Positions 1 to 64,000 of a stretch of DNA of 64,000 nt are shown here, piece after piece. Numbering within the stretch: position 1 is the first letter of the stretch; each line of letters starts with the position of its first letter. Below the pieces are notes generated by a model. That model made no database searches and was not told where the DNA came from. It was given only the letters and a program-made list of their open reading frames with translations. A program made the position numbers and the translations under genes. The DNA is from Jiangella muralis (GTDB lineage: Bacteria > Actinomycetota > Actinomycetes > Jiangellales > Jiangellaceae), in contig NZ_KQ434759.1 of the NCBI RefSeq assembly GCF_001270745.1, forward strand, positions 1-64,000, written 5' to 3'.

Positions 1-2
1 CG

Positions 3-80
3 AGCTGCTCGCCAAACCGGCAGCAGCATGAACCGTTGCTTACACCGCTGGACGCCGCCGGGCAAAGCACCCAGCAATAG
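3..80 (+). CDS. possible 3' end of a CDS cut by the window edge
   Basis: Frame 3 is open from the window edge to a TAG at 78-80 and would end in residues resembling LLTPLDAAGQSTQQ. The stretch is short and the family cannot be named; codon use is less GC-biased than in neighbouring genes. It may be the tail of a gene that begins outside the window, or chance. Confidence 0.25.
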   Translation, partial: SCSPNRQQHEPLLTPLDAAGQSTQQ

Positions 81-183
81 GCGGGTTACTCCAAGATCAA
101 CATCGCCGGGCGGGCGGTAGCGGGCGGGCGGCCGGGCGGGCAGCCGGCGGGGGCGCTGGGCGGGCGGCGGCGAGGTCCGGGCG
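81..183. repeat. G-rich low-complexity tract
   Basis: Intergenic sequence built from repeated GGGCGGGCGG-like units on the plus strand, with several runs of three or more G. It could form G-quadruplex structure or act as a transcription barrier between the upstream gene and the minus-strand gene at 184-399. No ORF here is convincing. Confidence 0.45.
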
Positions 184-399
184 CTAGCGGCGCTCGTTGC
201 CGTGCTTGTAGTTGCCGGTGATCTTGGCCAGCAGCAGCTGCCGCTCGCGCTCGTCGGCGGCGCGGTCGAGGGCGGCGGCCAGCCGGTCGGCGGCGTTCCC
301 GCCGATGGTCGCCACGACCCGGCCGCCGCGGCTGACGCGGATGGGTCCGGCCTTCGTGACCTGGTAGTCGTACGGGTCTTCGGCGAGCTGGTCGGTCAT
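184..399 (-). CDS. small conserved hypothetical protein (71 aa)
   Basis: Soluble, charged 71-residue protein with no signal peptide or membrane segment. It begins MTDQLAEDPYDYQVTK and contains GGRVVATIGGNAADRLAAAL, a pattern I associate with short actinobacterial proteins of unknown function. The ATG at 399 is preferred over the ATG at 417 because a TACGGT -10 box (minus strand, 406-411) ends exactly six bases before it, the leaderless arrangement repeated across this window. It is divergent from the toxin-antitoxin pair and shares its short promoter region. Function unknown. Confidence 0.65.
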   Translation of the reverse strand: MTDQLAEDPYDYQVTKAGPIRVSRGGRVVATIGGNAADRLAAALDRAADERERQLLLAKITGNYKHGNERR

Positions 400-405
400 C
401 GCGAC

Positions 406-453
406 ACCGTACGACACGGAGATGGGTCACATTTTTGTGATACATTCGTCCCC
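406..453. promoter_or_regulatory. divergent leaderless promoters and operator of the toxin-antitoxin pair
   Basis: TACGGT on the minus strand (406-411) serves the gene at 184-399. TACATT on the plus strand (441-446) lies seven bases before the antitoxin ATG at 454. Between them TCACA-TTTT-TGTGA (427-440) is a perfect 5-4-5 inverted repeat directly upstream of the plus -10 box. It is placed where an antitoxin would bind for autoregulation, which is an inference. Confidence 0.5.
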
Positions 454-750
454 ATGACGGCTGCTCCCGACCACCATGTAGGGCTCCGCGAGTTGCGCCA
501 CAGCACCGGCGCCGTGCTGGCGCGGGTACGTCGCGGCGAGACCATCGATGTGACCGAGAGAGGTCGGCTCATCGCCCGGATCGTCCCCGTGGAAGACCGG
601 TCTCCTGGCCCCGTCCTGGCCGAACTGATCGAGTCCGGCCGCGTTCAGCCCGCCGAGCGCCCCGGGTATCGGCCGCGGATGCGCCCCGCCGACGGTACCA
701 ATCGGCTGGGTGAGGCACTCGCTGCGATGCGCGACGAAGAGCGCTGGTGA
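454..750 (+). CDS. type II antitoxin, Phd/YefM family
   Basis: A 98-residue antitoxin expected to neutralise the PIN toxin encoded next and to repress its own operon. The N-terminal Phd/YefM fold is visible as VGLRELRHSTGAVLARVRRG followed by IDVTERGRLIARIVPV (about residues 8-50). The C-terminal half is charged and Pro/Arg-rich, as expected for the toxin-binding tail. An in-frame extension upstream exists, but the ATG at 454 matches the family start and sits behind a -10 box at leaderless distance. The stop overlaps the toxin start by four bases (GTGA), giving coupled translation. Confidence 0.85.
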   Translation: MTAAPDHHVGLRELRHSTGAVLARVRRGETIDVTERGRLIARIVPVEDRSPGPVLAELIESGRVQPAERPGYRPRMRPADGTNRLGEALAAMRDEERW

Positions 751-1148
751 GCGTCTACTACGTCGACACGTCGGCGGCGTTGAAGCTGCTGGCAGAGGAA
801 GAGCACTCCAAGGCGTTCGCGGCGTTCTACGACGCTCATGCTTCCGACTCCTGGGTGAGTTCGGCGCTCCTGCGCATCGAGGTGGTGCGCGCGGTGGCCC
901 GCGTCCTCCCGTCGGCGCTTCCGGACGCGCGTGACCTGCTGACGGCCTTCGATTTCATCGCGATCGACGACGACATCGTCGAGCGTGCGATGGATGAGCC
1001 GGATCGGAAACTCCGCTCGCTCGACGCCATCCACCTGGCGACCGCTCGGGTACTCGACGCCGACCTCGATGCCCTGGTGACCTATGACGACCGGCTCGCG
1101 GAGGCTGCGACGGACGCCGGAATGACAGTCCTCCGGCCCGGCAGGTGA
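747..1148 (+). CDS. PIN-domain toxin, VapC family
   Basis: A 133-residue predicted Mg-dependent ribonuclease. The acidic PIN residues are present: Asp7 (YYVDTSA), Glu45 (LLRIEVVRA), Asp93 (SLDAIHLATA) and Asp114/115 (TYDDRL). Length and order match VapC toxins, which usually cleave tRNA or rRNA. It starts with a GTG overlapping the antitoxin stop, so toxin synthesis probably depends on antitoxin translation. It ends seven bases before the convergent ogt gene. The pairing of a Phd/YefM antitoxin with a PIN toxin is common. The RNA target cannot be deduced. Confidence 0.9.
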   Translation: MSVYYVDTSAALKLLAEEEHSKAFAAFYDAHASDSWVSSALLRIEVVRAVARVLPSALPDARDLLTAFDFIAIDDDIVERAMDEPDRKLRSLDAIHLATARVLDADLDALVTYDDRLAEAATDAGMTVLRPGR

Positions 1149-1155
1149 GTGGGCG

Positions 1156-1701
1156 TCAGGCGGTGAGGCCGGCGGGACTCCAGTCGAACGTGGGCGGCAG
1201 CACGCCCTCGAGCGTCAGCAGCCAGCGCTTGACCTCGAGCCCGTTGCCGCCCGACCCGCCGCTGTAGCCGCCCAGCCCGTCGCTGGCCAGCACCCGGTGG
1301 CAGGGGACGACGATGGGGAGCGGGTTGGCGCCCATGATGCCGCCGATGGCCCGGGCCGGCACCCCGGTGCCGCTGCGCTCGGCCAGCCCGCCGTAGGTGA
1401 CGGACGAGCCGTAGCCGACGGTCTCGTGCAGCGTGCGCAGCACCACGGCCGACGCCGAGCCGGGGACGTGCCGCCAGTCGATCGGGACGTCGAACGAGCG
1501 CAGCCGGCCGGCGAAGTACTCGGCCAGCTGGGTGAGGACGGGCGCCAGCCGGGCGGGGTCGTCGACCACCGGTGTGCGGCCGGAACCCAGCCGGCGACCC
1601 CAGCCGACGGCGGCGAGGCCGTCGCGGGTGACGGCCACGCTGATGCGGCCGACCGGGGTGTCGAGCCCGCCGACCGCCACGTCATCGCTCACACCGTCCA
1701 T
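1156..1701 (-). CDS. ogt: methylated-DNA--protein-cysteine methyltransferase
   Basis: Suicide repair enzyme that moves the alkyl group from O6-alkylguanine to its own cysteine. The active-site PCHRV motif (Cys134) follows an HTH segment and the arginine-finger region (VPARAIGGIMGANPLPI); GLGGYSGG follows the cysteine. At 181 residues it has the usual two-domain length. The ATG at 1701 is chosen over a GTG five codons upstream because it has a purine-rich sequence before it. It is a single gene, convergent with the toxin gene and divergent from the bioY operon. Confidence 0.9.
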   Translation of the reverse strand: MDGVSDDVAVGGLDTPVGRISVAVTRDGLAAVGWGRRLGSGRTPVVDDPARLAPVLTQLAEYFAGRLRSFDVPIDWRHVPGSASAVVLRTLHETVGYGSSVTYGGLAERSGTGVPARAIGGIMGANPLPIVVPCHRVLASDGLGGYSGGSGGNGLEVKRWLLTLEGVLPPTFDWSPAGLTA

Positions 1702-1863
1702 TCTGCCCGCCCCCACCGACAGGGTCGCTGTTGTGGAGGCCCACCAAGCCGGAGCCGCGGGGCTGGTGCGAATTGCCGACTATGTGCTGGGGCGGCTCGT
1801 CGGCCAGAGTGGAGGGACACCGCCGCGGGTCCCCGCGGCGGACGCACGTCGGAGGAGCACTCG

Positions 1864-2484
1864 ATGGCAGGAAGGTCGCGGCTGCCGGCCGCCGATCTCG
1901 CACGCATCGCCGCGTTCGCGGCGCTGACCGCCGTCCTCGGGCTGCCGGGGTCGTTCCACCTGTTCGGCAACGCGGTCCCGGTCACCCTGCAGTCGATGGG
2001 GCCGCTGCTGGCCGGCGCGATCCTCGGCGCGAAACGGGGCGCGCTGTCGCAACTGCTGCTGCTCGCGCTGGTCGCGGTCGGGCTGCCGCTGCTGGCCGGC
2101 GGACGGGGCGGGCTGGGCGTGTTCGCCGGGCCGTCGGCCGGCTACCTCGCCGGGTTCGTGGCATCGGCGTTCGTGGTCGGGCTGATCGTGGAGCGGTCCG
2201 GGCGCCGCCCGGGGATGCACTGGGTGCTGGTGGCGTGCTTGCTCGGGGCGGCGACGACGCTGGCCATCGGCATCCCGGTCCAGTCGGCGGTCACGGGGGT
2301 GCCGCTGACGGAGACGTTCCAGCTGTCGCTGGCGTTCGTCCCGGGCGATGCGGCCAAGGCGGTGTTCGCGGCGCTGGTCGCGTCGGGGGCGCAGCGGGCC
2401 TATCCGGACGCGGCGCCGGCGGCTCGCCGGGAACGGGTGGAGGGCCGTACCGGGGGCGACGACACCGGCTCCGGCCGGGCCTGA
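1864..2484 (+). CDS. bioY: biotin ECF transporter substrate-binding component BioY
   Basis: A 206-residue membrane protein with about six hydrophobic helices, the S component that binds biotin in ECF-type importers. The family pattern is seen in VPVTLQSMGPLLAGAILGAKRGALSQ split across helices 1-2, GPSAGYLAGFV, and a late VPGDAAKAVFAALVA segment. GGAGGAG at 1851-1857 is a strong ribosome-binding site. It is the first gene of a four-gene run (bioY, CoA ligase, thiolase, bioN). No ECF ATPase is encoded here, so a shared ATPase elsewhere is likely. I see no clear repressor palindrome in the 160-base leader. Confidence 0.9.
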   Translation: MAGRSRLPAADLARIAAFAALTAVLGLPGSFHLFGNAVPVTLQSMGPLLAGAILGAKRGALSQLLLLALVAVGLPLLAGGRGGLGVFAGPSAGYLAGFVASAFVVGLIVERSGRRPGMHWVLVACLLGAATTLAIGIPVQSAVTGVPLTETFQLSLAFVPGDAAKAVFAALVASGAQRAYPDAAPAARRERVEGRTGGDDTGSGRA

Positions 2485-2496
2485 GACGCTGCGTCG

Positions 2497-3756
2497 ATGC
2501 CGGTCTTCCGCGAGGTCTTGGCACACGCAGCCGCCGCACCGCACCGCGTCGCCGTCCGCTACGGCGACACGACGCGCAGTTACGCCCAGCTGGCGAGGCA
2601 CGCCGAGCGGGCCCGCCCGGACGTCAAGCCGGGCACGTTGGTCCCGCTGCCGGACGGCGACCCGGTCGCGCAGCTCACCGGGCTGCTGGCGGCCGACGCC
2701 GCCGGGGCGGTCCCGCTGTCCTGCGACCCGTCGTGGCGGCCCGAACACCGGAGGGCGTTGCTCGCGCCGCTGCCGGACGTCGTCGACGAGGCAGGGGCGC
2801 ACGACCTCGCCTGGGCCGGGTTCACGTCCGGCAGCACCGGGCGGCCGCGGGTGGTGGTCCGGTCGCGCTCGTCGTGGACCGGGTCGTTCGCCGCGACTGA
2901 CCGGCTCACCGGGGTCACCGCCGCCGACACCGTGCTGGTGCCGGGTGCGTTGTCGTGGTCGCTGACGGCGTTCGCGGCGGCGCACGCGCTGGCGGCCGGT
3001 GCGACGGTGCGGCTGACCGGTGACTGGTCGGTTCCATCGCTGCTGGCGGCTGCGCCGGACGCCGATGTCGTCCACCTGGTGCCGCACCGGCTGGCGGCGG
3101 TGCTGGACGCGCGGCCGGAGCGGCTGCGGACGGCGGTGGTCGGCGGCGCCGCGCTGGGCACGGCGTTGCGCGAGCGCGCGGCGGACGCGGGTGTCGGCGT
3201 GGTCGCCTACTACGGCGCCACCGAGCTGTCCTTCGTCGCCGTCGACCCGGACGGGACCGGGCTGCGGCCGTTCGACGGCGTCGAGATCGAGCTGCGGGCG
3301 GGCGAGGTGTGGGTGCGCTCGCCGTGGCTGGCGCACGGGTACGTCGGCGCGGCGGCCGGGCCCTTGCGCCGCGACGCGGACGGGTGGGCGACGGTCGGCG
3401 ACCTGGCCGCGGACGCCGCCGGCCCGCTGGTGCTGCGTGGACGCGGCGACGGCGCGATCCTCACCGGCGGCGCGACCGTCGTGCCGGAGGACGTCGAGGC
3501 GGTGCTGGCCGCCGTGCCCGGTGTCGAGGGCGTTGTCGTGCTGGGGCTGCCGCACGCCGGGCTCGGCCAGGTGGTCGCCGCCGTCGTGCAGGGCGACGGG
3601 GTGCGGCGGGCCGTGCTGGAGGCGACCGCCCGCGCGCGCCTGACGCCGGCCCAGCGACCGCGCCGCTGGCTCGCCGTCGACGAGCTGCCGCGCACGTCGT
3701 CCGGCAAGCCGGCTCGTGCGCTGGTCGCCGCCCTGCCTGCCCGGCCGCTGACGTGA
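2497..3756 (+). CDS. AMP-dependent acyl-CoA synthetase/ligase
   Basis: A 419-residue ANL-superfamily adenylate-forming enzyme, expected to activate a carboxylic acid as acyl-AMP and pass it to CoA. The phosphate loop TSGSTGRPR is at residues 110-118, followed by YYGATE, a weak GDL motif, the RGDGAILTGGATVVPEDVE hinge region and the catalytic lysine in LPRTSSGKPAR. The N-terminal domain is short compared with 500-residue fatty acyl-CoA ligases, similar in size to MenE. It lies 12 bases after bioY and overlaps the thiolase gene by GTGA. The substrate is unknown; a dicarboxylate or acyl precursor linked to biotin is an inference from context only. Confidence 0.85.
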   Translation: MPVFREVLAHAAAAPHRVAVRYGDTTRSYAQLARHAERARPDVKPGTLVPLPDGDPVAQLTGLLAADAAGAVPLSCDPSWRPEHRRALLAPLPDVVDEAGAHDLAWAGFTSGSTGRPRVVVRSRSSWTGSFAATDRLTGVTAADTVLVPGALSWSLTAFAAAHALAAGATVRLTGDWSVPSLLAAAPDADVVHLVPHRLAAVLDARPERLRTAVVGGAALGTALRERAADAGVGVVAYYGATELSFVAVDPDGTGLRPFDGVEIELRAGEVWVRSPWLAHGYVGAAAGPLRRDADGWATVGDLAADAAGPLVLRGRGDGAILTGGATVVPEDVEAVLAAVPGVEGVVVLGLPHAGLGQVVAAVVQGDGVRRAVLEATARARLTPAQRPRRWLAVDELPRTSSGKPARALVAALPARPLT

Positions 3757-4889
3757 CCGCGCCGGTCGTGGTCGCGGCGCGGCGCACGCCCATCGGGACC
3801 GCCGGGAAGGCGCTGCGCGAGGTGACCGTCGACCAGCTGGCCGCGCCGGTGCTGTCGGCGGTCGTCGACGACGTGTGGCCGCTCACCGCGATGCGTCCGG
3901 TCGACGACGTCGTGCTCGGCAACTGCATGGGCCCGGGCGGGAACGTCGCGCGGGTCGCGGCGCTGGCCGCCGGGTTCGACGTCGCCGTGCCGGGCGTCAC
4001 CGTCGACCGGCAGTGCGGCAGCGGGCTGGCCGCGATTCTGCAGGCCGGGCAGGCGATCCGGTCCGGCGAGGCGCGGCTGGTGCTGGCCGGCGGCGCCGAG
4101 AGTGCGTCGACGGCTCCGCAGCGGGTCGGTGCGGCCGGGCCGTACGACCGCGCGCCGTTCACCCCGCCCGAGTTCGGTGACCCGGACATGGGCGCCGCCG
4201 CCGACGACCTCGCCCGCCGCCGCGGCGTTACCCGCGGCCGGCAGGACGCCTACGCCGCCGCCAGCCACCGGAAGGCGCTGCTGGCCCGCGACGCCGGCCG
4301 GTTCGACGCCGAACTGGTGCCGGTCGGCGGGCTGGAGCGCGACGACCGGCCGCGGCCGCTCGATCCGGCCGTTCTGGCCCGGATGCCGCCCGCGTTCGTC
4401 CCGCGCGGCTCCGTCACCGTCGGCAACTCGTGCGCCAACAGCGACGGCGCCGCCGTCGTCGCGCTGACCGGCGACGACCTGCGGGCCGGACGGCCGGGGC
4501 TGCGGCTGGTGGCCGGCGCCGTCGTCGGCTGCGACCCGCGGCTGCCCGGCTGGGGCCCGGCGCCGGCGGTGCAGCGGGTGCTGGCCTCCGCGCGGGTCGC
4601 GCTGGGCGACGTCGCCGCCGTCGAGATCGTCGAGGCGTTCGCCGGCCAGGTGCTCGCCGTCACCGACGCGCTCGGGCTGGACCCGCTCGGGCCCGACGCG
4701 GGCACCGTCTGCGCCGACGGGGGCGCGCTGGCGCTCGGGCACCCGTGGGGCGCGTCGGGCGCCGTCGTCGTCGTGCGGCTGTTCGCGCGGCTGGTCCGGG
4801 GCGGCGCGCCGGCCGGGACGCTGGGCCTGGCGACCGCGGCGATCGGCGGCGGGATGGGCGTGGCCGGGCTGTTCGAGGTGGTTCGGTGA
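3753..4889 (+). CDS. thiolase-family protein with altered second catalytic cysteine
   Basis: A 378-residue acetyl-CoA acetyltransferase-like enzyme. The nucleophile motif VDRQCGSGLAAI (Cys88), NSCANSDGA and the GHPWGASG histidine (about His330) are intact. The C-terminal motif that normally reads CIGGGxG is AAIGGGMG, so the acid/base cysteine is alanine (about residue 363). Such a protein might acylate without efficient Claisen chemistry, or use another base. It starts with a GTG inside the ligase stop and overlaps bioN by GTGA, so all three are translationally coupled. The product may be a beta-ketoacyl or degraded acyl-CoA; context links it to biotin or pimelate-like substrates. Confidence 0.85.
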   Translation: MTAPVVVAARRTPIGTAGKALREVTVDQLAAPVLSAVVDDVWPLTAMRPVDDVVLGNCMGPGGNVARVAALAAGFDVAVPGVTVDRQCGSGLAAILQAGQAIRSGEARLVLAGGAESASTAPQRVGAAGPYDRAPFTPPEFGDPDMGAAADDLARRRGVTRGRQDAYAAASHRKALLARDAGRFDAELVPVGGLERDDRPRPLDPAVLARMPPAFVPRGSVTVGNSCANSDGAAVVALTGDDLRAGRPGLRLVAGAVVGCDPRLPGWGPAPAVQRVLASARVALGDVAAVEIVEAFAGQVLAVTDALGLDPLGPDAGTVCADGGALALGHPWGASGAVVVVRLFARLVRGGAPAGTLGLATAAIGGGMGVAGLFEVVR

Positions 4890-5491
4890 CGCTGCTGACC
4901 GGCGCCTACGTGGCCGGGACGTCGCCGGTGCACCGCGCGCCGGCCGGGCTGAAGCTGGCGCTGCTGGCCGTCGGGTGCACGGCGCTGGTGTTCGCGCGGT
5001 CGCTGCCGCTCGTCGGTCTGGCCGCCGTCGTGGTCGTGGGACTGTACGCGCTGGCCCGGATCGACGTGCGGGCCGCGTGGGGGCAGCTGCGGCCGCTGCG
5101 CTGGCTGGTGGTCGTGCTGCTGGTGGTGCAGGTGCTGATCGCGGACCTTCCGACGGCGGTCGCGCTGACGGGCCGGCTGGTGCTCGCGGTCGCGCTGGCC
5201 GCGCTGGTGACGTTGACGACGCGGACGACGGCCCTGATGGCGGCGCTGGAACGGGGGCTGCGGCCGCTGCGCCGGTTCGGCGTCGACCCGGCCCGCGTCT
5301 CGCTGCTGATGTCGCTCACGCTGCGCAGCGTCCCGGTCGTCGCCGGGATCGCCGGGCGCATCCGGGAAGCGCGCTGGGCCCGTGGCCGCGAGCGCAGCGT
5401 CCGCGCGTTCGCCGTCCCGCTCGTCGTCGGCGTGCTGCGGCACGCCGACGCGATGGGCGAGGCGCTGGCCGCGCGGGGCCTGGACGACTAG
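4886..5491 (+). CDS. bioN: ECF transporter transmembrane component, EcfT/BioN type
   Basis: A 201-residue CbiQ/EcfT-family membrane protein. Several hydrophobic helices are followed by a cytoplasmic helical part carrying two Ala-Arg-Gly coupling motifs (WARGRE and LAARGLDD), which contact the ECF ATPase. With bioY it should make a biotin importer, but the expected ATPase gene (bioM) is absent. The GTG start overlaps the thiolase stop. Its TAG stop shares the bases CTAG with the stop of the convergent phosphatase gene, so the two coding regions overlap tail to tail by four bases. Confidence 0.85.
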   Translation: MTLLTGAYVAGTSPVHRAPAGLKLALLAVGCTALVFARSLPLVGLAAVVVVGLYALARIDVRAAWGQLRPLRWLVVVLLVVQVLIADLPTAVALTGRLVLAVALAALVTLTTRTTALMAALERGLRPLRRFGVDPARVSLLMSLTLRSVPVVAGIAGRIREARWARGRERSVRAFAVPLVVGVLRHADAMGEALAARGLDD

Positions 5492-7068
5492 CCCGAGACC
5501 TGGGCGATGCCCGGCACGCCGGCCTCGACGGTGACGCTGGCCCGGGTGCTGACCGGTGCGCCCGGCTGCCGGACGTACGGGACGACGCGGTAATCGGTGC
5601 GCCAGGCATCCGGCGTCAGGGTGCAGGTGGCGTAGCCGCGCTGGACGTTGTGGAACTTCATGTGCGGGTTCTCGGCCAGCCAGACGGCGCCGAGCGGGTC
5701 CTGGTCGACGCCGTCGCCGCCCGCGCTGATCGACGTCGCGAGGAACTCGGCGCCCACCGTCGCCGAGCCGGGGTCGTCGAAGTTCGCCTTGAGATCGGCG
5801 GCCACGGAGCGGTGCGCGTCGCCGGTGATCACGACGAAGTTGTCCACGTCGCGCTCGCGGACGCCGTCGAGCAGCCGGGTCCGGGCCGCCGCGTAGCCGT
5901 CCCAGGTGTCCATGCCGAACGCCTGCACCGGGCCGGCCTCGTGGTCGGCCTGCATCATGAAGATCTGGTTCGCCAGCACCTTCCACGTCGCCCGCGAGTC
6001 CGCCAGCCCGTCCAGCAGCCACGCCTCCTGCGCGTCGCCGAGCATCGTCCGGGCCGGGTCCAGGCGGTCGGCGCAGTCGATCTGCCGGCCGTCGCCGCAG
6101 GCCTGGTCGTCGCGGTACTGGCGGGTGTCGACGACGTTGAAGTCGGCCAGCGTGCCGTAGCGCAGCCGCCGGTACAGCTGCATGTCCGGGCCGACCGGCA
6201 TCGACGCGCGGCGCAGCGGCATGTTCTCGTAGTACGCCTTCAGCGCGGCGATGCGGCGGGCCCGGAAGACCTCGCCGCCCACGCCGCCGCCGTCGACGTC
6301 GTCGGCCCAGTTGTTGTCGATCTCGTGGTCGTCGAGCACCACGACCCATGGCGCGGCGGCGTGCGCGGCCTGCAGGTCGGGGTCAGTCTTGTACTGGCTG
6401 TAGCGGACGCGGTAGTCGGTCAGCGAGTGGCACTCGACGGCGGGCAGGTGGGCGCGGCCGATGGTGCCGGCGCCGCCGCCCTCGTAGATGTAGTCGCCCA
6501 GCTGCACGACGAGGTCGACGTCCTCCTCCGCCAGGTGGCGGTAGGCGGTGAAGTGGCCTTCCGAGTAGTTCTGGCAGCTGGCGTAGGCGAAGCGGACCTG
6601 GCTGGGACTCGCGTCGGTGGCAGGGGCGGTGCGGGTGCGGCCGACCGGGCTCAGCTCGCTGCCGGCGCGGAACCGGTACCAGTAGTCGCGGCCCGGCTCC
6701 AGCCCATCGGCCTCCGCGTGCACCGAGTGCCCCAGCTCCGGCGTCGCCCGGACCGTGCCGGATCGCTCGATCTCGCGGAACCGCGGGTCGCGGGCGAGCT
6801 GCCACTGCACCGGGACCGCCCGCTGCGCCATCCCGCCGCTGCCGTCGGCCGCCAGCGGGTCCGGCGCCAGCCGCGTCCACAACACCACCCCGTCCGGCGC
6901 CGGATCGCCCGACGCGACACCGAGCGTGAACGGGTTGGCGCGGAACACCGGGTTCGCGCGGACCGGCGCGGCCGAGAACCCGGCCAGCGCGGCGGTGAAC
7001 GTCAGCGCGCCGCCGCCGGTCAGGGCGAGGAACCGGCGGCGGTCGAGGGTGGACGGCGATGCGGGCAC
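5488..7068 (-). CDS. phoD: exported alkaline phosphatase D family metallophosphoesterase
   Basis: A 526-residue PhoD-type enzyme hydrolysing phosphate esters or diesters outside the cell. A twin-arginine signal (DRRRFLALTGGG plus a hydrophobic run) opens the protein. An Ig-like N-terminal domain (FTLGVASGDPAPDGVVLWTR) follows, then the metal-binding core with FAYASCQNYSEG, QLGDYIYEGG, VVLDDHEIDNNW and VVITGDAHRS. The GTG at 7068 is chosen over longer frames because GGAGG lies seven bases upstream and it puts the RR motif near the N-terminus. It is last in a minus-strand series after the PHP and amidase genes. No Pho box was recognised. Confidence 0.9.
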   Translation of the reverse strand: MPASPSTLDRRRFLALTGGGALTFTAALAGFSAAPVRANPVFRANPFTLGVASGDPAPDGVVLWTRLAPDPLAADGSGGMAQRAVPVQWQLARDPRFREIERSGTVRATPELGHSVHAEADGLEPGRDYWYRFRAGSELSPVGRTRTAPATDASPSQVRFAYASCQNYSEGHFTAYRHLAEEDVDLVVQLGDYIYEGGGAGTIGRAHLPAVECHSLTDYRVRYSQYKTDPDLQAAHAAAPWVVVLDDHEIDNNWADDVDGGGVGGEVFRARRIAALKAYYENMPLRRASMPVGPDMQLYRRLRYGTLADFNVVDTRQYRDDQACGDGRQIDCADRLDPARTMLGDAQEAWLLDGLADSRATWKVLANQIFMMQADHEAGPVQAFGMDTWDGYAAARTRLLDGVRERDVDNFVVITGDAHRSVAADLKANFDDPGSATVGAEFLATSISAGGDGVDQDPLGAVWLAENPHMKFHNVQRGYATCTLTPDAWRTDYRVVPYVRQPGAPVSTRASVTVEAGVPGIAQVSG

Positions 7069-7173
7069 GGCGACCTCCGGGACGTGGGGATGTCCGATCC
7101 CATCACAGCTGTCCCGACTAGGGGTCAAGGCCGGAATGAACGTCCGGCGTCGCCCCGGTGAAGTCCCCGTCAC

Positions 7174-9099
7174 TCACAGCATGGCGGTGTACTTGCCCCA
7201 GGTCGTGGAGGTGCCGATCTGGATGCGGGGTGCGAAGGTGCCGTTGTTGCGGCCGGGGAAGAAGTACAGCTTGCCGGTGTTCTCCCGGGCGACCACGTCG
7301 GGGATCTGGTCGTTGTTGAAGTCGCCGGCGCCGGTCATGGCGGTGTACTTGCCCCAGGTGGTGAGGGTGCCGATCTGGATGCGGGGTGCGAAGGTGCCGT
7401 TGCCGCGGCCGGGGAAGAAGTACAGCTTGCCGGTGTTCTCGCGCGCGACCATGTCCGTGTTGCCGTCGCCGTTGAGATCGCCGACGCCGGTCATGGCGGT
7501 GTACTTGCCCCAGGTCGTCGAGGTGCCGATCTGGATGCGGGCGGCGAAGGTGCCGTTGCCGCGGCCGGGGAAGAAGTACAACTTGCCGGTGTTCTCGCGC
7601 GCCACCATGTCCGTGTTGCCGTCGCCGTTGAGGTCGCCCATCCCCGTCATGGCGGTGTACTTGCCCCAGGTGGTGAGGGTGCCGATCTGGACGCGCGCAC
7701 CGAACGTGCCGTTGCCGCGGCCGGGGAAGAAGTACAGCTTGCCGGTGTTCTCGCGCGCGACCATGTCGGCGTTGCCGTCATTGTCGAGGTCGCCGACGCT
7801 GGTCATCGCCGTGTACTTGCCCCAGGTCGTGAACGTGCCGATCTGGATGCGGGCGGCGAAGGTGCCGTTGCCCCGGCCGGGGAAGAAGAACAGTCTGCCG
7901 TTGTCCTCGCGCGCCACCATGTCCGTCTTGCCGTCTCCGTCGAAGTCGTGGTCCGCGACCGGCGGCTGGTCCAGGAGGGCGGCGGTGCCGTCGCGGATCT
8001 CGCCCAGCCGGGCGTACAGCAGCTCGCCCGGGCACTCGGTCGCGCCGCCGTCGCGGTGCCCGGCGATGGTCGGCAGCGTCTGCTGGCCCGGGTAGGCGAA
8101 CGTGCCGTGCGGGTCGACGTCGTTCAGGCCGAGCTTCCAGGCGAACAGCCGGGCGTAGGCGTCGAGGACGGCCTGCCCGGGCTGCGTCGCGGTGAACTCG
8201 CCGAGCGCGGCCACCCCCACCGAGTAGCTGTTGTAGCCCTCGACGTGGGCGCCGACGACGGCGCGGTCGATACCACCCCAGCGGCCCTCCCAGATGCGGC
8301 CGAACCGGTCGACGAAGAAGTTGTAGCCGATGTCGCGCCAGCCGCGGCCGACGACGTGGTACTCGTAGATGCCGCGCAGGATCGCGGGCACCTCGGCCTC
8401 GGTGTAGTCGTTGGTGCCGGCCGTGTGGTGCACGAAGCCGCCCTGGACGTCGCCGTAGAGCGGGTCGGTCTGCTCGCGCAGCGACTCGTCGGCACCCCAG
8501 GCGGCCCGGCTGTGGATGACCGGTCTGGGCGCGCCGTCGCGAGCAGCGGCCGGCGTCCGCTGCAGCGTCGTCGCCGCGTCGGCCGGCTCCGCCGCCGTGT
8601 CGGCCGCCGCCTCGCCCGGGTCGATCAGCGTGAGCTCGAGGCCCGCGGGGACCTCGCCGCCGGGCGCCTCGACGCGGATCTCGATCGCCTCGGAGCCGGG
8701 CAGGATCACCGGGTCGGTGCCGCGCCGGGCACCCTCCGCCTCGGCCGTGTCCGCGTCCGGCGCGTGGCCGTCGTCGTGCACCGCGTACCACGGCGACCAC
8801 GCCTCGGGGCCGCGCGCCCGCACGTTGATGTGGATGTCCGACGCGCCCTCGGCGGCCGGCCAGGTGACGGCGGCGACGTCGAACGCGGGGGTCTCGATCG
8901 TGCCGGTGCCGACGGTGGCGTCGCCCGCCCTCGCCGTCCCGCCGGCCGCGAGGAGATCGTCCAGCGCGATGGTCTCAACCGTGGTCCCGGCGGGCTCGGC
9001 ATCGGGGGGCGCGGCGTCGCTCCCGCTGGCCGGCACGGTGGTGAGCCCGGCAGCAGCCAGGGCCAGGATGGCGAGGACGCCTACGTTCCGGGGATGCAT
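7174..9099 (-). CDS. exported N-acetylmuramoyl-L-alanine amidase with FG-GAP repeats
   Basis: A 641-residue secreted cell-wall hydrolase. It has a Sec signal (MHPRNVGVLAILALAAAGL), an N-terminal low-complexity region, then a PGRP/Amidase_2 domain around residues 200-360 with zinc ligands in FVHHTAGTNDYT and AGHRDGGATECPG. Five tandem FG-GAP/VCBS repeats of 52 residues (DxDGxxDMVARE, YFFPGRGNGTF) form a C-terminal propeller that may bind the wall or Ca ions. The ATG at 9099 is chosen because longer frames add a Pro/Thr stretch before the signal peptide. It cleaves the amide bond between muramic acid and the stem peptide. Phosphatase and PHP genes flank it on the same strand. Confidence 0.88.
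   Translation of the reverse strand: MHPRNVGVLAILALAAAGLTTVPASGSDAAPPDAEPAGTTVETIALDDLLAAGGTARAGDATVGTGTIETPAFDVAAVTWPAAEGASDIHINVRARGPEAWSPWYAVHDDGHAPDADTAEAEGARRGTDPVILPGSEAIEIRVEAPGGEVPAGLELTLIDPGEAAADTAAEPADAATTLQRTPAAARDGAPRPVIHSRAAWGADESLREQTDPLYGDVQGGFVHHTAGTNDYTEAEVPAILRGIYEYHVVGRGWRDIGYNFFVDRFGRIWEGRWGGIDRAVVGAHVEGYNSYSVGVAALGEFTATQPGQAVLDAYARLFAWKLGLNDVDPHGTFAYPGQQTLPTIAGHRDGGATECPGELLYARLGEIRDGTAALLDQPPVADHDFDGDGKTDMVAREDNGRLFFFPGRGNGTFAARIQIGTFTTWGKYTAMTSVGDLDNDGNADMVARENTGKLYFFPGRGNGTFGARVQIGTLTTWGKYTAMTGMGDLNGDGNTDMVARENTGKLYFFPGRGNGTFAARIQIGTSTTWGKYTAMTGVGDLNGDGNTDMVARENTGKLYFFPGRGNGTFAPRIQIGTLTTWGKYTAMTGAGDFNNDQIPDVVARENTGKLYFFPGRNNGTFAPRIQIGTSTTWGKYTAML
7181..7960. repeat. 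five tandem 156-bp FG-GAP coding repeats
   Basis: The sequence ATGGCGGTGTACTTGCCCCA (and close variants) recurs at 7181, 7337, 7493, 7649 and 7805, an exact period of 156 bases or 52 codons. Neighbouring copies are nearly identical at the DNA level, so copy number could change by recombination. Confidence 0.95.
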
Positions 9100-9151
9100 G
9101 GACACGAGGGCGAAATGTACCGGTTCGACGGCTTTGCCGGTAGTTCGTCGC

Positions 9152-10444
9152 TCAGGCGGGGTCGAGCCACCAGGGACTGGAGTAGGCGACGCCGAAGTCG
9201 TTGCAGGGGTGGCCGTCCGGGCCGGGGGTGCCGTTGGGCCGGGACGGGTCCGAGACGCGCAACACCACCCAGTCGCCGTCGTCGGCATCCAGGGGGACGG
9301 TGAAGCGGGTGACCCGGCCGGCGGCGGCCTCGACGACGTCGGCGACGACCGGGACGCCGTCGCCGGGGCGGAGGACCTGGAGGTCGAGGCGGCGGCCGGA
9401 CCAGTCCGCGCCGCGGTCGAGGTCGACGGCGAAGTGGATGTCGCCGCGGGCGCGCCGGATCGAGCCGCCCATCGGCACGCCGTCGGCCGTCGCGTCGAGG
9501 CGCAGGCCGGAGACGCAGGTGGCGAAGAACCGCCGCTCCGTCATCGCCTGGAACACCGCCTCGCGGGTGTTCTCGGTGACCCACATGCCGGTGCGGCCCT
9601 TGCCCTCCGGGTAGCCCCAGTCGGTGCCGTGCTCGTCGGTGACGCCGGACAGCCCGGGCCGCCAGCCGGCGTTCAGGCAGGTCACCAGCGGTGAGCTGAC
9701 GCCCTTGGCCCAGCCCTCGAACAGATAGTCGTCGTACCGGTTGAACATCTCCAGGCTGACCAGCTGGTCGTGCGCCGCCGGCTCGTAGCGGAAGTCGTTG
9801 AACCGGCCCGGCTCGCGACCCGGGTGGTTGAACCCGGCCAGCCCGTCGGCGCCGCCGTCACCGAGGCCGAGGAAGCCGTCCTGGCGGGTCAGCCAGCGGT
9901 AGAAGCCGCCCATCAGCGTGGCGTCGAGCACGTCGGTGTAGTCGTCGGTGAACCACACGTTGACGTGGCCGAGCAGCGGGTTCGTCCACTCGAAGCCGCG
10001 GATCGCGGTGAACACCCCCGGCTCGTCGGCGGCGTCGGCGAGGTCGCGGGTCCGGCTCCAGCCGCTGCGGCTCAGCCCGGTGATGCGGTTGACGCCGTCG
10101 GGCAGCAGCGGGTCGAGGATGCTGAGCACGCCGTCGGACAGCGTCGCGTGGTCGGTGAGCGCCGCGACGTCGAGGCCGGCCGAGCGCATCGACTCGTACG
10201 CCAGCGCGGGGTCGCCGGCGCCGTCGGAGAGCATGGTGTGGTTGTGCAGGTCGGCGTGGACGAGCGTGCGGCCGCGGGTGATCCGCGACGCGCGGGCGGC
10301 GCCCGGCTGGCCGGTCGCGGTGCGGGTGACTCCGGCGGCGGCGCCGTCCGCGTCGGCGGCCAGGATCAGACCGCCGGCCCCGGCGAGGATGCCACGACGG
10401 CCCGGCGCGGGCACGTGCCGATGCTCGTGTTCCGAGTCACTCAT
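9152..10444 (-). CDS. exported PHP-domain metallohydrolase (CehA/McbA type)
   Basis: A 430-residue predicted phosphoesterase/hydrolase. An N-terminal segment with GRRGILAGAGGLILA looks like a Tat-type or lipoprotein-like export signal. The PHP metal site is seen in HADLHNHTMLSDGAG, then ALTDHATLSDG, GFNHPGREPG and NAGWRPGLSGVTDEHG. The ATG at 10444 follows GGAGGG by about a dozen bases. It is the first gene of the minus-strand trio with the amidase and PhoD. The substrate is not evident; CehA-like proteins act on varied esters. Confidence 0.8.
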   Translation of the reverse strand: MSDSEHEHRHVPAPGRRGILAGAGGLILAADADGAAAGVTRTATGQPGAARASRITRGRTLVHADLHNHTMLSDGAGDPALAYESMRSAGLDVAALTDHATLSDGVLSILDPLLPDGVNRITGLSRSGWSRTRDLADAADEPGVFTAIRGFEWTNPLLGHVNVWFTDDYTDVLDATLMGGFYRWLTRQDGFLGLGDGGADGLAGFNHPGREPGRFNDFRYEPAAHDQLVSLEMFNRYDDYLFEGWAKGVSSPLVTCLNAGWRPGLSGVTDEHGTDWGYPEGKGRTGMWVTENTREAVFQAMTERRFFATCVSGLRLDATADGVPMGGSIRRARGDIHFAVDLDRGADWSGRRLDLQVLRPGDGVPVVADVVEAAAGRVTRFTVPLDADDGDWVVLRVSDPSRPNGTPGPDGHPCNDFGVAYSSPWWLDPA

Positions 10445-10535
10445 ACAGCGATCCCAACCCTCCGTCGTCACCAGCAGGGAAGCCGAGGTGTGCGGCGTCG
10501 GAACACCGGCTCGCCCCCACCTTAGTTCCAGCCGT

Positions 10536-10541
10536 TAGCCT
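10536..10541 (+). promoter_or_regulatory. -10 box of a leaderless promoter (TAGCCT)
   Basis: TAGCCT ends six bases before the GTG at 10548, so transcription would start at the start codon. No Shine-Dalgarno sequence is present, which fits. Confidence 0.5.
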
Positions 10542-10547
10542 CCTCTC

Positions 10548-11882
10548 GTGCTGGTGTTGGCGGTTGCGGCGTTCGCCGTCGCGTGGTGGCTGGGGCTCTA
10601 CCTCGCCGGTCGCGACCCCGCCGACTCCGCGATGCGCCGCGCCGGGCTGGGCCTGGTGTCGTACGCGCTCGCGTTGGCGATGGCGCCGTTCGACGGGTCC
10701 GTCGTCGACGCGCTGGGGTACGTGCTCGCCGGGCTGCCGGCGCTGATCTGGACCGGTGTGCTGCTCGCGCTGCTGCCTGACGGCGCGCCGTGGCGGGCGC
10801 CGGCCGAGCGGGCGTGGCGGTTCGTCGTGCTGCCGCTGGGCCTGGCCGAACTGGTGGCGGCCGCGGTCGCCGGCGGCGGCTGGGAGCCGCTGACGGCGGT
10901 GCTGGTGCTGCTGCCGCTGGCGGCGGCGCTCTGGCTGGTGCTGCGCGCGCGGACCGGGCCGCTGGAGCTGCGTCAGGGCGTCGTCGTGCTGGCGACGCTG
11001 CTGTTCGGGCTCGGCGCGGTGGCGGTGCTGGTGCCGATGGGCGGGCTGCCCGACTGGTTGGTGCTCGCGGCCGTCGGGGTGGACCTCGTCGTGCTCGGCG
11101 TCGTCGTCGCGGTGACGAACGCGCTGGAGTCGGGCGAGGCGCTCGGCGCGGACCTGCGGCGATCCGCCGTCGGGGCGCTGCTCGCGGCCGCGGTGTTCGG
11201 CGGGCAGGTCGGGCTGGTCACGCTGGCGTCGGGCGACGGGCCGGGCGACGCGGACGACGCGCTGCGGGCACTCGCCTTCGGCGTCGTCGGCGCCGCGATC
11301 GCCGTTGTGACGCTGGCCAGCGCCGTCCAGGCGGCCGTCGACCGGCTGGCGTTCGCGGGGACGCCGGCGCTGCGGGCGTCCCGGTCAGAGCTGCGCGACG
11401 CGTCCGACGCGCTGCCCCGCCGCGACGCGCGCCACCACCTCGACGACCTCGACGACGACGCGTTCGTGCGGCTGGTCCGCGACGCGCTGCGCAACTACGG
11501 CGACCTCGGCAAGCTGGTGTCCAGCCCGCTGCTCGCCCTGCCCGCCGTCGACGCCCGGCTGGCTCGCGGCGGCCGGGACGGACACGCCCTGGACCGCGCG
11601 ACCGAGCTGAAGGCGCTGCTGCTGGAGAGCATCGAGCGGCTCCGCCCCCGCGACGCCGACTTCGGCACCAGCGAGGAGTGGCGGCACTTCAACGCCCTCT
11701 ACTTCCCGTACGTCGCCGGGATCCGCCCGTACCGCCGCCAGCCGGACCTCAGCGGCCTCGACGACACCTCGCGGCGGGCGTTCGACTGGCTGCGCCGGTA
11801 CGTCCCCGAACGGACGCTCTACAACTGGCAGAACGCCGCCGCCCGCGTCGTCGCGCACGATCTGCGCACCCGGACCGGCTGA
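10548..11882 (+). CDS. polytopic membrane protein with conserved cytoplasmic C-terminal domain
   Basis: A 444-residue protein of unknown function. The first 260 residues hold about eight hydrophobic helices. The rest is a soluble domain with LGKLVSSPLLALPAV, RATELKALLLESIERLRP, FGTSEEWRHFNALYFPYVAG and a closing PERTLYNWQNAAARVVAHDL. These short motifs look conserved rather than random and resemble C-terminal halves of uncharacterised regulators fused to membrane sensors, although no kinase or nucleotide-binding motif is present. Probably transcribed without a 5' leader. A signalling or sensor role is an inference. Confidence 0.7.
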   Translation: MLVLAVAAFAVAWWLGLYLAGRDPADSAMRRAGLGLVSYALALAMAPFDGSVVDALGYVLAGLPALIWTGVLLALLPDGAPWRAPAERAWRFVVLPLGLAELVAAAVAGGGWEPLTAVLVLLPLAAALWLVLRARTGPLELRQGVVVLATLLFGLGAVAVLVPMGGLPDWLVLAAVGVDLVVLGVVVAVTNALESGEALGADLRRSAVGALLAAAVFGGQVGLVTLASGDGPGDADDALRALAFGVVGAAIAVVTLASAVQAAVDRLAFAGTPALRASRSELRDASDALPRRDARHHLDDLDDDAFVRLVRDALRNYGDLGKLVSSPLLALPAVDARLARGGRDGHALDRATELKALLLESIERLRPRDADFGTSEEWRHFNALYFPYVAGIRPYRRQPDLSGLDDTSRRAFDWLRRYVPERTLYNWQNAAARVVAHDLRTRTG

Positions 11883-11892
11883 ACTGGCAGCA

Positions 11893-11926
11893 CTTGGCAG
11901 TGCCGGGTATGTGCTTGGCAGTGCCG
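11893..11926 (+). promoter_or_regulatory. tandem CTTGGCAGTGCCG direct repeats
   Basis: CTTGGCAGTGCCG occurs at 11893-11905 and 11914-11926, 21 bases apart, so both copies face the same side of the helix. A third partial copy (CTGGCAG) precedes them. They lie between a stop codon and the membrane protein gene at 11978 and look like regulator sites. The regulator is unknown. Confidence 0.5.
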
Positions 11927-11977
11927 TCCGGGCGACGGTCGTGGTGTCCGAACGACATCACGAAGGAGCTGGTCACC

Positions 11978-12403
11978 ATGGCCGCAGACACTGCCACTCG
12001 TACCCCCGCCGTCGCCCGCATCCGCGAGACGCCGCTGCTGCGCTGGACGCTGGAGTTCGACGGCATCGTGACGGCGCTGAACGGGCTGGTGTACGTGCTC
12101 GCGGCGGGATGGGTGGGCGACCAGCTGGGGTTGCCGACGGCGCTGCTGTACCCGGCCGGGGCGCTGCTGGTCGTCATGGGCGCGTTCGTGTTCTTCGTGT
12201 CGACGCGGCGGGCGGCGCCGGTGCTGTGGGTCGGCGCGATCATCGTGCTGAACGCCGTCTGGGCGATCGACAGCGTGATCGTCATCGCGGCCGGCTGGTT
12301 CGACCCGACCACCGCCGGGGCGATGTGGATCCTGCTGCAGGCCGCGATGATCGCCGTCTTCGTCGTCCTCCAGTACACGGGCCTGAAGCGGGCCCGCCGC
12401 TGA
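11978..12403 (+). CDS. small four-helix membrane protein
   Basis: A 141-residue protein with four predicted hydrophobic helices: LEFDGIVTALNGLVYVLAAG, LLYPAGALLVVMGAFVFF, VLWVGAIIVLNAVWAIDSV and GAMWILLQAAMIAVFVVL. Short charged ends lie on the inside. It resembles small actinobacterial integral membrane proteins without known function. GAAGGAG seven to ten bases before the ATG supports this start. A twin direct repeat lies in the upstream region. A strong hairpin at 12423-12458 follows. Confidence 0.75.
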   Translation: MAADTATRTPAVARIRETPLLRWTLEFDGIVTALNGLVYVLAAGWVGDQLGLPTALLYPAGALLVVMGAFVFFVSTRRAAPVLWVGAIIVLNAVWAIDSVIVIAAGWFDPTTAGAMWILLQAAMIAVFVVLQYTGLKRARR

Positions 12404-12422
12404 CGCCGTCACCGCGAGGCCT

Positions 12423-12458
12423 CCGGCCCCGGCGTGCTTGAGCCCGCGCCGGGGCCGG
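12423..12458. terminator. bidirectional intrinsic terminator hairpin
   Basis: CCGGCCCCGGCG (12423-12434) and CGCCGGGGCCGG (12447-12458) form a perfect 12-bp stem with a 12-base loop. It separates the membrane protein gene from the convergent SDR gene. There is no T-run, which is usual in high-GC actinobacteria. Confidence 0.8.
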
Positions 12459-12473
12459 TGCACGCCCGGCTCC

Positions 12474-13232
12474 CTACGGGACGACGGTGACCAGGCCACC
12501 GTCGACGACGAGGTCCTGGCCGTTGACGTAGGACGCGGCATCGGAGGCGAGGAACGTGACCGCGGCGGCGACTTCGTCGGCGCTGCCGGCGCGGCCCGCG
12601 GCGATCCGGCCGACGACGGCGGCCTGCGCCTCGGCGCTCACGTTGTCGTGGAACATCGGGGTCTCGATGTAGCCGGGGCTCACGGAGTTGACGCGGACGC
12701 CCCGGGGCGCCAACTCGGCCGCGAAGGTCTGCGTCAAGCTGTGCACCGCCGCCTTGGTGGCTGCATAGATGCTGGCGCCGGCCAGGCCGCGGTGCCGCGT
12801 CCACGAGGCGTTGATCACGATCGCCGCCCGCTCGGACAGCAGCGGAACCGTCGTCTGGACGGAGAAGAACACCCCCTTGAGGTTGATGCCGACGACGCGG
12901 TCGAACTCGGCCTCGGTGACGTCGGCGGCCGGCTGGAACGCGGCCACGCCCGCGTTGGCGAAGACCACGTCGAGCCGTCCGTGCCGGTCGCCGATGGCGG
13001 CCGCCAGCGCGTCGAGGTCGGCGCGGTTCGCGACATCGGCGCGCACCGCGAGCACGCGCCGCGAGCCGCCGAGGTCGTCGAGCGCGGCGTCGAGCCGGCT
13101 CTGGTCGCGACCGGTGATGACCACGTGGGCGCCCTCGGCGAGGAACCGGCGCGCGGTGGCCAGCCCCATGCCGCTGGTGCCGCCGGTGACGAGGGCGACC
13201 CTGCCGTCGAATCGGGAGTAGTGCTGCGTCAT
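12474..13232 (-). CDS. SDR family NAD(P)-dependent oxidoreductase
   Basis: A 252-residue classical short-chain dehydrogenase. The cofactor loop TGGTSGMG, the NAG motif in VVFANAGVA, the serine in VINASWT and the active-site YAATK are all present; the end reads VNGQDLVVDGGL. It oxidises or reduces an unknown alcohol/ketone. The ATG at 13232 is used; seven extra in-frame codons upstream lack family similarity. It lies 44 bases after the XRE regulator on the same strand, so the pair is probably one operon with the regulator in front. Confidence 0.9.
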   Translation of the reverse strand: MTQHYSRFDGRVALVTGGTSGMGLATARRFLAEGAHVVITGRDQSRLDAALDDLGGSRRVLAVRADVANRADLDALAAAIGDRHGRLDVVFANAGVAAFQPAADVTEAEFDRVVGINLKGVFFSVQTTVPLLSERAAIVINASWTRHRGLAGASIYAATKAAVHSLTQTFAAELAPRGVRVNSVSPGYIETPMFHDNVSAEAQAAVVGRIAAGRAGSADEVAAAVTFLASDAASYVNGQDLVVDGGLVTVVP

Positions 13233-13276
13233 GTCACCCAGCGTTGCGGCCACGGTGCGGCGCGACCAGTGCGCAG

Positions 13277-14098
13277 CTATCCGGGGTCCGGCACCACCAG
13301 GGTGCCGGCGCGCGGGTGGTACAGCTCGAGGTACCAGTGCGGGCGGTCAGTCACGGCCAGGGTCGTCAGGTCGAAGAACAGGTCGCCGGCCTCGGGATGG
13401 CGCACCGCCTTCACCGCCTGGATGGGGACGCCCACGTCGTGCCGCGCCCACAGCTCGGCGAACTCGGCGCTGACGGCGCTGAGGTCGCCGACCAGCCGGG
13501 CGAACTCCGGATCGCCGGGAGCGCGGGCCGCGTCGGCCCGGAAGGCCGCCACGACGGACGGCGCGACCGACGCCCAGTGCACCCGCAGGTCGCGGTAGCG
13601 GGCGCTGGTGAAGAACGTGACGAGGCAGTTGTGGCCCGTGTCGTCGTAGCCGAGCATCGTCCGGGCGGCGTCGTTGACCGCCAGTTGGTTCCAATATCGG
13701 TCGCGCAACAGCGCCGGCCGCGGCACCCACGCGTCGAGCAGCTGCCGCAGCTCGGGCGGGACCACGGTGTCGCGGCTCGCGCCGGACGGCGGCGGGTTGA
13801 GACCGGCCAGCAGGTACAGGTGCGCGCGCTCGGGCTCGCTCAGCCGCAGCGCGCGGCCGATGGCGTCGAGCACCTCGGCCGAGACGTTGATGTCGCGGCC
13901 CTGCTCGAGCCAGGTGTACCAGGAGACCCCGACACCGGCCAGCACCGCTACCTCCTCGCGCCGCAGCCCCGGCGTGCGGCGCCGGCCCACCGCGACCAGT
14001 CCGACGTCACCGGGCGTGAGCCGGGCCCGGCGCGTGCGCAGGAAGTCGCGCAACTGGTCGCGGCGGATCAGCGTCGGCGCGGGAGACTCGCTGGCCAT
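13277..14098 (-). CDS. XRE-family transcriptional regulator with MmyB-like ligand domain
   Basis: A 273-residue DNA-binding protein. The N-terminal helix-turn-helix (TPGLRREEVAVLAGVGVSWY with LEQGRDINVS) is followed by the MltR/MmyB-like ligand domain, with the typical ARTMLGYD, NCLVTFFTSARYRDL and AVKAVRHPEAGDLFFDL. This architecture is common in actinobacteria, where the regulator often controls a neighbouring SDR gene. GGAGA six bases before the ATG supports 14098. It probably regulates the downstream SDR gene and itself. Confidence 0.88.
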   Translation of the reverse strand: MASESPAPTLIRRDQLRDFLRTRRARLTPGDVGLVAVGRRRTPGLRREEVAVLAGVGVSWYTWLEQGRDINVSAEVLDAIGRALRLSEPERAHLYLLAGLNPPPSGASRDTVVPPELRQLLDAWVPRPALLRDRYWNQLAVNDAARTMLGYDDTGHNCLVTFFTSARYRDLRVHWASVAPSVVAAFRADAARAPGDPEFARLVGDLSAVSAEFAELWARHDVGVPIQAVKAVRHPEAGDLFFDLTTLAVTDRPHWYLELYHPRAGTLVVPDPG

Positions 14099-14165
14099 GC
14101 TCTCCACGGTAGCCGTGGCCGCTGGATCCCGGTGTGTCGCAAAGTGGAACCGTGAAGCCCTGCCC

Positions 14166-14202
14166 TAGGCTCTGGTTACACTTTTTACTAAGAAAGTGTA
14201 AC
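14166..14202 (+). promoter_or_regulatory. TAGGCT -10 box and 28-bp operator of the AlbA_2 gene
   Basis: TAGGCT at 14166-14171 predicts a transcript start near 14178. GTTACACTTT (14175-14184) and AAAGTGTAAC (14193-14202) form a perfect 10-8-10 inverted repeat covering that start. The repeat is AT-rich against a very GC-rich background, which makes chance unlikely. It is well placed for repression of the gene at 14222, probably by that gene's own winged-helix protein (inference). Confidence 0.65.
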
Positions 14203-14221
14203 TCGCGTCCAGGGAGGGGCT

Positions 14222-15961
14222 GTGTCGTTCCACTTTCTCGGGCCGGACCCCGTCGAGGCTCAGTTGCAGCGAGTCCTCGACGGGCTGTCGGCCGGGCGTG
14301 CCCCTCGCGACATCGAGCTGCTCAACGTCGACGTGAAGGAAGAACCGGGCCGCCGTGGCCACGGAGGCACGGTTCTCCCTGGTCGACCAGAGAATGAGGA
14401 GGCCGCGCGATACCTCGTCGGGGAGCTGTCGTGTATCGCGAACACCCCGGGTGCAGGCGCCCTCATCCTGGGCATAGCCGACGACGGCCGGCGCATCGGC
14501 ACGGAGCTGAACGAGGAGTGGCTGCGGCATCGCATCTTCCAGCTCAGCGACCGGCGCCTGACCGTGGACATCAGGGTCGGAGACCTGGCTGGGACTCGTC
14601 TTCTCATCCTTCGGCCGCCGGAAGCGGTGGAGCCGATCCGCTCGAACGGCCGGATCCACTGGCGGGTCGCCGATCACTGCGTCGAGGTCGACGCGGCGAC
14701 CTGGATGGCCGGTCGGTTGCATCGAGGCGGGTTCGACTGGTCTGCGCAGCAGTCGGGCTTCCGACTCGACGACGTCCAGCCCAGTGCCGTTGAGGTAGCC
14801 CGGCGTTTCCTCGGCCAGGCCGGCAGCGATCCGGCCGCGGCCGACCTCGCCGCGGCGACGGACAGCGACCTGTTGCGCCGGCTCAACGTCGTCGACGGCG
14901 ACGGCCGGCTGACCAATGCCGGCGCGCTGCTCTTCGTGCGGACGAACGCACCGGCGATCGACTACATGCGGCGCGATCATCCCGGCGGTGACAGCACCAT
15001 CCGGATCCGGCGAGACGGACCGTTGCTCTCCCAGTTGGCCGAGGTCGAGACCGCGGCTGCGGCCGCGAACGCGCTCGTGCAGATCCCCGACGGGCTCGTC
15101 CGCGGTCAGGTCCGCAGGCTCCCACAGTCCGCCGTCCGCGAGGCGATCGTGAACGGGGTGATCCACCGTGACTGGTCCACGGACGCACCGGTGGTGGTCG
15201 AGCATGTCGGCGACACCCTCACGGTCACCTCGCCCGGCGGATTCATCGCGGGCATCACGCCAGAGAACATCATCACCCATCCGTCGGCGCCTCGATACCG
15301 GGCGTTGGCGGAGGCAGCGGCATCGCTCCGGCTCGCGGAGCGTGAAGGCATCGGTGTCGACCGAATGGTCGCGGCCATGCTCGCCTTGGGCCACGAGCGA
15401 CCGGAGATCTCCGAGTTGCCCGGACCGTATGTCCGGGCGGTTCTCCTGGGCGGACCGCCTGATGAGTTCTGGATCGAGTTCCTGGCCGACATCTCGCCGA
15501 AGACACTGGCCCGCGACGTCGACCTCCTCCTGATGCTGGATCACCTGTGCCGCCATGGCTGGATCGACTCGCGGCGGGCGGCGCCGGTGATCCAACGCGG
15601 AGAAGCGGAAGCGCGTGCCGCCATCGGCCGGCTGGCCGAGGCCGCCTTCGTGGGCCGCCTCGTGACCGAAGTGGCCGGAGTTCCCGTCGGCGAACCCGCA
15701 GCCTGGCGATTGTCCGACCTCGTTCGCGACACGCTGGAGTATCGGCTGGGCTACCGGCAGGGCGAGGCGCGCCAGCGCATGATCCTGGAGTGGGCGCGGG
15801 CCAGAGGGCGGGTCTCGTCGACAGAGATCGCCGACCTGGCCGGGGTGGCGCAGAACTACGCCGGGAAGCTGCTGACCGAACTCGAGCGGCAGGGCCAGCT
15901 GGAACCAGGGCGCCCGAACCGCAGCGGCCGCGGGTTCTTCTACCGCCCCGTCAGCAGCTGA
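14222..15961 (+). CDS. AlbA_2/Schlafen-type ATP-binding protein with winged-helix C-terminus
   Basis: A 579-residue COG2865-like predicted regulator. The AlbA_2 (Schlafen) domain is around residues 30-160 (VKEEPGRRG, LVGELSCIANTPGAGALILGIADDGR). A GHKL-like ATPase portion follows with REAIVNGVIHRDW, VTSPGGFIAGITPENI and REGIGVDRMVAAML, then a C-terminal winged helix (RVSSTEIADLAGVAQNYAGK). Such proteins are treated as ATP-dependent transcription regulators; Schlafen-like domains also appear in defence proteins. GGGAGGGG precedes the GTG. It is a single gene with its own operator and codon use is normal for the window. Confidence 0.85.
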   Translation: MSFHFLGPDPVEAQLQRVLDGLSAGRAPRDIELLNVDVKEEPGRRGHGGTVLPGRPENEEAARYLVGELSCIANTPGAGALILGIADDGRRIGTELNEEWLRHRIFQLSDRRLTVDIRVGDLAGTRLLILRPPEAVEPIRSNGRIHWRVADHCVEVDAATWMAGRLHRGGFDWSAQQSGFRLDDVQPSAVEVARRFLGQAGSDPAAADLAAATDSDLLRRLNVVDGDGRLTNAGALLFVRTNAPAIDYMRRDHPGGDSTIRIRRDGPLLSQLAEVETAAAAANALVQIPDGLVRGQVRRLPQSAVREAIVNGVIHRDWSTDAPVVVEHVGDTLTVTSPGGFIAGITPENIITHPSAPRYRALAEAAASLRLAEREGIGVDRMVAAMLALGHERPEISELPGPYVRAVLLGGPPDEFWIEFLADISPKTLARDVDLLLMLDHLCRHGWIDSRRAAPVIQRGEAEARAAIGRLAEAAFVGRLVTEVAGVPVGEPAAWRLSDLVRDTLEYRLGYRQGEARQRMILEWARARGRVSSTEIADLAGVAQNYAGKLLTELERQGQLEPGRPNRSGRGFFYRPVSS

Positions 15962-16044
15962 GCATTAGGCCCAGCCTCAGGGAACGCCGCTGGGTTCCTT
16001 TCCCTCGTGGGCCTCGCCGCTGCCAGGGACCTCGCGGCCGGCGC

Positions 16045-16055
16045 TATACTAGGCT
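16045..16055 (+). promoter_or_regulatory. overlapping -10 boxes TATACT / TAGGCT
   Basis: TATACT (16045-16050) and TAGGCT (16050-16055) overlap. The second ends six bases before the GTG at 16062, giving a leaderless transcript; the first would give a start five bases earlier. Confidence 0.55.
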
Positions 16056-16061
16056 CGAACG

Positions 16062-16844
16062 GTGGTGACCCAGGACCTGCCCGCGGCGGGCGTCGAGACG
16101 ACGTCCAGGCGGCGGCTGACCGCGGAGATCTGGATCGTGCTCGGGCTGTCGCTGGGGCAGTCCGCCGTCTACGCCGTCGTCAGCCTGATCGCGCGGCTGA
16201 CCCGGCCGGAGCGGCTGAGCGAGCAGACCGCCACGCTGAACGCGTCCCGCAGCGTGCGCGAGTACCTCGACCTCACCTACCAGCTGCTGTCCATCGGGTT
16301 CGCGCTGGTGCCGGTCGCGCTGGCGCTGTACCTGTTGTCCGGACCGGGCCGGTCGGCGCTGAAGCGCATCGGCTTCGACCTCGCCCAGCCGGGCCGCGAC
16401 CTGCTGTTCGGCGCCGGGCTGTCGGCCGTCATCGGGCTGCCGGGGCTGGGCATCTACTTCCTCGGGCACGCGCTGGACATGAACGTGTCGATCCAGGCGA
16501 GCACGCTGGGCGCGTACTGGTGGACGGTGCCGGTGCTGGTCCTGTCGGCGCTGCAGAACGCGGTGGTCGAGGAGGTCATCGTCGTCGGGTTCCTGATGAC
16601 GCGGCTGAAGCAGCTGGGCTGGGAGCTGCCGGCGATCATCGCGACGAGCGCGGTGCTGCGCGGCTCGTACCACCTGTACCAGGGGTACGGCATGGCCATC
16701 GGGAACATGCTGATGGGCGTCGTGTTCGGGTACTTCTACCACCGGACGAGACGGGTCATGCCGCTGGTGGTGGCGCACTCGATCCTCGACATCGTCTCGT
16801 TCGTCGGCTACGACCTGTTCGCCGACGAGCTGGGGCTGCCGTGA
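16062..16844 (+). CDS. CPBP family intramembrane metalloprotease
   Basis: A 260-residue Rce1/CPBP-type membrane protease with about seven helices. The ABI motifs are visible: NAVVEEVIVVGFLMTRL (paired glutamates), GSYHLYQGYGMAIGN and VVAHSILDIVSF. The usual EExxxR arginine is replaced by valine, as I recall for the actinobacterial EEVVVVGYL subgroup, so this is not taken as damage. It probably cleaves a peptide or prenylated substrate within the membrane. GTG 16062 fits the -10 box. It overlaps the DUF3052 gene by GTGA. Confidence 0.85.
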   Translation: MVTQDLPAAGVETTSRRRLTAEIWIVLGLSLGQSAVYAVVSLIARLTRPERLSEQTATLNASRSVREYLDLTYQLLSIGFALVPVALALYLLSGPGRSALKRIGFDLAQPGRDLLFGAGLSAVIGLPGLGIYFLGHALDMNVSIQASTLGAYWWTVPVLVLSALQNAVVEEVIVVGFLMTRLKQLGWELPAIIATSAVLRGSYHLYQGYGMAIGNMLMGVVFGYFYHRTRRVMPLVVAHSILDIVSFVGYDLFADELGLP

Positions 16845-17233
16845 CGACGGGGTATTCGGGGACGCCGCTGGTGCGCAAGCTCGGCATCGAGCCGGGCCAC
16901 CGGGTGCTGTTCGACGGCGCGCCCGACGGGTTCGCGCTCGACGGCGTCCGGCCCGACCACCGCGCGGGGCCCGGCCGCTACGACGTCGTGCTCGCGTTCG
17001 TCCGCGACCGTGCCACGCTCGACCGCGACCTCCCCGCCCACCAGGACCGCATCGAGCGCGCCGGCGCGGTGTGGGTGGCCTGGCCGAAGCGGGCCAGCAA
17101 GGTCCCGACGGACGTCACGGAGGACGTCGTGCGGGAGGTGGCGCTGCCGCGCGGCCTGGTCGACGTGAAGGTGTGCGCCATCGACGCGGTGTGGTCCGGC
17201 CTGAAGCTGGTGATCCGCAAGGAGAACCGCTGA
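16841..17233 (+). CDS. DUF3052 family protein
   Basis: A 130-residue soluble protein with the DUF3052 pattern: YSGTPLVRKLGIEPGHRVLFDGAP split across a loop, then YDVVLAFVRDR, AGAVWVAWPKRASKVPTDVTED and LVDVKVCAIDAVWSGLKLV. The function is unknown; the fold resembles a SAM-independent methyltransferase-like Rossmann core. The GTG start overlaps the CPBP protease stop, so the two are coupled. The convergent CPBP gene ends six bases downstream. Confidence 0.88.
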   Translation: MTTGYSGTPLVRKLGIEPGHRVLFDGAPDGFALDGVRPDHRAGPGRYDVVLAFVRDRATLDRDLPAHQDRIERAGAVWVAWPKRASKVPTDVTEDVVREVALPRGLVDVKVCAIDAVWSGLKLVIRKENR

Positions 17234-17238
17234 CGCCG

Positions 17239-18030
17239 TCACCGCGGGGGATCCGGAACCATCCCCGTCGAGGCCGGGACCGGCTCGATGCGGTGGCGGC
17301 GGACGAGCAGCAGCACCGCCAGCACGATGTAGGCGGCGATGGCGGCCACGGCGCCCGGGTAGGCGTCCTGGCCGATGAGGATGGCCGTCCCGGACAGCAG
17401 CGCGAAGTCGAACAGGCCGTGCAACACCGAGTTCAGGACGTTGCCGCCCGACACCCGGCGGATCAGATAGAAGAAGTACCCGGCGAAGCTCACCGCCACC
17501 GCCTGCCCGATGGCGCCCGGCCCGCGGCCGATGAGGTTCGACAGGTGCACGGCGCCGAAGATCAGGCTGGACCACAGTGCCACCTGCCCCTCGCGCAGGC
17601 CGCGCCGCCGCAGCGTGGTCACGCCGATGCCGCGGAACATGCCCTCTTCGCCCCAGCCGACGAACTGCGTGGCCACGAACAGGGTGAGGACGAAGACGAC
17701 GCTCTTGTCGAGCAGGTCGGCGTAGTCGATGGCCAGCACGATGGCGGCCATCAGCACGATGGGCACCGCCCACACCCAGCGCCGGACCGGCCGGTCGTCC
17801 GTCAGCACCGGCCGCCACCAGCCCAGCACGCCGACCACGGCGTAGGTGAAGACCAGCGCGGCGCCGAGCGGTATCCACATGGTGATCATGACGTTGGATG
17901 CCGTGGTGAAGGCCTCGTCGGCCTCGATGCCGGCGATCTCGGCAGCGAGCAGGCCGCCGCCCTGGATGATCGCCAGGTAGCCGACGACGACGGCGAGGAA
18001 GCCCCAGACGGGCAGGTCACGGCCGGTCAT
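17239..18030 (-). CDS. CPBP family intramembrane metalloprotease, second copy
   Basis: A 263-residue membrane protease with canonical ABI motifs: VGWGEEGMFRGIG (EExxFRG), FGAVHLSNL and LHGLFDFALL. It is more typical than the copy at 16062. About eight helices are predicted. The ATG at 18030 is preferred to a start 17 codons upstream because a minus-strand TACAGT box ends exactly six bases before it, and the extra residues are not membrane-like. Convergent with the DUF3052 gene. Substrate unknown. Confidence 0.88.
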   Translation of the reverse strand: MTGRDLPVWGFLAVVVGYLAIIQGGGLLAAEIAGIEADEAFTTASNVMITMWIPLGAALVFTYAVVGVLGWWRPVLTDDRPVRRWVWAVPIVLMAAIVLAIDYADLLDKSVVFVLTLFVATQFVGWGEEGMFRGIGVTTLRRRGLREGQVALWSSLIFGAVHLSNLIGRGPGAIGQAVAVSFAGYFFYLIRRVSGGNVLNSVLHGLFDFALLSGTAILIGQDAYPGAVAAIAAYIVLAVLLLVRRHRIEPVPASTGMVPDPPR

Positions 18031-18120
18031 GATCGAACTGTAGTGTCTCGGGGCGGCGACGTGACGCGGCTGCGCTGACACGCCGACGGTGGCACACTCC
18101 GTGGATGGACGTCGCCGCGG

Positions 18121-18147
18121 ATGAGAGACCTCTCATCGGTGTCTCAT
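18121..18147. promoter_or_regulatory. ATGAGAG-AC-CTCTCAT palindrome plus TCTCAT direct repeat
   Basis: ATGAGAGACCTCTCAT (18121-18136) is a perfect 7-2-7 palindrome. A further TCTCAT follows at 18142-18147, 11 bases after the previous TCTCAT, a spacing typical for OmpR-type response regulators. It lies upstream of the exported protein gene and the two-component genes, and related boxes occur at 21342 and 22613. The response regulator at 20001 is the natural candidate to bind it. Confidence 0.6.
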
Positions 18148-18172
18148 CCTGCTCTCGCCGGGCCTGCCGACC

Positions 18173-18526
18173 ATGCTGAGCATGAAGTCGGCGGCCGCGC
18201 TCACCATCTCCGCCCTGGCGGTCGTGGCCGCCGGGATCTTCGGTGTGGGCGCCATGCTGGCGACGCCGTCGACCGGTGACGACTTCGGCGGGCCGGTCGA
18301 CGTGGGCCCGGCCGGCTCTGACGGCCAGGAGCCGACGCGCGGGCCGTCGACGCCCACCCCGACCCCGACCACCCCGACGCCGACCGCCACCACCCCGCCG
18401 CCCGACGACACCGGCGGCCAGCCGGTCGAGCCGCCGCCGCCGGTGCGTCCCGGAGACGACGACGGCGACGACGACGGCGATGACGACGGCGACGACGGTG
18501 GCGACGACGGGGTTGATGACGACTGA
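18173..18526 (+). CDS. small exported or membrane-anchored Pro/Thr- and Asp/Gly-rich protein
   Basis: A 117-residue protein. Residues 5-28 are a signal peptide or anchor (AALTISALAVVAAGIFGVGA). The middle is Pro/Thr-rich (TPTPTPTTPTPTATTPPP) and the end is a run of Asp and Gly (DDDGDDDGDDDGDDGG) that could bind Ca or other cations. A second ATG at 18182 is an alternative start. It lies just after the TCTCAT boxes and before the histidine kinase gene, so it may be the output or the sensed partner of that system. It has no recognised family. Confidence 0.7.
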   Translation: MLSMKSAAALTISALAVVAAGIFGVGAMLATPSTGDDFGGPVDVGPAGSDGQEPTRGPSTPTPTPTTPTPTATTPPPDDTGGQPVEPPPPVRPGDDDGDDDGDDDGDDGGDDGVDDD

Positions 18527-18555
18527 GCCAGGTACGAGATGACGCGGCCGGCGGA

Positions 18556-20004
18556 GTGCGCGTCCGGGTCGCCGTCCGGACCCGGGTGCTGGCCGCGGTG
18601 CTGGGAGTGGCGGCGGTCGGCATGCTGGTGGCCGGAGTGACGTCATTCCTCGTCCAGCGCGAACGGGTCGACGCGCGCATCGACGACAACATCGCGCAGG
18701 AGGTCGGGGAGTTCCGCGAGTTCGCCGAGGACGGCATCGACCCCGCGACCGGCAGCGCCTTCACCACCGTCGACCGCTTCCTCGAGGTCGTCCTGCAGCG
18801 CAACGTGCCCGACCGCGACGAGGGCCTGCTCGCGCTGGTCGACGGTGAGGTCGCCTGGGAGCCCGCCAGCGGCGTCAGCGTCCGGCTGGAGGACGACCCC
18901 GGGTTCGTGGCGCTGGTCGCCGGCCAGGGTGGCACCACCCGGGTGCGGCCGCACTCGGTCGACACCGAGACGCTCGGGCAGCTGCGGTACGTGACGGTGC
19001 CGGTCACCGTGCCCGGCGACCCCGCGCAGGGCCTCTACGTCATCGCCTACGCCCGCGAGATGGAGCAGGCCGAGGTCGTCGACGCGTACAAGACGTTCGC
19101 GATCGTCGCCATGACGTCGCTGGCGATGGTCGGCGCCGTCGGCTGGCTGGTCGCCGGCCGGCTGCTGCGGCCGATCCGGCTGCTGCGCGACACCGCCCAG
19201 CAGATCAGCGACACCGACCTGTCCGGGCGCATCCCCGTCACCGGGACCGACGACATCTCCGCGCTGGCCCGCACGTTCAACGACATGCTGGACCGGCTGG
19301 AACTGGCCTTCGCCGGCCAGCGCGACGCCCTCGACGACGCCGGGCACGAGCTGCGCACCCCGATCACGATCATCCGCGGTCACCTCGAGCTGATGGACTC
19401 CGCCGACCCCGCCGACGTCGAGGAGGTCCGCGTCCTCGTCCTGGACGAGCTGGACCGCATGCGCCGCATGGTCGACGACCTCGTCATGCTGGCGAAGTCC
19501 AGCCGGCCCGACTTCGTCCACCCGCGCCCGGTCGAGCTGGACCGCCTGGTCGACGAGGTGCTCGACAAGGCCCGGACCCTCGCCGACCGGCAGTGGCGCG
19601 TCGACGCCCGGGTGACGGCGACCGTGGCGCTGGACCCGCAGCGGATCACCCAGGCGCTGCTGCAGCTGATCTCGAACGCCGTGAAGTTCACCGCGCCGGG
19701 CGACGTCATCGCCGTCGGCAGCGCGCTCACCGGCGCCGAGGTGCGGCTGTGGGTCCGCGACACCGGCGCCGGCATCGCCGCCGACGACCTCGACCGCATC
19801 TTCGACCGGTTCGCCCGCGCCGACGTCGGCCGCGGCGTCGAGGGCTCCGGCCTCGGACTGGCCATCGTCCGCGCGATCGCCGAGGCGCATCGCGGCACCG
19901 TCACCGTCGACAGCCGGCCCGGCGACGGTGCGATCTTCACCGTCGCGCTGCCGTTGTTCGGCGCCGCGGCGGCCGACGACCTCGTGGAGGAGGAAGCTAG
20001 ATGA
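18556..20004 (+). CDS. two-component sensor histidine kinase
   Basis: A 482-residue membrane kinase. TM1 is at residues 9-32, an extracellular sensor at 33-178, TM2 at about 180-203, then HAMP (RLLRPIRLLRDTAQQI), the H-box GHELRTP (His264) and an HATPase domain with SNAVKF, DTGAGI and GSGLGLAIV. It senses an unknown external cue and phosphorylates the regulator encoded next. It begins 30 bases after the small exported protein gene with a GTG that has weak support; a GTG ten codons later is possible. ATGA overlap with the regulator gene. Confidence 0.92.
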   Translation: MRVRVAVRTRVLAAVLGVAAVGMLVAGVTSFLVQRERVDARIDDNIAQEVGEFREFAEDGIDPATGSAFTTVDRFLEVVLQRNVPDRDEGLLALVDGEVAWEPASGVSVRLEDDPGFVALVAGQGGTTRVRPHSVDTETLGQLRYVTVPVTVPGDPAQGLYVIAYAREMEQAEVVDAYKTFAIVAMTSLAMVGAVGWLVAGRLLRPIRLLRDTAQQISDTDLSGRIPVTGTDDISALARTFNDMLDRLELAFAGQRDALDDAGHELRTPITIIRGHLELMDSADPADVEEVRVLVLDELDRMRRMVDDLVMLAKSSRPDFVHPRPVELDRLVDEVLDKARTLADRQWRVDARVTATVALDPQRITQALLQLISNAVKFTAPGDVIAVGSALTGAEVRLWVRDTGAGIAADDLDRIFDRFARADVGRGVEGSGLGLAIVRAIAEAHRGTVTVDSRPGDGAIFTVALPLFGAAAADDLVEEEAR

Positions 20005-20708
20005 GCAGGATCCTGATCGCCGAGGACGAACCGCGCATCGCGGCGTTCATCGAGAAGGGGCTGCGTGCCGCCGGCATGACGCCGACCGTGGTCGGCGACG
20101 GCCGCGGCGCCTTCGACTACGCGATGACCGGCGGCTTCGACCTCGTCATCCTCGACATCGGGCTGCCCATCATCGACGGGTTCGCGGTGCTGCGGCAGCT
20201 GCGCGAGGCCCGCAACGAGCTGCCCGTCATCATCCTGACCGCCCGCGACTCCATCACCGACACCGTCGCCGGCCTCGAAGGCGGCGCCGACGACTACATG
20301 GCCAAGCCGTTCCGGTTCGAGGAGCTGCTGGCCCGGATCCGGCTGCGGCTGCGCGAGGACCGCGCCCCCGAGGCGATGGTCCTGCACCACGGCGGGCTGT
20401 CACTGGACCTGCGCACCCGGCGGGCGACCGTCGACGAGCGGACGGTGGAGCTGTCGGCGCGCGAGTTCGCGCTGGCGGAGACGTTCCTGCGGCATCCGGG
20501 CCAGGTGCTCAGCCGCGAGCAACTGCTCAGCCGGGTCTGGGGCTACGACTTCGACCCCGGCTCCAACGTCGTCGACGTGTACGTGCGGTACCTGCGGCGC
20601 AAACTCGGCAGCGAGCGGTTCGTGACGGTGCGGGGCATCGGCTACCGCCTCGTCAGCCCCGACGACGAGGAGTCCGGCCCGCCTGAGCCCAGCCGCCAGG
20701 TCACCTGA
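20001..20708 (+). CDS. OmpR-family response regulator
   Basis: A 235-residue regulator. The receiver domain carries acidic residues at 9-10, the phospho-acceptor Asp52 (VILDIGLP), Thr80 and Lys102 (DDYMAKPF). The C-terminal winged helix contains LSAREFALAETFLRHPGQVLS split by a turn, then NVVDVYVRYLRRKL and RGIGYRL. It is translated from an ATG overlapping the kinase stop. The last codons and stop lie inside the first copy of a GATCAGGTGA repeat. It probably binds the ATGAGAG/CTCTCAT boxes nearby; this is inferred from position and spacing. Confidence 0.93.
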   Translation: MSRILIAEDEPRIAAFIEKGLRAAGMTPTVVGDGRGAFDYAMTGGFDLVILDIGLPIIDGFAVLRQLREARNELPVIILTARDSITDTVAGLEGGADDYMAKPFRFEELLARIRLRLREDRAPEAMVLHHGGLSLDLRTRRATVDERTVELSAREFALAETFLRHPGQVLSREQLLSRVWGYDFDPGSNVVDVYVRYLRRKLGSERFVTVRGIGYRLVSPDDEESGPPEPSRQVT

Positions 20709-20845
20709 TCGCCGCGGTGGGAACGATCAGGTGACGTACCGGCCGGTTGCGGCGGCGTGTCGGTCACCTGATCATCTTCAGCATGTGGACGCGAAACGAT
20801 CAGATGACGTAGCCGGCGCGAATCGGGCCGGTACATCACCTGATC
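20701..20845. repeat. cluster of five TCACCTGATC / GATCAGGTGA half-sites
   Basis: Alternating-orientation 10-mers lie at 20701, 20725, 20764, 20798 (one mismatch) and 20836. The first pair forms a perfect 10-bp stem with a 14-base loop that starts inside the regulator stop codon and may serve as terminator. Spacings of 34 and 38-39 recur in a second cluster at 61421-61502, so this is a dispersed repeat family. Confidence 0.8.
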
Positions 20846-20864
20846 GTTTGCCGCGCGCCCCGGG

Positions 20865-21254
20865 TCAGCCGGCGGACGAGGCGCTGTCCGGCGTCGACGG
20901 GCTGGCCGGCGAGGTGGCGGACGCGGGGTCGGCCGGGCTGTTCGGCGTCGTGGCACTGGTCGCGGAGGCCGGGTCGGCGGGCGAGTTCGCCGAGGTGGCG
21001 GAGGCCGGGTCGGCGGGGTCGGCCGGCGAGTCGGCGGTGCCGGCCGAGCTGGCCGTGTTCGCGCTGGCCGGGTCCGCGGGGGAGCTCGCCGAGTTCGCGG
21101 AGTTCGCCGACGACGGCGCCGAGGAGCCCGACGACACGTCGGCGGCCGGCGCCTGTGCCCCGTTGAGGATGGGCGCGGCGACCGCGCTGCCGGCGCCGAG
21201 GCCGAGCGCCGCCATGGTGCCGACCGCGAGCCACGTCTTCTTCTGGAGCTTCAT
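20865..21254 (-). CDS. exported Ala/Ser/Pro/Asp-rich repetitive protein
   Basis: A 129-residue protein. A Sec signal (MKLQKKTWLAVGTMAALGLG, cleavage near AVAA) is followed by a low-complexity chain made of repeats such as SPADPASATSAN. No domain is recognised; an extended, possibly glycosylated, wall-associated chain is plausible. The ATG at 21254 follows AGGAGG by seven bases, which rules out the 18-codon extension. It is convergent with the response regulator gene and lies downstream of a degenerate ATGAGAG/TTCTCAG box, suggesting control by the two-component system. Confidence 0.75.
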   Translation of the reverse strand: MKLQKKTWLAVGTMAALGLGAGSAVAAPILNGAQAPAADVSSGSSAPSSANSANSASSPADPASANTASSAGTADSPADPADPASATSANSPADPASATSATTPNSPADPASATSPASPSTPDSASSAG

Positions 21255-21328
21255 CGTTGTCCTCCTGTACTGGACGCCGGAGCGTCTTGTTCTGACAGCT
21301 ACGAGCATCGCGGCCGCGCATGAAGGCT

Positions 21329-22603
21329 TCAGGAGAGCCGCATGAGAGCGTTCTCAGCCGCGCCCGGACCGCCCGCCGACGCCGCGTCGAGCCAGCGCTC
21401 GGCCAGCTCCAGCCGGTCGGCGGTGGCCCGCTCCCAGTCCGGGTCCTGGGCCCGGTACGGTCCGGTGGCCAGCGACAACGTCACTCCGGCGGCACGCAGC
21501 CGGAGCTCGGCCGGGTCGACCCGGCGCGACAGCACGGGCAGCCACTCGGTCAACGCCGCGTGTGCTCCCGCCGCGGCGTCGAACGGGCCGGAGGCGAGGA
21601 CGGAGAGGTGCGCGAGCAGGCAGCCGAAGTCGTCGGCGCGGCGGCCGGGGCCGATGGTGTCGATGTCGAGCAGCCCGCTGACCCCGCCGTGCTCGACGAA
21701 CAACTGGGCGTCGTAGAAGTCGCCGTGGGTCGGCTCGTCGCCGTCCGGGAACGCGGCCAGGCCGTGGGCCAACGCGTCGGCCAGCGAGCGCGCCTGCGGC
21801 CCCAGCGACGGCGCCGCGGCCGCGACGACCCCGGCGTAGTGCGACGCGTGCGCCGACCACGGCGCCCGCCTCGGCAGGCCGGCCACCTCGGCCGGCAGCC
21901 GGTCCAGCAGCGCGACCAGCTCGGCGGGGGCGCGCAGCGTGGTCGCGCCGGACTCCAGGGCGGTCCGCAGCGGCGTCCCGCGCAGCGGCGCCAGCACGAT
22001 GATCCCGTCGTCGCTCCAGCCGAGGCTGCGCGGCACCGGCACGCCGGCCTCCGTCAGCACCCGGTGCCGGCTGTCGACGTCGCGGACCTGGGCCGGCCGC
22101 AGCACCTTGACGAACACCCGGTGCCGCTCCGTCACGACCTCGATGACGGCGCGCTTGCGCGGCCGGTACGCGACCACCCGCAGCTGGACGCCGTCCGGAG
22201 ACAGCCCGAGGCCCTTGAGCAGGTCGCCGACGGTCGACGGGAAGCAGGCGGCCGCGAGGCCCGGCAGTTCTGGGTCGTACGGGAACCGCCACACCTGGAC
22301 GTACCGGTCGCCGTCGGTGACGACGAGCCCGCCCGGCGGCCGCACGCCCGACACCGAGGCGGCGAACGTCTCCTCCCGTTCGCCGTCCGCCCACGACGCG
22401 CGGACGACGTAGGAGGCGGTCGTGCGGTCGCCGGGCCGGTGGTCGACGTCGCGCAGGGTCCAGCCGAGCAGCGACGCCCCGGCCGGCGTCAGGGCCGCGT
22501 CGAGGATGTCGGGGACGGACGGGCCGGTCAGCAGCGCGAGGCCGGGGTCGGTGGACGGTCCGGGCACGCGGGCCAGCCTGACGGCCGACGATGAGCCGGA
22601 CAT
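21329..22603 (-). CDS. phosphotransferase enzyme family protein (APH fold)
   Basis: A 424-residue protein with an aminoglycoside/choline-kinase-like fold. The catalytic loop is THGDFYDAQLFVEHGG (Asp in HGD; Asn replaced by Gln) and the metal site is LLDIDTIGPG. An N-terminal lobe contains RVFVKVLRPAQV with the ATP lysine. It could phosphorylate a small metabolite or sugar; the substrate is unknown. A six-of-seven matching ATGAGAC-GG-CTCTCAT box lies 10-25 bases upstream of the ATG, so it is probably controlled with the neighbouring two-component genes. Confidence 0.8.
   Translation of the reverse strand: MSGSSSAVRLARVPGPSTDPGLALLTGPSVPDILDAALTPAGASLLGWTLRDVDHRPGDRTTASYVVRASWADGEREETFAASVSGVRPPGGLVVTDGDRYVQVWRFPYDPELPGLAAACFPSTVGDLLKGLGLSPDGVQLRVVAYRPRKRAVIEVVTERHRVFVKVLRPAQVRDVDSRHRVLTEAGVPVPRSLGWSDDGIIVLAPLRGTPLRTALESGATTLRAPAELVALLDRLPAEVAGLPRRAPWSAHASHYAGVVAAAAPSLGPQARSLADALAHGLAAFPDGDEPTHGDFYDAQLFVEHGGVSGLLDIDTIGPGRRADDFGCLLAHLSVLASGPFDAAAGAHAALTEWLPVLSRRVDPAELRLRAAGVTLSLATGPYRAQDPDWERATADRLELAERWLDAASAGGPGAAENALMRLS
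21342..21357. promoter_or_regulatory. degenerate ATGAGAG-CG-TTCTCAG box
   Basis: A 7-2-7 element with five of seven arm positions paired, inside the 3' end of the phosphotransferase gene and about 90-100 bases upstream of the exported repetitive protein start at 21254. It resembles the boxes at 18121 and 22613 and may regulate the minus-strand gene. Confidence 0.35.
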
Positions 22604-22612
22604 GAACCGGAG

Positions 22613-22628
22613 ATGAGACGGCTCTCAT
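22613..22628. promoter_or_regulatory. ATGAGAC-GG-CTCTCAT box
   Basis: A 7-2-7 inverted repeat with six of seven arm positions paired, 10-25 bases before the start of the phosphotransferase gene on the minus strand. Same architecture as the box at 18121. It may also reach the divergent promoter near 22671. Confidence 0.5.
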
Positions 22629-22670
22629 TCACGACGGCACCGCTGTCGCGCATCGGCCCGGACCCGCCGC

Positions 22671-22736
22671 TAAGCTGAGGCCGTCACATCGCATCGGGGG
22701 TTCGCGCGTTCGGCGCGCCCCCTCTCGAAGGGAGCT
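22671..22736 (+). promoter_or_regulatory. promoter and structured 5' leader of the DUF21/CBS operon
   Basis: TAAGCT (22671-22676) is a likely -10 box with a start near 22683. The leader contains a GC-rich hairpin at 22696-22722 (GGGGG and CGCGC pairing with GCGCGCCCCC around a TTCG-type loop) and then GGGAG, the ribosome-binding site of a short leader ORF at 22737. A metal-sensing role is possible, but no known riboswitch core was recognised. Confidence 0.4.
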
Positions 22737-22814
22737 GTGTCCGCCGTGTCGACGGACGCGTCAAGTCGCACACATTCAGCACGCCACCGTGACGCCGGGC
22801 CGGGTGCCCGATGA
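22737..22814 (+). CDS. putative 25-residue leader peptide coupled to the DUF21/CBS transporter
   Basis: A GTG at 22737 behind GGGAG opens a 25-codon frame (MSAVSTDASSRTHSAR...) whose TGA at 22812-22814 overlaps the downstream ATG as ATGA. Good ribosome-binding site and stop-start overlap suggest it is translated and couples translation of the transporter gene. No family is known. The alternative is that the transporter ATG is read alone from a long leader. Confidence 0.4.
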   Translation: MSAVSTDASSRTHSARHRDAGPGAR

Positions 22815-24160
22815 CCGCCGCGGTAGCGATTCTCGCGGTCTTCGTCCTGACCTTCGGGACCGCCTATTTCGTGGCGCAGGAGTTCGCCTACGTCTCGGCC
22901 GACCGGGTCGAGCTGGCCCGCCAAGCCGGCGCCGGCGACAAACGCGCCGCGTCGGCGATCCGGGTCATGGAACGCCTGTCCTTCATGCTGTCGGCCGCCC
23001 AGGTCGGCATCACCGTCACCGGCCTCATCGTCGGTCTTATCGCCGAACCGGCGTTCGCGCAGGTCGTCCGGCCACTGCTGGAGTCCGTCGGGCTGCCCGC
23101 CAGCGCGGTGCCGGGCGTCTCGGTCGCGGTCGGGTTCGCGGTCGCGACCATCATCCAGATGGTGCTCGGGGAGCTGTTCCCGAAGAACCTCGCGCTGGCC
23201 ACGCCGGAACGGCTGGCCAAGCTGCTGGCGTCGTCGACGCACCTCTACCTGGCCGTCAGCGGCCCGGTGGTGCGGCTGTTCGACAACTCCGCCGCGTGGC
23301 TGCTGCGCAAGGCCGGCATCGAGCCGGTCGAGGAACTGCACCACGGCGCCACGTTGGAGGAGCTGGGCCACGTCATCGGCGAGTCCGAGGCGGGCGGCTC
23401 ACTGTCGTCGCAGCTGTCGGGCATTCTCGGCCGCGCGCTGTACTTCTCCGAGCACACCGCCGGCGAGGCCATGGTGCCGCGGCCGGACGTGCGCGCCGTC
23501 CGCTCCGACGCCACGGCGGCCGCCGTCGTCGAGCTGGTCTCCACCCACGGCCACTCCAACTATCCGGTCCGGGGCGAGGAGACCGACGAGGTCGTCGGCG
23601 TCGTCGGCGTGCGCGAGCTGATGTACGTCGCGCCCGGTGACGTCGACTCCATGCTGGTCCGCGATATCGCCCGCCCGCCGCTGCTGGTGCCCGACAGCCT
23701 GCCGCTGCCGGCGCTGGTCGAGCGCATGCAGGACGCCGGCGACGAGTTCGCCTGCGTCGTCGACGAGTACGGCGGCCTGGCCGGCATCGTCACGCTCGAG
23801 GACGTCTCCGAGGAGCTGTTCGGCGACATCACCGACGAGACCGACCAGCAGGGCGTCCCGGTCACGCAGGACGGCGACTGGTGGCAGCTCGACGCCGGGC
23901 TGCGGGTCGACGAAGCCGCCTCGAGGACCCGCCTGCCGCTGCACGAGTCCGACCACTACGACACCGTCGCCGGCCTCATCGTCGCCGAGCTGGGCCGGTT
24001 CGCCGAACCCGGCGACCGCCTCGTCGTCGGCAGCCGCGACGACGGCCGCGACCGCGTCGAGATCGAGGTCGTGACGGTCGCGCGGCACGTGCCCGAGCTG
24101 GTGCGGCTGCACCGCCTCGGCCTCGTGCACACCGACGGGAACGCGGAGGCGGCCTCGTGA
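22811..24160 (+). CDS. hemolysin-family DUF21/CBS-pair membrane transporter (CNNM/CorC type)
   Basis: A 449-residue protein. The DUF21 membrane domain spans about residues 1-180 with QVGITVTGLIVGLIAEPAF split at a turn and VLGELFPKNLALA. Two CBS domains follow (MVPRPDVRAVRSD... and RPPLLVPDSLPLP...ACVVDEYGGLAGIVTLEDV), then a CorC_HlyC domain. Members export or sense Mg and other divalent cations. It overlaps the next gene by GTGA; that gene is a related transporter, and the two probably form a heteromeric pair. Upstream leader features suggest post-transcriptional control. Confidence 0.9.
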   Translation: MTAAVAILAVFVLTFGTAYFVAQEFAYVSADRVELARQAGAGDKRAASAIRVMERLSFMLSAAQVGITVTGLIVGLIAEPAFAQVVRPLLESVGLPASAVPGVSVAVGFAVATIIQMVLGELFPKNLALATPERLAKLLASSTHLYLAVSGPVVRLFDNSAAWLLRKAGIEPVEELHHGATLEELGHVIGESEAGGSLSSQLSGILGRALYFSEHTAGEAMVPRPDVRAVRSDATAAAVVELVSTHGHSNYPVRGEETDEVVGVVGVRELMYVAPGDVDSMLVRDIARPPLLVPDSLPLPALVERMQDAGDEFACVVDEYGGLAGIVTLEDVSEELFGDITDETDQQGVPVTQDGDWWQLDAGLRVDEAASRTRLPLHESDHYDTVAGLIVAELGRFAEPGDRLVVGSRDDGRDRVEIEVVTVARHVPELVRLHRLGLVHTDGNAEAAS

Positions 24161-25173
24161 GCCCGGTCACCGCGATCCTCGTCACCTTCGCCCTGCTGAT
24201 CGCCAGCGCGTTCTTCGTCGCCGCCGAGTTCGCCCTGGTCGGCGCCCGGCGGCACCGCATCGAGCAGGCCGTCGCTTCCGGCAAGCGCGGCGCCAAGGCG
24301 GCGCTGGCCGGCATCCGCGAACTGTCGCTCATGCTGGCCGGCGCCCAGCTCGGCATCACCATGGTCGTGGTCGGCCTGGGCATGGTGTCCGAGCCGGCCT
24401 TCCACCATCTCCTGGAGCGGCCGCTGCACGCCGTCGGCATGCCCGACGGCACGGCCGACGTCCTCGCGCTGATCATCGCGCTGACCGGCATCACGTTCCT
24501 GCATGTCGTGGTCGGCGAGATGGCGCCGAAGTCGTGGGCCATCGCGCATCCGGAGCGGTCCGCGATGATCCTCGCGCCGGCGTTCCGCGGCTATGCCTTC
24601 GGCGTCCGCTGGCTGCTGGTGCTGCTCAACGGCGTCACCAACGTGCTGCTGCGGCTGGTCCGGGTCACGCCGCGGGACGAGCTCGTGACGATCCGCAACC
24701 GCGAGCAGCTGCACCAGCTGGTCCGCGAGTCCAACCGGCTCGGCCTGATCGGCGCCGCCGACTACGGACTGCTGACCCGCGCGCTGGTCGCGCCGGAGCA
24801 GCAGGTGCGGACGGTCATGGTGCCGGCCGAGCGCATCGTGTCGGTGCCGGCCGGGGCCGGCCCGCAGGACGTCATCGACGTCGGGCGCGGCAGCGAGCGC
24901 ACCCGGCTGGTGGTCCGCGACGACGCCGGCGCCCCGGTGGGTGCGGTGCACGTGCGCGGCGCGCTGAGCGCCCGGGCGGCCGGCGCCGCATGGACGGCGG
25001 GCGCGGCGGCGCTGCCCGTCCCGCTCATCCCCGACGGCGCCGACCTCGCCCAGGCCGCCGACGTGCTGCGCGGCGCGCGGTCGCAGCTGGGCATCGTCGT
25101 CGACGGCTCCGGCGCCGAAGTGGGCCTGGTGGCCATGGACGACGTCGTCACGGCGGTGCTGGTCAACCGATGA
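24157..25173 (+). CDS. second DUF21/CBS membrane transporter
   Basis: A 338-residue paralogue of the preceding protein. DUF21 motifs are present (FFVAAEFALVGARRHRIEQA, QLGITMVVVGLGMVSEPAFH, VVGEMAPKSWAIAHPERSA) followed by a CBS pair (MVPAERIVSVPAGAGP; VGLVAMDDVVTAVLV). It lacks the CorC_HlyC domain, as is usual for the second gene of such actinobacterial pairs. Its GTG start sits in the stop of the first gene and its stop overlaps the next ATG (ATGA). Role: divalent cation transport or homeostasis. Confidence 0.9.
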   Translation: MSPVTAILVTFALLIASAFFVAAEFALVGARRHRIEQAVASGKRGAKAALAGIRELSLMLAGAQLGITMVVVGLGMVSEPAFHHLLERPLHAVGMPDGTADVLALIIALTGITFLHVVVGEMAPKSWAIAHPERSAMILAPAFRGYAFGVRWLLVLLNGVTNVLLRLVRVTPRDELVTIRNREQLHQLVRESNRLGLIGAADYGLLTRALVAPEQQVRTVMVPAERIVSVPAGAGPQDVIDVGRGSERTRLVVRDDAGAPVGAVHVRGALSARAAGAAWTAGAAALPVPLIPDGADLAQAADVLRGARSQLGIVVDGSGAEVGLVAMDDVVTAVLVNR

Positions 25174-25964
25174 CGGCCGCGTGGGTCGCGTTCCTGACCG
25201 ACTACGGGCGGGCCGACGGCTACGTCGCCGCCTGCCACGGCGTGATCGCCCGCATCGCGCCGTCGGCTCGGGTCATCGACGTGACCCACGAGGTGCCGGC
25301 CCAGGACGTGCGGCACGGCGCCGTCGTCCTGGCCGACACCCTGCCGTACCTGCCGCCGTCGGTCGTGCTGGCCGTCGTCGACCCCGAGGTGGGCACGCGG
25401 CGCCGCGCGGTCGCCGTCGCCGCTGGTGAGCATGTGCTGGTCGGGCCGGACAACGGGCTGCTGTCGTGGGCGGCCGACGCCGCGGGCGGCGCCGTGCGCG
25501 CGGTGGAGCTGGAGTACCGCCTCGACACCGGCGCGACGACGTTCGACGGGCGGGACGTGTTCGCGCCCGCCGCCGCGCACCTGGCCGCGGGCACCGAGCT
25601 GCGCGCGCTGGGCCGGGAGCTCGACGTCGCGACGCTGGTCCGGCTGCCCGACCCGTGGCTGCGGGTCGGGCCGGAGATGGTCGAGGCCGAGGTGCACGTC
25701 GTCGACCGGTTCGGCAACGTCGCGCTGGCCGCCGGGGCAGCGGACCTGACGGCGGCCGCGCTGGACCAGCACCCCCGGCTGCGCGTCACCGCCGGCGAGC
25801 GGTCGTCGTACCTGCCGCTGGCGGCGTCGTTCGCGGCCGTGCCCGAGGGCGACCCGGTGCTGCTGGTCGACTCCGCCGGCCGGCTGGCGCTGGCGGTGAA
25901 CCGCGGCAGCGCGGCGGCCGAGCTGGGGCTGCGGCCGGGAGACCGCGTGACGATCAGCACGTGA
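25170..25964 (+). CDS. SAM hydroxide adenosyltransferase (DUF62 family)
   Basis: A 264-residue enzyme that uses water to cleave S-adenosylmethionine into adenosine and methionine. Motifs of the two-domain family are present: FLTDYGRADGYVAACHGVI, PEVGTRRRAVAV, LVGPDNGLLSW, GRDVFAPAAAHLA and VVDRFGNVALA. The chloride or fluoride specificities of SalL and FlA need different loop residues and are not claimed here. It is translationally coupled to the DUF21/CBS gene by ATGA, which is unusual and hints at a link between cation export and SAM turnover (inference). Confidence 0.88.
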   Translation: MTAAWVAFLTDYGRADGYVAACHGVIARIAPSARVIDVTHEVPAQDVRHGAVVLADTLPYLPPSVVLAVVDPEVGTRRRAVAVAAGEHVLVGPDNGLLSWAADAAGGAVRAVELEYRLDTGATTFDGRDVFAPAAAHLAAGTELRALGRELDVATLVRLPDPWLRVGPEMVEAEVHVVDRFGNVALAAGAADLTAAALDQHPRLRVTAGERSSYLPLAASFAAVPEGDPVLLVDSAGRLALAVNRGSAAAELGLRPGDRVTIST

Positions 25965-26033
25965 TGTCCGCGCCGATGTCGAAGCGGCGGGCGCGGCTCC
26001 GACGTCACCTGTGAGAGCACAGGAGGCGAGCCG

Positions 26034-26360
26034 ATGAAATACCTGATCCTCATCTACCGCGACCCACCCAGCGCCGGGCCTGGCCATGCCGCGCACGCCG
26101 CGCTGACGCACGAGCTGGCCGGCGGCGGCGAGCTGATCGCGGCCGAGACGCTGGCCGATCCTTCCCAGACCCGGCGGGTGCACGCCGGCGCGGTGGTCGA
26201 CGGGCCGTTGCCCGGGGCCGGCGCCCAGCCGGCCGCCTTCTACCTGGTCGAGTGCGAGACGCTGGACTGCGCGCTGCGGCACGCGGCTCAGGCGCCGGAG
26301 GCCGCGGCCGGCCGGGTGGAGGTGCGCCCGGTGCTGTGCCGCGGCGGCCTGGAGATGTAG
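26034..26360 (+). CDS. YCII-domain (DGPF-type) protein
   Basis: A 108-residue protein beginning MKYLILIYRDPP and continuing through ETLADPSQTRRV, VVDGPLPG and AAFYLVECETLDCALRHAA, the pattern of the YCII/DGPF family. Members are small dimeric proteins of unclear catalytic role, often next to ECF sigma factors, though none is here. GGAGG nine bases before the ATG supports the start. It ends five bases before the convergent oxidoreductase gene. Confidence 0.9.
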   Translation: MKYLILIYRDPPSAGPGHAAHAALTHELAGGGELIAAETLADPSQTRRVHAGAVVDGPLPGAGAQPAAFYLVECETLDCALRHAAQAPEAAAGRVEVRPVLCRGGLEM

Positions 26361-26365
26361 GTCCC

Positions 26366-27310
26366 TCAGCCCAGCTCGATCACCCGCTTGCCGCGCGCGT
26401 GCCCGGTCTCGACGGCGCGGTGGGCGGCGGCGACCTGGTCGAGCGGATAGCGGCGCTCGACGACGGGACGCAGGGTGCCGTCGTCGACGTGCCGGGCGAG
26501 GGTGGCGAGGTCGTCGCGTCGTGCCTTCACCTGGACGACGCGGATGCGCGGTCCGGGCAGCAGCGCGGACGCGAGTGCGAACGGGACCGCACGGGTGGCC
26601 GTCGTCGCGATCCGGCCGCCGCGGTCCAGCAGCCGCCGGTAGTCGCGCGCGTGCGCTCCGTGCAGGTCGGCGACGGCGTCGAAGACGCGGTCCGCGGGCG
26701 GCGCCGCGGTGTGGTCCCAGACGTCGGCCGCGCCGAGGTCGTGGCAGAGGTCCGCGTTGGACGGCCCGGCCACCGCCGTCACCGTGGCGCCCATGGCCAC
26801 GGCCAGCTGCACCGCCGCCGTCCCGACCCCGCCGGATGCGCCGACGACCAGGACCCGGTCGCCCGGCCGCACCCGCAGCGAGTCGCGCAGCACCTGCAGC
26901 GCCGTCAATCCCACCGTCGGCAGCGCGGCCGCAGCCACCAGGTCCACCGCCGCCGGAGCCGGGGCGCACCGGTCCGCCCGCATGACCGCGTACTCCGCGA
27001 CCGTGCCGAGCCGCTTCGGCAGCCCGCCGCGATAGCCCCAGACGCGGTCGCCGACGGCGAGGTCGTCGACGCGCTCGCCCACCGCCACCACCTCGCCGGC
27101 GAGGTCGAGCCCGGTGCCGCGGGGCAGCCGCGCGCCGAACCGCAGCCGCCCGGACCGGAACAGCGCGTCACTCGGATTCACGCTCGCGCCGTGCACCCGG
27201 ACCAGCACCTCGCGTGGCCCGGGCCGCGGTACGTCGACGGTGTCGGCCCGCAGCACGTCCGGGTCGCCGTAGCGGTGGTGGCGGGCGGCCCGCATCGTCG
27301 CCGGGATCAC
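26366..27310 (-). CDS. zinc-independent quinone-type NADP oxidoreductase (MDR superfamily)
   Basis: A 314-residue medium-chain reductase. The GroES-like N-terminal domain (VRVHGASVNPSDALFRSG, RGTGLDLAGEVVAVG) is followed by the Rossmann domain with GDRVLVVGASGGVGTAAVQLA and a C-terminal RGKRVIEL. No structural-zinc cysteines are seen, which places it with quinone oxidoreductases. The start is a GTG (V-I-P-A-T) overlapping the stop of the upstream membrane protein by GTGA. Both are probably controlled by the divergent TetR regulator, suggesting a role in response to a reactive or toxic compound. Confidence 0.88.
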   Translation of the reverse strand: MIPATMRAARHHRYGDPDVLRADTVDVPRPGPREVLVRVHGASVNPSDALFRSGRLRFGARLPRGTGLDLAGEVVAVGERVDDLAVGDRVWGYRGGLPKRLGTVAEYAVMRADRCAPAPAAVDLVAAAALPTVGLTALQVLRDSLRVRPGDRVLVVGASGGVGTAAVQLAVAMGATVTAVAGPSNADLCHDLGAADVWDHTAAPPADRVFDAVADLHGAHARDYRRLLDRGGRIATTATRAVPFALASALLPGPRIRVVQVKARRDDLATLARHVDDGTLRPVVERRYPLDQVAAAHRAVETGHARGKRVIELG

Positions 27311-28266
27311 GCCGCCACCTCCACCTTCGGCGCCGCTGCGGCGCGCCGCACGCCCAGTGCGAACAGCGCGACGCCGCCGGCCAGCCAGCAGGCCAGCACG
27401 AGCAGCGGCCCGGCCGCGCCGGCGCCGTCGAAGTAGGCGACGGAGCGCAACAGGCTCCCCGTCGCGCCCGGCGGCAGCAGCTGGCCGAGTGCGCCCCAGC
27501 CGGCCGGCAGCAGCTCCGGCGCGCTGGCCAGCCCGGACAGCGGGTTGCCGAGCAGAATCAGCGCGATGGCGCCGACCGCCAGCCCGGCGTTGCCGAGCGC
27601 CGTCCGCAGCCCGAGAATCGCCCACGCCGTCGCCGAGATGCCCAGCGCCGCCGCGGCCGCCGTCGCCCAGTACGCGCCGTCGAAGGTGCCGAAGACGAAC
27701 CGCAGCAGCGCGGTCACCGTCAGCCCGGCGACGACGGCGAACACCGCGGCCCCGGCGGCCTGCCGGGCCGGCCCGCGCACCGTCATGAGCAGCACGACGG
27801 CCGCGATCCAGCCGCCCAGCGCCAGCGGCAGGGCACCGGCGGACAGCCCGGCGCCGGTGGGGTCGTCGGCCGGGAACGGGCGCACGTCGGTGATCGTCTG
27901 CACGCCCAGCTCCGTGCCGAGCGCGCGCAGCTGGGTCGCGACGGCGTTGCTGGCCGCGCTCGCGACTAGCAGCTCGTCCGGGCGCCCGGACGCGTCGAGC
28001 AGGATCGCCCCGTAGGCCTCGCGGTCCAGGATCAGCGCCCGGGCCGCGTCCGCGTCGGCGGCGGGCGTGACGGCGAAGCCGTGGGTCTCCAGTTCGCCGG
28101 CGAGGCCGCCCTCGTCGCCCGCGACCGCGATCGGCACGTCGTTCGGGCCGGAGTGCAGCGGCGGCAGCGCGAACGCCGACAGCAGTGCAACCAGCAGCAC
28201 CGTCAGGCCCGCGATGACCGCGGCGAGCTGCCGCCAGGCGGGCGGGGATGGGGTCTGCTCGGGCAT
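27307..28266 (-). CDS. membrane protein resembling ABC-2/YhgE-type permeases
   Basis: A 319-residue protein. One helix near the N-terminus is followed by a soluble external region (residues 40-140) containing VPIAVAGDEGG and AYGAILLDASGRPDELLVASAA split in two, then five or six helices and a basic tail. The layout is that of YhgE/Pip-like or ABC-2 permease proteins without an encoded ATPase. GGAGG precedes the ATG. It is divergent from the TetR gene across a 90-base region holding two 23-bp operators, one of them over this gene's promoter. Likely an export-related protein induced when TetR binds ligand. Confidence 0.7.
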   Translation of the reverse strand: MPEQTPSPPAWRQLAAVIAGLTVLLVALLSAFALPPLHSGPNDVPIAVAGDEGGLAGELETHGFAVTPAADADAARALILDREAYGAILLDASGRPDELLVASAASNAVATQLRALGTELGVQTITDVRPFPADDPTGAGLSAGALPLALGGWIAAVVLLMTVRGPARQAAGAAVFAVVAGLTVTALLRFVFGTFDGAYWATAAAAALGISATAWAILGLRTALGNAGLAVGAIALILLGNPLSGLASAPELLPAGWGALGQLLPPGATGSLLRSVAYFDGAGAAGPLLVLACWLAGGVALFALGVRRAAAAPKVEVAA

Positions 28267-28278
28267 CTCGTCCTCCAG

Positions 28279-28349
28279 ATAAGAAACGCTTCGTATCTTA
28301 TGAACTCGGACTGTAGGCTACCCGCGATAAGAAACGCAACGTTCCTTGG
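28279..28349. promoter_or_regulatory. twin TetR operators and TAGGCT promoter
   Basis: Operator 1 is ATAAGAAACG-N3-CGTATCTTAT (28279-28301, nine of ten positions paired). Operator 2 is ATAAGAAACG-N3-CGTTCCTTGG (28327-28349, more degenerate right arm). The left arms are identical. TAGGCT at 28314-28319 predicts a start at 28326, immediately before operator 2; operator 1 overlaps the -35 region and the divergent promoter. This fits autorepression and repression of the divergent genes by the TetR protein. Confidence 0.75.
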
Positions 28350-28356
28350 AGGATCG

Positions 28357-28929
28357 ATGGCGGAGACCCGCCGGCGCGGCGAAGCGCTCGAGGCGGCCAT
28401 CGTCGACGCCGTCTGGGCCGAGCTGGCCGAGTCCGGGTACGCCGGGCTGACCGTCGGCGCCGTCGCCGAGCGGGCCCGGACCAGCAAGGCCGTCCTCTAC
28501 CGGCGCTGGCCGGGCCGGGCGGCGCTGGTGATCGCCGCGCTGTCGCAGCACGCGCCGTCCACCGAGGACGTGCCGGACACCGGGACGCTGCGCGGCGACC
28601 TGCTCGCGCTGCTGCGCACCATCGCCGCCGGTGTGTCGGCCCGCAGCATCGACGCGCTCTGGGGACTGCTCACCGAGACCGCGCGCGACCCCGAGTTGGC
28701 CGCGCTGGTCCGTACGCAACTGGCCGAGCTGCAGCGCAGCGGCCCGATCGTCGTCGTCTTCGACCGCGCGGTGGCCCGTGGTGAGGTCGACGCCGCCCGC
28801 GTCACCTCCCGGCTGCTGCGGGTGGCGCCCGACCTCGTGCGCAACGAGCTGATGCTGTACGGGGCGATCACCGACGCGGCCATCGTCGAGATCGTCGATC
28901 AGGTGGTGCTACCGCTCGCCGGAGTGTGA
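28357..28929 (+). CDS. TetR-family transcriptional repressor
   Basis: A 190-residue regulator. The N-terminal helix-turn-helix reads AIVDAVWAELAESGYAGLTV then AVAERARTSKAVLYRRWPGR. The C-terminal ligand domain is of the TetR_C_16 or AcrR-like kind (IDALWGLLTETARDPELAAL). TTGGAGG precedes the ATG. It is divergent from a membrane protein/oxidoreductase operon and 92 bases upstream of an MMPL exporter gene in the same direction, so it may control both sides, a typical drug- or lipid-export arrangement. Confidence 0.92.
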   Translation: MAETRRRGEALEAAIVDAVWAELAESGYAGLTVGAVAERARTSKAVLYRRWPGRAALVIAALSQHAPSTEDVPDTGTLRGDLLALLRTIAAGVSARSIDALWGLLTETARDPELAALVRTQLAELQRSGPIVVVFDRAVARGEVDAARVTSRLLRVAPDLVRNELMLYGAITDAAIVEIVDQVVLPLAGV

Positions 28930-28961
28930 GCCACGTCGCGTTCCGGCCGGACGTGTCACAC
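28924..28961 (+). terminator. hairpin at the end of the TetR gene
   Basis: GTGTGA and CACGTC pair with GACGTG and TCACAC around a GC-rich loop; the 5' arm has a two-base bulge and includes the TetR stop codon. It could be a terminator without T-run, or a regulatory palindrome before the MMPL gene. Confidence 0.45.
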
Positions 28962-29020
28962 CCGGCGGACGGCGCGGGTCTCGTGTGCGGACATCCAGAC
29001 GCACGTGAGACGGAGACACG

Positions 29021-31210
29021 ATGGCGAGGAGACTGGCGGAGTTCGTGACGCGCCGGCGGCGGGCGGTGCTGATCGTGGCGGTGCTGCTCGCCCTGCTCGG
29101 CGGGGCGACCAGCACGTCGCTGTTCGGCAAGCTGTCGGCCGGCGGCTTCGACGACCCGGGGGCGGAGTCAGGGCGGGCGGCCGACCTGCTCGAGGACACC
29201 TTCGGGCAGTCGCCGCCGAACCTGGCGCTGCTGGTCACCGCCCCCGACGGCGTCGACGGCGCCGCCACGGCCGAGGCGGGGACCCGGCTGACGGAGTCGC
29301 TCGCGGCCGAGGACGGCGTGCGCGACGTCGTCTCGTACTGGTCGTCCGGGCAGCCGCAGCTGCGCAGCGACGACGGCGAGCGCGCGCTCGTCCTCGCGAC
29401 CATCCCCGGCGACGAGACCGCCGTCAACGAGCGGGTCGGCGAGCTGGCCGACGTCTACGGCGGGGACGTCGACGGCCTGACCGTCGAGGTCGGCGGGCAT
29501 GCCGCGTTCTCGCACGAGCTGGCCGAGCAGAGCGAGAGCGACGTCGTCACCGGCGAGTTGATCGTGTTCCCGGTGACGCTGATCGCGCTGGTCCTGGTGT
29601 TCGGCGGGATCGTCGCGGCGCTGCTGCCGCTGGCCGTCGCCGCCGCGACGTCGCTGCTCGGGATGGGGCTGCTGTGGGCGCTGGCCGAGGTCACCTCGCT
29701 GTCGGTGTTCGCCGCCAACGTGGTGACGCTGGCCGGGCTGGGGCTGGCGATCGACTACAGCCTGCTGATGGTCAACCGGTACCGCGAGGAACTGGCCGGC
29801 GGGCGCACGGTGCCGGAGGCGATCCGGGCCACGCTGGGTTCGGCCGGGCGGACCATCGTGTTCGCGTCGCTGACGGTGTGCATCGCGCTGGCGACGCTGA
29901 TCCTGGTGCCGCTGCCGGCGATCCGGTCGATCGGGTACGCGGGGGTGCTGACCGCCCTGCTCGCCGCGACGGCGTCGCTGGTCGTGCTGCCGGCGCTGTT
30001 CGCGGTGCTCGGGACCAGGGTCGGGACGCCGCGGCTGCGGCGGCGCTCGTCCGGGCCGTCGTCGGATGGGTTCTGGCACCGGCTGGCGGTGGTCGTGATG
30101 CGCCGCCCGCTGCCGATCGCGACCGTCGTGACGGCGATCCTGCTGCTGCTCGGCGCGCCGTTCCTCGGCATGAAGCTCGGCTACCTGGACGAGCGGGTGA
30201 TGCCGTCGTCGTCGGAGGCCCGGCAGGTCGCGACGGTGATCCGCTCGGACTTCGCGACGGGGGAGCAGGACGCGCTGCAGGTGGTGGCGCCGTCCGGGCT
30301 GGCGGAGCCGGATGCGTACGCCGAACGGATCTCCCGGCTCGACCACGTCGCCCGCGTCGACACCGTCAGCGGCAGCTACGCCGACGGCGCCGCGGTGGCG
30401 CCGCCCGGCCCGCCGCACGCCCGGTTCGCCGCCGGCGACGCCGTCTACCTCTCGGTCGTGCCCGAGCCCGGCACCGTCGAGCAGACCCGCGAGCTGGTCG
30501 GCGCCGTCCGCGCCGTCGACGCCCCGGCCGAGACCCTGGTCGGCGGCGTCGCCGCGGTGGCCGAGGACGCGGACCGGTCGCTGCTGGACATGCTGCCGTG
30601 GGCGCTCGGCGCGGTCGGGCTGGCGATGGTCGTGCTGCTGTTTCTGCTCACCGGCAGCGTGCTGCTGCCCATCCTTGCGCTGGTGCTGAGCACGCTCAGC
30701 CTCACCGCGACGTTCGGCGCGATGGTGTGGATCTTCCAGGACGGCCACCTGTCCGGCCTGTTCGGCTTCACCGTCACCGGCACCACCATCTCGACCGTGC
30801 CGGTGATGCTGTTCGCGCTCGCGTTCGGGCTGGCGATGGACTACCAGGTGTTCATGCTGTCGCGGATCAGGGAGGAATACGACCGCGGCGCCTCCCCGAC
30901 GGCGGCCGTCGCGCTCGGCCTGGAGAAGGTCGGCCGCATCGTCACCGCCGCGGCCGTCCTCATCTCCATCGTCTTCCTCGCCTTCCTCGTCTCCGACATC
31001 ACACTGATGAAGGCGTTCGGGGTGGGGCTGCCGCTGGCGGTGCTGATCGACGCCACGCTGATCCGCGGCGCCCTGCTACCGGCCACCATGCGGCTGCTCG
31101 GCGGCGCGACGTGGTGGGCGCCGGGGTGGCTGCGCCGGGTGCACGCCCGGTTCGGCCTGCGGGAATCTTCCGACGCGCCTCAGCGGGAGCCGGTCCCTGC
31201 CCGTCGATGA
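29021..31210 (+). CDS. MMPL family RND-type transporter
   Basis: A 729-residue inner-membrane exporter with the MmpL architecture: TM1, a first external domain, five helices, then a second such set. The proton-relay segments are GLGLAIDYSLLMVNRYREEL and GLAMDYQVFMLSRIREEYDR, each with the Asp-Tyr pair. Actinobacterial homologues export lipids, siderophores or drugs using proton flow. The ATG at 29021 follows GACGGAGA. The TetR gene lies 92 bases upstream and may regulate it. A dispersed palindromic repeat begins 44 bases after the stop. Confidence 0.92.
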   Translation: MARRLAEFVTRRRRAVLIVAVLLALLGGATSTSLFGKLSAGGFDDPGAESGRAADLLEDTFGQSPPNLALLVTAPDGVDGAATAEAGTRLTESLAAEDGVRDVVSYWSSGQPQLRSDDGERALVLATIPGDETAVNERVGELADVYGGDVDGLTVEVGGHAAFSHELAEQSESDVVTGELIVFPVTLIALVLVFGGIVAALLPLAVAAATSLLGMGLLWALAEVTSLSVFAANVVTLAGLGLAIDYSLLMVNRYREELAGGRTVPEAIRATLGSAGRTIVFASLTVCIALATLILVPLPAIRSIGYAGVLTALLAATASLVVLPALFAVLGTRVGTPRLRRRSSGPSSDGFWHRLAVVVMRRPLPIATVVTAILLLLGAPFLGMKLGYLDERVMPSSSEARQVATVIRSDFATGEQDALQVVAPSGLAEPDAYAERISRLDHVARVDTVSGSYADGAAVAPPGPPHARFAAGDAVYLSVVPEPGTVEQTRELVGAVRAVDAPAETLVGGVAAVAEDADRSLLDMLPWALGAVGLAMVVLLFLLTGSVLLPILALVLSTLSLTATFGAMVWIFQDGHLSGLFGFTVTGTTISTVPVMLFALAFGLAMDYQVFMLSRIREEYDRGASPTAAVALGLEKVGRIVTAAAVLISIVFLAFLVSDITLMKAFGVGLPLAVLIDATLIRGALLPATMRLLGGATWWAPGWLRRVHARFGLRESSDAPQREPVPARR

Positions 31211-31253
31211 AGCTCTGGTCGGCTGGGAGGGGACAGTTCGCCGCTGTCCGCAC

Positions 31254-31375
31254 GTGGGCCGTCCCCCTGCTGCCCATTTTCTCAGCGGCCAAGTGCGGGC
31301 AGTTATCAGGGGGACGGGGGAGGTGCGGGCAGAGCCCGCCCGGGTGCACCGTTCGCCGTTCGCCTGGCTGGCTGG
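31254..31375. repeat. palindromic intergenic repeat, copy 1
   Basis: This lies in the 343-base gap between the convergent MMPL and PheRS-like genes. CCGTCCCCCTG plus TGCCC (31259-31275) pair with GGGCA plus CAGGGGGACGG (31297-31317). A second small hairpin, GCGGGC-AGA-GCCCGC, follows at 31325-31339, then a conserved tail GTGCACCGTTCGCCGTTCGC. An inverted copy lies at 41628-41816. The remainder of the gap (31376-31553) shows no gene or clear signal. Confidence 0.8.
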
Positions 31376-31553
31376 CGTTCGCTGTTGTTGCCGTGCACCG
31401 TTGGGTCGTCCTCGATTCGCGGCGGCCATCGAGGTGGCGGCGAGGTGTGCCCAGACTGCCACGGCCAACCTGCGGACCACGGCGAACGTGCGGCCACCCG
31501 GCGCACTGCAGCAAAGCGGACACGAGCGGCACAGAACCGGCGTTCACGAGTGG

Positions 31554-32687
31554 TCAGCCGATCGCGAGGGCGGCGGCGACGCGGTCGCGGAGGGCGTTGA
31601 CCTCCTCGCTGGTGAGGGTCCGGTCGACTGGGCGGAGCACCAGCCGGAGCAGCACGTTCTCCTGCCCGGGCCGCATCGCCAGCCGCTCCCGCGCAGCCGC
31701 CGGAAGGTCCGCGTACGGCGTCGTGGAGAGGACGGCGACCTCCTCGACGAGGTCGGCGTCGGGGCCGAGGGCCTCGCGGACGCGGTCGCCGAGCAGTTCG
31801 GCGTCCGAGCCGGCGGCGACGGCGACGGAGAGGTCGCGGCGGGCCGGCGGCAGGCCGGACACCGGCTGGTACGGCGTGAGGTCCAGCAGTTGCCCGGCCA
31901 CCCGCGGGTCGGCGGAGCGCAGCAGCCGGATGTCCGGGATGCCCTTGCGCAGCATGAGCGCCCGGTCGAGCCCCATGCCGAGCGCAAGTCCGGACCACGA
32001 GGACGGCGACAGCCCGGCGGCGGTCAGCACCTCCGGCGCGGCCAGCCCGCATTCGGCGATCTCGACCGGGTGGCCGTCGTGGATGGCCTCGACCTCCCGG
32101 CCGCCGGACGTGTACGGGTGCGACGTCGCCGTCCAGCGCCAGTGGGTGCCCGGCAGCAGCGCGTCGACGAGGGTGGTGACCAGAGCCTGCAGGTCGTCGT
32201 GGTCGAGCCGGCGGCCGCCGCGGCGCAACAGCCAGAGGTCGAGCTGGTGCGGCGTGCCGGTGTGCAGACGGTCGATGGAGTCGCGGCGGTGGCAGATGCC
32301 GGGCAGCACCAGCAGCACGTCCCGCTCCGGCGCGCCCCCGGCGGCGAGCGCGCGCAGCGCCGGCGGCACCCCGGCCGACGTGTGGCTGCGCAGCATGGTG
32401 GTGTCGCTGACGTAGCGGGTGTAGCGGGCGTCGCGCGAGACGGCGTCGCGCTGGTAGCCGAGGCGGTCGTAGTTGTCCTCGACGGCGACGACCGGGCGCG
32501 AGCGCAGCAGCCGGACGTCGGCGTCCCACCGTTCACCCAGCGCCGAGGCGGCGGCGGTGACGAGGAGTTGCAGGGCATGCGGCCCCTGCGCGGGATCGGT
32601 GAGGTCGCGCAGCGAGAGCGCGTCGACCAGGGCGGGCAACGACAGCGGCTGCGGGCGGCTATCGGAGGCAGCGAGAGAAGTAGTCAT
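31554..32687 (-). CDS. single-chain phenylalanyl-tRNA synthetase-like protein (PheS core fused to FDX-ACB)
   Basis: A 377-residue class II synthetase relative. The PheS-type catalytic motifs are recognisable: TTMLRSHTSAG (residues 97-106), CHRRDSIDRLHTGTPHQLD (132-150, motif 2) and GLALGMGLDRALMLRKGIPD (233-252, motif 3). Residues 271-377 form an FDX-ACB anticodon-binding domain (TPYQPVSGLPPARRDLSVAV; LRPVDRTLTSEEVNALRDRV). Bacterial PheRS is normally a PheS/PheT tetramer with FDX-ACB at the PheT end; this fusion resembles mitochondrial PheRS. It may be a paralogue that charges tRNA, makes Phe-derived compounds or gives inhibitor resistance. It is preceded by a Trp-Phe leader peptide and an SD-masking hairpin. 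Confidence 0.8.
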   Translation of the reverse strand: MTTSLAASDSRPQPLSLPALVDALSLRDLTDPAQGPHALQLLVTAAASALGERWDADVRLLRSRPVVAVEDNYDRLGYQRDAVSRDARYTRYVSDTTMLRSHTSAGVPPALRALAAGGAPERDVLLVLPGICHRRDSIDRLHTGTPHQLDLWLLRRGGRRLDHDDLQALVTTLVDALLPGTHWRWTATSHPYTSGGREVEAIHDGHPVEIAECGLAAPEVLTAAGLSPSSWSGLALGMGLDRALMLRKGIPDIRLLRSADPRVAGQLLDLTPYQPVSGLPPARRDLSVAVAAGSDAELLGDRVREALGPDADLVEEVAVLSTTPYADLPAAARERLAMRPGQENVLLRLVLRPVDRTLTSEEVNALRDRVAAALAIG

Positions 32688-32694
32688 GACCGGG

Positions 32695-32749
32695 CCTTTC
32701 GCGGAAGGGAAGCGGATGGATGCTCCCCCGGCCGGTCGTCCGCGAAGGG
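32695..32749 (-). promoter_or_regulatory. hairpin masking the Shine-Dalgarno of the PheRS-like gene
   Basis: Plus-strand CCTTTCGCGGA (32695-32705) and TCCGCGAAGGG (32739-32749) pair over 11 positions with one mismatch that becomes a G-U pair in RNA. In the minus transcript the 5' arm begins right after the leader peptide stop, and the 3' arm contains GAAAGG, the ribosome-binding site seven bases before the ATG at 32687. A ribosome at the end of the leader would prevent the stem, so this looks like translational attenuation. Confidence 0.55.
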
Positions 32750-32821
32750 TCAGGCGTGCGAACCCTCCGGGCGGCGGACGTTCGCCGACCGGGGGCCGCT
32801 AAACCAGCGCTGACCTGGCAT
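32750..32821 (-). CDS. putative 23-residue Trp-Phe leader peptide
   Basis: ATG at 32821 to TGA at 32750-32752 encodes a peptide starting MPGQRWFSGPRSANVRR. Trp-Phe are residues 6-7, and the Phe codon is TTT, rare in this DNA where TTC dominates. TAGACT on the minus strand (32829-32834) sits seven bases upstream, giving a leaderless mRNA; its TAG is also the stop codon of the AHSA1 gene. Together with the hairpin at 32695-32749 it looks like a regulatory leader for the PheRS-like gene. Conservation was not tested. Confidence 0.55.
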   Translation of the reverse strand: MPGQRWFSGPRSANVRRPEGSHA

Positions 32822-32831
32822 GTGCTGGAGT

Positions 32832-33284
32832 CTAGCCGAGCGCCAGCTGATCAGCCAGGCGCGACAGGCTGTCGTGCCAGCCCTTGAGGTGGTCGTCGCG
32901 CTGCTCCTCGGTCGGGTTGTGGCTGTGCGTCACCACGACCTCGGTGCCACCCTGCTCCGACGGGGCGATGCGGACGGCGACCCGGCTGGCGGGCGCGTTG
33001 TCGCCGTCCCACGACCAGATGAACGTCACCAGGCGGGGCCGCCGGATCTCGCCGAAGATGCCGCGGACCGCGACGTTGTGGCCCTTGGACAGCCCGGTGG
33101 TGCGGAAGCTGAACCGACCGCCGGCCCGGGGATCGGTCTCGTAGATCGCGGCGAACGCCGGCGGCCAGTACCAGCCGGCCAGCCGCCGTGGCTCGGTGAA
33201 CATCGGGAAGACGTCGTCGGGGTCGGCGTCGACCACCATGGAGACGACGGCGGTGGTGGCATCGGGGGTGGATGACTCGACCAT
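32832..33284 (-). CDS. SRPBCC/AHSA1 domain protein
   Basis: A 150-residue START-like protein. The family pattern is seen in VSMVVDADPDDVFPMFTEPR, LAGWYWPPAFAAIYETDPR, GGRFSFRTTG, GEIRRPRLVTFIWSWDG and TEVVVTHSHNPTEEQRDDHL. Such proteins bind hydrophobic ligands or co-chaperone targets, and often pair with ArsR regulators, though none is adjacent. Its stop codon is embedded in the -10 box that serves the downstream leader peptide on the same strand. Function in this organism unknown. Confidence 0.9.
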   Translation of the reverse strand: MVESSTPDATTAVVSMVVDADPDDVFPMFTEPRRLAGWYWPPAFAAIYETDPRAGGRFSFRTTGLSKGHNVAVRGIFGEIRRPRLVTFIWSWDGDNAPASRVAVRIAPSEQGGTEVVVTHSHNPTEEQRDDHLKGWHDSLSRLADQLALG

Positions 33285-33308
33285 GGTTGGGCACTTTAGG
33301 GCATTTTC

Positions 33309-34673
33309 CTACATCCTGACGAGAGGGGCCCACGGCTCGTCGCCGACTTCCCGGCGCAGCCGCTCCAGCTCGGCGGTGAGTTCGCGCCGGACCGTGTCGT
33401 AGGCCGGATCGGCGTACCGGCTCGTCAGCTCGGCGGGGTCGCGGCCGAGGTCGAACAGCTCCCACTCGTCCGGGTAGTGGATCAGCTTGTGCGTCGCCGT
33501 CCGCACGCCGACGTGCGCGGGGACGTGGTGGCTGCCGTCCAGGTGCTCCCAGTAGCGGTAGTACATCGAGGTGCGCCAGCCGGCCGGCCGCTCGCCGCGC
33601 AGCAGCGGGCGCAGGCTGCGGCCCTGCATGCGCGGGTGCGCGGGCACCCCGGCGAGGTCGAGGAAGGTGGGCGCGAAGTCGACGTTCAGCGCCATCGCGT
33701 CCGTCGATGTGCCGGGCGCGACCTCGCGCGGGTAGCGCACCATGAGCGGCATCCGCAGCGACTCCTCGTACATGAACCGCTTGTCGTACCAGCCGTGGTC
33801 GCCGAGGAAGAATCCCTGGTCCGATGAGTAGGCGACGACGGTGTCGGCGGCCAGCCCGTGTTCGTCCAGCGCGTCGAGCAGCCGGCCGGTGTTGTCGTCG
33901 ATCGACGCGACGCAGCGCAGGTAGTCCTTGAGGTAGCTCTGGTACGCCCAGCGGGTGCGCTCGTCGGCGGGCAGGCCGCGCGGCCACGGCGCCTTGAGGT
34001 CGCGCTCGTTGAGATCACGGCCGACGCGCATCCGGGCCTCGCGCGCCGCCCGGCCGCGTCCGGCGTAGTCGTCGAACAGGGTCGGCGGCTCCGGCAGGTC
34101 GACGCCGTCGAACAGGCCGAGGTGGGCGACGTCGGGGTCCCAGCTGCGGTGCGGCGCCTTGTGCCAGAGCAGCAGGCAGAACGGGCGGTCCGGGTCGCGG
34201 CCGGCGATCTGCTCGAGCGCGAGGTCGGTGAGGACGGTCGTCGTGTAGCCGGGGACGGTGCGGCGGCCGCCCGGGCCGAGCAGCTCCGGGTTCCAGTACT
34301 CGCCCTGGTCCTCCAGGATCTCCCAGCTGTCGAAGCCGTGCGGGTCGTGCACCCCGCCGTGGCCGAGATGCCACTTGCCGACCAGCCAGGTCTGGTAGCC
34401 GACGGCGCGCAGCAGCGCCGGGAACGACGGCTGCCGCGCGTCGATGGGCGTGCTGAGGGTGCGGACGCCGTTGACGTGGCTGTAGGTGCCGGTGAGGATC
34501 GCCGCCCGGCTGGGTGCGCACAGGGCGTTCGTGCAGAACGTCGCGTCGAACCGCATGCCCTCGGCGGCGATGCGGTCCAGCTGCGGCGTCGGCATCAGCT
34601 CGCTGCCGTACGCCGAGATCGCGTGCGCCGCGTGGTCGTCGGTCAGGACGAAGACGAGGTTGGGCCGCTTCAC
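33309..34673 (-). CDS. type I sulfatase
   Basis: A 454-residue formylglycine-dependent sulfatase without a signal peptide. The metal aspartates are in FVLTDDH (12-13). The modification motif is LCAPSRAAILTGTYSHVNG, with Cys52 as the FGly precursor. VGKWHLGH, HKAPHRSW, YSSDQGFFLGDHGWYDKR and the C-terminal strand-rich subdomain are complete. It removes sulfate from a glycan or aryl ester, probably after import. The GTG at 34673 overlaps the stop of the upstream glycoside-processing gene (GTGA), so the two are coupled and probably act on the same sulfated sugar. Confidence 0.92.
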   Translation of the reverse strand: MKRPNLVFVLTDDHAAHAISAYGSELMPTPQLDRIAAEGMRFDATFCTNALCAPSRAAILTGTYSHVNGVRTLSTPIDARQPSFPALLRAVGYQTWLVGKWHLGHGGVHDPHGFDSWEILEDQGEYWNPELLGPGGRRTVPGYTTTVLTDLALEQIAGRDPDRPFCLLLWHKAPHRSWDPDVAHLGLFDGVDLPEPPTLFDDYAGRGRAAREARMRVGRDLNERDLKAPWPRGLPADERTRWAYQSYLKDYLRCVASIDDNTGRLLDALDEHGLAADTVVAYSSDQGFFLGDHGWYDKRFMYEESLRMPLMVRYPREVAPGTSTDAMALNVDFAPTFLDLAGVPAHPRMQGRSLRPLLRGERPAGWRTSMYYRYWEHLDGSHHVPAHVGVRTATHKLIHYPDEWELFDLGRDPAELTSRYADPAYDTVRRELTAELERLRREVGDEPWAPLVRM

Positions 34674-36736
34674 GCGGTCTCCACCGTCAGCGGCGCGGAC
34701 GTGCGCACGTCGGCGTGGCCCGCGGCGTCGACGGCGACGGTGAGCGGGTGGCCGGCCACCCGCAGGCCCTCGACCCGCAGCGGGAACCAGTCGGCGAACG
34801 CCGGGTCCGGCGCCACCCGCAGCCGGCCGCCCGGCACGTCCGCCGTCAGCCCGAGGGCCGCCTGCAGCAGCGCGACGACCGTCGCCGCCGACCACGCCTG
34901 CGGCCGGCACGCGGCCGGGTAGGCCAGCACCGGCTCGCCGGCGCGGGCGTCGGTGCCGGCGAACAGCTCGGGCAGCCGGTAGGCGAAGTCGGGCGCGACC
35001 CGCAGCAGCCCGCCCGCCAGCGACGCCGCGACGCCGGGGAAGCCGTCGGCGGTGAGCCCGCGGACCGCGATGGCGGTGTCGTGCGGCCAGCTGCTGCCGG
35101 CGTGGTAGCCGAGCGGGTTGAACCCGGCCGCGTCGGCGCTCATCGTCCGCAGCCCGTACCCGGCGTCGAGGTCGGGCCGGCCGAGCCGATCCGCGACGAC
35201 GGCGGCGTCGTCCGGGCCGAGCAGGCCGGTGCCGAGCAGGTGGCCGAGGTTCGACGTGACGGTGCCGACCGGCCGCTTGGCGCCGTCGAGCGCGATGGCG
35301 GGGAACCGGCCCTTCTCGTCGGACACCCAGAACGCGGCGGCGAACCGTTCGCGCAGCGCCGCCGCCCACTCGCGGAGCCGGTCGCCGCCCTCGCGCCGGT
35401 GCGCGTCGAGCAGGTCCGCCCCGGCGAGGGCCGCCTCGTGCGCGTACGCCTGCGCCTCGCTGAGCGCGATCGGCGGCTCGGCGATGGTCCCGTCCGGGTA
35501 CTGGATGGAGTCGCCGGAGTCCTTCCACCCCTGGTTCGCCAGGCCGCGGCCGCTGCTGTCGACGTACTCCAGGAAGCCGTCGCCGTCGGGGTCGGCCTCC
35601 TCGGTCAGCCAGCGCAAAGCGGCTTCGAGCGGATCGAGCAGGTCTCGGACGTCGTCGTCCGGCAGGCCCCAGCGCCACGCGTCGTGCAGGAGACAGACCC
35701 ACAGCGCGGTCGCGTCGACGGTGCCGAAGTACACCGGCGGCAGCCGGCTTCCGGCCGTGGGGATGCGGACCTCGTGCAGGATCTTGCCCGGCGCCTCCGC
35801 GGTGTCCGGGTCGTGTCTCGTGCCCTGGCGGCGGGCCAGCGTCCGCAGCGTCCCGCGGGCGACGCCGGTGCCCAGCGGCAGGGTGAAGCGGGCGGCCCAG
35901 AGGGAGTCGCGGCCGAACAGGGTGAAGAACCACGGGCTGCCCGCGGCCAGGAACGTGTCGCCCGGCGCCAGCGGGTCGGCGAGTGCGAGCGCGCCGAGGT
36001 CGTCGACGCTGCGTTCGGTGAGGCGGGCGAGGTCGGCCCGGCCGGTGACGGTGACGGCGTCCCACCCGGCGTCGGCCGGCCCGAACGCGTTGGCCGGGGG
36101 ACCGGCGGCGAACGCGGCGGTGACGGTGACGTCGACGATCCAGGACGAGCGCGGCGCCAGCTCGACGGCCCAGGAGAGGACGGCGCCGGTCGCGTGCGCC
36201 TCGACGGTCGCGCCCGGCGCGCTGAGCGTGGTCCGCAGCTCGCCGCCGTCCCACTCGACGCCGCCCGGCGCGGAGGACGGCGGGCGGCCGCCGCGCTGGG
36301 CGCCGTCCTGCTTGATGGCGTCGGCGGCGGCGAAGTCGGCGGCGACGTGCAGGCGCACGGTCGCGACCACCGGGACGCGGGCGCTGTTGACCAGTTCCAG
36401 GCTTTCGGTGATGCCGTCGGTCCGGGCGAAGCGCTGCCGCTCCAGCCGCACCGTCGGGTCGGCGCCCGCGTCGCCGAGGTGCCGGACGATGCCGGTGAAG
36501 TGGGCGTGCCCCGCACCGCGCAGGCCGTGCCCGGCCGGTTCCGGCTCGTGGCCGTCGACGTCGACGCGCAGTTCGGAGAGGACCCGCCGGTCGTGGCTGA
36601 GCACGCCCTGGGCGCCGGCCGCCCGGAGCTGGCCGTCGGCGCCGGACAGCGCCACCGTCGGAGCCCTGACGCAGCTGACGAGGTCGTGCAGGAACGGCTG
36701 CGGCACCGGGCTGGAGGCGGGTGAAGCGGTCACCAC
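34670..36736 (-). CDS. glycogen-debranching-like protein with (alpha/alpha)6 glycosidase domain
   Basis: A 688-residue enzyme. The N-terminal beta domain (residues 20-230) matches the GDE N-terminal type (LSGADGQLRAAGAQGVLSHD and RFARTDGITESLELVNSA). The C-terminal six-hairpin domain carries FTLFGRDSLWAARFTLPLG, TVDATALWVCLLHDAW, LEYVDSSGRGLANQGWKDSG and GYHAGSSWPHDTAIAVRG. Predicted amylo-alpha-1,6-glucosidase-like or MGH1-like hydrolase; cytoplasmic, as no signal is seen. Position next to a sulfatase and divergent from a LacI/ABC importer suggests it trims the imported oligosaccharide. GTG start with GGAAGGA upstream. Confidence 0.82.
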   Translation of the reverse strand: MVTASPASSPVPQPFLHDLVSCVRAPTVALSGADGQLRAAGAQGVLSHDRRVLSELRVDVDGHEPEPAGHGLRGAGHAHFTGIVRHLGDAGADPTVRLERQRFARTDGITESLELVNSARVPVVATVRLHVAADFAAADAIKQDGAQRGGRPPSSAPGGVEWDGGELRTTLSAPGATVEAHATGAVLSWAVELAPRSSWIVDVTVTAAFAAGPPANAFGPADAGWDAVTVTGRADLARLTERSVDDLGALALADPLAPGDTFLAAGSPWFFTLFGRDSLWAARFTLPLGTGVARGTLRTLARRQGTRHDPDTAEAPGKILHEVRIPTAGSRLPPVYFGTVDATALWVCLLHDAWRWGLPDDDVRDLLDPLEAALRWLTEEADPDGDGFLEYVDSSGRGLANQGWKDSGDSIQYPDGTIAEPPIALSEAQAYAHEAALAGADLLDAHRREGGDRLREWAAALRERFAAAFWVSDEKGRFPAIALDGAKRPVGTVTSNLGHLLGTGLLGPDDAAVVADRLGRPDLDAGYGLRTMSADAAGFNPLGYHAGSSWPHDTAIAVRGLTADGFPGVAASLAGGLLRVAPDFAYRLPELFAGTDARAGEPVLAYPAACRPQAWSAATVVALLQAALGLTADVPGGRLRVAPDPAFADWFPLRVEGLRVAGHPLTVAVDAAGHADVRTSAPLTVETA

Positions 36737-36800
36737 GGTGATCCTTCCGTGACTTGACAGAACAGTCGACGCGTTCTTAACTCTGAACCAGATCCCATCT

Positions 36801-36845
36801 TTGAACGATCAAACGCACGCTATCAACCGAATTTTGATCGTTCAA
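36801..36845. promoter_or_regulatory. paired LacI-type operators in the divergent promoter
   Basis: TTGAACGATCAA (36801-36812) and its reverse complement TTGATCGTTCAA (36834-36845) have the central CG of LacI-family sites and lie with centres 33 bases apart, three helical turns. They sit between the glycosidase/sulfatase operon and the LacI/ABC operon. The LacI protein at 36866 is the likely ligand-responsive repressor of both. Confidence 0.8.
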
Positions 36846-36865
36846 CACGTCAAGGAGGACGGCCG

Positions 36866-37924
36866 ATGGCGACACCGGAGAGTGGTGCCACGCTCGAGAG
36901 CGTCGCGTCGGCGGCCGGTGTGTCGCGGCAGACGGTCTCCAACGTCCTGAACGCGCCCGAACGGGTGGCGCCGGAGACCCGGCAGCGGGTCGAAGAGGCC
37001 ATCCAGGCGCTGCGCTACCGCCCCAACCGGTCCGCCCGGTCGCTGCGCACCCGCATGAGCAACCTCATCGGCTACTGCGTCCCGCCCGCCGCGGCCGGCA
37101 ACCTCAACCCCGTCCTCGACCGGTTCGTGCACGCCGTCACCGAGTCCGCGGCCCAGCACGGCTTCCACGTCCTGCTGTTCACCGCGCCCGCGGGCGATGC
37201 CGGGCTGGACCGGTACGCGGAGCTGCTCGCCCAGCGCGCGGTCGACGGGTTCGTGCTGGCCGACACCGTGGTCGCCGACCCGCGGCCGCGCTGGCTCACC
37301 GAGCAGAGCGTCCCGTTCGTGGCGTTCGGTCGCAGCTGGTCCGGCCCCGACATCGGCCGCTGGGTCGACGTCGACGGCGCGGCCGGCATGACGGAGGCGG
37401 TCGAGCACCTGCACGCGCTCGGCCACCGCCGCATCGCCTTCATCGGCTGGCCGGAGGGCTCCGGCGTCGGCGACGACCGCGTCGCCGGGTACACCGCGGC
37501 CTGCCGGCGCCTCGGCCTGGACCCGCGGATCGTCCGCGCCGAGGGTGGCGCCGGCACCGGCCGCGCCCTCGCCACCACCCTGCTCGACGGCGACGACGCG
37601 CCCAGCGCGCTGGTCTGCGTCAGCGACGACTCCGCGTACGGCGCGCTGCGGGCGCTCGCCGACCGCGGCCTGCAGCCGGGCGAGGACGTCGCCGTCGTCG
37701 GGTTCGACGACACCCCCGCCGCCCGGCTTCCCGGCGTCGACCTCACCAGCCTGTCCCAGCCGATCGAGCAGATCGGCCGCGAAGTCGTCCAGATGTTGCT
37801 CGGCCTGCTCGGTGTCGTGGTCACCCCGCCCGGCCCCGAGCACCGCCTGCTGCGCCCGTCGCTGGTCGTCCGGGCCAGCTCTCGCCCCGCCGGACCGGGT
37901 CCGGCCGCCCCCACGGAGGCTTGA
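36866..37924 (+). CDS. LacI-family transcriptional regulator
   Basis: A 352-residue repressor. The HTH (TLESVASAAGVSRQTVSNVL, residues 9-28) and hinge (RPNRSARSLRTR) are followed by a periplasmic-binding-protein-like sensor domain (DGFVLADTVV, AFGRSW, VDVDGAAGMTEAVEHLHALG, VCVSDDSAYGALRALADRGL). AAGGAGG lies before the ATG. It is the first gene of a sugar-importer operon and faces two twin operators. The ligand is presumably the sugar imported by the downstream ABC proteins. Confidence 0.93.
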   Translation: MATPESGATLESVASAAGVSRQTVSNVLNAPERVAPETRQRVEEAIQALRYRPNRSARSLRTRMSNLIGYCVPPAAAGNLNPVLDRFVHAVTESAAQHGFHVLLFTAPAGDAGLDRYAELLAQRAVDGFVLADTVVADPRPRWLTEQSVPFVAFGRSWSGPDIGRWVDVDGAAGMTEAVEHLHALGHRRIAFIGWPEGSGVGDDRVAGYTAACRRLGLDPRIVRAEGGAGTGRALATTLLDGDDAPSALVCVSDDSAYGALRALADRGLQPGEDVAVVGFDDTPAARLPGVDLTSLSQPIEQIGREVVQMLLGLLGVVVTPPGPEHRLLRPSLVVRASSRPAGPGPAAPTEA

Positions 37925-37925
37925 C

Positions 37926-39197
37926 ATGCGACACATCCCCCGAACCCCACTCGCGGTGGCCACGGCCTTGGCGGCCGCGACCCTGCTGGCCGCCTGCGGC
38001 AGCGGCTTCGACGACGATGACGACGCCGCCGGCGACGACGCGGCCACCGGCGGGACCGACGGCGGCGCCTCGCTCACCGTCATGATCGGGTCGTCCGGCG
38101 AGGCCGAGACGGTCGCCGTCCAGGACGCGACGGCCCAGTGGGCCGAGGAGACCGGCAACGAGGTCGAGGTGATCCCGGCCCAGGACCTCGTGCAGCAGCT
38201 GCAGCAGGGGCTCGCGGGCGGCAACCCGCCGGACGTCTTCTACGTCAGCCCGGACCGCTTCCGCATGCTCGCCGAGGGCGGCTCGCTGTACCCGTACGGC
38301 GACCAGATCGAGGACGCCGACGACATCTACCAGTCGCTGCGCGACGCGTTCACCTACGAGGACGAGCTGTACTGCGCGCCCAAGGACGGCGGCGTGCACG
38401 CGCTGGTCATCGACACCGAGGCGTGGGCCGCGGCCGGGCTGACCGAGGCCGACTACCCGCAGGACTGGGACGGCCTCGCCACCGCCGCGCAGGCGCTCAC
38501 CGCCGACGGCCGGGTCGGCCTGGCCTTCACCGGCGACTACAACCCCGTCGGCTCGTTCCTGCTGGCCGGCGGCGGGTTCTTCGTCAACGACGATCAGACC
38601 GAGGTCACCGCGGACACCCCGGAGAACCTCGCGTCGCTGCAGTACATCAAGGACAACATGGACGCCGGCACGTTCGCCTTCGCTCCCAACATCGACGCGG
38701 CGTGGGGCGGCGAGGCGCTGGGCAGCGGCAAGTCCGCCATGACGATCGAGGGCGCCTGGATCGTCGGCGCGCTGCAGAACGACTTCCCGGAGCGGCAGTG
38801 GACCGCCGTCCCGATGCCGGCCGGTCCCGGCGGGCCCGCGTCGACGGCGTTCACCAACTGCTGGGGCATCGCCGCCGACAGCGAGAACCAGGCCGCCGCC
38901 GTCGACCTCGTCAACTCGCTCGTGAGCCCCGAGCAGCAGCAGACGTTCGCCGAGGCGTTCGGCCCGATCCCGTCGCGCGCCAGCCTGGCCGGCTGGAACG
39001 CCGAGACGTTCCCGGAGAAGGCCGCGTTCGCCGAGGGCATGGACACCGCCCGCAGCCAGGTCGCGGTGCCGGGCTTCGAGTCCGTCCTCGCCGACTTCAA
39101 CACCCAGCTCGAGGGCATGGCGGCCGGCACCGTCACTCCGGAGCAGGCGCTGCAGGCGCTGCAGACCAACGGCGAAGCCCTCCTCTCGCAGGAGTGA
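37926..39197 (+). CDS. sugar ABC transporter substrate-binding lipoprotein
   Basis: A 423-residue family-1 extracellular solute-binding protein. A lipoprotein signal ends in LLAAC (Cys24), followed by an acidic linker (FDDDDDAAGDDAA). The mature part has TVMIGSSGEAETVAVQDATA, LAGGNPPDVFYVSPDRF, DYPQDWDGLATAAQALTADG and a conserved AMTIEGAWIVGAL. It captures a sugar outside the membrane for the two permeases encoded next. It follows the LacI gene by one base. The sugar cannot be named. Confidence 0.93.
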   Translation: MRHIPRTPLAVATALAAATLLAACGSGFDDDDDAAGDDAATGGTDGGASLTVMIGSSGEAETVAVQDATAQWAEETGNEVEVIPAQDLVQQLQQGLAGGNPPDVFYVSPDRFRMLAEGGSLYPYGDQIEDADDIYQSLRDAFTYEDELYCAPKDGGVHALVIDTEAWAAAGLTEADYPQDWDGLATAAQALTADGRVGLAFTGDYNPVGSFLLAGGGFFVNDDQTEVTADTPENLASLQYIKDNMDAGTFAFAPNIDAAWGGEALGSGKSAMTIEGAWIVGALQNDFPERQWTAVPMPAGPGGPASTAFTNCWGIAADSENQAAAVDLVNSLVSPEQQQTFAEAFGPIPSRASLAGWNAETFPEKAAFAEGMDTARSQVAVPGFESVLADFNTQLEGMAAGTVTPEQALQALQTNGEALLSQE

Positions 39198-39198
39198 C

Positions 39199-40275
39199 GT
39201 GACCGCGACGGTCACCCGGGAGGCGTCGGCGGGCCGGATCCGGCCGGTCCGCCGACGCGTCACCTCCGGGCACCTGCGCCAGGAACGCCGGGCCGGCTGG
39301 CTGTTCGTCGCGCCGGCCGTGATCGTGCTGGTGGTGTTCCTGTTCGCGCCGATCCTCATGGCGGCGTGGGTCAGCCTGCTGGACTGGAACGGGCAGTCCA
39401 GCCCGTTCTCCGGCGACGCCGACTTCGTCGGGCTGTCCAACTACCAGAGCCTGCTGACCGAGGCCGGTCTGCTACGCAACGACTTCATGCTCAGCGTGCG
39501 CAACACGATCTACTACGTGCTGTTCAACGTCACCGGCGTGGTGGTGGTGTCGTTCGCGCTGGCGATGGCCGTCAACTCGTACGTGCTGCGCGGCCGCTCC
39601 TTCTTCCGCACCATCTTCTACTTCCCGGCCATCACGTCGTCGGTGGCGATCAGCGTGCTGTTCCTCTTCCTGTTCCAGGGGTCCGGCGTCGTCAACGTCG
39701 TGCTGTCATGGGTGGGCGTCGACGGGCCGTCGTGGTTCACCGACCCGCGTGGTGTGCTGCACATCGTGCTCGGGTGGTTCGGGGTCTCCGACGCGCCGGG
39801 GGCACTGGCCGACACGACGGTGGGCGGGCTGAGCCTGTGGAACTGGCTGTCCGGCCCGTCGGTGGCGATGTGCGCGCTGATCACGCTGACCATCTGGGCA
39901 TCGTCGGGCACGTTCATGCTGTTCTTCCTGGTCGGGCTGCAGGACATCCCGGTCGAGCTGGAGGAGGCGACGGCGATCGACGGCGCCGGCGGGTGGCAGC
40001 GGTTCCGGCATCTGACGCTGCCGCTGATGCGCCGCAGCATCGTGCTCGTCATCACGCTGGCGCTGATCAGCAGCTGGCAGGTGTTCGACCAGGTGTTCAT
40101 CCTGTCGCAGGGCTCGCCGGCCAAGACGACGCTGACGCCGGCCTACGTCTCCTATGTGCGCAGCTTCGGCGACGGCCAGTTCGGCGTCGGCGCGGCGGTC
40201 GCGTTCGTGCTGTTCGCGATCATCATCGTGCTCACGCTCGTGCAGCGGTGGGTGGGAAGGGAGCGCCGGACATGA
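39199..40275 (+). CDS. sugar ABC transporter permease (MalF type)
   Basis: A 358-residue membrane protein with about six helices and a long external insertion between helices 3 and 4. The EAA loop ELEEATAIDGAGGWQRFRHL contacts the ATPase. Helix 1 is WLFVAPAVIVLVVFLFAPIL. The GTG start lies one base after the binding-protein stop; the end overlaps the next permease by ATGA. No ATPase is encoded in the operon, so a shared MsiK-type ATPase is expected elsewhere. Confidence 0.93.
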   Translation: MTATVTREASAGRIRPVRRRVTSGHLRQERRAGWLFVAPAVIVLVVFLFAPILMAAWVSLLDWNGQSSPFSGDADFVGLSNYQSLLTEAGLLRNDFMLSVRNTIYYVLFNVTGVVVVSFALAMAVNSYVLRGRSFFRTIFYFPAITSSVAISVLFLFLFQGSGVVNVVLSWVGVDGPSWFTDPRGVLHIVLGWFGVSDAPGALADTTVGGLSLWNWLSGPSVAMCALITLTIWASSGTFMLFFLVGLQDIPVELEEATAIDGAGGWQRFRHLTLPLMRRSIVLVITLALISSWQVFDQVFILSQGSPAKTTLTPAYVSYVRSFGDGQFGVGAAVAFVLFAIIIVLTLVQRWVGRERRT

Positions 40276-41204
40276 GCGGGCTGACGCTGCGGCGGGCGCC
40301 CCGGCCGCGGCGCGAGCGTGACGCCGTCCCCGTCGTGCTGACCGACCGGTACTCGCCGCTGCCGCGCAAGGTGGCGGTGCGGGTCGTCGGGTATGGCCTG
40401 CTGGCGCTCGGGACGCTGCTCTACCTCGGGCCGTTCCTCGTCCAGGTGGCGACGTCGTTCAAGACCGACGCCGACGCCGTCGGCAACCCGGTGTCGCTGA
40501 TCCCGTCGCCGGTGACGCTGGCCGCCTGGGAGATCGTCGCCGGGTCGAACCCGGCGTACTCGGTGCCGGTGTTCCGCTGGCTGGGCAACTCGTTCGCCGT
40601 CACCATCTCGGTGACGCTGGGCCGGCTGATCATCGACAGCCTGGCCGGCTACGCCCTAGCGCGGCTGCGGTTCCGCGGGCGCGCGGTGGTGTTCGCCGGC
40701 GTCGTCGCGGTGCTCGCCGTCCCCGGCGTCGTGCTGCTGATCCCGAAGTTCCTGGTGCTCAACGAACTCGGCATGTTCAACAGCTACGCCGGGATGATCC
40801 TGCCGCTGTTCTGCGACGCCGTCGGGATCCTGCTGATGAAGACCGCGTTCGAGGCGGTGCCGACCGAACTGGACGAGGCGGCCCGCATCGACGGCGCCGG
40901 CGTGTTCCGGACATTCTGGAGCGTGATCCTGCCGCTGGTCCGGCCGGCGCTGGTGACCGTGACGATCCTGTCCTTCCAGGGCTCGTGGAACGAGTTCACC
41001 CACTTCCTGGTGGCGACCTCGGACCCGGACCTCGCGACGATGAACCTCGGCATCGCCCGGCTGACGGCCGGCGACCTGCAGGGGTCGCAGCAGTTCCCGC
41101 TGAAGCTGGCGCTGGCGACGTTGTCGACGATCCCGATCGCGATCGTCTACGTGTTCTTCTCGCGCTACTTCATGCGCTCCGGCAACGCCACCGGCCTGAA
41201 GTGA
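40272..41204 (+). CDS. sugar ABC transporter permease (MalG type)
   Basis: A 310-residue membrane protein with six helices, partner of the preceding permease. The EAA loop is ELDEAARIDGAGVFRTFWSV. Other family segments are GYALARLRFRGRAVVFAGVV and FQGSWNEFTHFLVATSD, with a typical VYVFFSRYFMRSGNATGLK end. Its ATG overlaps the preceding stop. It is the last gene of the LacI-SBP-permease operon; a 711-base non-coding island follows. Confidence 0.93.
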   Translation: MSGLTLRRAPRPRRERDAVPVVLTDRYSPLPRKVAVRVVGYGLLALGTLLYLGPFLVQVATSFKTDADAVGNPVSLIPSPVTLAAWEIVAGSNPAYSVPVFRWLGNSFAVTISVTLGRLIIDSLAGYALARLRFRGRAVVFAGVVAVLAVPGVVLLIPKFLVLNELGMFNSYAGMILPLFCDAVGILLMKTAFEAVPTELDEAARIDGAGVFRTFWSVILPLVRPALVTVTILSFQGSWNEFTHFLVATSDPDLATMNLGIARLTAGDLQGSQQFPLKLALATLSTIPIAIVYVFFSRYFMRSGNATGLK

Positions 41205-41357
41205 CGCAGGGCGCCGTGGGTCACACGTTGGGGGACGGGGGCAGTCTGGGCACGCCTCACCTCACCCGCGCAAGGACGGCATAGTCGCCGATGACGACGC
41301 TCATCCGGTGCTGCGGCGGGTGACGTGCCCCCCACGCGAGTGACGTCGACGCCCTGA

Positions 41358-41423
41358 GCCGTCTTCGATGGCGAGAACCGTCCGAACGGCACCTCGAAGA
41401 CGACTCCCGCCATCGAAGACGGC
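41358..41423. repeat. 16-bp inverted repeat GCCGTCTTCGATGGCG
   Basis: GCCGTCTTCGATGGCG (41358-41373) and CGCCATCGAAGACGGC (41408-41423) are exact reverse complements with a 34-base loop. It lies in a 711-base region (41205-41915) without any credible gene. It might terminate the ABC operon or belong to a mobile repeat. Confidence 0.75.
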
Positions 41424-41544
41424 GCCGGGAGTCGAGGACAACCGGTGCGCCGGCAGGAACGGCGATTGGGTCCGAGTACGTGAATCCTCGTGCCGCCATA
41501 CATGCTGGCCAGGGAGAATGCCGCCGGCCGCTCACTGGCCGCTC

Positions 41545-41592
41545 ATGGTTGGCGGTTTGGTGGGCCCAGGGCGCCAGTAATCCGCCAACCAT
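41545..41592. repeat. 11-bp inverted repeat ATGGTTGGCGG
   Basis: ATGGTTGGCGG (41545-41555) and CCGCCAACCAT (41582-41592) are exact reverse complements around a 26-base loop containing GGGCCCAGGGCGCC. This is the second palindrome of the non-coding island. Confidence 0.75.
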
Positions 41593-41627
41593 CGGTGGCC
41601 GCGCACGGTCAGGGGTCGGTGGGGACG

Positions 41628-41816
41628 GCAGCCAGGCGAACGGCGAACGGTGCACCGGGCGGGCTCTGCCCGCACTTCCCCCGTCCCCCTGATAGCTGCC
41701 CGTACTTGGCCGCGCGCGTGCGGGTCAAGCGGACCTTCGCCGGCGCGAAGCGCCCCACAAGTCCGCTTGAGGCGCGCGTGCGCGGCTAAGAAAATGGGCA
41801 GCAGGGGGACGGCCCA
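41628..41816. repeat. palindromic intergenic repeat, copy 2 (inverted, with nested insertion)
   Basis: Inverted relative to the copy at 31254-31375. The outer stem is CCGTCCCCCTG (41681-41691) with CAGGGGGACGG (41802-41812). Compared with copy 1, roughly 70 extra bases sit in the loop (about 41711-41785). These form their own palindromes: TCAAGCGGAC (41725-41734) with GTCCGCTTGA (41761-41770) and an inner CTTCGC-CGGC-GCGAAG (41735-41750). It reads like one repeat element inserted into the loop of another. Confidence 0.8.
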
Positions 41817-41915
41817 CTGCCCGCAAAACGGCGACCGGCGGCGACCACGCCCCGATCGTGGCCCGCGGGAAATCCGGATGACGGGCGGCGGCTCGCCCTG
41901 GCAGAGTGGCCGGTC

Positions 41916-42437
41916 GTGTCCAGCGTCTACCTGATCACCGGCATCATGGCGGCCGGCAAGTCCACCGTCGCGCAGGCGCTGGCCGAGCGGCTGCCGCGGG
42001 CGGCGCACGTGCGTGGTGACACGTTCCGCAAGGCCATCGTGTCCGGCCGCGCCGACCCGGTGCCGGGCGACGCGGAGGGGATGGCGCAGCTGCGGTTGCG
42101 CTACCGCATCGCCGCCGGGGTCGCCGACGAGTACGCGGCCGCCGGGTTCACCGCCGTCGTGCAGGACGTGGTGATCGGGCCGGTGCTGGCGGAGTACGTC
42201 GAGCTGGTGCGCACCCGCCCGCTGCACGTCGTGGTGCTCGCGCCGACGCCGGACGCCGTCGCGGAGCGGGAGGCCGGTCGCGGCAAGACCGGCTACGGCG
42301 CCTGGACCGTCGACGACCTCGACACGTCGCTGCGCACCGAGACGCCGCGGTTCGGGCTGTGGCTGGACACGTCGGACCTGACGCCGGAGCAGACGGTCGA
42401 CGCGATCCTGGCCCGGCGCGACGAGGCCGCCGTCTGA
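41916..42437 (+). CDS. P-loop AAA/zeta-like small-molecule kinase
   Basis: A 173-residue ATPase. The Walker A motif is GIMAAGKST near the N-terminus (LITGIMAAGKSTVAQAL). It continues with HVRGDTFRKAIVSGR, VVQDVVIGPVLAEYVELV and PDAVAEREAGRGKTGYG, the layout of the chloramphenicol-phosphotransferase/zeta-toxin-like kinase group. It may phosphorylate a nucleoside, sugar or antibiotic. Single gene after a long non-coding island, starting with GTG. It is convergent with the LuxR gene. Confidence 0.8.
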   Translation: MSSVYLITGIMAAGKSTVAQALAERLPRAAHVRGDTFRKAIVSGRADPVPGDAEGMAQLRLRYRIAAGVADEYAAAGFTAVVQDVVIGPVLAEYVELVRTRPLHVVVLAPTPDAVAEREAGRGKTGYGAWTVDDLDTSLRTETPRFGLWLDTSDLTPEQTVDAILARRDEAAV

Positions 42438-42476
42438 CGGTGCCGCCGCGGCATCGGCGAGCAGCGCGTGCGGGCG

Positions 42477-45458
42477 TCAGCCGGCGTCGGCGAGCAGGCC
42501 GCGCTGGTGCGCGATCGACACCGCCTCGGTGCGGCTGGCCGCGCCGAGCTTCGTCATGACCCGCGACAGGTGCACGCTGACCGTCTTCTCGCTGATGAAC
42601 AGCTCTTCGCCGACCTTGCGGTTGGTGTAGCCGCGGGCCACCAGCTCGAGCACGCCCAGTTCGCGCGGCGTCAGCAGCCCGGCGCTCGGCAGCACGGTGC
42701 CGGGCAGCGCGACGTGGGCTCGCCGGGCGAGGTCGCGGACGGCGGCGGCCAGCGGTTGCGCGCCCAGCCGGTCGGCGGCCTCGTGCGCGGCGGCCAGCTC
42801 GACGGCGGCGGCGTCACGGTCGCCGCTGGTGATCAGCGCCTCGGCCAGCCGCCAGCGGCCCAGCGCGACGTGGAACGGCTCTCCGTAGCCGAACGCCTCG
42901 ACGACCGCGCGCCACGGCTCTACCTCGCCCGCGCCCTCCAGCCGGGACTCCTCGGCCCGCAGCCGGGCCAGCCAGGCCACGCCCTCGGCGCCGAGGTGGT
43001 CGGCGCGGGGGATGCCGTGCTCGGCGGTGCTGCGGGCGTGCTCGACGAACCGGCGTCCCTCGGCGACGGCGGCGGCCTCGGCGGTGGCGTCGTGCTCGGT
43101 GCGGGCCCGGGCCGCGACGTCGGCCAGCGAGCCGAGCGCCAGCGTGGCCAGCCGGATGCCGCCGAGTGGCCAGTAGTCGTCGTCGCCCTTGCGCATGGAT
43201 GCGATGGCGTCGTCGGCGAGCCGTGCGGCGTCGTGCTGCCGGCCCTGCCAGCCCGCCATCTCGAGGCCCGCGATGCCGGCCAGCTGGGCGATCTGGCCGT
43301 CTCGGTGCCATTCGGGCCGGATGCGGTCGAGGTCGCGCTGCGCTTCGTCGAACCGGCCGCGGCTCACCTTGATGATCGCCGCCGACGCCGCCAGCAGCGC
43401 CGAGATGGTGTCGGAGACCTGCTCGCCGGGCGGGCTGGCGGCCGCGAGCGCCTTGTCCCAGCTGCCGCGGGCGTAGTGCACCATGGCGCCCATCCAGCGC
43501 AGCTCGAGGCCGTAGGCGCTCCACGTGAGGCCCAGCTCGGCGGCGCGGGCGGCGGCGGCGTCGGCGATGGCACTGGCTTCGTCGAGCCGGCCCTGCTCGT
43601 ACCGGGTGGTGACGAGGTTGAACGACGCCCGCAGCTCGACGTTGGCCGCGCCGACCCGGACGGCGTTCTGCCGCGCCTGCTCGAACAGCGCGCAGGCCTC
43701 TTCGACGGCGCCGGCGCGGAGGTCGTTGAAGGCGAGCGTGATGAGCGCGTCGGACTCGGCGCTGACGCTGCCGCTGGCCCGCGCGTCGGCGATGGCCTGC
43801 TCGGCGAACTGGCGGGACAGCTCGTTCTCCCTGGCCAGGCGCGTGCGCCCGCGCAGCGCCAGCACCCAGGCGCGGGTGCGGCTGGGCGGCTCGGGCTCGA
43901 CCAGCGCCCAGGCGTCCTCGATGACCTGCTCGGCCTCCTGCCACCGGATGCTGGCCAGCAGCGTCTCGGTGAGCTGGCGGCGGACGTCGGCACGGGTGAT
44001 GGCGTCGGCGTCGCGGTCGGCCAGCTCGAGCGCCGCCTCCGCGTACGCGACGGCCCGCTCCGGCTGCCCGGCCGCGCTGGCGACGTAGGCGGCCTTGCGG
44101 GTGAGCGCCAGCTCGTCGACGCCGGACCGCGTGGCCGGATCGTCGACCGCCGGCCACAGTTCCAGCGCCTGCTCGACGTAGCGCAGTTCGGCCGCGAGCG
44201 CTCCCACCCGCATGGCGTCGTCGGCCGCCTTCACCGACGCGGTCAGCGCCGTGGGGAGGTCGTTGCTGCGCAGGCTGTGGTAGGCGAGCGCGCCGGCCAG
44301 TTCGTCCTGCTGCAGCTCGACGATGCGGCGGGCGTAGGCGGCGTGCAACCGGACCCGCTCGCCCGGCAGCAGGTCGGCGTAGACGGCCTCGCGCAGCAGC
44401 GCGTGCCGGAAGGTGTAGCCGCCGTGGTCGTCGGTGACGAGGATGTGGTGCTGCAGCGCCTCGCGCAGCGCGGTGTCGAGGTCGCCGTCGGGGAGGTCGA
44501 TGACGGAGCGCAGCGCGGCGTGCCCGACGTGCCGGCGTCCGGTGACGGAGATGGCGCCGACGACCCGCTGGGCGGCCGGGCTGAGAGTCTCGACCCGCGA
44601 CAGCAGCACGTCGGCCAGCGCGGTGGGGATGCCGCCGGCCCGGCCCGTCGCGGTGGCCGCCACCAGCTCCTCGGCGAAAAACGCGTTGCCCTCGGACCGG
44701 GCCGCGACGTCGGCCAGCCACTCGGCGTCGACACCGGCGTCGGCCAGCGCCTCGACGAACGCCAGCGCGTCGGCCGGGCCGAACGGCGCGAGGTCGAGCC
44801 GCTCGACGACCGGCAGCCGGACCAGCTCGGCCAGCAGCGGCCGCAGCGGATGCTGCCGGTGGAGGTCGTCGGACCGGTACGTGGCGACCACCAGCAGCCG
44901 CTGCGCCGCGAGCCGCGACACCAGGAACGAGAGCAGGTCGCGGCTGGACGCGTCGCTCCAGTGCAGGTCCTCGATGGCGAGCACCACCGGCGCGTCGTCG
45001 CTCAGCTCGGCCAGCACCGTGACCATGGCGTCGAACAGCTGCAACTGCCCGAGGTCGGTCTCTTCACCGGACCGCATGGTGGTGGCCGCGGCACGGCCGA
45101 TGAGCCCGGCCAGCGCCGGCCGCGCGTCGACGAGATCGGGCCGGACCCGCCGCAGCTGCTCGACGACCTCCTTGAACGGCAGGTACGGCAGCCCGGCCTC
45201 GCCGACGCTGACGCAGCGGCCCAGCAGCACGTGGGCGCCGGCGGTCTCGGCCTCGGCCAGGAACTCCGTCAGCAGCCGGCTCTTCCCGACCCCGGCGTCG
45301 CCGGAGAGCAACACGGCGCCGCCGGTGCCTCCTCGGGCGCGTTCGAGCGCCGCGCGCAGCTGCGCGGACTCGCTGCTGCGGGCGGTGAACGGCACTCCGG
45401 TTCCGAGCCTTGGCACGACACCGATGCTTGCATACCCCTCCGACAACGTGGCAGGCAT
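42477..45458 (-). CDS. large LuxR-type ATPase regulator (LAL family)
   Basis: A 993-residue STAND-like regulator. The N-terminal AAA ATPase has Walker A LLSGDAGVGKSRLL (residues 53-60) and the Walker B-like VVLAIEDLHWSD. A long helical repeat (TPR-like) region covers about residues 450-900. The C-terminal GerE/LuxR HTH is LLTPRELGVLELVARGYTNR then VGEELFISEKTVSVHLSRVM. Such proteins switch on transcription after ligand-driven ATP-dependent assembly. The ATG at 45458 is used, but a GTG 14 codons later (PRLGTGVPF) is equally possible. A 49-residue gene lies 11 bases upstream on the same strand. Confidence 0.9.
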   Translation of the reverse strand: MPATLSEGYASIGVVPRLGTGVPFTARSSESAQLRAALERARGGTGGAVLLSGDAGVGKSRLLTEFLAEAETAGAHVLLGRCVSVGEAGLPYLPFKEVVEQLRRVRPDLVDARPALAGLIGRAAATTMRSGEETDLGQLQLFDAMVTVLAELSDDAPVVLAIEDLHWSDASSRDLLSFLVSRLAAQRLLVVATYRSDDLHRQHPLRPLLAELVRLPVVERLDLAPFGPADALAFVEALADAGVDAEWLADVAARSEGNAFFAEELVAATATGRAGGIPTALADVLLSRVETLSPAAQRVVGAISVTGRRHVGHAALRSVIDLPDGDLDTALREALQHHILVTDDHGGYTFRHALLREAVYADLLPGERVRLHAAYARRIVELQQDELAGALAYHSLRSNDLPTALTASVKAADDAMRVGALAAELRYVEQALELWPAVDDPATRSGVDELALTRKAAYVASAAGQPERAVAYAEAALELADRDADAITRADVRRQLTETLLASIRWQEAEQVIEDAWALVEPEPPSRTRAWVLALRGRTRLARENELSRQFAEQAIADARASGSVSAESDALITLAFNDLRAGAVEEACALFEQARQNAVRVGAANVELRASFNLVTTRYEQGRLDEASAIADAAAARAAELGLTWSAYGLELRWMGAMVHYARGSWDKALAAASPPGEQVSDTISALLAASAAIIKVSRGRFDEAQRDLDRIRPEWHRDGQIAQLAGIAGLEMAGWQGRQHDAARLADDAIASMRKGDDDYWPLGGIRLATLALGSLADVAARARTEHDATAEAAAVAEGRRFVEHARSTAEHGIPRADHLGAEGVAWLARLRAEESRLEGAGEVEPWRAVVEAFGYGEPFHVALGRWRLAEALITSGDRDAAAVELAAAHEAADRLGAQPLAAAVRDLARRAHVALPGTVLPSAGLLTPRELGVLELVARGYTNRKVGEELFISEKTVSVHLSRVMTKLGAASRTEAVSIAHQRGLLADAG

Positions 45459-45469
45459 TTTCGCGCCGG

Positions 45470-45619
45470 TCAGCGGACCGGCTGCGGCCGGCGCGCGGCG
45501 GGGCGGGTGTCCTGTGGGGTGGACGTGACGTCACGGCGCGTGCCACGGCGGGTGGTGACGGCGTCGCGGCGGAGCCGTTCGTGCCGGTAGTCGAGCTCGG
45601 CGCGGATGGTGTCGATCAT
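45470..45619 (-). CDS. small basic protein (49 aa) upstream of the LuxR regulator
   Basis: A 49-residue protein, MIDTIRAELDYRHERLRR followed by an Arg/Thr-rich tail. GGGGAGG lies seven bases before the ATG at 45619, a strong ribosome-binding site, and the reading frame ends 11 bases before the LuxR gene. The N-terminal helix resembles short actinobacterial proteins of unknown function. It may be co-expressed with the regulator; RNA or DNA binding is possible from charge alone. Confidence 0.6.
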   Translation of the reverse strand: MIDTIRAELDYRHERLRRDAVTTRRGTRRDVTSTPQDTRPAARRPQPVR

Positions 45620-45714
45620 GGTCTGCCTCCCCTGAACTGGCCTCGTACCGTCGAGACTCGTGCTGAGGGCGGCCCCGCCGCATCGGGCGACCACGCACAC
45701 CCGCGCGGCGGCGA

Positions 45715-45748
45715 CCCCTTACCCCGTCGCCACCGGGGGAGTAAGGGG
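45715..45748. promoter_or_regulatory. inverted repeat CCCCTTAC / GTAAGGGG in the divergent region
   Basis: CCCCTTAC (45715-45722) and GTAAGGGG (45741-45748) are exact reverse complements, with an inner ACCCCG/CGGGGG pairing, between the small gene at 45619 and the malic enzyme gene. It may be an operator or a leader hairpin for the malic enzyme. Confidence 0.45.
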
Positions 45749-45806
45749 ATCTCGCGGGTGCCGGATCAACTACGGTGGTGCTCACATCTCGGCAAGAAGG
45801 GTCACC

Positions 45807-47240
45807 GTGGTCAGCGTTCCGAGCGTCTCCTACTCGATCACCGTCAGGCTCGAGGTGCCCGCGGGCGGCACGTCCGTCGGTCAGCTCACCGCCGCCGTCG
45901 AGAAGGCCGGCGGGCTCGTCACCGCGCTCGACGTCACCGCATCGGGCGCCGACCGCATCCAGGTCGACGTCACCTGTGCCGCCACGTCGTCGGCGCACGC
46001 GGGCGAGCTGGTCACGGCGCTGCGCTCGGTGCCCGGCGTCATCATCGGCAAGGTCAGCGACCGGACCTTCCTCGTGCACCTCGGCGGCAAGATCGAGGTC
46101 GTGTCGAAGGTCCCGATCCGCAACCGCGACGACCTCTCGCTCATTTACACCCCCGGCGTGGCGCGGGTGTCGCAGGCGCTCGTCGACAACCCCGACGACG
46201 CCCGCCGGCTGACCATCAAGCGCAACACCGTGGCCGTCGTGACCGACGGGTCGGCCGTGCTGGGGCTGGGCAACATCGGCGCGACGGCGGCGCTGCCGGT
46301 CATGGAGGGCAAGGCGGCGCTGTTCAAGCGGTTCGGCAACATCGACGCGTTCCCGATCTGCCTCGACACCCAGGACGTCGACGAGATCATCCGTACCGTC
46401 CAGAACATCGCGCCCGTCTTCGCCGGCATCAACCTCGAGGACATCTCCGCGCCGCGCTGCTTCGAGATCGAGGCCCGGCTGCGCGAGCTGCTCGACATCC
46501 CCGTCTTCCACGACGACCAGCACGGCACCGCCATCGTGGTGCTCGCGGCGCTGCACAACGCGCTCAAGGTGGTGCGCAAGGAGATCGGCTCCATCCGCGT
46601 CGCGATGTCGGGCGCCGGCGCGGCCGGTCATGCCATCGCGCAGTTGCTGGTGGCGGCCGGCGTCACCGACATCGTCGCCGCCGACATCAACGGCGTCATC
46701 CACTCCGGGCGGGCCGACCTCACCGGCGTGCCCACGTGGTACCTCGAGCACTGCAACCCGCGCGGCGTCACCGGCGACCTCCGCGACGCCGTGCGCGACG
46801 CCGACCTGTTCATCGGGGTGTCGGCGCCGAACGTGCTCACCGCCGCCGACGTCGCCACCATGGCCAGCAACGCCATCGTGTTCGCGTTGGCCAACCCCGA
46901 GCCCGAGATCGACCCGCGGGCCGCCAGCGAGTACGCCGCCGTCGTGGCGACCGGGCGGTCGGACTACCCGAACCAGATCAACAACGTGCTCGCGTTCCCC
47001 GGCGTCTTCCGCGGCCTGCTCGACGCCCGCAGCCGCTCGGTGACGACGGAGATGATGCTGGCGGCCGCCGCGGCGCTGGCCGCCACCGTCAAGGACGAGG
47101 AGCTCAACCCGTCGTACATCGTTCCCAGCGTCTTCCACTCCGGCGTCGCCGACACCGTGGCCGAGGCCGTGCGCGGCAGCGTCGAGACCATCAGGCGCGT
47201 CGCCGAGGAGACCGGCGAGTTCCCAGCCATCCCGGTGTGA
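45807..47240 (+). CDS. NAD-dependent malic enzyme with N-terminal ACT domain
   Basis: A 477-residue enzyme converting malate to pyruvate and CO2. Residues 1-85 form an ACT-like regulatory domain (ITVRLEVPAGGTSVGQLTAA). The malic enzyme core has YTPGVARVSQAL, AVLGLGNIGATAALPVMEGK, FGNIDAFPICLDT, DISAPRCFEIE (metal), FHDDQHGTAIVVLAAL and the NAD site AMSGAGAAGHAIAQLL. The GTG at 45807 follows AGAAGGG and gives the family length; a 49-codon in-frame extension is ignored. YqgE follows with no gap. It links the C4 pool to pyruvate and complements isocitrate lyase encoded at 56533. Confidence 0.93.
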   Translation: MVSVPSVSYSITVRLEVPAGGTSVGQLTAAVEKAGGLVTALDVTASGADRIQVDVTCAATSSAHAGELVTALRSVPGVIIGKVSDRTFLVHLGGKIEVVSKVPIRNRDDLSLIYTPGVARVSQALVDNPDDARRLTIKRNTVAVVTDGSAVLGLGNIGATAALPVMEGKAALFKRFGNIDAFPICLDTQDVDEIIRTVQNIAPVFAGINLEDISAPRCFEIEARLRELLDIPVFHDDQHGTAIVVLAALHNALKVVRKEIGSIRVAMSGAGAAGHAIAQLLVAAGVTDIVAADINGVIHSGRADLTGVPTWYLEHCNPRGVTGDLRDAVRDADLFIGVSAPNVLTAADVATMASNAIVFALANPEPEIDPRAASEYAAVVATGRSDYPNQINNVLAFPGVFRGLLDARSRSVTTEMMLAAAAALAATVKDEELNPSYIVPSVFHSGVADTVAEAVRGSVETIRRVAEETGEFPAIPV

Positions 47241-47812
47241 TGGACGCCGAACCCGTGGGCGCCGAGAAGCTGACCGGGAAGCTGCTCGTGGCCGCACCGT
47301 CGCTGCGCGGCTCGACGTTCGACCGGGCGGTCATTCTCATGCTCTCGCACGACGGCGACGGCGCCCTCGGCGTCATGGTCAACAAACCGACCGAGGTGCT
47401 GGTGGGTGACGTGCTGCCGGGCTGGATCTCGGTGGTCACCGAGCCCGGCGTGGTGTTCCAGGGCGGGCCCGTCAGCCTCGACAGCGCGCTCGGGCTGGTG
47501 GCCGTCGGCGGGAACGACGAGCCGCTGGGCATCCGCCGGGTGCGTGGCCGGCTCGGCGTCGTGGACCTGGACACCCCGGCCGAGATCATCGAGCCCGCGG
47601 TGACGGCGATGCGGGTGTTCGCGGGGTACGCCGGGTGGGCGCCGGACCAGCTGGAGGGCGAGATCGAGGAGGGCTCGTGGTTCGTCGTCGACTCCGAGCC
47701 GGGCGACGCGTTCCGTACCGACGCGCAGGACCTGTGGCCGGTGGTGCTGCGCCGCCAGGGCGGCCAGCTGGCCCTGATGGCGACCTTCCCCGCCGACCCG
47801 TCGATGAACTGA
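47240..47812 (+). CDS. YqgE/AlgH family protein
   Basis: A 190-residue DUF179 protein with the full pattern: LTGKLLVAAPSLRGSTFDRA, VILMLSHDGDGALGVMVNKP, VLPGWISVVTEPGVVFQGGP, VRVFAGYAGWAPDQLEGEI (Met-Arg in this copy) and GSWFVVDSEPGDAF. Molecular function is unknown; it was once called a putative transcription regulator. The ATG shares its A with the malic enzyme TGA, so the pair is coupled. Confidence 0.93.
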   Translation: MDAEPVGAEKLTGKLLVAAPSLRGSTFDRAVILMLSHDGDGALGVMVNKPTEVLVGDVLPGWISVVTEPGVVFQGGPVSLDSALGLVAVGGNDEPLGIRRVRGRLGVVDLDTPAEIIEPAVTAMRVFAGYAGWAPDQLEGEIEEGSWFVVDSEPGDAFRTDAQDLWPVVLRRQGGQLALMATFPADPSMN

Positions 47813-47822
47813 CGCATCGGGC

Positions 47823-48125
47823 TCACCGCTCCAGGCGTTCGAGGACGGCCACGACGTGGTCGCCGCCGCTGCCGGGCGGCGTGTCGGGCGCGAGCCGGGG
47901 CGGCGCGCTGGTGCGGACGACCCGCCAGCGCACCCCGCCGGCCGTGAGGACGTTGCCGGGCGCGTACCAGGCGGTGGTCTCGCGGCCGCCGGGCTCGTCG
48001 ACGCCGAGGCAGACCAGCGGCGCGTCGACCCCGACGACGGTGATGGCGGCCGCGCCGGCCGCGGCGGGGTAGCCGAGCCGCACCCGGACCCGGGCGGCCG
48101 GCGCGCCGGACTCAGCCGTCGTCAT
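47823..48125 (-). CDS. small hypothetical protein overlapping the calpain-like gene
   Basis: A 100-residue soluble protein, MTTAESGAPAARVRVRLGYP followed by a beta-rich centre (AAAITVVGVDAPLVCLGVDE, TTAWYAPGNVLTAGGVRWRV). Its ATG at 48125 lies inside the 3' end of the protease gene (14-base overlap), so expression is coupled. I do not recognise a family. Position and size suggest a partner, chaperone or inhibitor of the protease, but this is inference only. Confidence 0.65.
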   Translation of the reverse strand: MTTAESGAPAARVRVRLGYPAAAGAAAITVVGVDAPLVCLGVDEPGGRETTAWYAPGNVLTAGGVRWRVVRTSAPPRLAPDTPPGSGGDHVVAVLERLER

Positions 48126-49134
48126 CGGCCTCACACCAGTCGATGCGGGTGAACAGGCGGCGGAAGACGTCGAGCGGCACCGGCCGCGGGTGCCGGCGTC
48201 CCCACGGGTTGTGCAGCAGCACCCGGCGCTCGGTGTCGAGGCCGCGGACGGCGTAGGCGTGCGCGACCGGCGCCAGGTGGTAGCGCAGCGCGGCCGCCGC
48301 GCCGGCGTCGTCGCCGTCGTCGAAGGGGCGGCTGCAGGCGACCGCCGGCTGACCGGACTCGGCCAGCGCCGCCACGATGTCGTCGTCGGCCTTCGGCACT
48401 CGCAGCAGGTAGCTGGGCCGCCCGGTGAGCCAGTACAGCGCCTCGGCGGGCAGGCCGCCGCCGGCCAGGGCGGGGTAGCCGCCGCCGTAGACGGCGAACG
48501 CCTTCTCGACGTACGGCACCAGCGTGGAGCCGTCGGGGGAGCGGGCGTACGCGAACCCGCCGTCCGCGTCGTCGACCGGCAGCGTCGGGTGCAGCCGATA
48601 CCGCCGCCCCGGCACGTCGACCAGCACGGCGTCGCCGGCCGCGGTGACGGCCGGCAGCAACCACGGCGCCCGCTCGGCCACCGTGCACAGGGCGGCGACG
48701 AGGTGGCAGTCGCTGATGGCGCCCTGGCCGGCGAACTCGGTGCCGACGGCGGCGGGGAGGGTGAGCGGGTGGGCGGCGTACCGGACGCCGTCGGTGAGCG
48801 CCGGCTCCGTCGCCAGGCCGGGCGTGGGGAACGGCGGGACGGGCGCAGGGAGGCCCGGCGGTGGGCCCGGCCGCGGGGCGGGGTGCAGCAACGCGAGCAG
48901 CCCCGCCACCTCGGCGTCGAGCCTGTGACGGACGGCGCCGGCCGCGTCGTCGACGGCGGCGGTGATGGACCGGGCCAGCTCCGCGGCCGGCCGGGCGCCG
49001 TCGACACCCACCGCCCGCGCCACGCCCTCCGCGCGCCCGGCCGTGGCCGCGCGCACGGCCTCGAACTCCGCGCCCACCCCGGCGCGGAGCAGCGTCAGGG
49101 CCTGGACGGCCGCACGGATGGGCCGCTCAGCCAC
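48112..49134 (-). CDS. calpain-like (C2 family) cysteine protease
   Basis: A 340-residue protein. Residues 1-90 are helical, 90-110 a Pro-rich linker. The protease domain has the Cys in GQGAISDCHLVAALCTVAER (Cys143), the calpain-type VEKAFAVYGGGYPALAGG, the His in APVAHAYAVRGL (His292) and the Asn in VLLHNPWG (Asn309), the C-H-N triad in the right order. No calcium-binding EF-hands and no signal peptide are seen. Calpain-like proteases are scattered in bacteria and mostly unstudied. The GTG at 49134 is used; the exact start is uncertain. A small gene overlaps its 3' end. Confidence 0.78.
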   Translation of the reverse strand: MAERPIRAAVQALTLLRAGVGAEFEAVRAATAGRAEGVARAVGVDGARPAAELARSITAAVDDAAGAVRHRLDAEVAGLLALLHPAPRPGPPPGLPAPVPPFPTPGLATEPALTDGVRYAAHPLTLPAAVGTEFAGQGAISDCHLVAALCTVAERAPWLLPAVTAAGDAVLVDVPGRRYRLHPTLPVDDADGGFAYARSPDGSTLVPYVEKAFAVYGGGYPALAGGGLPAEALYWLTGRPSYLLRVPKADDDIVAALAESGQPAVACSRPFDDGDDAGAAAALRYHLAPVAHAYAVRGLDTERRVLLHNPWGRRHPRPVPLDVFRRLFTRIDWCEADDDG

Positions 49135-49214
49135 GGCCGGACCCGGACGCCGTCGTCGATGTCGCTCTCACACCCCCTATGGGTGCTTCTGGCGACCCGA
49201 ATGTGACACGACGG

Positions 49215-49475
49215 TCAGGATTTGTCGCCGCCGCCGGGCTTCATGGACGCCCAGATCTCCTTGCACTGCGGGCAGACCGGGTACTTCTGGGGGTCGCGGC
49301 TGGGCACCCACACCTTGCCGCAGAGGGCGATGACGGGCGTCCCGTTGATCATGGCCTCGGTGAGCTTGTCCTTGGGCACGTAGTGCGAGAACCGCTCGTG
49401 GTCGCCGTCGCCACTGGTGGGTTGGGTACGGCGGTCCTCGATGGTGTCGCTGCCGGGGGTCAACTGGGTGCTCAC
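49215..49475 (-). CDS. DUF3039 family protein
   Basis: An 86-residue actinobacterial protein. The core HYVPKDKLTEAMINGTPVIA then LCGKVWVPSRDPQKYPVCPQ is typical, with cysteines at LCGK and CPQCKE that could bind zinc. Function unknown. A minus-strand TAGACT (49482-49487) ends six bases before the GTG, giving a leaderless mRNA. It is divergent from an MFS gene that also has a leaderless promoter. The DUF3039-MFS-helicase neighbourhood is one I associate with many actinobacteria. Confidence 0.9.
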   Translation of the reverse strand: MSTQLTPGSDTIEDRRTQPTSGDGDHERFSHYVPKDKLTEAMINGTPVIALCGKVWVPSRDPQKYPVCPQCKEIWASMKPGGGDKS

Positions 49476-49481
49476 CCCGCC

Positions 49482-49532
49482 AGTCTACGGATTGGGTGGA
49501 CGAACCGCGCATGTCGGCAGCGTCGCTATGAT
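49482..49532. promoter_or_regulatory. divergent leaderless promoters (TAGACT / TATGAT)
   Basis: On the minus strand TAGACT (49482-49487) is six bases from the DUF3039 GTG. On the plus strand TATGAT (49527-49532) is six bases from the MFS GTG at 49539. Both place the transcript start on the start codon. Confidence 0.6.
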
Positions 49533-49538
49533 TCGCTC

Positions 49539-50990
49539 GTGACAGAGCGGTCGGGTGACGAGGAGGCGCAGGGCATCCTCGGCCCGGCGTATCGGCGGCT
49601 GTCCATTGGCATCGTCTCCGCGGTGGTGTTCGTCGCGTTCGAGTCGATGGCGGTCGCGACGGCCATGCCCACGGCGGTGCCCGAGCTGGACGGCATGGCG
49701 CTGTACGCGTTCGCGTTCTCGGCGTTCTTCACGACGAGCCTGTTCGGCATGGTCGTGTCGGGCGAGCTGAGCGACCGGACGGGGCCGCGGCTGCCGCTGA
49801 TCCTGGGCACGTCGTCGTTCACGGTGGGGCTGCTGCTGTCCGGTTCGGCGCAGTCGATGTGGCCGTTCCTGGCCGGACGGGCGACGCAGGGGCTGGGCGG
49901 CGGGCTGGTCATCGTCGCGTTGTACGTGGTGGTGGGCCGCGCGTACCCGGAGCGGCTGCGGCCGAAGATCTTCGCCGGCATCGCCGCCGCGTGGGTCGTC
50001 CCGTCGATCGTCGGGCCGCTGGTGGCGGGGCTGCTGACAGACGAGCTGTCGTGGCGGTGGGTGTTCCTGGGCATCGCGCCGCTGGTACTGATCCCGGTGT
50101 TCCTGACGCTGCCGTCGGCGAAGGCGGTCGACGGGCCGCCGCCGGGTGGCGCGGCGCGGCGGGCCGGGAAGAAGCGGTTCGCGCTGGCGGCGGCGGTCGG
50201 GGTCGCCCTGCTGCAGTACGCGGGCTCGCGCGCGGATCTCGTCGCGCTGGCGGTGGCCGCCGTGGGACTGGTGCTGCTGGTGCCGAGCGTGCCGAAGCTG
50301 CTGCCGCCAGGCACGATCGCGCTGCGCCGCGGGCTGCCGACGGTCGTCGCGCTGCGCGGCATCTACGCGGGCGCGTTCTTCGGCACCGAGACGTTCCTGC
50401 CGCTGCTGCTGGTGTCCGAGCGAGGGCTGTCGTCGACGCTGGCCGGGCTGTCCCTGACGGGCGGCGCTCTGGGCTGGGCGACCGGGTCCTGGTACCAGGG
50501 CCGGACGCGCACCGTCGCGCCGCGCTACCTGCTGGTCCGGGCCGGCGGGGTGTTCGTCGCGCTGGCCATCAGCAGCGTGTCGCTGGCCCTGATCGATGCG
50601 GTCCCGCCGTACGTCGTCATGCTCGGCTGGGTGGTCGGCGCGTTCGGCATGGGCATCGCGACGGCCAGCATGAGCGTGCTGCTGTTCCAGCTGTCGCCGG
50701 TCGCGGACCACGGGGCGAACTCGGCGTCGTTGCAGGTCAGCGATGCCCTGTTCACGGCGACGTTCGTCGGGCTGGCGGGCACGATCTTCGGTTCGGCGCA
50801 CGCGGATTCGATCGCCCAGGCGACCGTCGACAACTGGGTGTACCTGGTGATCATCGGGATGATGGCGGCGCTGGCGCTGTTCGGCGCGTGGGCGGCCGGC
50901 CGGGTGCGGACGGCGTCCGACGCGGCCCCGTCCGGCCTGACGGCCGACCCGCCGCAGCCGGCCGGGCCCGCCACGGAGTCGGCGGGGTGA
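49539..50990 (+). CDS. MFS transporter
   Basis: A 483-residue membrane protein with about 14 hydrophobic segments. Family motifs include FGMVVSGELSDRTGPRLPLI (motif A) and RATQGLGGGLVIVALYVVVG. The size and layout match the DHA2-like exporters of 14 helices. Substrate unknown; multidrug or metabolite export is likely. The GTG at 49539 is supported by the leaderless -10 box. The next gene on the same strand is a helicase 140 bases downstream. Confidence 0.9.
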   Translation: MTERSGDEEAQGILGPAYRRLSIGIVSAVVFVAFESMAVATAMPTAVPELDGMALYAFAFSAFFTTSLFGMVVSGELSDRTGPRLPLILGTSSFTVGLLLSGSAQSMWPFLAGRATQGLGGGLVIVALYVVVGRAYPERLRPKIFAGIAAAWVVPSIVGPLVAGLLTDELSWRWVFLGIAPLVLIPVFLTLPSAKAVDGPPPGGAARRAGKKRFALAAAVGVALLQYAGSRADLVALAVAAVGLVLLVPSVPKLLPPGTIALRRGLPTVVALRGIYAGAFFGTETFLPLLLVSERGLSSTLAGLSLTGGALGWATGSWYQGRTRTVAPRYLLVRAGGVFVALAISSVSLALIDAVPPYVVMLGWVVGAFGMGIATASMSVLLFQLSPVADHGANSASLQVSDALFTATFVGLAGTIFGSAHADSIAQATVDNWVYLVIIGMMAALALFGAWAAGRVRTASDAAPSGLTADPPQPAGPATESAG

Positions 50991-51043
50991 GACTGCGCGC
51001 GTCCGGCCGCGGGCTGTCGGTCCCGGCCGTTAGGCTCGACGAG

Positions 51044-51151
51044 GTGCCCGGGCCGCCGCCCGGCGCCGCCGGTGTCGGCAGTGCTGCCGACGGGCCGCGC
51101 CAGACATGGACGTCAACGTCACGGGAGATGTGTGAGCACTTCGGCCGCTGA
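51044..51151 (+). CDS. possible 35-residue upstream ORF of the helicase gene
   Basis: TAGGCT (51031-51036) lies seven bases before a GTG at 51044 that opens a 35-codon frame (MPGPPPGAAGVGSAADG...). Its TGA at 51149-51151 lies 20 bases inside the helicase coding region, in another frame. It could be a translated leader that tunes helicase expression, or simply the 5' end of the helicase mRNA. Confidence 0.25.
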   Translation: MPGPPPGAAGVGSAADGPRQTWTSTSREMCEHFGR

Positions 51152-52904
51152 GCACCTGCCTCCTGCCTATCCCGATCGTGCCCCGTGGGGAACCGCGGGG
51201 CGCCTGCGCGCTTGGCAGGCGGCGGCGCTCGAGGACTACATGACGCGCGAGCCGCGCGACTACCTCGCGGTCGCGACCCCCGGCGCGGGCAAGACCACGT
51301 TCGCGCTGCGCATCGCCGCCGAGCTGCTCGCCCGCAAGATCGTCCACCAGCTCACCATCGTCGCGCCGACGGAGCACCTGAAGCGGCAGTGGGCCGAGGC
51401 CGCCGACAAGGTCGGTATCACCGTCGACCCCGCGTTCAGCGGCCGCACGGCCCGCACCAGCCGCGACTTCACCGGCGTCGCCGTCACCTACGCCGGTGTG
51501 GCCGCGCACCCCATGCTGCACCGCGCCCGCTGCGAGAACCGCCGCACGCTGGTCATCCTCGACGAGGTGCACCACGCCGGCGACTCCATGTCCTGGGGTG
51601 AGGCCACTCGCGAGGCGTTCGACCCCGCCTCCCGCCGGCTGGCGCTGACGGGCACGCCGTTCCGGTCCGACATCAACCCCATCCCGTTCGTCACCTACGC
51701 GCCCGACGTCCAGGGCATCCCGCGCAGCGTCGCCGATCACTCCTACGGCTACGCCGAGGCGCTCAAGGACGGCGTCGTCCGGCCGGTGCTGTTCATGGCG
51801 TACTCCGGCGAGATGCGCTGGCGCACCCGGGCCGGCGACGAGGTCGCGGCGCGGCTGGGCGAGCCGCTCACCAAGGACATCACCGCGCAGGCCTGGCGCA
51901 CCGCGCTCGACCCGCACGGCGACTGGATCCCGTCGGTCCTGCAGGCCGCCGACACCCGTCTCACCGAGGTGCGCCGGCACGTGCCCGACGCCGGCGGCCT
52001 GGTCATCTCCACCGACCAGGAGTCGGCCCGGGCCTACGCCTCGCTGCTCAAGCGAGTGTGCGGCGAGTCGCCCACCGTCGTGCTGTCCGACGAGCCCAAG
52101 GCGTCGAAGAAGATCGCCGAGTTCAGCGACGGCGACAGCCGCTGGATGGTCGCCGTCCGCATGGTCTCCGAGGGCGTCGACGTGCCCCGCCTGGCGGTCG
52201 GCGTCTACGCCACGGCCACCCAGACGCCGCTGTACTTCGCCCAGGCGATCGGCCGCTTCGTCCGCGTCCGCAAGCGCGGCGAGACCGCGTCGATCTTCCT
52301 CCCGACGGTGCCGACACTGCTGTCGTACGCGGGCGAGATGGAGGTCTCGCGCGACCACGTCCTCGGCAAGCCGCCGGGCGCCGACGACGACCCGCTGGCG
52401 GCCGAAGCGGCCCTGATGGAGGCGGCCCAGCGCGAGGACCCCGCCGACGGCGACGAGTTGATGCCGTTCGAGGCGCTCGGCTCCGACGCCTCCTTCGACC
52501 GCGTCCTGTTCGACGGCGGCGAGTTCGGCACCCAGGCCCGCACCGGGTCCGCCGAGGAGGCCGACTACCTCGGCATCCCCGGCCTGCTCGAGCCCGACCA
52601 GGTCGCCGTCCTGCTGCGCCGGCGGCAGGCCGAGCAGCAGGCCGCCCGCGACGCGGCACCGTCCGGCGACGACGCGCAGAGCGACGGCGGCCGTGACCCC
52701 GCGGTGTTCGAGCAGATCTCGATGCTGCGGCGCGAGCTGAACGGCCTGGTCGGCGCCTGGCACCACCGCACCGGCAAGCCGCACGGCGTCATCCACACCG
52801 AACTACGCAAGAGCTGCGGCGGCCCGCCGGCGGCGCTGGCCACGGCGGCGGAGATCCAGGAGCGCATCGACACCATCCGCGCCTGGGCCATCGCCCGTGG
52901 CTAG
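51132..52904 (+). CDS. superfamily 2 DEAD/DEAH-type helicase
   Basis: A 590-residue helicase. Motif I is ATPGAGKTTF (residues 48-57) and motif II ILDEVHHAG (DEVH, 144-147); LTGTPFRSD, VISTDQESAR, VRMVSEGVDVPRL and QAIGRFVRVRKRG give motifs III-VI. A C-terminal coiled segment is rich in Glu and Arg. It resembles the RecG/UvrB-like actinobacterial helicases of unknown DNA task. GGGAG before the GTG at 51132 fixes the start. Its TAG stop lies within the CTAG edge of a MITE-like element. Confidence 0.9.
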   Translation: MSTSAAEHLPPAYPDRAPWGTAGRLRAWQAAALEDYMTREPRDYLAVATPGAGKTTFALRIAAELLARKIVHQLTIVAPTEHLKRQWAEAADKVGITVDPAFSGRTARTSRDFTGVAVTYAGVAAHPMLHRARCENRRTLVILDEVHHAGDSMSWGEATREAFDPASRRLALTGTPFRSDINPIPFVTYAPDVQGIPRSVADHSYGYAEALKDGVVRPVLFMAYSGEMRWRTRAGDEVAARLGEPLTKDITAQAWRTALDPHGDWIPSVLQAADTRLTEVRRHVPDAGGLVISTDQESARAYASLLKRVCGESPTVVLSDEPKASKKIAEFSDGDSRWMVAVRMVSEGVDVPRLAVGVYATATQTPLYFAQAIGRFVRVRKRGETASIFLPTVPTLLSYAGEMEVSRDHVLGKPPGADDDPLAAEAALMEAAQREDPADGDELMPFEALGSDASFDRVLFDGGEFGTQARTGSAEEADYLGIPGLLEPDQVAVLLRRRQAEQQAARDAAPSGDDAQSDGGRDPAVFEQISMLRRELNGLVGAWHHRTGKPHGVIHTELRKSCGGPPAALATAAEIQERIDTIRAWAIARG

Positions 52905-53023
52905 GGCGTGTGAGTCCGGATGATCTCGGGCGGCTGGTCGCTGTGGCTCGTGATGACGTGCGCACCGATGAGTACCATGATCATGGTTTCATCGGCGGCA
53001 GGTGCTGTTCACACACACCCTAG
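52901..53023. mobile_element. MITE-like element or insertion-sequence relic
   Basis: The left end CTAGGGCGTGTGA (from 52901) and the right end TCACACACACCCTAG (53009-53023) are imperfect inverted repeats; both borders carry CTAG. The 123 bases between and including them contain no ORF. The left CTAG includes the helicase stop codon and the right CTAG the stop of a gene remnant. This looks like a non-autonomous element or the footprint of an insertion sequence. Confidence 0.45.
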
Positions 53024-53280
53024 GCACTCGAGGTGCGGGTCCGCCTGAGCAGGCGCACCAGCAACGCCGCCACAATCAGGCAGCCCGCCAGCAGCAGTAC
53101 GCCGCCGGCCGTCCGCACGCCCCAGTCGTAGTCGCTGGTGTAGGCGGTCGGCCGGTCGGCGTCGTCGTGCAGGCGTACGTCGTCGATCCGGGCCGGCATC
53201 GGGTCGCCGCGGCCGACTCGTTCGGCGTCGCGCAGCTCGACGTCGCGCCGGGTGAGCGTGCCGTCGGCGCTGACGTCGAT
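53020..53280 (-). pseudogene. C-terminal remnant of a membrane protein
   Basis: Minus-strand frame ending at TAG (53020-53022) reads IDVSADGTLTRRDVELRDAE, then DPMPARIDDVRLHDDADRPT, a hydrophobic helix GGVLLLAGCLIVAALLVRLL and a basic tail. This looks like real coding sequence, but it has no start codon with a ribosome-binding site and runs straight into the end of the amidase gene. The parent family is not certain; it resembles the end of single-pass exported proteins. Truncation probably came with the element next to it. Confidence 0.5.
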
Positions 53281-53317
53281 TCTTCCAGGCCCACCGGGGA
53301 CCCCCGCTCCAGGCAGG

Positions 53318-54838
53318 TCAGCGGGAGATGCGGACGGCGTCGGCCTCGATCGAGCCGGCCGTCGACGTCCAGCGGCTGACGCCGACCACCGGGCGGCTGC
53401 CGGCGGCCAGCGCGAACGTGCCGATGGAGACCCACCGGCCGCCGTTGCTGCGCTGGTCGATGTAGACCGTCTGGTTGCCGTTCGGCGTCGCCACGAGGTA
53501 CGGCGTGCGCGAGTTGTTCGCCGGGTCCTGCGGGTACCAGACCTCGACGAGGTAGTTGGCGGCGGACGGGATGTTCGCGCTGAACCAGGCGACGTCGCTG
53601 GAGAGCACCGGCTGGGCGTGCCGGTGGTTGCTGCCGTACTGGCCGGGCGCCGACGCCGTCACCCAGTTGGCGCTGGCGGTGAACGCGCCGCCGTTGTCGA
53701 CGATGACGCTCCACCCCGGCGTGCCGCCGCCGTTGACGTAGCCCATGTACCGGTTCCAGTCCCAGTTCGGGCCGGGGTCGGTGTGCGTGGCGCCGGGCGC
53801 CTCGCTGTGCGCGATGATGTTCGTCCGCGTGCGCGGGATGCCGTAGCGGTCGCAGACGTGCCTGGTCAGCGCGGCCGACGAGCGGTACATGGCCTCGGTG
53901 TACCAGGCGGGGTCGTTGACCCAGCCCTCGTGCTCGATGCCGATGGACCGGTTGTTGGTGTTGCCGACGTGCCAGGCGACGTCCTTGTTGCGCACCATCT
54001 GGGTGATCTCGCCGTCGGAGGAGCGGACGACGTAGTGCGCCGACACGTTCGCGCTCGGATTCTGGAACCACGAGATGCAGCCGGCGTACGAGCCCTGGAC
54101 CGTGTGGATGACTACGCGATCGATGGCGTAGTCACTGGGCCGGTTGGCGACGCGGTAGTTGCCGGAGTTGGCGGCCACCCAGCGGGCCGGGCCGTAGTCG
54201 TCGGTCTTGACGGAGAACCGCTGGTCGAGGGTGGGGACGGTGGCGAACGAGCGGTAGTCGGGGGCGACCGCCCGGGCGGCGACGGTGTACGTCTCGCCGT
54301 GCGCCTGCAGCGCCAGGCCGCGCTCCAGCGTCTCGTAGACGGTGTCGGCCTCGAGCCGGGCGACCGAGGGGTCGGCATAGCCGGAGTAGCGGGCGACCGG
54401 CTCATACCAGGCGTCGACGCGGCGGCGGTCGGCGGCGCCCAGCCCGGCGTCGTCGGCCAGCGAGCGCAGCAGTGCGGCGGCGCCGTCGACGTTCGCCGCG
54501 ATGTCGGTCTTCAGCGCGTCCAGGCCGTGGCCGGTGAGCGCGGCGGCCGTGCCCAGCGTGTCGGTGGACGGGTTGCTGATCAGGTGCATGACGCCGTAGC
54601 CGCCGGCCTGGCTGGGCTTACCGGCGTGGTCGTCGATGCGGGTGACGGTGTAGGAGAGCGCGACCAGCAGGTCGCGCGGGACGCCGTGCTTGCGGGCCGC
54701 GGCGGCGAACGCGGCGCTGAGCCGGGTGACCGTCCGGACGGGGCTGCCGGCGGCGTTGGCGGCGGTCGTGACCACGGGGGTCACGACGATGGCGGCGCCG
54801 AGCGCCAGGACGGCGCGGCGGCTGGGTTGGGTCGTCAC
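53318..54838 (-). CDS. exported N-acetylmuramoyl-L-alanine amidase with golvesin-like C-terminal domain
   Basis: A 506-residue secreted hydrolase. A signal with SRRAVLALGAAIVVTPVVTT may use the Tat route. An alpha-helical region (40-180) precedes the Amidase_2 domain with VVIHTVQGSYAGCISWF, VSAHYVVRSSDGEI, SIGIEHEGW and IIAHSEAPGATHTDPG (zinc ligands). Residues 390-506 form a beta-sandwich that I assign to golvesin-type domains (VLSSDVAWFSANIPSAANYL, SIEADAVRI). The GTG at 54838 follows GAGGGGA. It cleaves peptide stems in the wall; it differs from the FG-GAP amidase at 7174 in its accessory domain. Confidence 0.88.
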   Translation of the reverse strand: MTTQPSRRAVLALGAAIVVTPVVTTAANAAGSPVRTVTRLSAAFAAAARKHGVPRDLLVALSYTVTRIDDHAGKPSQAGGYGVMHLISNPSTDTLGTAAALTGHGLDALKTDIAANVDGAAALLRSLADDAGLGAADRRRVDAWYEPVARYSGYADPSVARLEADTVYETLERGLALQAHGETYTVAARAVAPDYRSFATVPTLDQRFSVKTDDYGPARWVAANSGNYRVANRPSDYAIDRVVIHTVQGSYAGCISWFQNPSANVSAHYVVRSSDGEITQMVRNKDVAWHVGNTNNRSIGIEHEGWVNDPAWYTEAMYRSSAALTRHVCDRYGIPRTRTNIIAHSEAPGATHTDPGPNWDWNRYMGYVNGGGTPGWSVIVDNGGAFTASANWVTASAPGQYGSNHRHAQPVLSSDVAWFSANIPSAANYLVEVWYPQDPANNSRTPYLVATPNGNQTVYIDQRSNGGRWVSIGTFALAAGSRPVVGVSRWTSTAGSIEADAVRISR

Positions 54839-54894
54839 TGCGGATCCCCTCTGTCGCCCGGAGCCGGTGGATCGCACCGGCCGAGTAACAGCAG

Positions 54895-54923
54895 AACCTA
54901 CCGACAGTTTGTGGTGCTGTCAC
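54895..54923 (-). promoter_or_regulatory. housekeeping promoter of the amidase gene (GTGACA-N17-TAGGTT)
   Basis: On the minus strand GTGACA (54918-54923) and TAGGTT (54895-54900) are 17 bases apart, a good sigma-70-type promoter. The transcript would have a 5' leader of about 50 bases before the GTG at 54838. Confidence 0.6.
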
Positions 54924-54957
54924 CAGGTTCTGGCGGAATGTCCGGGTGGGACACACA

Positions 54958-56400
54958 CTAATCGGCCGGGGCTCCGGAGTGTCGCTCCAGGAAGGTGTAG
55001 ACGTCGGTGTCGTCGACCCCTGGAAACGTGCCTGGAGGCAATGCTGCCAGGAGGTGGGAATGGACCCGTGCACTGGGCCAGGCCCGGCTGGCCCAGCGGC
55101 CGGCCAGCGCGGCCGGCGGACGGCGGCAGCAGGACGGATCGGGGCAGGCCGACGTGGCCCGGACGGTGGTCTCGCGGCCCTGGAACCACTTCGAGTGGGC
55201 GTACGGCACGCCGACGTCGATGGCGAAGTCGCCCTCGGGCGTGCTCTCGACGTGCGTGGTGCACCAGTAGGTGCCGCGGCCCATGTCGGTGTACTGGTGG
55301 TGGGTGGCGTAGCGGTCTGGCGCCGAGAACACCGCCCGCGACGCCCAGAACCGGCAGACCAGCTGGCCCTCGATGGCGCCGGTGACGTCGGCGGGGAAGG
55401 TGACGTCGTCGTTCTCGTACGCCTTGTAGATGACGCCGTCCTCGCCCACGCGCATGAAGTGCACCGGCAACCCGAGGTGGTGGGTGGCGAGGTTGGTGAA
55501 CCGGTGCGCCGCGGTCTCGTAGGAGACGGCGAACACGTCGCGCAGGTCGTCGATGGCCAGCTCGCGCCGGGCCTTGGCGCGCTGCAGGAAGCTCACCGCT
55601 CCGGTCTCGGGCATCAGCAGGGCCGCGGCGAAGTAGTTGGTCTCGACCCGCTGCCGCAGGAAGTCGGCGTAGTCGGCCGGCTCGCGGTGGCCCAGCGCGA
55701 AGTGACCGAGCGTCTGCAGGACGATGGTGCGCGGGTCGTGCCCGCCGCGGCCGGACGACGGCAGGTAGATGCGCCGGTCCTCCAGGTCGGTGACGGAGCG
55801 GGTGGCGCGTGGGAGGTCGGCGACGCGGTGCAGCGTGAAGCCGAGGTGCGTGGTCAGCTCGCCGACGCCGCGCTCGGTGAGCGGTCCGCCGTCGTGCCCG
55901 ACGGCGCGGGAGATGCCGGCCGCGACCTGCTCGATCTCGGCGAAGTAGTTGCCGCGGTCGCGCATCTGGTGGCGCAGCTCGGCGTTGGCCCGGCGCGCCT
56001 CCTCGGGGGTGGCGGCCTGCTCGGTGGCCCGCCGCCGCAGCTCGCCGTGCAACCCGATCAGCGACTCGAGCACGTCGGTGGACAGCGTGCTGGTGGCGGC
56101 GACGTGCGGCAGTCCGAGCGACGAGTACAGCGGGTCGGTCTGCGCGTGCTCGAGCGCGATCTCCAGTGCCGCCCGGTGCGACGGCGGCTCCGGCTTCATC
56201 AGGTCGGCGACGTCGACGCCCAGCGCCGTCGCGATGGCCTGCAGCAGCGTGAGCCGCGGCTCGCGCCGTCCGTTCTCGATCTGCGAGAGCAGCGACGGCG
56301 CGCGGTCGACGGCGGCGGCGAGCGCGCTCAGCGTGAGCCCGGCGGCCTTGCGGGCGTGCCGGATGCGGCGGCCCAGGGTGACGAGGTCGAGATCGGCCAT
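54958..56400 (-). CDS. ramB: RamB-like XRE regulator with ImmA/IrrE-type domain
   Basis: A 480-residue regulator. The N-terminal HTH (LGRRIRHARKAAGLTLSALA, LLSQIENGRREPRLTLLQAI) is followed by a helical part, an ImmA/IrrE-like peptidase-derived domain (VLQTLGHFALGHREPADYAD, ETNYFAAALLMPE) and a C-terminal Cys/Arg-rich short-chain acyl-CoA regulator domain (CRFWASRAVFSAPDRYAT). RamB proteins control acetate and glyoxylate-cycle genes. It is divergent from isocitrate lyase, its classical target. The ATG at 56400 follows GGAGGGGGGA; the in-frame ATGs at 56412 and 56430 are weaker. Confidence 0.88.
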   Translation of the reverse strand: MADLDLVTLGRRIRHARKAAGLTLSALAAAVDRAPSLLSQIENGRREPRLTLLQAIATALGVDVADLMKPEPPSHRAALEIALEHAQTDPLYSSLGLPHVAATSTLSTDVLESLIGLHGELRRRATEQAATPEEARRANAELRHQMRDRGNYFAEIEQVAAGISRAVGHDGGPLTERGVGELTTHLGFTLHRVADLPRATRSVTDLEDRRIYLPSSGRGGHDPRTIVLQTLGHFALGHREPADYADFLRQRVETNYFAAALLMPETGAVSFLQRAKARRELAIDDLRDVFAVSYETAAHRFTNLATHHLGLPVHFMRVGEDGVIYKAYENDDVTFPADVTGAIEGQLVCRFWASRAVFSAPDRYATHHQYTDMGRGTYWCTTHVESTPEGDFAIDVGVPYAHSKWFQGRETTVRATSACPDPSCCRRPPAALAGRWASRAWPSARVHSHLLAALPPGTFPGVDDTDVYTFLERHSGAPAD

Positions 56401-56413
56401 TCCCCCCTCCATC

Positions 56414-56517
56414 CAGTGAAATTGTCCCATCAGTGAAATTCGGTGAATCTTCACCCACTCTAGCGGTGGATCGGGGTGGTTGATGCGCCGCACGGTGGAG
56501 GACGTCAGCAATTCACC
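56414..56517. promoter_or_regulatory. GTGAA-type operator cluster between ramB and aceA
   Basis: CAGTGAAATT occurs at 56414-56423 and 56431-56440 (17 apart). GGTGAA-TC-TTCACC at 56442-56455 is a perfect 6-2-6 palindrome. An inverted half-site AATTCACC lies at 56510-56517, next to the aceA start. The shared GTGAA core suggests one regulator, probably the RamB-like protein, acting on both divergent genes. Confidence 0.6.
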
Positions 56518-56532
56518 TAACCGGGAGTGAGC

Positions 56533-57852
<1,320 letters not shown>

Positions 57853-57860
57853 CCCTGGCT

Positions 57861-57904
57861 GCGGGCGGATCACCGGGTTCTGGGACCGCCGGTGATCCGC
57901 CCGC
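57861..57904. terminator. strong bidirectional terminator between aceA and the GH127 gene
   Basis: GCGGGCGGATCACCGG (57861-57876) and CCGGTGATCCGCCCGC (57889-57904) form a perfect 16-bp stem with a 12-base loop between two convergent genes. Confidence 0.9.
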
Positions 57905-57916
57905 CGTCGGTGCGCG

Positions 57917-60838
57917 TCAGAACTCGCTCTGCGACCGGGCGGCCGCGACGAGGATGGCCTGACGCTGCTGGCGGTTGTGCCGACCGGCCTCGAACCACTC
58001 CGCCGAGACCGCCTCGACCCGCCGGACGAGGTCGCCGTGGCCGGCGAACGGCGCGGCGTCCCAGACGCGGTCGAGGAACGTCTCGCCGTTCTGATCGCGG
58101 ATCGCGTCGTTCGGCACGCCCGTCGGCTGCGACCGGAAGACCACCTCGGGCTCCACGCGCTTGACGTACGGGTGGAACGAGTTGAACTGGCCAGGCACCG
58201 GGTCGGCGACGTAGTACGGCGCCAGCAGGTAGCCGTGCGTCGTGAAGTGCATCGACGCGTCGGCGGGCTGGATCGACGCCGCGAGGTCGCCGTCGAGCCC
58301 GAGCTGCGGGAAGAAGGTGAACTCGCGGTAGCTCGGGGTGTCGTCGCGCACGACCATCAACGTCGGGCCGTACATGATGGACTGTATTGACTTGTCATTG
58401 GCAGCCTTGTCCACCCAGAAGCTCAGCGGCATGTTGATGTCAACGACGTCGCCGGCCTGCCAGCTGCGGCTGACGGTGACGTACGACGACGGCGTCGCGT
58501 CGACCTGCTGGTCCCGGCCGTTGACGGCGACCGTGTAACCGTGCCAGGCCCAGCCCGGGACCCGGAGCTTGAGGTCGAGCGGGCCGCTCCCGCTGACGAA
58601 CCGCAGCCGGGTCGACCCGGCCGCCGGGAACGCCGTCTCCTGGGTGATGACGAAGCCGCGCTCCGGCCAGGTCAGCGTCGCCTGGATGAACAGGTTCAGG
58701 TACAGCGCCGACCCGTCGCCGGACCGGAGGAACACCGTCTCCTGGTACTTCGTGTGGCTCTCGACGCCGGTGCCGTTGCAGCAGCTGCCGTTGCCGCCGT
58801 ACCGGCTGTACTCGACGAAGGTGCCGATGCGGCGCGACCGGCCCGGCCACATGTTCTGGTGGTACGTCACCTCGGTGGCGGTGACGCTGTCGACGTCGCG
58901 GCGCGAGCTGAGGATCTGGTTGTGCAGCGCCCGCTCGTAGAAGTCCATCAGCGTCGGCTCGGGCTCGTGGAAGAACAGGTTCCGGGTGAGCCGGAGCATG
59001 TTGTACGCGCAGCACGTCTCGGCGTGCCGCGGGTCGCTGCCCGACGTGAAGCCGGACGTGATGTCGCCGCGGGCGCGGAAGTGCTCGCTGCGTCCGGCGC
59101 CGCCGTTGCTGAACGTGCGGTGCGGCACCACCATGCCCCAGAAGTTGCGCGCCGCCGTGTGGAACCGCTCCTCGCCGGTCTGCTCGAAGATGCGCAGGTA
59201 GCCGATGTTCGGCGCCATGTACTGGTTCGCGTGCCGCCCGTTGAGCTGATCGCTGTTCTCGATGCTCGCGGTGAACAGCGTGCTGAACGTGAACAGCTTG
59301 GCGGTCTCGAGGAACCTGGCCCGCTGCCCGGCGTCCGTCGTGTGCGCCGCGAGCTCGGCCATGACCTCGTTCATCGACCCGGCTTCGCCGGCGCTGTAGG
59401 TGTTCCACATCTGGTCCCGGCCCTCGGGCGAGATGCGGCTCAGGCGGCTGTGCACCCACTCGCCCATACGCAGCAGGATCGGCAGCGCGTCCTCGTTGCC
59501 GGTGAGGTCGTACGCGTTGAGCAGGCCGCGCATGATCTTGTGGTGGGTGTACCAGACCGCCCAGACGGCGTTCGGGCCGCTGTTCGGCTGCACCATCGGC
59601 GGCTCGATGCGGATGAACTGGCCCTCCGGGAACGCGGCCAGGTAGCCCGGGTAGCCGGTGCCGACGATGGTGGCGGGCCGGCCGTTCCCGGACGCGTCCG
59701 GCGCGGTCTCACCCTCGTCGTCGAAGGTCCAGCGGGCCCGTAGGGCGCCAGCGTCCACCCCGGTGGGTTCGGTGGCCAGCTGCTGGATCTCGGCCGCGCT
59801 GAGGGCGCGGCCGTGCAGCTGGACCTCGTCGACGGCGGCGTTGAGCAGGACGTGGTCGTTGCTGGTGGAGCGGCCGATCCAGTTGCTGACGGTGTCGCCC
59901 AGGGCCGCCGGCGTGATCGTCATGGCCGTGTTGACGCCCGCCTCGACGCCGTTGACGTACAGGCGGCCGGTGCTGCCCTGGAGCGTGACGGCGACATGGT
60001 TCCAGGTATTCAGGGTGAGCTGGGTGGCGCTGTCGATGCGCTGCTCGGCGTTGGCGCCGTCGACCGTGATCGCGAACCGCGGGCCGACGTCGTTCGAGAC
60101 CCGCGCGGTGAGGGCGAGGTAGGCGCGAGTGCTGGTCGCGAGCGTGAGGATGCGCGCGTTCGTCTGGCTGCTGCCCGGGCTCACCCACGCGCTGAACGTG
60201 GCGTCGGTCAGGCCCGTCGTCAGACCGGTGGGGAGCGTGACGAACTGGTTCGGGTGCGGGTCGCCGAGCTTGACGGCGTTGCCGAACCGGCCCGGCACCC
60301 GGCCGACGTTGCGCCCGTCGAGCGCGTCCTGGACCTTCGCCAGCTCCTCGACGATGTAGTCCAGCTTCGTCAGGAAGATCTCCTCGCCGGTGGCCGCCCA
60401 GCACTGCGCCAGCATCGTCATCCAGTGGCCGGAGAAGTGGCCGCGGAGCAGGTGGTTCGGGGTGTCCCAGCCGCCCGGCCAGGTGCCCGGCGCGGGCAGC
60501 CCGGCGTTCGCGCGGAACAGGTGCAGCATGCGGTCCGGCCCGTCCAGCGGGTCGCTCGTGCCGGGGTAGTGGCGGGCGTAGTCGATCATCCGGTCGCGCT
60601 TCGCCTTGTAGATGCCGTCGCCCAGGCTGACCTGGTTCAACGCGAACGGCGCCACCTCCCACCCGGCGGACGTCCAGCCCGGGCGCGGCGTGCCGCCGGG
60701 GATGGCCGGTGCGGCCGCTGGTGCTGGTGCGGCCGCTGCCGGTGCGGCCGCTGTGGCCACGGCCGAGGCCGCTGCCGGCGCCGCCGCCGCCATCGCGCCG
60801 AACCGCAACGCGTCCCGCCGGGAGAATCTCTTGCTCAT
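57917..60838 (-). CDS. exported GH127-type beta-L-arabinofuranosidase with inserted LamG-like domain
   Basis: A 973-residue secreted glycosidase. A Tat signal (SKRFSRRDALRFGAMAAAAP) is followed by an Ala/Pro linker. The catalytic (alpha/alpha)6 domain starts near residue 60 and is interrupted at about 173-393 by a LamG-like insert. It resumes at YPGYLAAFPEGQFIRIEPP. The GH127 thiol/zinc residues appear as HAETCCAYNML (Glu607, Cys609) and NGSCCNGTG (Cys686-687). GGAGGG precedes the ATG. It probably releases L-arabinofuranose from plant polymers or glycoproteins. A LacI-like operator lies 39 bases upstream. Confidence 0.88.
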   Translation of the reverse strand: MSKRFSRRDALRFGAMAAAAPAAASAVATAAAPAAAAPAPAAAPAIPGGTPRPGWTSAGWEVAPFALNQVSLGDGIYKAKRDRMIDYARHYPGTSDPLDGPDRMLHLFRANAGLPAPGTWPGGWDTPNHLLRGHFSGHWMTMLAQCWAATGEEIFLTKLDYIVEELAKVQDALDGRNVGRVPGRFGNAVKLGDPHPNQFVTLPTGLTTGLTDATFSAWVSPGSSQTNARILTLATSTRAYLALTARVSNDVGPRFAITVDGANAEQRIDSATQLTLNTWNHVAVTLQGSTGRLYVNGVEAGVNTAMTITPAALGDTVSNWIGRSTSNDHVLLNAAVDEVQLHGRALSAAEIQQLATEPTGVDAGALRARWTFDDEGETAPDASGNGRPATIVGTGYPGYLAAFPEGQFIRIEPPMVQPNSGPNAVWAVWYTHHKIMRGLLNAYDLTGNEDALPILLRMGEWVHSRLSRISPEGRDQMWNTYSAGEAGSMNEVMAELAAHTTDAGQRARFLETAKLFTFSTLFTASIENSDQLNGRHANQYMAPNIGYLRIFEQTGEERFHTAARNFWGMVVPHRTFSNGGAGRSEHFRARGDITSGFTSGSDPRHAETCCAYNMLRLTRNLFFHEPEPTLMDFYERALHNQILSSRRDVDSVTATEVTYHQNMWPGRSRRIGTFVEYSRYGGNGSCCNGTGVESHTKYQETVFLRSGDGSALYLNLFIQATLTWPERGFVITQETAFPAAGSTRLRFVSGSGPLDLKLRVPGWAWHGYTVAVNGRDQQVDATPSSYVTVSRSWQAGDVVDINMPLSFWVDKAANDKSIQSIMYGPTLMVVRDDTPSYREFTFFPQLGLDGDLAASIQPADASMHFTTHGYLLAPYYVADPVPGQFNSFHPYVKRVEPEVVFRSQPTGVPNDAIRDQNGETFLDRVWDAAPFAGHGDLVRRVEAVSAEWFEAGRHNRQQRQAILVAAARSQSEF

Positions 60839-60876
60839 TCTGGCCCTCCTCGTTCCGGCCCTCGTCGGCCGCGCTA

Positions 60877-60890
60877 TGTGAGCGTTAACA
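60877..60890. promoter_or_regulatory. LacI-like operator TGTGAGCGTTAACA
   Basis: A 14-base element with central CG and five of seven arm positions paired, 39 bases upstream of the GH127 start. It suggests sugar-responsive repression by an unlinked LacI protein; it does not match the TTGAACGATCAA sites at 36801. Confidence 0.4.
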
Positions 60891-61003
60891 ACGTGGTGGA
60901 GAGTCCGCTATGGACGGATGTGAACTGTGATGTGTGAAATAGTGCCCGCTGCCGAGGGTCGGGTCAAGGGTGATCACCAACGGCGTCGGCCGCGGACCGC
61001 GCA

Positions 61004-61088
61004 CTCGCCTGGCCGCCTGGTTGCCCGGTCGTGGTGGCCGCCGTGGGCTGCAGCCGCGGATCGTGCCCTCGCCTGGCCGCCTGGTTGC
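61004..61088. repeat. 21-bp direct repeats 64 bases apart
   Basis: The 20-mer CTCGCCTGGCCGCCTGGTTG, followed by C in both cases, is present at 61004 and 61068. It lies in the 733-base gap (60839-61571) between the GH127 gene and dhaM, which shows no credible gene. Confidence 0.7.
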
Positions 61089-61194
61089 GGCCGCCGCCGT
61101 GCCCACGCCGCGCCGTCGGGCAGGTGGGCGGACGCCCGGCTCCGATCCGCTCGGCTCTGTCGACGCGCGGCCCCGCCGGCCAACGGCGCCCGTT

Positions 61195-61248
61195 GATCAT
61201 GGGAGATCGGGGTTCCCGGGCGGGCGGAACCCTGAATTCTCCATGATC
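61195..61248. repeat. long interrupted hairpin
   Basis: GATCATGGGAGA and GGGTTCC (61195-61216) pair with GGAACCC and TCTCCATGATC (61226-61248), with a small internal loop and a GC-rich apex. It could be the dhaKLM terminator or another intergenic repeat. Confidence 0.6.
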
Positions 61249-61420
61249 GACTTTGCTGGGTGCTCACCTACCTGCACGCGAATCGTCGTGCCGACGGCGG
61301 TGTACGCCGCGACCTCCGATTGGGGCGCGGAGAGTGCGGGTGACGTGACGTGACGGTGACGGCGGCGCGTCCCCGACTAGGCTGGCCCGGCGCATCGAGC
61401 GCGGCGTCGAACCGGAAAAC

Positions 61421-61502
61421 GATCAGGTGACGAAACGGCGGCCGTTCGCCGCGGTTGGTCACCTGATCATGGTGTGTCCACCTGGTGGAGATGATCAGGT
61501 GA
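61421..61502. repeat. second GATCAGGTGA / TCACCTGATC cluster
   Basis: Three alternating 10-mers start at 61421, 61459 and 61493 (spacings 38 and 34), matching the cluster at 20701-20845 in unit, spacing and flanks (GTCACCTGATCAT; GATCAGGTGACGTAG). The two clusters are members of one dispersed family. Confidence 0.8.
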
Positions 61503-61571
61503 CGTAGTGGCCGGGGCGACGTGTCCGGACGTGCGGCGAGATGGCCAGCCGGGGCGCGTCGGCGGCAGCCG

Positions 61572-61970
61572 TCAGAGCTTGCGCATCGACCAGGCCTGCT
61601 CGGCCGAACCGACCACCGTGTCGAGGTCCTGGCCGGTCGAGGCGAGCACCGCCGCGGCCACCGCGCCCTCGGTGAACGGGGCGTCGGCGAGGCGGACGAG
61701 CGGGCCGCCGCCGTCGTCCTCGAGGTCTTCGAGCAGGGTCTTCGCCGTCAGCACCGAACTGCCCATGTCCATGAGGACGCAGACGCCGTCACCGCTGTCG
61801 GCCGCCTTCACGGCCGCCGCGATGAGGTCGATGCTGGTGCCGAACCGCCCGTCGTCGGTGCCGCCGGCGGCGCGGATGGCGACCGACGGGCCGGCCAGCT
61901 CCGCCGCCATCTCGGCGACGGAACCGGCGACCGCCGGGCTGTGGGAGACGAGCACGATGCCGACCGTCAC
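61572..61970 (-). CDS. dhaM: PTS-dependent dihydroxyacetone kinase phosphocarrier DhaM
   Basis: A 132-residue protein with the EIIA-man-like fold. The phosphohistidine is in VGIVLVSHSPAVAGSVAEM (His10). GTDDGRFGTSIDLIAAAV and VCVLMDMGSSVLTAKTLLED are typical. It accepts phosphate from the PTS (HPr) and passes it to ADP bound on DhaL. It is the single-domain form, lacking fused HPr/EI parts. The GTG overlaps the dhaL stop by GTGA. Confidence 0.93.
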   Translation of the reverse strand: MTVGIVLVSHSPAVAGSVAEMAAELAGPSVAIRAAGGTDDGRFGTSIDLIAAAVKAADSGDGVCVLMDMGSSVLTAKTLLEDLEDDGGGPLVRLADAPFTEGAVAAAVLASTGQDLDTVVGSAEQAWSMRKL

Positions 61971-62596
61971 GCGACGACCTCCGCCAGCGCCCGCAGGATC
62001 AACGCCGTCGACGCGGCGCCCGGATCCTCGTGACCGACGCTGCGCGGACCGAGATAACTGGCCCGGCCCTTGCGCGCCTGCATCGGGACGGTCGCGGCCA
62101 GCCCTTGCTCGGCGCCGTCGGCGGCGGCAGCGGCAGCCGCCGCGAGTGGCCCGCCGTCGGCCGCCACCGCCTGGAACGCGGCGACCGCCGGCGCGAGCGC
62201 GTCGATCATCGTCTTGTCGCCCTCGTTGGCGCCGCCCAGCCCCTTGATCGCGGTCAGGGCGGCCTCCAGCGCGGCGCCGACCTCGTCGGCGGAGGCGGAG
62301 GTGGTGTCGCCGAGGGCCTTGCCGGCCCGGCGGAACGCGCTGCCGTACAACGGCCCGGACGCACCGCCGGTCTTCGCGACGATGCCCCGGCCCGCCGCGA
62401 CGAGGACGTCGCCCGGGGTCGAGGGGGCTCGTTCGGCGATGTTGGTCAGCGCGGCGGCGAGCCCGCGGGCCATGTTGGCGCCGTGGTCGCCGTCGCCGAT
62501 GGCCGCGTCGAGGCCGGTCAGCCGCGCCTCGTCGGCCTTGACGGCGGCCTCGGACGCGGTGATCCAGGCCGTCGCCGTCTGCGCGTCGAACGCCAT
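61967..62596 (-). CDS. dhaL: dihydroxyacetone kinase subunit DhaL
   Basis: A 209-residue nucleotide-binding subunit of the Dha kinase. LDAAIGDGDHGANMARGLAA (ADP/Mg aspartates), GGASGPLYGSAFRRAGKAL, NEGDKTMIDALAPAVAAF and ARKGRASYLGPRSVGHEDPG are all present. With DhaK it makes dihydroxyacetone phosphate. The ATG at 62596 is chosen; a GTG two codons upstream is possible. It lies two bases after dhaK and overlaps dhaM. Confidence 0.95.
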   Translation of the reverse strand: MAFDAQTATAWITASEAAVKADEARLTGLDAAIGDGDHGANMARGLAAALTNIAERAPSTPGDVLVAAGRGIVAKTGGASGPLYGSAFRRAGKALGDTTSASADEVGAALEAALTAIKGLGGANEGDKTMIDALAPAVAAFQAVAADGGPLAAAAAAAADGAEQGLAATVPMQARKGRASYLGPRSVGHEDPGAASTALILRALAEVVA

Positions 62597-62598
62597 GC

Positions 62599-63591
62599 TC
62601 ACCGTCCCCACCGCAGCGCGGGCGTCTCGACCGGCGCGTCCCACAGCCGCAGCAGGTCGTCGTCGAGGGACATGACGGAGATCGAGAAGCCCTGCTGGTC
62701 GAGGCTGGTGATGTAGTTGCCGACCAGGCTGCGCGCGACCCGTGCGCCGTGCCCCTCGATCCAGGCGACGGCCTCGGCGAACGCGCCGTACAACTCGATC
62801 AGCGGGCTGCCGCCCTGTCCGTTGAGCATGACCAGCACGTCGCCGGAGATCGGCCGGTCGGCATGGATGACGTCGAGCGAGTAGCCGACGAACTCGTGGA
62901 TCGGGGCCATCTTGCCGCGCTCGCGGCCCGGTTCGCCGTGGATGCCGACGCCCAGCTCGACCTCGTCGTCGGCGAGGTCGAAGCCCGGCTTCCCGGCGGC
63001 CGGGACGGTGCCGGCGTGCAGCGCGATGGCGAACGACCGCGTCACCTCGTTGACGTGGGTGGCGATGCCGGCGACGGTGTCGAGGTCGGCGCCCTCTTCG
63101 GCGGCGGCGCCGGCGATCTTCTCGACGAACACCGTGCCACCGACGCCGCGGCGCCCGGCCGTGTAGGTGGAGTCCTCGACGGCGGCGTCGTCGTTGGTGA
63201 CGACATCGACGACGCGGACGTCCTCGTCGTCGGCCAGCTCGGCGGCCATGCGGAAGTTGAGCACGTCGCCGGTGTAGTTCTTGACGATGTGCAGCACACC
63301 CGCGCCGCCGTCGGCGGCCTTCGTGGCGGCCAGGATCTGGTCGGGCACGGGTGACGTGTACACCTCGCCCGGCGCGGCGGCGTCGAGCATGCCGTAGCCG
63401 ACGTACCCACCATGCAGCGGTTCGTGTCCGGAGCCCCCGCCCGAGACCAGTCCCACCTTGCCCTGCGTCGCGCCGCCCGCACGCGAGATGACCCGGTTCT
63501 CCAGGTCGACGGCGAGCGACGGATGGGCGGCGGCCATGCCGCGCAGCGCGTCAGCGATGACAGAGTCGGGGGAGTTGATCAGCTTCTTCAT
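62599..63591 (-). CDS. dhaK: dihydroxyacetone kinase subunit DhaK
   Basis: A 330-residue substrate-binding subunit. The start MKKLINSPDSVIADALRGMA, GKVGLVSGGGSGHEPLHGGY, VLHIVKNYTGDVLNF and the GIHGEPG motif with His218, which binds dihydroxyacetone covalently, are intact. It is first in the dhaKLM operon. The pathway funnels dihydroxyacetone or glycerol-derived triose into glycolysis. The divergent IclR gene is the likely regulator; the shared region is about 100 bases. Confidence 0.95.
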   Translation of the reverse strand: MKKLINSPDSVIADALRGMAAAHPSLAVDLENRVISRAGGATQGKVGLVSGGGSGHEPLHGGYVGYGMLDAAAPGEVYTSPVPDQILAATKAADGGAGVLHIVKNYTGDVLNFRMAAELADDEDVRVVDVVTNDDAAVEDSTYTAGRRGVGGTVFVEKIAGAAAEEGADLDTVAGIATHVNEVTRSFAIALHAGTVPAAGKPGFDLADDEVELGVGIHGEPGRERGKMAPIHEFVGYSLDVIHADRPISGDVLVMLNGQGGSPLIELYGAFAEAVAWIEGHGARVARSLVGNYITSLDQQGFSISVMSLDDDLLRLWDAPVETPALRWGR

Positions 63592-63680
63592 CGACGGACC
63601 GACCTTTCCGTGATGCGGATGTCATCTGCGTGCCACAGTACGCGCGAAACGGCCCGCCGGACCGGGGACCGGCGAACCTC

Positions 63681-63686
63681 TATGGT
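63681..63686 (+). promoter_or_regulatory. -10 box TATGGT of the IclR gene
   Basis: TATGGT lies seven bases before the GTG at 63694, so the transcript would start at or next to the start codon. The in-frame ATG at 63682 lies inside this box and is therefore less likely to be used. Confidence 0.45.
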
Positions 63687-63693
63687 TGTCGCC

Positions 63694-64000
63694 GTGGTGG
63701 AGATCTCGCAGACGCTCGATCGCGGCCTTCGCCTGCTCGAGGTGCTGTCCGGGTCCAGCGACGGCCTCACCGTCGCCGAGGCGTCCACCGTCCTCGGCGT
63801 CAACCGCACCATCGTCTACCGCCTGCTGGCGACGCTGGAGCAGCACGGCCTGGTGCGCCGGGTCGCGGGCGGCCGGTTCAGCGTCGGGTTCGGGGTGCTG
63901 ACGCTGGCCGGCAGCGTGCAGCCGTCGCTGCGGCAGGTGGCGCAGCCGGTGCTGCGGGCGCTGGCCGACGACGTCGGCGCGACGGCGCACCTCACCATCG
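63694..64000 (+). CDS. IclR-family transcriptional regulator (5' part)
   Basis: Only the first 102 codons are in the window; the frame is open at the end. The N-terminal winged helix shows VVEISQTLDRGLRLLEVLSG, LTVAEASTVLGVNRTIVYRL and LATLEQHGLVRRVAGG, then the start of the ligand domain (SLRQVAQPVLRALADDVGAT). It is divergent from dhaKLM and so probably regulates that operon in response to dihydroxyacetone or a triose. Confidence 0.85.
   Translation, partial: MVEISQTLDRGLRLLEVLSGSSDGLTVAEASTVLGVNRTIVYRLLATLEQHGLVRRVAGGRFSVGFGVLTLAGSVQPSLRQVAQPVLRALADDVGATAHLTI

Follow-up and report, generated by a model that had tools for sequence, protein, structure and literature searches.

The srmL gene of Jiangella muralis is preceded by a leader that is a real, conserved regulatory element. 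We suggest, with a probability of roughly 70%, that this region is a ribosome-mediated attenuator in which the supply of Phe-tRNA sets srmL expression, with the gene switched on when decoding of Phe stalls. As far as the literature that we searched shows, the element has not been described before. It recurs in front of srmL in many actinobacteria and on an Azotobacter plasmid, and Phe-rich leaders precede srmL in huge phages. The window that was analyzed is a stretch of 64,000 nucleotides (contig NZ_KQ434759.1, positions 1 to 64,000), and the features discussed below are collected in Table 1.

Table 1. Features of the srmL leader region, with positions in the window.
Feature	Position	Strand	Remark
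-10-like box TAGACT	32829..32834	-	7 nt before the leader ATG (32821)
Leader ORF, 23 codons plus stop, MPGQRWFSGPRSANVRRPEGSHA	32750..32821	-	homologous ORFs precede srmL at 43 loci
Single Phe codon TTT, proposed sensor	32801..32803	-	one per leader in 43/43
Segment A, CCCCCGGTCGG (Pro-Arg-Ser-Ala codon region)	32785..32795	-	a ribosome waiting at Phe would mask part of it
Segment A', CCCGGAGGGT, may pair with B (as an anti-sequestor) and/or with A	32762..32771	-	plausible, weakly supported
Segment B, CCCTTCGCGGA, 5' arm of B:D, abuts the leader stop	32739..32749	-	
Segment C, CCGGCCGGGGG, G-rich, next to B, pairs with A	32725..32735	-	
Segment D, TCCGCGAAAGG, srmL Shine-Dalgarno region, 3' arm of B:D	32695..32705	-	
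srmL, for a 377-aa, single-chain ligase of the PheRS type with a class II core and an FDX-ACB-like domain	31554..32687	-	

The original prediction described a TAGACT box followed by a short frame with Trp-Phe, and all of these are present on the minus strand as described, with the leader stop codon at 32752–32750. The rarity of TTT was also noted correctly, as seven genes of the window contain 1 TTT and 85 TTC. We obtained 43 readable leaders upstream of srmL from about 18 lineages, namely Jiangellaceae, Pseudonocardia, Kineosporia, Kineococcus, Rathayibacter and another of the Microbacteriaceae, Glutamicibacter, the large-genome actinobacterial family f17, two other actinobacterial families, an uncultured, AT-richer bacterium (L078), and the Azotobacter plasmid. 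Exactly one Phe codon is found in every leader, at position 6 to 9, and it is TTT in 39 and TTC in 4; the third base varies, and the changes are synonymous only. The share of TTT in genes near srmL is 0–12%. The spacing from Phe to segment A is constant in all leaders, and two codons past Phe there is Pro, or in two cases Leu-Pro, where segment A has a sequence of the CCC(C)CGG type. The conserved upstream ORF with the relevant codon or codons expected of an amino acid attenuator is seen in the 43 leaders as well as in the phage leaders. The connection of the leader with Phe has thus held, but Trp, which had been put forward as part of the signal, was rejected because it is not conserved. It precedes Phe in only 13 of the 43 leaders, those of Jiangella and one relative, and the other leaders have Leu, Arg, Thr, or Ser at this position.

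A TANNNT box is present at −14 to −12 in 37 of the 43 leaders, where 2.5% would be expected by chance. This is in line with the earlier view that the leader transcript is probably leaderless. No sigma-70 consensus was found in the window. A covariance model of the leader (R1) matched 22 of 297 genomes of the class, with one match in each, and all of the matches are directly in front of srmL; there was no match upstream of any other gene in the 297 genomes. A family member whose genome is 81% complete has neither srmL nor the leader element.

The best-supported helix, A:C, was absent from the original prediction, and its 5′ arm is just downstream of the Phe codon. All 33 sequences gave p < 0.05 for A:C, with one at 0.05, when compared with dinucleotide shuffles. 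In a swap test, the complementarity of arms from the same lineage was compared with that of arms swapped between lineages, for 18 lineages. A:C has z = 7.0 in this test, and four control segment pairs have z between −1.4 and 0.3. On alignment A4, 98% of the cells of A:C are paired, and three pairs have both sides changed. The helix that had been predicted, a stem masking the Shine–Dalgarno sequence (SD), is B:D. It does follow the leader stop and takes in the SD of the gene that begins at 32687, with CCCUUCGCGGA (32749–32739) opposite UCCGCGAAAGG (32705–32695), but the 11 positions form 10 pairs with one C·A mismatch rather than 11. In the window sequence alone, B:D gives p = 0.20 against dinucleotide shuffles, and single-sequence significance of this stem was rejected. 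The swap test, by comparison across the 18 lineages, gives z = 6.8 and p ≤ 0.0002. Furthermore, alignment of the homologues, the check proposed with the prediction, shows that the SD stem is kept, as is the short ORF.

The segments are arranged along the leader in the order A, B, C, D. Since A:C and B:D cross, they would form either one pseudoknot or alternating folds. A third pairing, A′:B, could act as an anti-sequestor, and its swap test gave z = 1.9 (p = 0.04). In single-sequence shuffle tests, B:D, A:A′, and A′:B were mostly not significant. Masking of the Phe codon switches the fold in truncated transcripts, with about equal effect when B is shuffled, and the folding gain of A′:B is not above that with shuffled post-stop sequence (Stouffer 1.6). 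Because the gain is no larger than with shuffles, we do not claim the anti-sequestor, and a switch of this kind is only hypothetical. Thus, of the possible mutually exclusive folds, A:C and B:D covary, A′:B is not above chance, and clear competition between 2:3 and 3:4 pairings is seen in phages only. Equilibrium folding of full-length, high-GC leaders with the Phe mask does not consistently free the SD.

The sequestered SD or intrinsic terminator expected of an attenuator is found as B:D in the window and the other lineages, and as terminators in Azotobacter, L078, and the phages L114 and L118. The counterpart of segment C ends with a U tract in L078 and in Azotobacter, and hence A:C or a local C hairpin would be an intrinsic terminator in these two. 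The Azotobacter srmL, with its Phe leader and U-tract terminator, is on a plasmid of Azotobacter chroococcum, a gammaproteobacterium (L086). In the high-GC members, there is no U tract after C, and a search of the window found no U-tract terminator. At gathering score, seven srmL loci did not match any Rfam family, including T-box and amino acid leaders, and the Rfam matches in the window are at chance level only.

The mechanism that we propose would begin with a leaderless transcript starting at the leader AUG. With an ample supply of charged tRNA-Phe, the ribosome would pass the Phe codon, allowing A to pair with C and B to pair with the srmL SD in D, and the crossing helices would give a pseudoknot in which srmL is kept off. 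An intrinsic terminator in some relatives would also use C as its 3′ arm. If charged tRNA-Phe is scarce, the ribosome would instead wait, with Phe as the A-site codon, and cover A. Because the waiting ribosome would cover the start of A, A:C would be prevented, the silent fold would be lost, and srmL would be expressed. The case for attenuation is made by the conservation of the ORF and its Phe codon, the covariation of A:C and B:D, the exclusive association with srmL, and the Phe-rich, attenuator-like leaders of the phage srmL genes. Translation of the leader, stalling, polarity, and the putative action of SrmL on tRNA-Phe are read from sequence. We infer the polarity, with shortage as the on state, from the terminator-bearing members and the phages, which are its strongest support; it is less certain for the high-GC leaders.

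SrmL is encoded on six huge-phage contigs (L114–L119) of 180–635 kb. L114 is the uncultured phage LR745206.1 (634,780 bp; locus 610848–617882, reverse complement), and the other five are IMG/VR contigs of 180 to 578 kb. Phe-rich leaders with intrinsic terminators precede srmL in two of them. The leader of L114, MNTNTTFNFFFSHKMV, has 4 Phe codons (FNFFF) and is followed by CCCUCAGACUUAAAAAUCUGAGGGUUUUUU. Folding of this region gives a Phe-codon hairpin (1:2) without a ribosome, the antiterminator (2:3) when the ribosome is held at Phe before the last arm has been transcribed, and the terminator (3:4) with a ribosome at the stop. The full transcript at equilibrium always gives the terminator, as would be expected for a kinetic switch. 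The L118 leader, MNMLNKNNFSFFMFDFFGTQARGAILLKE, has six Phe codons (FSFFMFDFF), and the 5′ arm of its terminator, GGCGCCUAAUGGUGCCUUUUUU, is able to pair with the leader, giving an antiterminator/terminator pair. In two of the phages, srmL is within a tRNA island. In one of these (L116/L123), a tRNA-Phe(GAA) gene flanks srmL on either side (4714–4788 and 6240–6314), and these two are its nearest tRNA genes; in the other (L119/L124), the second nearest is a tRNA-Phe(GAA) gene (4806–4880). Together with the terminators of L078 and Azotobacter, these features suggest that Phe-tRNA is the signal, that its shortage would induce srmL, and that SrmL probably acts with tRNA-Phe.

The description of the downstream gene as synthetase-like is correct, but the pocket of the product differs from that of a true PheRS. 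The protein matches NCBIfam NF051887, 'PheS-related mystery ligase SrmL', with 520.6 bits (cut-off 300) over residues 26–375 of 377. Pfam finds the PheRS core (PF01409) and, weakly and below its cut-off (26.4 of 31.1 bits), the FDX-ACB domain (PF03147). The AlphaFold model has a mean pLDDT of 81, with low values for residues 66–101, and its best fold match is human mitochondrial PheRS. SrmL has the class II core motifs and the anticodon-binding domain of PheRS, and the catalytic motifs (the RRD of motif 2, the motif 3 Arg, and HQ) are retained. In place of the Phe pocket sequences FPFTEP and GFAFG of PheS from the same genome, SrmL has HPYT and LALG. In all sampled bacterial SrmL, FPFTEP is replaced by HPYT, GFAFG by GLALG or GLAMG, and HQxE by HQxD, and a phage copy has HYYT and LAMG. 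Since the Phe pocket is altered, a direct gain in Phe-tRNA from SrmL is not assured. The Jiangella genome (7.27 Mb) also encodes an ordinary pheS-pheT pair, and thus SrmL is extra. No tRNA-Phe gene was found beside srmL in 24 bacterial loci; tRNA-Arg is beside it in two Pseudonocardia loci. No conserved operon partners of bacterial srmL are obvious from the ORF layouts, and a literature search for SrmL or 'PheS-related mystery ligase' found nothing relevant. We offer, as a possibility somewhat less likely than not, that SrmL is an auxiliary single-chain tRNA-Phe ligase that actinobacteria share with plasmids and huge phages and that is produced only during a shortage of Phe-tRNA-Phe, and whose remodeled pocket could keep tRNA-Phe charged under PheRS inhibition or load an amino acid other than Phe. 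The high-GC leader would then be a new design, with one rare Phe codon beside a pseudoknot that buries the SD.

Could the polarity be the opposite? The original prediction, in which the leader ribosome makes the downstream start accessible, is one of two possible polarities. In most members, B starts 0–14 nt past the leader stop, within the footprint of a terminating ribosome, and a ribosome at the stop would open B:D directly. Leader-completing ribosomes would then sit over B and free the SD, and a stall at Phe would let B:D form, so that srmL would be on when Phe-tRNA is plentiful and off when it is scarce. The strong covariation of B:D is consistent with this, as are the full-length folds with the Phe mask, in which the SD is still paired in many members. 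B:D is also about 50 nt beyond the Phe codon, and hence a ribosome at Phe would not open it directly. However, the Phe codon is positioned relative to A, not to B, and the terminator layouts of the phages, Azotobacter, and L078 are such that a stall at Phe favors read-through. The synthetase attenuators known to us are, furthermore, induced by shortage. Layouts of trpS and leuS attenuators have been described (PMC1262725). We consider the opposite polarity unlikely, and induction by shortage of Phe-tRNA is the polarity that we prefer.

It is less probable still that the region is a structural RNA, with a pseudoknot bound by protein or tRNA, in which translation of the ORF merely keeps the RNA open and the Phe codon is not a sensor. 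Covariation of A:C and B:D would be expected for such an RNA, and a protein-bound pseudoknot was preferred for the actinobacterial LEU element, in which codon changes were ineffective (Seliverstov et al., PMC1262725). The Phe codon, however, is invariant with only synonymous changes, its spacing is fixed, and the phage leaders are rich in Phe.

The original prediction also allowed for a response to a drug. A drug-induced stall on the nascent peptide, in the style of erm/cat leaders, with srmL as a resistance gene, has no support, and we find it very improbable. In erm/cat leaders, the ribosome is stalled by a drug together with the nascent peptide, at a site that overlaps the SD stem on its 5′ side. 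The srmL leader is similar in that its SD is sequestered in a stem, but its Phe codon is well upstream of that stem, at the distance given above. The residues before Phe vary freely (RW, RL, RR, QR, TR, and TS), so there is no nascent-chain motif. Two plasmids have resistance genes near srmL, with a truncated copy near erm(X) and tet(65) in Corynebacterium and an intact copy adjoining a cmx-type efflux gene in Glutamicibacter, but such neighbors are found on those two plasmids only. That the region is a chance product or by-product of GC-rich sequence kept for another reason agrees with the mostly nonsignificant single-sequence tests of B:D, A:A′, and A′:B, but it can practically be dismissed, being contradicted by the swap test, the exclusivity of R1, the invariant Phe codon, and the conservation of the −10 box.

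Ribosome-mediated attenuation dependent on Phe-tRNA can be compared with known systems. A Streptomyces gene for an auxiliary tryptophanyl-tRNA synthetase reportedly has a ribosome-mediated attenuator. As with srmL, a second synthetase-type gene is present beside the housekeeping one, the leader has the relevant codon, and RNA folds are in control. The srmL leader differs in using Phe rather than Trp, in having a single codon and a leaderless ORF, and in an SD stem that crosses the first helix; the activity of SrmL is, moreover, only predicted. Enterobacterial pheST and pheA have Phe attenuators with runs of Phe codons and U-tract terminators. They share with srmL the Phe leader codons, the synthetase gene, and the terminator, and the phage srmL leaders resemble them closely, whereas the high-GC srmL leaders lack both the Phe codon runs and the U-tract terminators. 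The auxiliary TrpRS attenuator (Vecchione & Sello 2010, J Bacteriol 192:3565) is cited as reference 57 in PMC4787780, and a trpS2 attenuator has been predicted in S. avermitilis in a survey that also mentions pheST (PMC1262725). The LEU element, which precedes leuA in Actinobacteria (Seliverstov et al. 2005, PMC1262725), likewise has a leader ORF, a pseudoknot-capable region, and base pairing to the SD of the gene that it regulates. In LEU, the run of Leu codons itself pairs with the leuA SD, and codon changes have no effect (PMC1262725). In the srmL leader, by contrast, segment A, which comes after the one Phe codon, has C as its partner, and a separate post-stop segment pairs with the SD; there is no Leu run, and the gene is a different one. 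The srmL leader would work like the Streptomyces TrpRS attenuator and has a layout reminiscent of LEU, but it is a member of neither, and we regard it as a new, variant form of amino acid attenuation.

The name given to SrmL by the NCBI curators is that of a mystery ligase, and the leader is a first clue to its function. It points to the signal that the cell attaches to SrmL, the decoding of Phe, and the phage loci hint at its tRNA; together, these make the function of SrmL directly testable. The leader would also be a Phe-responsive RNA control in Actinobacteria, for which the 2005 survey reported no RNA control of phenylalanine genes (PMC1262725), and an amino acid attenuator carried by huge phages.

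Several other copies of srmL were seen. In Pseudarthrobacter sp. NamB4, the SrmL match covers residues 35–114 only, with no recognizable leader, and resembles a decayed copy. The truncated Corynebacterium copy is on a C. diphtheriae plasmid (OV884290.1; L087, 5001–5627) and is interrupted by a transposase-like stretch. The intact copy of Glutamicibacter nicotianae, on pGnB68, has its leader and is downstream of the efflux gene, which is of the Cmx/CmrA chloramphenicol type. Among the phages, srmL comes after a HisRS-like ORF in L115/L120, and a permuted tmRNA gene is predicted on the 180-kb srmL contig (L127, 865–1240, minus strand).
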